From Prolixibacteraceae bacterium (GTDB taxonomy: Bacteria; Bacteroidota; Bacteroidia; Bacteroidales; Prolixibacteraceae), in contig JACMKG010000275.1 in the NCBI GenBank assembly GCA_014380255.1, forward strand, positions 1 to 8,189: a stretch of DNA of 8,189 nucleotides, read 5' to 3'. The first letter of the stretch is position 1. Each line of letters starts with the position of its first letter. Below the pieces are notes generated by a model. It worked only from the letters and a program-made list of their open reading frames with translations, was not told where the DNA came from and did no database searches. The position numbers were made by a program, and so were the translations under genes. This document shows positions 1 through 8,189 of the stretch, one piece after another.

Positions 1-13
1 AGTCCTTAGCCAT
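1..13 (-). CDS. Possible 5' end of a gene running off the left edge
   Basis: Reading the minus strand, an ATG at 13-11 is followed by codons for Ala, Lys and Asp before the window ends. It sits about 18 bases downstream of a good TAnnTTTG promoter box (31-38), which is the only reason to call it a start. Nothing can be said about the product from four residues. The gene would be transcribed leftwards, in the same direction as the secreted pseudophosphatase gene, from which it is separated by a terminator-like hairpin. Confidence 0.33.
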
Positions 14-30
14 TTTTCTGAATTTGGGCG

Positions 31-38
31 CAAAGATA
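31..38 (-). promoter_or_regulatory. Bacteroidota-type -7 promoter box (TATCTTTG)
   Basis: On the minus strand this reads TATCTTTG, matching the TAnnTTTG -7 element of the Bacteroidota primary sigma factor. A clean TTTG -33 box at the usual 19-21 base spacing is not obvious; a T-run lies a few bases too far upstream. It would drive the gene starting at 13. Confidence 0.42.
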
Positions 39-114
39 GCAGTTTTTCATGCTATGTATTTTAAAAACACTGTAAAATTGAGAGATTTAGAATAAAATAG
101 TGTTTTACTAAGGC

Positions 115-140
115 AAAAGTAAAAAGTAAAAAGTAAAAAA
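115..140. repeat. AAAAAGT heptamer array
   Basis: About three and a half copies of a 7-base unit (AAAAAGT) lie in tandem in the spacer between two leftward genes. The period of seven is the same as in most other intergenic arrays of this window although the unit sequence differs. No reading frame crosses it. Confidence 0.7.
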
Positions 141-169
141 TAGAGGAGCAGTCCGTCATTCCATCAGTC

Positions 170-186
170 CTTCCTTTATAAGGAAG
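170..186. other. Small perfect hairpin in the left spacer
   Basis: A 7-bp perfect inverted repeat (CTTCCTT / AAGGAAG) has a 3-base loop. It lies in the 1-305 spacer, which otherwise holds only the promoter, the heptamer array and the terminator-like hairpin listed separately. It may be a minor RNA structure; no function can be assigned. Confidence 0.35.
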
Positions 187-242
187 TGAAGTCAATTTTT
201 GTGAACTGCCTTCGAACTCACTTAAGAAAGGGACAAACAGTT

Positions 243-285
243 ATGCCTGCCAAATCACTTCATACAGGAGTGGTCTGGCAGGCAT
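243..285 (-). terminator. Terminator-like hairpin after the pseudophosphatase gene
   Basis: A perfect 10-bp inverted repeat, ATGCCTGCCA at 243-252 and TGGCAGGCAT at 276-285, starts about 20 bases past the stop of the gene at 306-1949. A short CACT/AGTG pairing is possible inside the loop. The tail on the minus strand is only moderately T-rich, so termination may be factor-assisted. On the plus strand the hairpin is followed by TTTTT, but no plus-strand gene enters from the left. Confidence 0.55.
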
Positions 286-305
286 GCATTTTTCAGGTTA
301 TAAAA

Positions 306-1949
306 CTATTGTAATATTTCTTCCCGGATATTTCCGGCACAGTGATCAGGAATGGGCATGTTGAGTATTTCCAGGATGGTGGGAACCATATCCTCCCCCA
401 TGATTTTACTGCGTATCTGCATATTCTTTACAGAACTGCCATGCATGATAAACGGGATGTTTGAGTTATCGTTGTAGATGGTGCGCTGGTATTTATATAC
501 GGGTTGCCAGCCATCTTCAAGCTGGTAAAGCACATCACCCGAACGTTTGAAATTATACGAGTTGGCTATAACGGCCAACTGTCCTTTGGAGTAATCGCCC
601 TGGGCGAATGAAGTGGAAGGAAGCGCGATCTTTACTCCTTCAAACTGGTTGATGAAATTGGCCGCCTTGGTCTGAATGTCTTCAGGTTTGATATTCTTCT
701 TTTCCAGCAGTTCACGGTTGAAATACAATTGCTGATCACCCACCACTTCAATGTATTCTCCTTGTCCATAGGTGATATTCAGGAATGATTTCAACAAAGC
801 GACCGCACTCTCGGGTGAGAATGTACCAACAGGCATGTTGAATTCTTCTTTCAGGTAATCGGCCTGGTAAATGGATGAACAGGTGGAGGTTAATACAATC
901 AGGGTGTTTCCCTGGCCCAATGTTTTATCCAGGAAGTCCATCAACGTTGCGATATCCTGATCCAGGCGAAGATATGTATCTTCCATCTCCACTGAAGCAG
1001 GCCCGAAAGAATTGTTCTCGTAATCCATGGAGGTAAAGGTGAGAGCCAGGAAATCAGGATATTCATCAGTGCCGAGTTTTTCCAACATAATCAGGTTGGT
1101 GGCAAAATCCCTGATAATGGTATTTCCGTAAGGCGTTGTTTTCAGAAACTTGTAACTGCCTGCATTCTCTCTTATCTTTTTCAAATCGTAAGGGAAGGTA
1201 TTCCAACGGTTGTAATAGCCTTTTTCAAGCACGTAATCGTCTTCCATGCTTTCCTCGTAACTATTGATAGGTAATAAGGTGGTCCAGTCGCGCTGGGTAT
1301 ACAATTCTGCAAACTTTTTTTGGTTGAAAGTGTGCACCCAGTCAGGGAACATGTCCACGTAATATGAACTGGATATCATATTCCCGTTTTGGGTGTCGAG
1401 CCAATAAGCCCCATCGGCCGCATGCCCGGCAGAAAGAACCGCGCTGACATCGTTCATGGCCACGCTAAATACTTTGGACCGGTTGTGGGTATTGATTTTC
1501 ATCAAATCACCGATGGTGGGAGCCAGTAACCTTACAGCCGAGCGTTCGCCTTCCTTTGAATCACTTCCTACGGTAATGTAATAATCATCGGCAATGCTGT
1601 TGATTTCCTTCTTCTTCAGCCTGTCATACCAGCTATCATTCACAATGCCATGAGTGGCAGGAAATGTGCCGGTGAACATGGTGGCTGTGCCTGTTGATAT
1701 TTTCTGAACATGCAGATCAAGTTGGGCATTGTTGCATACAGCCCCTTCTGTCATTAAGCGTTTAAATCCTCCGGTTTGAAATTTATTCCAGTAACGGGAA
1801 AGATAATCCGTGCGCATCTGGTCAACTGAAAGAACCACCACTAGTTTTGGAACATTTACATCATTATTTTTTGTGCTTTGTGCAGTAAGGGAATTCGTGC
1901 ACATAAATGTCATTAGTGTAGAAATAAACAGAATATGTAATTTTGTCAT
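306..1949 (-). CDS. Secreted PafA-like alkaline-phosphatase-superfamily protein, probably catalytically dead
   Basis: This 547-residue protein has an N-terminal signal peptide (about residues 1-24, ending LTAQ) and the type I phosphodiesterase/nucleotide pyrophosphatase fold of PafA-type phosphatases. Recognisable segments are SVDQMRTDYL with metal ligand Asp43, FTGTFPATHG (92-101), SAGHAADGAYWLD (173-185) and FGPASVEMEDTYLRLD (315-330). By alignment from memory with Elizabethkingia PafA, key residues are changed. The nucleophile Thr position is Ile84. The Lys/Arg phosphate-binding pair falls at Asn166/Val168. In the D-x3-H zinc motif Asp309 is kept but the His is Asn313. The TADHG motif is TSTCS (354-358), losing both Asp and His. 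The final metal-ligand His is Asn497. Length and remaining sequence are normal, with no frameshift, so it looks maintained. It probably acts in the periplasm or at the surface as a binding or scaffold protein; the ligand is unknown. Family assignment is firm, loss of activity is likely. Confidence 0.88.
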   Translation of the reverse strand: MTKLHILFISTLMTFMCTNSLTAQSTKNNDVNVPKLVVVLSVDQMRTDYLSRYWNKFQTGGFKRLMTEGAVCNNAQLDLHVQKISTGTATMFTGTFPATHGIVNDSWYDRLKKKEINSIADDYYITVGSDSKEGERSAVRLLAPTIGDLMKINTHNRSKVFSVAMNDVSAVLSAGHAADGAYWLDTQNGNMISSSYYVDMFPDWVHTFNQKKFAELYTQRDWTTLLPINSYEESMEDDYVLEKGYYNRWNTFPYDLKKIRENAGSYKFLKTTPYGNTIIRDFATNLIMLEKLGTDEYPDFLALTFTSMDYENNSFGPASVEMEDTYLRLDQDIATLMDFLDKTLGQGNTLIVLTSTCSSIYQADYLKEEFNMPVGTFSPESAVALLKSFLNITYGQGEYIEVVGDQQLYFNRELLEKKNIKPEDIQTKAANFINQFEGVKIALPSTSFAQGDYSKGQLAVIANSYNFKRSGDVLYQLEDGWQPVYKYQRTIYNDNSNIPFIMHGSSVKNMQIRSKIMGEDMVPTILEILNMPIPDHCAGNIREEILQ

Positions 1950-1955
1950 CGTCTA

Positions 1956-1963
1956 TATGTTTG
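1956..1963 (+). promoter_or_regulatory. Possible -7 box for the FMN-binding gene (TATGTTTG)
   Basis: TATGTTTG fits TAnnTTTG and would place transcription start about 46 bases before the ATG at 2016. A TTTG box at the correct -33 spacing is not evident. It overlaps the leader of the divergent gene, so the two promoters would interfere or be co-regulated. Confidence 0.3.
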
Positions 1964-1968
1964 GGTGG

Positions 1969-1976
1969 CAAAAGTA
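1969..1976 (-). promoter_or_regulatory. Probable -7 box for the pseudophosphatase gene (TACTTTTG)
   Basis: The minus strand reads TACTTTTG, a match to TAnnTTTG, followed by a short leader of roughly 10-15 bases to the ATG at 1949. A TTTG motif lies 23 bases upstream, slightly farther than the usual spacing. Position in the only space available between two divergent genes supports the call. Confidence 0.42.
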
Positions 1977-2015
1977 TAAAAACAAAATAAACCCACTATC
2001 AAATTATCAACGGAA

Positions 2016-2549
2016 ATGAAATCCAAAAATTATCTCATCCTTTGTTTCGCCATTTTTGTCTCCTTTGGATCCTACTCTCAAAGTCAGCCCTCAGGCTCTG
2101 CAAAAGCTACCGTACTTGAGAAGATGCACTGGCTGATAGAGCGTTCGGATATGAATACGGTGCGTACACAATTCGATAAAATATGTGCTGAAAATAGTCT
2201 GCCTTCCATCGTTTCAGGCTTAAAAGACGGAACGTATAAGGGATCAACTCCAGTTGATGATTTTGGCTACAGGCATGAGGTGGTATTCGAGATGAAAAAA
2301 GGCAAGATGATCTCTATTGATTACGATGAAATCCATACTGATGGCCATGCCAAGCAAGGTGATGCCGAATATGGCAAACAGATGCTCGAAAGCGGCACCA
2401 CCCCTGCCATTGCTTATCCCAAATATGAATCGCAGATGCTGGAAAGGCAGGATTACAATCAAGTGGATGCAGTTACCGGGGCCAGTTATTCCCTTTACCG
2501 TTTGAAGTTGTCCATTTTGTATGCCATGCTGAATTCAGGACAATTGTGA
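2016..2549 (+). CDS. Small secreted FMN-binding-domain protein
   Basis: The protein has 177 residues with a signal peptide (about 1-21, ending SYSQ) and a single C-terminal FMN-binding domain of the kind found in RnfG/NqrC and extracellular flavoproteins. Visible family marks are DGTYKG (71-76), a central beta segment (YRHEVVFEMKKGKMISIDYDE, about 85-105) and the flavinylation-type motif DAVTGASYS (151-159). In characterised members ApbE attaches FMN through a phosphoester to the last residue of Dxx(S/T)GA(T/S). Here that residue would be Ser157 instead of the commoner Thr. No transmembrane anchor or lipobox is visible beyond the signal. It probably acts in the periplasm in electron transfer. 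The start follows a purine-rich GGAA. The gene diverges from the pseudophosphatase gene across 66 bases and ends convergent with permease 2. Confidence 0.85.
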   Translation: MKSKNYLILCFAIFVSFGSYSQSQPSGSAKATVLEKMHWLIERSDMNTVRTQFDKICAENSLPSIVSGLKDGTYKGSTPVDDFGYRHEVVFEMKKGKMISIDYDEIHTDGHAKQGDAEYGKQMLESGTTPAIAYPKYESQMLERQDYNQVDAVTGASYSLYRLKLSILYAMLNSGQL

Positions 2550-2560
2550 GAAAAATACCT

Positions 2561-2764
2561 GCTGCTGGCTTACTGGCAGCTAGCGGCTGGCAAGAATCAC
2601 TATGATCGGAGGCATCGCTAAAATGTCATTCCGAAGCCTTTTTGCCAGTAGCCAGTCGCTAGCCTCTGGCTACTGGCAAGAACCGCACTGGTCGAGGACA
2701 TAACTAAAAGCTCATATAAAGCATGTTTTGCCAGTTGCCAGTCGCCAGCAGCCAATAACCAGCA
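2561..2764. repeat. Two tandem hairpin elements built from GCCAGTA-type heptamers
   Basis: The spacer between the convergent FMN-binding and permease genes holds two direct copies of one element, offset by exactly 86 bases (CAAGAA at 2591 and 2677; GCCAGT at 2644 and 2730). Each has a left arm of CTGGCNN heptamers, a 49-base core (2595-2643 and 2681-2729) and a right arm of GCCAGTN heptamers complementary to the left. Core ends are conserved and the middles have diverged. At the joint a perfect 14-bp stem (2642-2655/2666-2679) with a 10-base loop can form, which may serve as a bidirectional terminator for the two converging genes. A third copy lies at 5749-5843. Confidence 0.78.
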
Positions 2765-2769
2765 CCCTT

Positions 2770-3888
2770 TCAGGCTGTTTTACGGTACCTCCATACAGCA
2801 AGGGTGAGAAACGTGATGCCGATGATACAAAGTGCTGTGAACTCATGAACCAGGTTGCTGAAGCCTGATCCTTTTAAAACAACCATTCGCATAATTCGCA
2901 TAAAATGATACACCGGATTGGCCTCATTGACAATCTGAGCCCAGTGGGGCATGCTTTCCACCGGGGTGAAGATACCTCCCATGAGGATAAAAATCATCAT
3001 AAAGAAGTAGGTCACGAACATTACCTGCTGTTGGGTATCTGCTAAGGTGGAAATAAAAAGGCCAAGGCCCAGGATTCCTATCAGGTATAAGGTGGCAAGT
3101 CCAAAGACTAGCCATAAACTACCCACAACAGGCAGATCAAATACCACGCGGGCAATGAGCAATCCGAAGGCAAGGTCAAAAAGGGCGATGACGATAAAAG
3201 GTATCAGCTTGCCGGTAATAAAATGTATTTTTTTGATTGGGGTGACGTTCAGCTGCTCAATGGTGCCCAGTTCCTTTTCCTTGACAAGGCTCATGCCTGA
3301 CAAGAACAAGCCTATAAGGGTTACCAGGATGGCCAGAATGCCCGGTGCCATATACCATTTATACTCCAGTTCGGTGTTGTACCAAAAGCGTGAAACAGCG
3401 TCTACCTGGGAGGGGGCCTTAAACTCTGGAAGGCCTTTCCAGTCGGCAATAATGTTCTTGTTGAAATCACGAATAACCGAGGCTGCATACGAATAACTCA
3501 GCTGGGCTCCCGATCCGTCAATGGCATTGATCAGCAGCTGAAGTGAAGCCTTGTCGTGACGCAGGAGGTTACGTTCAAACTCTGCAGGGATAACCAAAAC
3601 CATGTTGGCCTTGTTAGCCAAAAGCTCTTTTTCTCCTTCTTCCGGATTGAAGGAAGCATTGCTGATGGTGAAAAAGGGAGAGGCATCCAGCTTGGAGGCC
3701 AGCTTGCGCGAGGTGGCCGACAGATCCTTGTCCACCAGGTAAATGTTGATATTCTTGATATCATAGGTGGCTGCGTAAACCAAAATCAGCATTTGCAGCA
3801 AGGGAACCATCAAAATCATCCGAAGCATGGTCTTATTGCGCTTGACCTGGATGAACTCTTTCTGGATAACGTAGAATATTGTTTTCAT
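2770..3888 (-). CDS. ABC-2 type export permease (YbhS/YbhR-like), second of the pair
   Basis: This 372-residue inner-membrane subunit has the classical ABC-2 layout of drug or multidrug exporters of the YbhFSR class. One membrane segment lies near the N-terminus (about 22-40), then a periplasmic domain of about 135 residues, then five segments (about 179-198, 229-249, 256-280, 288-309, 350-366). The coupling motif LVKEKELGTIEQLNVTP (201-217) follows the second segment, as usual. The N-terminus KEFIQVKRNKTMLRMIL resembles the KE..hi.RDp.t segment of the family. It is the last gene of the operon and would pair with the permease at 4604-5713 and with the two ATPases. It is separated from permease 1 by a four-helix-bundle gene and nonamer repeats. 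Its start (ATG at 3888) lies only a few bases from the repeat, and its leader resembles that of the four-helix gene. The substrate cannot be told from sequence. Confidence 0.93.
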   Translation of the reverse strand: MKTIFYVIQKEFIQVKRNKTMLRMILMVPLLQMLILVYAATYDIKNINIYLVDKDLSATSRKLASKLDASPFFTISNASFNPEEGEKELLANKANMVLVIPAEFERNLLRHDKASLQLLINAIDGSGAQLSYSYAASVIRDFNKNIIADWKGLPEFKAPSQVDAVSRFWYNTELEYKWYMAPGILAILVTLIGLFLSGMSLVKEKELGTIEQLNVTPIKKIHFITGKLIPFIVIALFDLAFGLLIARVVFDLPVVGSLWLVFGLATLYLIGILGLGLFISTLADTQQQVMFVTYFFMMIFILMGGIFTPVESMPHWAQIVNEANPVYHFMRIMRMVVLKGSGFSNLVHEFTALCIIGITFLTLAVWRYRKTA

Positions 3889-3892
3889 AAAT

Positions 3893-4128
3893 AAGTGCCT
3901 AAAGTTATAAGTGCCTAAAGTGCCTAAAGTGCCTAAAGTTCGGAGTGCCTAAAATGCCTAAAGTGGAGTGCGCGATAAGTAATTTAGGTACTTCCCTTTC
4001 CATAAATGCTAAGTTAGAAGTTATAAATGCCTAGAGTGCCTAAAGTGCCTGGAGTGTGTGATAAGTACTTTAGGCACTCCCCACTTTAGGCACTTCGAAC
4101 TTTTTTGCTTTAGGCACTCCGAACTTCT
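3893..4128. repeat. AGTGCCTAA nonamer array, direct then inverted
   Basis: The whole spacer between permease 2 and the four-helix-bundle gene consists of degenerate 9-base units. They read GTGCCTAAA on the plus strand from 3895 to about 4053 and TTTAGGCAC from 4068 to the right end. Inverted pairs include 3927-3953 with 4069-4095 (25 of 27 matching) and 3936-3953 with 4109-4126 (18 of 18). The array enters the end of the four-helix gene, whose stop codon TAA is part of a unit. Confidence 0.88.
3965..4040 (-). repeat. ORF-less copy of the four-helix-bundle cassette
   Basis: Two segments that flank the neighbouring four-helix gene recur here side by side with nothing between them. The segment 3996-4040 matches the gene's leader and first codons (4474-4518) at 39 of 45 bases, including the ATGGAAA start. 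The segment 3965-3996 matches the sequence past the gene's end (4051-4082) at 27 of 32 bases. About 390 bp containing the gene are therefore absent in this copy. About two thirds of the leader match lies outside the nonamer units, so chance alignment of the repeats does not explain it. Confidence 0.7.
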
Positions 4129-4560
4129 TTCATCTTTTTCCCAATGGAAGTGAATATTGCCAATAATTCTATAGCTTCTGCCTCAAGGATTTTAATTTCT
4201 TTGATTTCCAGCCATTTGAGTTCTCCAATTATCTCGAGCCAGTAAACGGTTTCGCTTGCCTCACTTTCGGTAATACTTATTTTATTGGAGAAATCAGCTT
4301 TACTTCTGGATCTGTTTGCTTCACGATAATTGGCACCCACGCTTGTCCCTGATTTTGTAATCTGATTTCGGATTACCCTTCCCTCGGGAGTATTGGGCAA
4401 TAATGAAGACATTTTTATAATTGTTATGGCAAAAGTCTTTGTTCTCTTTTCCAGCTGTTTGGCAAATTCTTTGTTTTCCATAAAATTTAAGTTTGAAGTT
4501 ATAAGTGCCTAGAGTGCCTAGAGTGCCTAGAGTGCGGAGTGCCTAAAGTTCGAAGTGCCT
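4088..4560 (-). other. Putative four-helix-bundle cassette enclosed by inverted nonamer arms
   Basis: AGGCACTTCGAACTTT at 4088-4103 is the exact reverse complement of 4545-4560. A second matching pair, 4111-4121 with 4535-4545, extends the stem with a small bulge. The four-helix-bundle gene lies inside. In the operon transcript the arms could pair and expose the gene as a large loop. Boundaries are approximate because the arrays are repetitive. Calling it a mobile or excisable unit is inference; no target duplication is proved. Confidence 0.45.
4110..4481 (-). CDS. Four-helix-bundle protein, S23/IVP family (nonamer cassette)
   Basis: The 123-residue protein belongs to the 23S-rRNA-intervening-sequence family, small helical proteins that fold as four-helix bundles and form oligomers. 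Their biochemical role is unsettled; the fold resembles Avd of diversity-generating retroelements. Typical marks are QITKSGTSVGANYREANRSR (40-59), then KADFSNKISITESEASETVYWLEII (61-85) and a helical, acidic C-terminal region. It reads in the operon direction between permease 1 and permease 2 and has no place in a YbhFSR-type transporter. The last residues (RSA and stop) are encoded by a nonamer unit. The start is ATG at 4481, whose leader is duplicated at 3996-4040. The gene looks more A+T-rich than the transporter genes, which fits separate origin. Confidence 0.88.
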   Translation of the reverse strand: MENKEFAKQLEKRTKTFAITIIKMSSLLPNTPEGRVIRNQITKSGTSVGANYREANRSRSKADFSNKISITESEASETVYWLEIIGELKWLEIKEIKILEAEAIELLAIFTSIGKKMKEVRSA

Positions 4561-4600
4561 GCTCAACTTTAGGCACTCCGCACTCTAGGCACTCTAAACT
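4489..4600. repeat. AGTGCCTAG/AGTGCCTAA nonamer array upstream of the four-helix gene
   Basis: Degenerate 9-base units read direct on the plus strand from about 4504 to 4560 and inverted from 4565 to 4597. They fill the space between the permease 1 stop and the four-helix-bundle gene. The array starts only about eight bases past the permease stop codon. Same family as the array at 3893-4128. Confidence 0.88.
4519..4596 (-). other. Perfect 32-bp hairpin between permease 1 and the four-helix gene
   Basis: Bases 4519-4550 and 4565-4596 are exact reverse complements over 32 positions, with a 14-base loop (4551-4564). In the operon transcript this forms a long uninterrupted stem just after the permease 1 stop codon. 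There is no U-tract, so an intrinsic terminator is unlikely. A stem longer than 20 bp is a plausible RNase III substrate or a block to 3' exonucleases. Confidence 0.8.
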
Positions 4601-4603
4601 TTT

Positions 4604-5713
4604 TCATTCCAATCTTATTTTGAAATTCTTAATGCTCAGGGCGATGAACACCAGGGTCATCGATAGCAATATCAGCGTTTCTCGCCATACATATTCAATG
4701 CCGGTGCCTTTAAGCATGATGTTTTTGATGATCACAATGAACCACCTTGGGGGCATTAGAAGGCTGAATATACGCAGAGGCGCAGGCATGTTTTCAATGG
4801 GGAAAATAAACCCTGAGAGCAGAATAGTAGGCAACATCAGGGCAAAGACCGACATGAACATGGCTACCATCTGGTTGGGGGCCACCGTGGAAATAAGGAT
4901 GCCTAAACTTAAAGCCATCAGGATAAAAAGAAAACTCTCAAGCATCAGAAACAGGAAGCTTCCCTTGATGGGAACGCCAAATATAAAATGCCCGATCAGG
5001 ATAATGGTCAACGCGTTAATAAATGAGAGCAGCAGGTAAGGGGTTACCTTGCCAAGCACGATCTGTATGGGTTTTAAAGGCGATGCCAGCAGCACCTCCA
5101 TGGTTCCCAGTTCTTTTTCTTTGCTGATGGAAATGGAAGTCATCATGGCCGAAATAAGCATCAGGATCATGGACATGATACCGGGCACAAACATGTAAAC
5201 GCTTTGCAGGCTCTCGTTGTAAAGCATCCTGACTTCGGTATTAATCTGATGGGGAAGCTGGATATTCTGCAGCTTTTCCTTTTTGATGTAATCATTGATA
5301 ATTCCCGAGGCGTAGCTGGTGAGAATACGTGCCGTATTGGGATCAGAGGCATCGGCCAGCAGCTGTACGTCGGCTTTGCCTTCCCGCTCTAGTTTCTGCT
5401 CAAAGCCTGAACCAAAGGCCACTACCATCTTGACCTGCCCGCTGCGAAAGGCCTCTTCCACATCATCGCCGGGAAGCAATTCCTGCCCCATGACAAAATA
5501 CCCGGATGAAAGAAGCTTGGAGGTAATTTCACGCGTTGTATTATCGTGCGACTGATCTTGTATCGCGATCTTTGAATCCTGAATATCAGAATTGATCACC
5601 TTCCCAAAGAGCAGAAGCTGAATGACGGGCAATCCGAAAATGATGATCATTGTTCGCGGATCACGGAAGATATGTAAGAATTCCTTTTTTAGAAAACCTA
5701 TAAACTGTTTCAT
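4604..5713 (-). CDS. ABC-2 type export permease (YbhS/YbhR-like), first of the pair
   Basis: This 369-residue inner-membrane subunit opens with KKEFLHIFRDPRTMIIIFGL (9-28), the family's usual start leading into the first membrane segment (about 21-38). A periplasmic domain of about 130 residues follows, then segments at about 173-194, 224-246, 250-277, 283-306 and 345-361. The cytoplasmic coupling motif SISKEKELGTMEVLLASPLKP (195-215) is intact. It should form a heterodimeric channel with the permease at 2770-3888, powered by the two ATPases encoded upstream. Family members export drugs, dyes, ions or unknown metabolites together with an HlyD-type fusion protein and TolC. Its leader (5721-5748) is two copies of a 14-base repeat. 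The downstream side carries the perfect 32-bp hairpin. Confidence 0.94.
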   Translation of the reverse strand: MKQFIGFLKKEFLHIFRDPRTMIIIFGLPVIQLLLFGKVINSDIQDSKIAIQDQSHDNTTREITSKLLSSGYFVMGQELLPGDDVEEAFRSGQVKMVVAFGSGFEQKLEREGKADVQLLADASDPNTARILTSYASGIINDYIKKEKLQNIQLPHQINTEVRMLYNESLQSVYMFVPGIMSMILMLISAMMTSISISKEKELGTMEVLLASPLKPIQIVLGKVTPYLLLSFINALTIILIGHFIFGVPIKGSFLFLMLESFLFILMALSLGILISTVAPNQMVAMFMSVFALMLPTILLSGFIFPIENMPAPLRIFSLLMPPRWFIVIIKNIMLKGTGIEYVWRETLILLSMTLVFIALSIKNFKIRLE

Positions 5714-5720
5714 AAGAGAG

Positions 5721-5748
5721 TTTCAAATTCCAAGTTTCAAATTCCAAG
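5721..5748. repeat. TTTCAAATTCCAAG tandem repeat (two copies, 2 x 7 bases)
   Basis: Two identical 14-base units lie immediately upstream of permease 1. Each divides into two related heptamers (TTTCAAA, TTCCAAG). The same theme recurs upstream of ATPase 1 at 8139-8170. Confidence 0.85.
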
Positions 5749-5843
5749 CTGCTGGCAGCTAGATACTGGCTACTGGCAAAACATGCTTCATAGCGTTACC
5801 ACTGATCGAAGCATTTCTTGCTAGCCACCAGAAGCTAGTCGCC
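5749..5843. repeat. Third copy of the GCCAGTA-heptamer hairpin element, opposite orientation
   Basis: The left arm has CTGGCAG, CTAGATA, CTGGCTA and CTGGC heptamers. A core of about 42 bases and a right arm (5820-5843) rich in GCTAGCC/GCTAGTC follow. ACTGGCAAAACATGCTT here is the exact complement of 2719-2735 in the second copy of the convergent-gene spacer, and the core ends in TTCTTGC as expected for the inverted orientation. The core itself contains a 7-bp stem (5783-5789/5808-5814). Confidence 0.72.
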
Positions 5844-5851
5844 TTTTATCT

Positions 5852-5894
5852 ACTGATCATTGCCACTGCCAACTGTGACTGACCACTGACCACT
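5852..5894. repeat. ACTGACC/ACTGATC heptamer array after ATPase 2
   Basis: About six degenerate 7-base units (ACTGATC, ACTGCCA, ACTGTG, ACTGACC, ACTGACC) end directly at the stop codon of ATPase 2. They belong to the family that surrounds the four-helix gene at 6725-7102. This spacer thus stacks three different heptamer families side by side. Confidence 0.8.
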
Positions 5895-6626
5895 TTATTT
5901 TCCATTCCTTGCTATTTTTAAAAATACCTCATCCATATTTCCGGCCCCGTATTGTTGCTTCAGGTTGGCAGGGGTATCCAGGGCTTCAATTTTGCCATTG
6001 TTCATAATCGACACCCGGTTGCAGTACTCAGCCTCATCCATGTAATGGGTGGTTACAAATACCGTTATTCCACGATCTGCAGCCTCGTAGATCAGGTCCC
6101 AGAACTTGCGCCTGGTAATAGGGTCTACGCCCCCGGTAGGCTCATCCAGAAACACAATCTTCGGCTCATGGAAGATGGCTATAGAGAAGGCAAGCTTCTG
6201 TTTCCATCCCAGGGGCAGGGAACCGATCAGGGCATCTTTCGAGGATTCAAGGTTCAGGTTGCGAAGCAGGACATCCTGCCTTTCTTTTCGTACCTTGGGT
6301 GAAATGCCGTATATGCCGGAGAAAAAGCGTATGTTCTCAGCAATGGTCATATCTTCATAAAGCGAAAACTTCTGGCTCATATACCCGATGGTCCGTTTTA
6401 CCTTTTCAGTCTGCGTGTATATATCAAAGCCGCCCACATTTACTTCTCCCGAGGTGGGGGAGGAAAGACCGCACAGGATCTTCATGGCCGTTGTCTTGCC
6501 AGCCCCATTGGCGCCCAGGAAACCGAAGATCTCACCTTGGTAGACTTCAAAGTTCAAATGATCATTGGCTACAAAATTGCCGAACTTCTTGACCAGATCT
6601 TTTACGATAATTACTTTCTCTTCCAT
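5895..6626 (-). CDS. ABC exporter ATPase, counterpart of the C-terminal half of YbhF
   Basis: The protein is a 243-residue nucleotide-binding subunit. It has Walker A GANGAGKTT (38-46), Q-loop Gln85 in GYMSQKFSLY, Walker B IVFLDEP with catalytic Glu162, D-loop GGVDP (165-169) and H-loop His194 in TTHYMDEAE. All are intact. The signature motif is SLPLGWKQK (136-144) in place of LSGGQ. This variant is typical, as I recall, of the second ATPase half of YbhF/RbbA-type proteins. It should pair with the ATPase at 7221-8129, supply the working Walker A, Q-loop and H-loop, and borrow that partner's LSGG. Together they would power the two ABC-2 permeases. It is separated from ATPase 1 by a four-helix-bundle gene with repeats. 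Confidence 0.95.
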   Translation of the reverse strand: MEEKVIIVKDLVKKFGNFVANDHLNFEVYQGEIFGFLGANGAGKTTAMKILCGLSSPTSGEVNVGGFDIYTQTEKVKRTIGYMSQKFSLYEDMTIAENIRFFSGIYGISPKVRKERQDVLLRNLNLESSKDALIGSLPLGWKQKLAFSIAIFHEPKIVFLDEPTGGVDPITRRKFWDLIYEAADRGITVFVTTHYMDEAEYCNRVSIMNNGKIEALDTPANLKQQYGAGNMDEVFLKIARNGK

Positions 6627-6634
6627 GTTCTTTA

Positions 6635-6682
6635 AGTATTCAGTAACAGTGATCAGTGATCAGTCACAGTGTTCAGTGTTCA
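6635..6682. repeat. AGTGATC/AGTGTTC heptamer array upstream of ATPase 2
   Basis: About seven tandem 7-base units (AGTATTC, AGTAACA, GTGATCA, GTGATCA and AGTGTTC twice) lie between the four-helix gene and ATPase 2. The orientation is opposite to the array at 7147-7222 on the other side of the four-helix gene. The remaining bases to 6724 show no further clear structure. Confidence 0.83.
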
Positions 6683-6724
6683 AATGCCCAGAGAATCAGT
6701 GTTGGGTGATAGACAATGATTTGT

Positions 6725-7102
6725 TTATTCATGTTCATCTTTACATCCATATTTTCCTGGGTGAAGAATCATGTAATTTATTAACTTACCTACAACATGT
6801 GCTTGCTGTATCATTGTATTGTGTTTTTCTTTTGCCATGTAATTGCATTCCAATGAGAAATCAAGCCAAACAATCGTTTCACTGTTTTCAGCATCAGAAT
6901 CTGTAAGCTTGCTTATGAAATGCTTTACATACAGACGCTTGCGGTAGGCCTCTGCAACATTTGCACATACGGATCTCGAAGAGCGTCTCATCTGATCGGT
7001 TAGTGCATATTTTTCCTCTTTAGGAAAACTCTTGGAAAGTTCAAACACTTCCATTGCCAACTTAAAACCTTTTTGATAAGCGATTAAATCTTTGAAATCC
7101 AT
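6725..7102 (-). CDS. Four-helix-bundle protein, S23/IVP family (heptamer cassette)
   Basis: The protein has 125 residues and starts MDFKDLIAYQKGFKLAMEVF, the standard opening of this family (W/F-x-x-L-x-x-xQxA). It continues with the central motif TDQMRRSSRSVCANVAEAYR (35-54) and KHFISKLTDSDAENSETIVW (60-79), then a helical C-terminal region. It differs clearly from the other copy at 4110-4481, which has a divergent N-terminus, so the two are separate subfamilies, not a recent duplication. It is co-directional with the transporter genes and placed between the two ATPases, where YbhF-type operons normally have none. No ribosomal RNA sequence surrounds it. Biochemical role unknown; an RNA- or nucleic-acid-linked scaffold role is suggested by relatives in 23S rRNA intervening sequences and by similarity in fold to Avd. 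Confidence 0.9.
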   Translation of the reverse strand: MDFKDLIAYQKGFKLAMEVFELSKSFPKEEKYALTDQMRRSSRSVCANVAEAYRKRLYVKHFISKLTDSDAENSETIVWLDFSLECNYMAKEKHNTMIQQAHVVGKLINYMILHPGKYGCKDEHE

Positions 7103-7146
7103 AGTGTCTCTTTTTTTATGTATATAAATTTTGATAAACCCTTATT

Positions 7147-7222
7147 CTGACCACTTTATTTGAATACTGCCACTGACCACTGATCGGCCACCACTGCATA
7201 CTGAGACTGACCACTGATCACT
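7147..7222. repeat. ACTGACC/ACTGATC heptamer array between ATPase 1 and the four-helix gene
   Basis: Degenerate 7-base units such as ACTGACC and ACTGATC fill this spacer and run into the TAG stop of ATPase 1 (7223-7221). The stretch CTGACCACTTTATTT (7147-7161) is identical to 5886-5900, where it spans the stop codon of ATPase 2. Confidence 0.83.
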
Positions 7223-8129
7223 ATTCCCCGCTTATCATACGATCCATAAACACATCTTCTATGGTGGGCTGAATATCAAACACCTCCAGCTGTGCGTGTT
7301 TATTCTTCAATAAAAAGGCTTCAAATTCTGTGGCCATTACCTCATCCTCTTTGCCTGTTACATGCAGATACTGGCCGAATGCATACGCTGAATCTGTTTT
7401 CTCATAGGAGCGCAGATCCTGAATCAGGCGGTGCATTTCGCTGGATCGAATGGCATATAAGCGTCGGGTGTAATTCTCGATCAGCCCTTTGGGTGAATTG
7501 ATATCCAGAATCATTCCTTTTTGCATCAGCGCTACCCGGTTGCAAAGGCTGGCTTCATCCATATAAGGCGTGGAAACTAAAATGGTAATTCCCTTTTCCT
7601 GCAGCTTTTTAAGCATATCCCAGAATTCTTTTCGTGAAACAGCATCTACCCCCGTGGTGGGTTCATCCAACACCAGGATTTCGGGTTTATGAATCAGGGC
7701 GCAGGATAAGGCCAACTTTTGCTTCATGCCTCCCGAGAGCTTACCTGCCAGCCGATCTTTGAATGGCTCGATCTGTATGTAGATATCTTTGATCAAATCA
7801 TAGTTTTCTTTCACAGTGGTTTTGAATACCGTAGCAAAGAAATTCAGGTTTTCCTCCACCGTAAGATCCTGGTAAAGTGAGAAACGACCGGGCATATAAC
7901 CCACTATTTTTCGTATCTGCTTGTAATCCTTTACCACATCAAGGCCCGCCATGGTTGCCTTACCGTCATCCTGAACGAGCAGGGTCATCAGAATTCGCAT
8001 CAGGGTTGTTTTACCTGCCCCGTCTGGGCCAATGAGCCCGAACAGTTCGCCCTTCTGCACCTCGAACGAGAGGTTATCTACAGCCTTTACCTCTTTATAG
8101 CTTTTACTGATATGCTCAACTTTTATCAT
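7221..8129 (-). CDS. ABC exporter ATPase, counterpart of the N-terminal half of YbhF, with degenerate Q- and H-loops
   Basis: The protein is a 302-residue nucleotide-binding subunit. Walker A is GPDGAGKTT (34-42), the signature LSGGMKQK (131-138) is canonical, Walker B is ILVLDEP with Glu156, and the D-loop is TGVDA (159-163). Two switch residues are replaced. The Q-loop reads YMPGRFSLY, with Gly81 where Gln is expected. The H-loop reads VSTPYMDEA, with Pro188 instead of His. A C-terminal extension of about 80 residues follows the core, as in exporters of this class. As the first transporter gene here it leads the operon order ATPase 1, ATPase 2, permease 1, permease 2. An HlyD/YbhG-type fusion protein is expected upstream outside the window. 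ATG at 8129 is preceded by AAAGAG. Confidence 0.95.
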   Translation of the reverse strand: MIKVEHISKSYKEVKAVDNLSFEVQKGELFGLIGPDGAGKTTLMRILMTLLVQDDGKATMAGLDVVKDYKQIRKIVGYMPGRFSLYQDLTVEENLNFFATVFKTTVKENYDLIKDIYIQIEPFKDRLAGKLSGGMKQKLALSCALIHKPEILVLDEPTTGVDAVSRKEFWDMLKKLQEKGITILVSTPYMDEASLCNRVALMQKGMILDINSPKGLIENYTRRLYAIRSSEMHRLIQDLRSYEKTDSAYAFGQYLHVTGKEDEVMATEFEAFLLKNKHAQLEVFDIQPTIEDVFMDRMISGE

Positions 8130-8138
8130 CTCTTTAGT

Positions 8139-8170
8139 AGTTCAAAGTTTGAAATTTCAAGTTCCAAGTT
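8139..8170. repeat. AGTTCAA/AGTTTGA heptamer array upstream of ATPase 1
   Basis: Four to five degenerate 7-base units (AGTTCAA, AGTTTGA, AATTTCA, AGTTCCA) lie directly upstream of the ATPase 1 start. They contain a perfect 12-base palindrome, TTGAAATTTCAA (8150-8161). They are related to the 14-base repeats upstream of permease 1, so both genes have a similar leader. Confidence 0.7.
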
Positions 8171-8189
8171 ATGTTTGAGGGATAAAGGA

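Follow-up and report, generated by a model that had tools for sequence, protein, structure and literature searches.

Two S23 genes between the cistrons of an exporter operon as probable cargo of small mobile arm–gene–arm cassettes

Introduction

The S23 four-helix-bundle family is common yet unexplained. In the intervening sequences of rRNA a gene of this family lies within a host helix, in its loop and in the sense direction. According to the available part of PMC4990558, the rRNA intervening sequence of Coxiella is excised by RNase III. Elements with S23p in Coxiella and Leptospira and the rRNA insertions of CPR bacteria have a PF05635 protein, complementary ends and a sporadic presence, as do the cassettes described here (PMC4990558 and PMC11270868, both in excerpt). 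Within the window, the whole stretch of 8,189 nt analysed here, the cassettes have complementary ends and a gene in sense, on what would be a single covering transcript. In contrast to the rRNA elements they lie between protein-coding cistrons, a location inside an rRNA gene being found instead at loci L390 and L395; their arms are degenerate tandem repeats that track the protein subfamily, and S23-less copies are abundant.

REP and BIME elements are palindromic repeats scattered through intergenic regions and have a cognate gene for a RAYT (TnpA-REP) protein. The cassettes differ from these in lying in sense inside operons, in having subfamilies with their own tandem units and in a protein that lacks a transposase domain: profile scans of both window S23 proteins find no transposase or nuclease domain (in Pfam only PF05635 and PF22296), no Y1 (HUH) transposase and no transposase gene in the cassettes. 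MITEs resemble the cassettes as non-coding inverted-repeat copies between genes, and one of them, BrickBuilt of Porphyromonas gingivalis (19 copies per genome), is also from Bacteroidota and built of tandem repeats (PMC4596501, excerpt). BrickBuilt differs in that its 23-nt repeats are direct, its short terminal inverted repeats are common to copies and it is related to known insertion sequences; the excerpt of PMC4596501 mentions no S23 gene. The TAACTGA repeats of Beggiatoaceae and a few Bacteroidetes are likewise short, tandem and intergenic, but they are direct repeats of one fixed heptamer and no enclosed gene is mentioned in the part of PMC4679880 at hand. S23 is homologous to the Avd protein of diversity-generating retroelements (PMC10053308, excerpt). 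One of the two window proteins, S23-B, barely passes the cut-off of the bAvd-like family PF22296 (41.8 vs 40), but the score against the Avd equivalog NF033474 is far below the cut-off (31.9 vs 80 bits), and no reverse transcriptase is matched among the eight window proteins scanned.

The two S23 genes of the window are, with a probability of about 0.75, the cargo of two small mobile arm–gene–arm cassettes between the cistrons of a conserved exporter operon, an inter-cistronic form of the rRNA intervening sequences. No description of such cassettes was found in the literature searched. If S23 is the protein of an operon-colonising element that has repeats of its own, this accounts at once for the gene family and for many arrays of intergenic repeats, and it provides a route by which operons are broken up and messages cut.

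The exporter operon and its two S23 genes

All genes of the operon lie on the minus strand: ABC ATPase 1 (7221..8129, PF00005) is the upstream host cistron, followed by ABC ATPase 2 (5895..6626, PF00005), ABC-2 permease 1 (4604..5713, PF12698), which served as query for relatives, and ABC-2 permease 2 (2770..3888, PF12698) as the downstream host cistron. Among the relatives' loci that span the operon, nearly all preserve the order ATPase-ATPase-permease-permease. The first-pass annotation had described two S23/IVP genes that interrupt this operon, co-directional with it and each enclosed by complementary arms, and the follow-up confirms genes and arms at the stated places. The open reading frame of S23-A (4110..4481, minus strand; PDB relative 2rld) matches PF05635 with 67.4 bits (cut-off 33.8) and TIGR02436 with 83.5 bits (cut-off 24); that of S23-B (6725..7102, minus strand; PDB relatives 2rld and 2gsc) reaches 105.7 and 97.0 bits against the same two profiles. 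Both lie among the ATPase and permease genes of the same strand, and the arms pair at 16 of 16 positions (4088-4103/4545-4560) around S23-A and at 17 of 18 (6648-6665/7205-7222) around S23-B. No Rfam family is matched in the window, which places both genes outside rRNA. A scan of the window for sigma-70-type promoters returns 8 sites, against 9.9 in shuffles, and is uninformative.

The enclosing arms of element A are a slice of longer arrays of the GTGCCTAAA type that lie in both orientations on either side of the gene. The 5′ array (4489..4603, minus strand) holds the arm 4545-4560 and a perfect 32-nt palindrome of its own (4519-4550/4565-4596), upstream of S23-A and stronger than the enclosing pair; the 3′ array (3893..4109, minus strand) holds the arm 4088-4103. 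The 16-nt complementary run is matched in none of 300 dinucleotide-block shuffles. In the minimum-energy RNA fold the local hairpin is used and the enclosing stem is absent. A short piece resembling the start of S23-A, with array directly after it (3991..4003, minus strand), is, going by direct repeat D2 (88% between 3997-4056 and 4475-4534), probably what is left of another S23 copy since deleted.

Element B is enclosed by inverted repeat I3, whose full arms measure 34 nt with 85% complementarity. Its 5′ arm, of the CAGTGATCAGT type (7192..7225, minus strand), overlaps the terminal part of ATPase 1; the 3′ arm lies at 6645..6678 (minus strand). A predicted RNA fold of 6627-7220 pairs these enclosing arms (z -3.4). 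The longest perfect run inside the spacers is 9 nt, which is reached in 19 of 300 shuffles and is not unusual alone.

Arrays without S23 occur in the window as well, at 2555-2765 and in the spacer 5714..5894 (minus strand), which has CAGT, GCCAG and AAGTTTCAAATTCC types. The ATPase gene at 5895-6626 has an arm score of 18.5 because CAGT arrays occur in both its spacers. With an S23-less gene flanked in this way, and arrays that enclose no S23, enclosure would count for little if judged from the window alone; it gains its strength from the comparison across genomes.

Arms and position across genomes

S23 matches above cut-off are found in 50 of 61 relatives and in 78 of the 145 genomes of a CPR set, probably Patescibacteria; in eight relatives there are 6-13 matches per genome. 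Relatives are defined in part by permease identity, and the loci analysed are part of the PF05635 and PF13366 matches in the genomes scanned. Genes were called with a custom script (codon scores, with S23 or GxxExxY genes forced in by HMM) rather than a standard caller, and errors in starts shift the spacers. With identical S23 proteins counted once, and 8 of 90 genes that lack one called neighbour excluded, 82 S23 genes remain, of which 9 have a spacer under 20 nt and are omitted from the arm test.

How often S23 genes sit between arms had been posed as a check by the first-pass annotation, and their spacers are complementary far more often than those of controls. A spacer complementarity score of at least 14 is reached by 0.60 of 73 S23 genes in the window's relatives and by the same fraction, 0.60, of the 42 merged sites. 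The fractions for comparison are 0.01 of 437 mispaired spacers, 0.04 of 573 other genes and 0.03 of 73 length-matched controls; arms at this score are lacking in about 40% of S23 genes. Other Bacteroidota replicate the result, with 0.54 of 37 S23 genes against 0.01 of 216 mispaired spacers and 0.06 of 48 controls, and so does the CPR set, with 0.57 of 14 against 0.01 of 182 and 0.08 of 49. The CPR count of 8 of 14 includes two cases inside 16S rRNA (6 of 12 without them), and some of the genes overlap with the CPR loci of the orientation comparison below. Direct repeats around S23 are in lesser excess (0.19, against 0.07 for length-matched controls). Hairpins without S23 are also common: among the control spacers of one genome a score of at least 14 is found in 0.17 of the 84 co-directional ones, 0.36 of the 22 convergent ones and 0.04 of the 24 divergent ones, and in none of the shuffles.

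Position is equally characteristic. In the window's relatives 81 of the 82 distinct S23 genes lie in sense between two co-directional genes, compared with 1065 of 1627 other genes (Fisher p about 1e-13), and the bias persists at 45 of 46 merged sites and in 37 of 38 cases outside ABC-operon loci. The hosts include unrelated operons, which we take to be sufB–sufC (L242), sdhA–sdhB (L240) and trpD–trpC (L243). The bias is weaker in long loci of other Bacteroidota (17 of 21 S23 vs 57 of 102 others); in those of the CPR set it is 16 of 20 vs 70 of 92, two of the four exceptions being the 16S cases. In 3.3-kb loci, where orientation calls are rough, S23 has same-strand neighbours on both sides in 30 of 40 cases (whole other-Bacteroidota set) and 18 of 26 (CPR). 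The motif TAnnTTTG, presumably a promoter motif, lies upstream of 3 of 80 S23 genes; among control genes it precedes 174 of 901 that are co-directional and 192 of 335 that are divergent. The cassette would have no promoter of its own and would be expressed by read-through, which would account for its place in sense inside operons. Values of pN/pS between 0.08 and 0.22 in eight pairs indicate purifying selection on S23, and its net charge (median +1) is not distinctive.

Arms, proteins and the movement of units

Both arms would be inverted copies of a short degenerate tandem repeat, the unit being a 9-nt GTGCCTAAA repeat for S23-A and CAGT-based for S23-B; a unit that tracks the protein subfamily would imply that protein and arms belong together. 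Arms vary among elements, and at different sites their likeness rises with that of the proteins. A best arm-to-arm score of at least 13 is found in 0.436 of 39 S23 pairs with at least 65% protein identity, 0.163 of 104 pairs at 55-65%, 0.088 of 434 at 45-55% and 0.022 of 2779 at 30-45%, and in a k-mer test of the link none of 999 permutations reaches the observed value. The window's two subfamilies alone are no proof of this link, since GTGCCTA occurs on both sides of six S23-A relatives, five of them at one common site, and all S23-B relatives with at least 70% identity lie in this ABC operon. The motifs GTGCCTA, CAGT..CAGT and CAC[AG][AG]A were picked after part of the same data had been viewed. 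Of 61 genomes, 20 hold the S23-A-type array pattern, with between 1 and 60 matches apiece. An S23-A-like gene is present in 9 of 61 with 1-2 per genome; seven of these nine also carry the GTGCCTA pattern, and genomes G013 and G060 have the gene without it.

In three genomes, copies within the genome are alike over 536, 530 and 534 nt, which corresponds to arm, gene and arm. Inverted ends are thus alike between copies and move as end–gene–end, as in a transposon. Two further pairs show no unit ends: L154 is 67% alike over a span that extends beyond the arms, and in L118 the likeness barely exceeds the gene. A tandem pair (L190, 100% identical) was excluded from this analysis as a possible assembly effect.

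Cassettes would also be lost, or reduced to S23-less hairpins. One spacer compared in 20 relatives exists in filled, S23-less-hairpin, other-hairpin and 6-7-nt versions, and sister species have empty spacers or S23-less hairpins at corresponding sites. The same operon has S23 genes of differing subfamilies in differing spacers, or none at all, and one S23 copy (L288) appears broken. The situation named as contrary in the original annotation, with all relatives carrying both genes between non-complementary spacers, is not what the relatives show. At L299 an S23 copy is followed by a complete S23-less hairpin, an arrangement as compatible with loss through recombination of the arms as with insertion. 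Many S23 sites are common to related species, so movement is infrequent. Taken together, the S23 gene and its repeats point to a mobile element, small and widespread, that has its home within transcripts. Binding of S23 to its own repeats, cutting of the stem by host RNase III in mRNA as in rRNA, the route by which cassettes move and the direction of single changes (gain or loss) are steps that we infer.

Alternative explanations

An element of the REP/MITE kind that acts at the DNA level is a serious contender, only a little short of even odds. S23 together with a host or trans-acting enzyme would recognise the arms as DNA or as a single-stranded DNA hairpin, the sense bias would come only from promoterless cargo that depends on read-through, and RNA pairing would have no role. 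The mismatches in the arms agree with it: G·U does not exceed A·C in 99 S23 elements (86 vs 92) or in GxxExxY arms (28 vs 20, not significant), and no single set deviates significantly (41 vs 61 in the main set, 27 vs 18 in other Bacteroidota, 13 vs 8 in CPR). Arm complementarity could then be kept by DNA-level recognition or by repeat homogenisation. S23-A-type arrays also outspread S23-A genes, much as MITEs outnumber their parents, and arm likeness tracks protein likeness, as the likeness of ends does in transposase–TIR and RAYT–REP pairs. This account has to contend with a protein that lacks a nuclease or transposase domain, with two S23 genes in sense inside 16S rRNA and with the ends of gene runs: read-through would permit the last place, yet an upstream neighbour on the same strand with an opposite downstream neighbour is found for 0 of 82 S23 genes and 227 of 1627 others. 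Possible, though with the odds clearly against it, is an intervening sequence at the RNA level, in which the stem formed by the arms in the operon mRNA would be cut by RNase III, the S23 message would leave, the host messages would be separated and selection would keep the pairing. The excision of the Coxiella element (PMC4990558, excerpt), the sense and internal position and the predicted fold of element B speak for it. So does the better pairing of a species' arms together (15.7) than with those of its sister (13.1; 39 of 57 pairs), an effect confined to proteins below about 70% identity, arms being interchangeable between sister species above it. Among mismatches, G·U would be expected to prevail over A·C in an RNA stem under selection, whereas the two are equal; element A folds into local hairpins; and S23 genes antisense to both neighbours do exist with arms, one of 21 in other Bacteroidota and one in the CPR set (L392, arm score 21). 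The original suggestion of an mRNA counterpart to rRNA intervening elements finds support in protein family, a sense gene between inverted repeats, gain and loss, and a 16S form in two CPR-set genomes; its part on RNA-level excision or processing is so far unsupported, the arms having no G·U excess and the S23-A enclosing stem losing to local hairpins.

It is unlikely that S23 genes inserted into the loops of pre-existing intergenic hairpin repeats that act as favoured landing sites. L019 and L001 do have the first 41 nt of the permease spacer in common with the gene present in one and absent in the other, and S23-less hairpins are frequent; but arm likeness tracks protein likeness at different sites, arm type tracks the gene family (CAC[AG][AG]A in GxxExxY, as detailed below) and copies move together with their arms. 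More improbable still are ordinary host genes in which S23 regulates its operon and the repeats are local regulatory sequences. Purifying selection and sites common to related species would suit them, but they fit poorly with differing subfamilies in differing spacers, or none, in the same operon, with the apparently broken copy and with the unrelated operons that serve as hosts; conserved host genes are disfavoured by this variable presence. Chance, with S23 genes merely lying among ubiquitous spacer arrays, accords with the arrays that flank non-S23 genes in the window and is refuted at this sample size by the control genes and mispairings given above, which leaves it almost no weight.

Occurrence in 16S rRNA and a second gene family

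In the mobile-cassette reading that we prefer, rRNA and mRNA forms would belong together. Inside 16S rRNA, two CPR-set genomes have an S23 gene in sense between similar repeat-built arms (L390, L395), at a position that we assign to a 16S helix. A search with Rfam for an rRNA location gave no match in 18 loci, in most of which S23 is not flanked by co-directional genes. Similar cassettes are inhabited by a second, nuclease-like family, GxxExxY, a parallel to the homing endonucleases that PMC11270868, in the part available, reports from rRNA insertions in CPR bacteria. It is rather doubtful, though conceivable, that S23 and GxxExxY cassettes form one class of mobile elements living in transcripts, in rRNA helix loops and between mRNA cistrons, in which an Avd-like S23 ring would bind to its own stem at the tandem repeats, this stem would be cut from RNA, and the element would spread in sense, via the excised RNA or a DNA copy of it, to transcribed spacers close by. 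On this view, spent remnants of such elements would make up many of the intergenic hairpin families found in these bacteria. A CAC[AG][AG]A-type motif lies on both sides of 21 of 27 GxxExxY genes (12 of 17 merged sites) and of 0.01 of 82 S23 genes. In the main loci GxxExxY provides a weaker replicate of the arm result, with scores of at least 14 in 0.50 of 8 genes against 0.14 of 43 mispaired spacers, and all nine of nine are co-directional with their neighbours.

Two S23 genes within an exporter operon

The exporter operon of the window is read from the minus strand in the order ATPase 1 (7221-8129), S23-B (6725-7102), ATPase 2 (5895-6626), permease 1 (4604-5713), S23-A (4110-4481) and permease 2 (2770-3888). 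The first-pass annotation had placed two S23/IVP four-helix-bundle genes inside it, and both are present, exceeding the cut-offs of PF05635 and TIGR02436; the complementary arms it reported around S23-A (4088-4103 and 4545-4560) and S23-B (6648-6665 and 7205-7222) are found at exactly these positions. In the best reading, S23 elements (gene plus arms) are promoterless cassettes with their own inverted repeats, which would be carried in sense within transcripts, either in rRNA or between cistrons.

The arms of S23-A are a portion of GTGCCTAAA arrays, which occur in both orientations on each side of the gene; locally, the strongest pairing is that of a 32-nt perfect palindrome upstream. In the predicted RNA fold of element A (-234.2 kcal/mol; z -10.1, 20 shuffles) it is this local upstream hairpin that forms. 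In element B the arms (34 nt, 85% complementary) close the predicted fold (-153.9, z -3.4), which one of 100 shuffles equalled. No Rfam family is present in the window. A scrap resembling the start of S23-A, with array after it, lies at 3991-4003, and we read it as the putative trace of a deleted second copy.

A second palindromic element, gene-less, occupies 5735-5850 and 2555-2765, its ends being of GCCAGTAG type and its short core similar; 85% complementarity holds over the 40 nt of 2715-2754 and 5753-5792. Adjoining the operon are a PafA-like alkaline phosphatase (306-1949; 491 bits, under the cut-off of 650) and a PplA-like protein (2016-2549; 64 bits against a cut-off of 325), neighbours that recur in several close relatives.

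Position and flanks of S23 genes

Scripted gene calls over 172 loci (the window, 80 operon loci and 91 regions around S23 genes or control regions) yielded 90 distinct S23 genes. Both neighbours were called for 82 of them: 81 sit in sense with a co-directional gene on each side, and the upstream neighbour of the remaining one is divergent. Among other genes of these loci such a placement is found for 1065 of 1627, and for 110 of 185 of those with 80-170 residues (S23 versus other genes, Fisher ~1e-13). The combination of a same-strand upstream and an opposite downstream neighbour occurs in 0/82 S23 genes versus 227/1627 others. After merging of shared sites the rule is obeyed by 45/46, or 37/38 outside ABC-operon loci. 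It is weaker in long loci of other Bacteroidota (17/21 S23 versus 57/102 other genes) and of the CPR set, probably Patescibacteria (16/20 versus 70/92), where the four exceptions include the two 16S-located genes of loci L390 and L395. In short 3.3-kb loci, with rougher calls, 30/40 (whole other-Bacteroidota set) and 18/26 (CPR) obey it.

In excerpts of PMC5524665, a Flavobacterium columnare table lists guanylate kinase, a four helix bundle protein and nicotinate (mono)nucleotide adenylyltransferase as adjacent, strands not given, with gaps round the middle gene of 35/33 nt in one strain and 35/88 nt in another. Table 5 files the gene of strains 94-081 and ATCC 49512 as a phage element, and within these excerpts the layout is tabulated without comment. 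The position of the four helix bundle gene, with guanylate kinase on one side and a nadD-like gene on the other, fits the inter-cistronic pattern, not a phage element.

How often S23 genes lie between complementary arms, a question raised by the first-pass annotation, was measured by aligning the upstream spacer locally to the reverse-complemented downstream spacer, arms being counted as present at a score of at least 14. This score is reached by 0.60 of 73 S23 genes, against 0.04 of 573 co-directional control genes, 0.03 of 73 length-matched controls and 0.01 of 437 mispairings of S23 spacers; per merged site the fraction is 0.60 of 42. For direct repeats the excess is smaller (0.19 versus 0.07 in length-matched controls). 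Other Bacteroidota give 0.54 of 37 (mispaired 0.01 of 216; controls 0.06 of 48) and the CPR set 0.53 of 15 (mispaired 0 of 82), with 8/14 in CPR long loci, or 6/12 minus the 16S cases (mispaired 0.01 of 182; controls 0.08 of 49). The arms are mostly degenerate short tandem repeats that vary between elements.

The Bacteroidota promoter motif TAnnTTTG stands upstream of 3/80 S23 genes, 174/901 co-directional controls and 192/335 divergent controls; in spacers of 40-200 nt only, the counts are 3/65, 103/563 and 70/117. The protein itself is kept, as pN/pS is 0.08-0.22 across the eight gene pairs compared. One S23 gene is among the differentially expressed genes of F. psychrophilum in the consulted portion of PMC5787105, and thus at least one such gene is transcribed.

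Arms follow the protein subfamily

GTGCCTA occurs on both sides of 6/6 genes at least 70% identical to S23-A, 0/4 at 55-70% and 0/131 below 45%; by eye, most of those at 55-70% retain a 9-nt AGTNNNTA-like unit in their arms. For S23-B, a CAGT motif on both sides is found in 3/4 genes at 70% identity or more, 4/9 at 55-70%, 1/10 at 45-55% and 1/118 below 45%. One common site holds 5/6 S23-A-type genes and most S23-B-type genes sit in the window's operon, so the match is partly common descent.

A fairer test used only pairs of S23 genes at different sites, any homologous neighbour being merged. A best arm-to-arm score of at least 13 was reached by 0.436 of 39 pairs at 65% protein identity or more, 0.163 of 104 at 55-65%, 0.088 of 434 at 45-55%, 0.022 of 2779 at 30-45% and 0.023 of 484 sampled pairs below 30%. 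In agreement with this, arm likeness by k-mers, for pairs with different neighbours, was 0.12-0.14 below 50% identity, 0.17 at 50-60% and 0.21 at 60-70% (0/999 permutations). At orthologous sites, pairing of an arm is stronger with the partner of its own species than across species (15.7 versus 13.1; own better in 39/57 pairs), an advantage that arises from pairs below ~70% protein identity and whose p of 6e-6 is too strong because species are common to several pairs.

Filled and empty spacers in relatives

The nearest relatives of permease 1 are found in Prolixibacteraceae and allied Bacteroidota, and Mangrovibacterium marinum carries a relative of S23-B. Across 80 loci with such relatives, host gene order is kept in nearly all that cover it, and S23 matches occur in 9/80, in varying spacers. 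The spacer between permease 1 and permease 2 was typed by eye in 20 genomes with permease 1 83-89% identical, and operons with and without a cassette, a comparison suggested by the first-pass annotation, are both seen: four genomes carry an S23-A relative there (one copy apparently broken), three an S23-less GTGCCTA hairpin and nine a hairpin of a different unit, TTTACTATTTACCATTT; in two the spacer measures 6-7 nt, and the last two have something else. A filled spacer (L019) and an empty one (L001) have their first 41 nt in common and both retain a hairpin of one and the same unit; L299 has an S23 copy followed by a complete S23-less hairpin. In the single-contig genome G017 (L288/L375) the S23-A copy of the permease spacer is apparently broken, with its arms still there.

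Three genomes carry two alike S23 copies at different places, about 1, 4 and 10 kb apart in G001, G006 and G032, respectively. Those of G001, in adjacent spacers of the exporter operon, are 89% alike over 536 nt, which include 88 nt upstream and 68 nt downstream; the others are 80% (530 nt) and 82% (534 nt) alike. In all three the likeness spans the gene and at least part of the flanking arms, then ends. Gene-less arrays of S23-A type are common: their tandem pattern occurs in 20/61 genomes (up to 60 occurrences; reversed control 0), namely in 7 of the 9 with S23-A-like genes versus 13 of the other 52.

In L282-L301 the ATPase 2–permease 1 spacer shows turnover of other hairpins, of GTAGAGACG..CGTCTCTAC, GGGTTACG and CTCCCC..GGGGAG types.

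The rRNA form and possible recognition of the repeats

In L390 and L395 an S23 gene lies immediately upstream of an Rfam 16S match on the same strand. The 16S 5' end, identified by its sequence, lies further upstream, so that the gene splits 16S near its 5' end. The arms, through TTAACAAATTAACA-type repeats, prolong a 16S stem that is rich in GC. Over aligned parts, the two proteins share 51% identity, and their identity to other S23 proteins is 21-43%; the genome of L390 (G113) has eight S23 matches altogether. L390 also shows an apparent further gene-less insertion with inverted repeats, downstream in the same 16S gene. PF05635 ORFs in CPR 16S and 23S insertions are described in extracts of PMC11270868. 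The window's cassettes differ from rRNA intervening sequences in location, and are for that reason regarded as a variant of these, not as members.

The arm–protein link, together with homology to XCC0516 (2gsc) and Avd, suggests that an S23 ring may bind the repeats of its cassette; XCC0516 is a pentamer of four-helix bundles in the available part of PMC4990558. The same part describes excision of the Coxiella rRNA element by RNase III, and by analogy inter-cistronic cassettes might be excised from RNA. An indirect test of such excision, G·U against A·C in the arm pairs of 99 elements, was negative (86 versus 92, beside 2583 Watson-Crick pairs), and recognition of the repeats as DNA is at least as likely. 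No paper among the matches listed in the open-access literature describes genes of the S23 or GxxExxY kind as cassettes with inverted repeats between cistrons.

GxxExxY cassettes and other arm-flanked genes

Arms scoring at least 14 flank 29/1028 non-S23 genes; by eye, these include missed S23 genes, three of the nuclease-like GxxExxY family (PF13366), one Y1-transposase-like gene and many array neighbours. A PF13366 search matched 43/61 relatives. In 30 fetched loci, 25/27 GxxExxY genes lie between co-directional genes, and arms reach 14 in 0.68 of 25 (mispaired 0.06 of 143; merged sites 10/17); the main loci give 0.50 of 8 (mispaired 0.14 of 43). A CAC[AG][AG]A-type motif stands on both sides of 21/27 GxxExxY genes (12/17 sites), 0.01 of 82 S23 genes and 0.03 of 573 controls.

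In L001, L006, L009, L017, L019 and L302-L307 the exporter operon repeatedly houses S23 and GxxExxY cassettes, which belong to several subfamilies and sit in differing spacers, an effect of uncertain size as the window was selected for it. The ATPase 2–permease 1 spacer of L303 (L198:6813-7184) holds a GxxExxY nuclease-like gene with CACAGAG-type arms. At L122:11158-11796 a palindromic repeat flanks the Y1-transposase-like gene (RAYT-like, by eye) with an arm score of 28.
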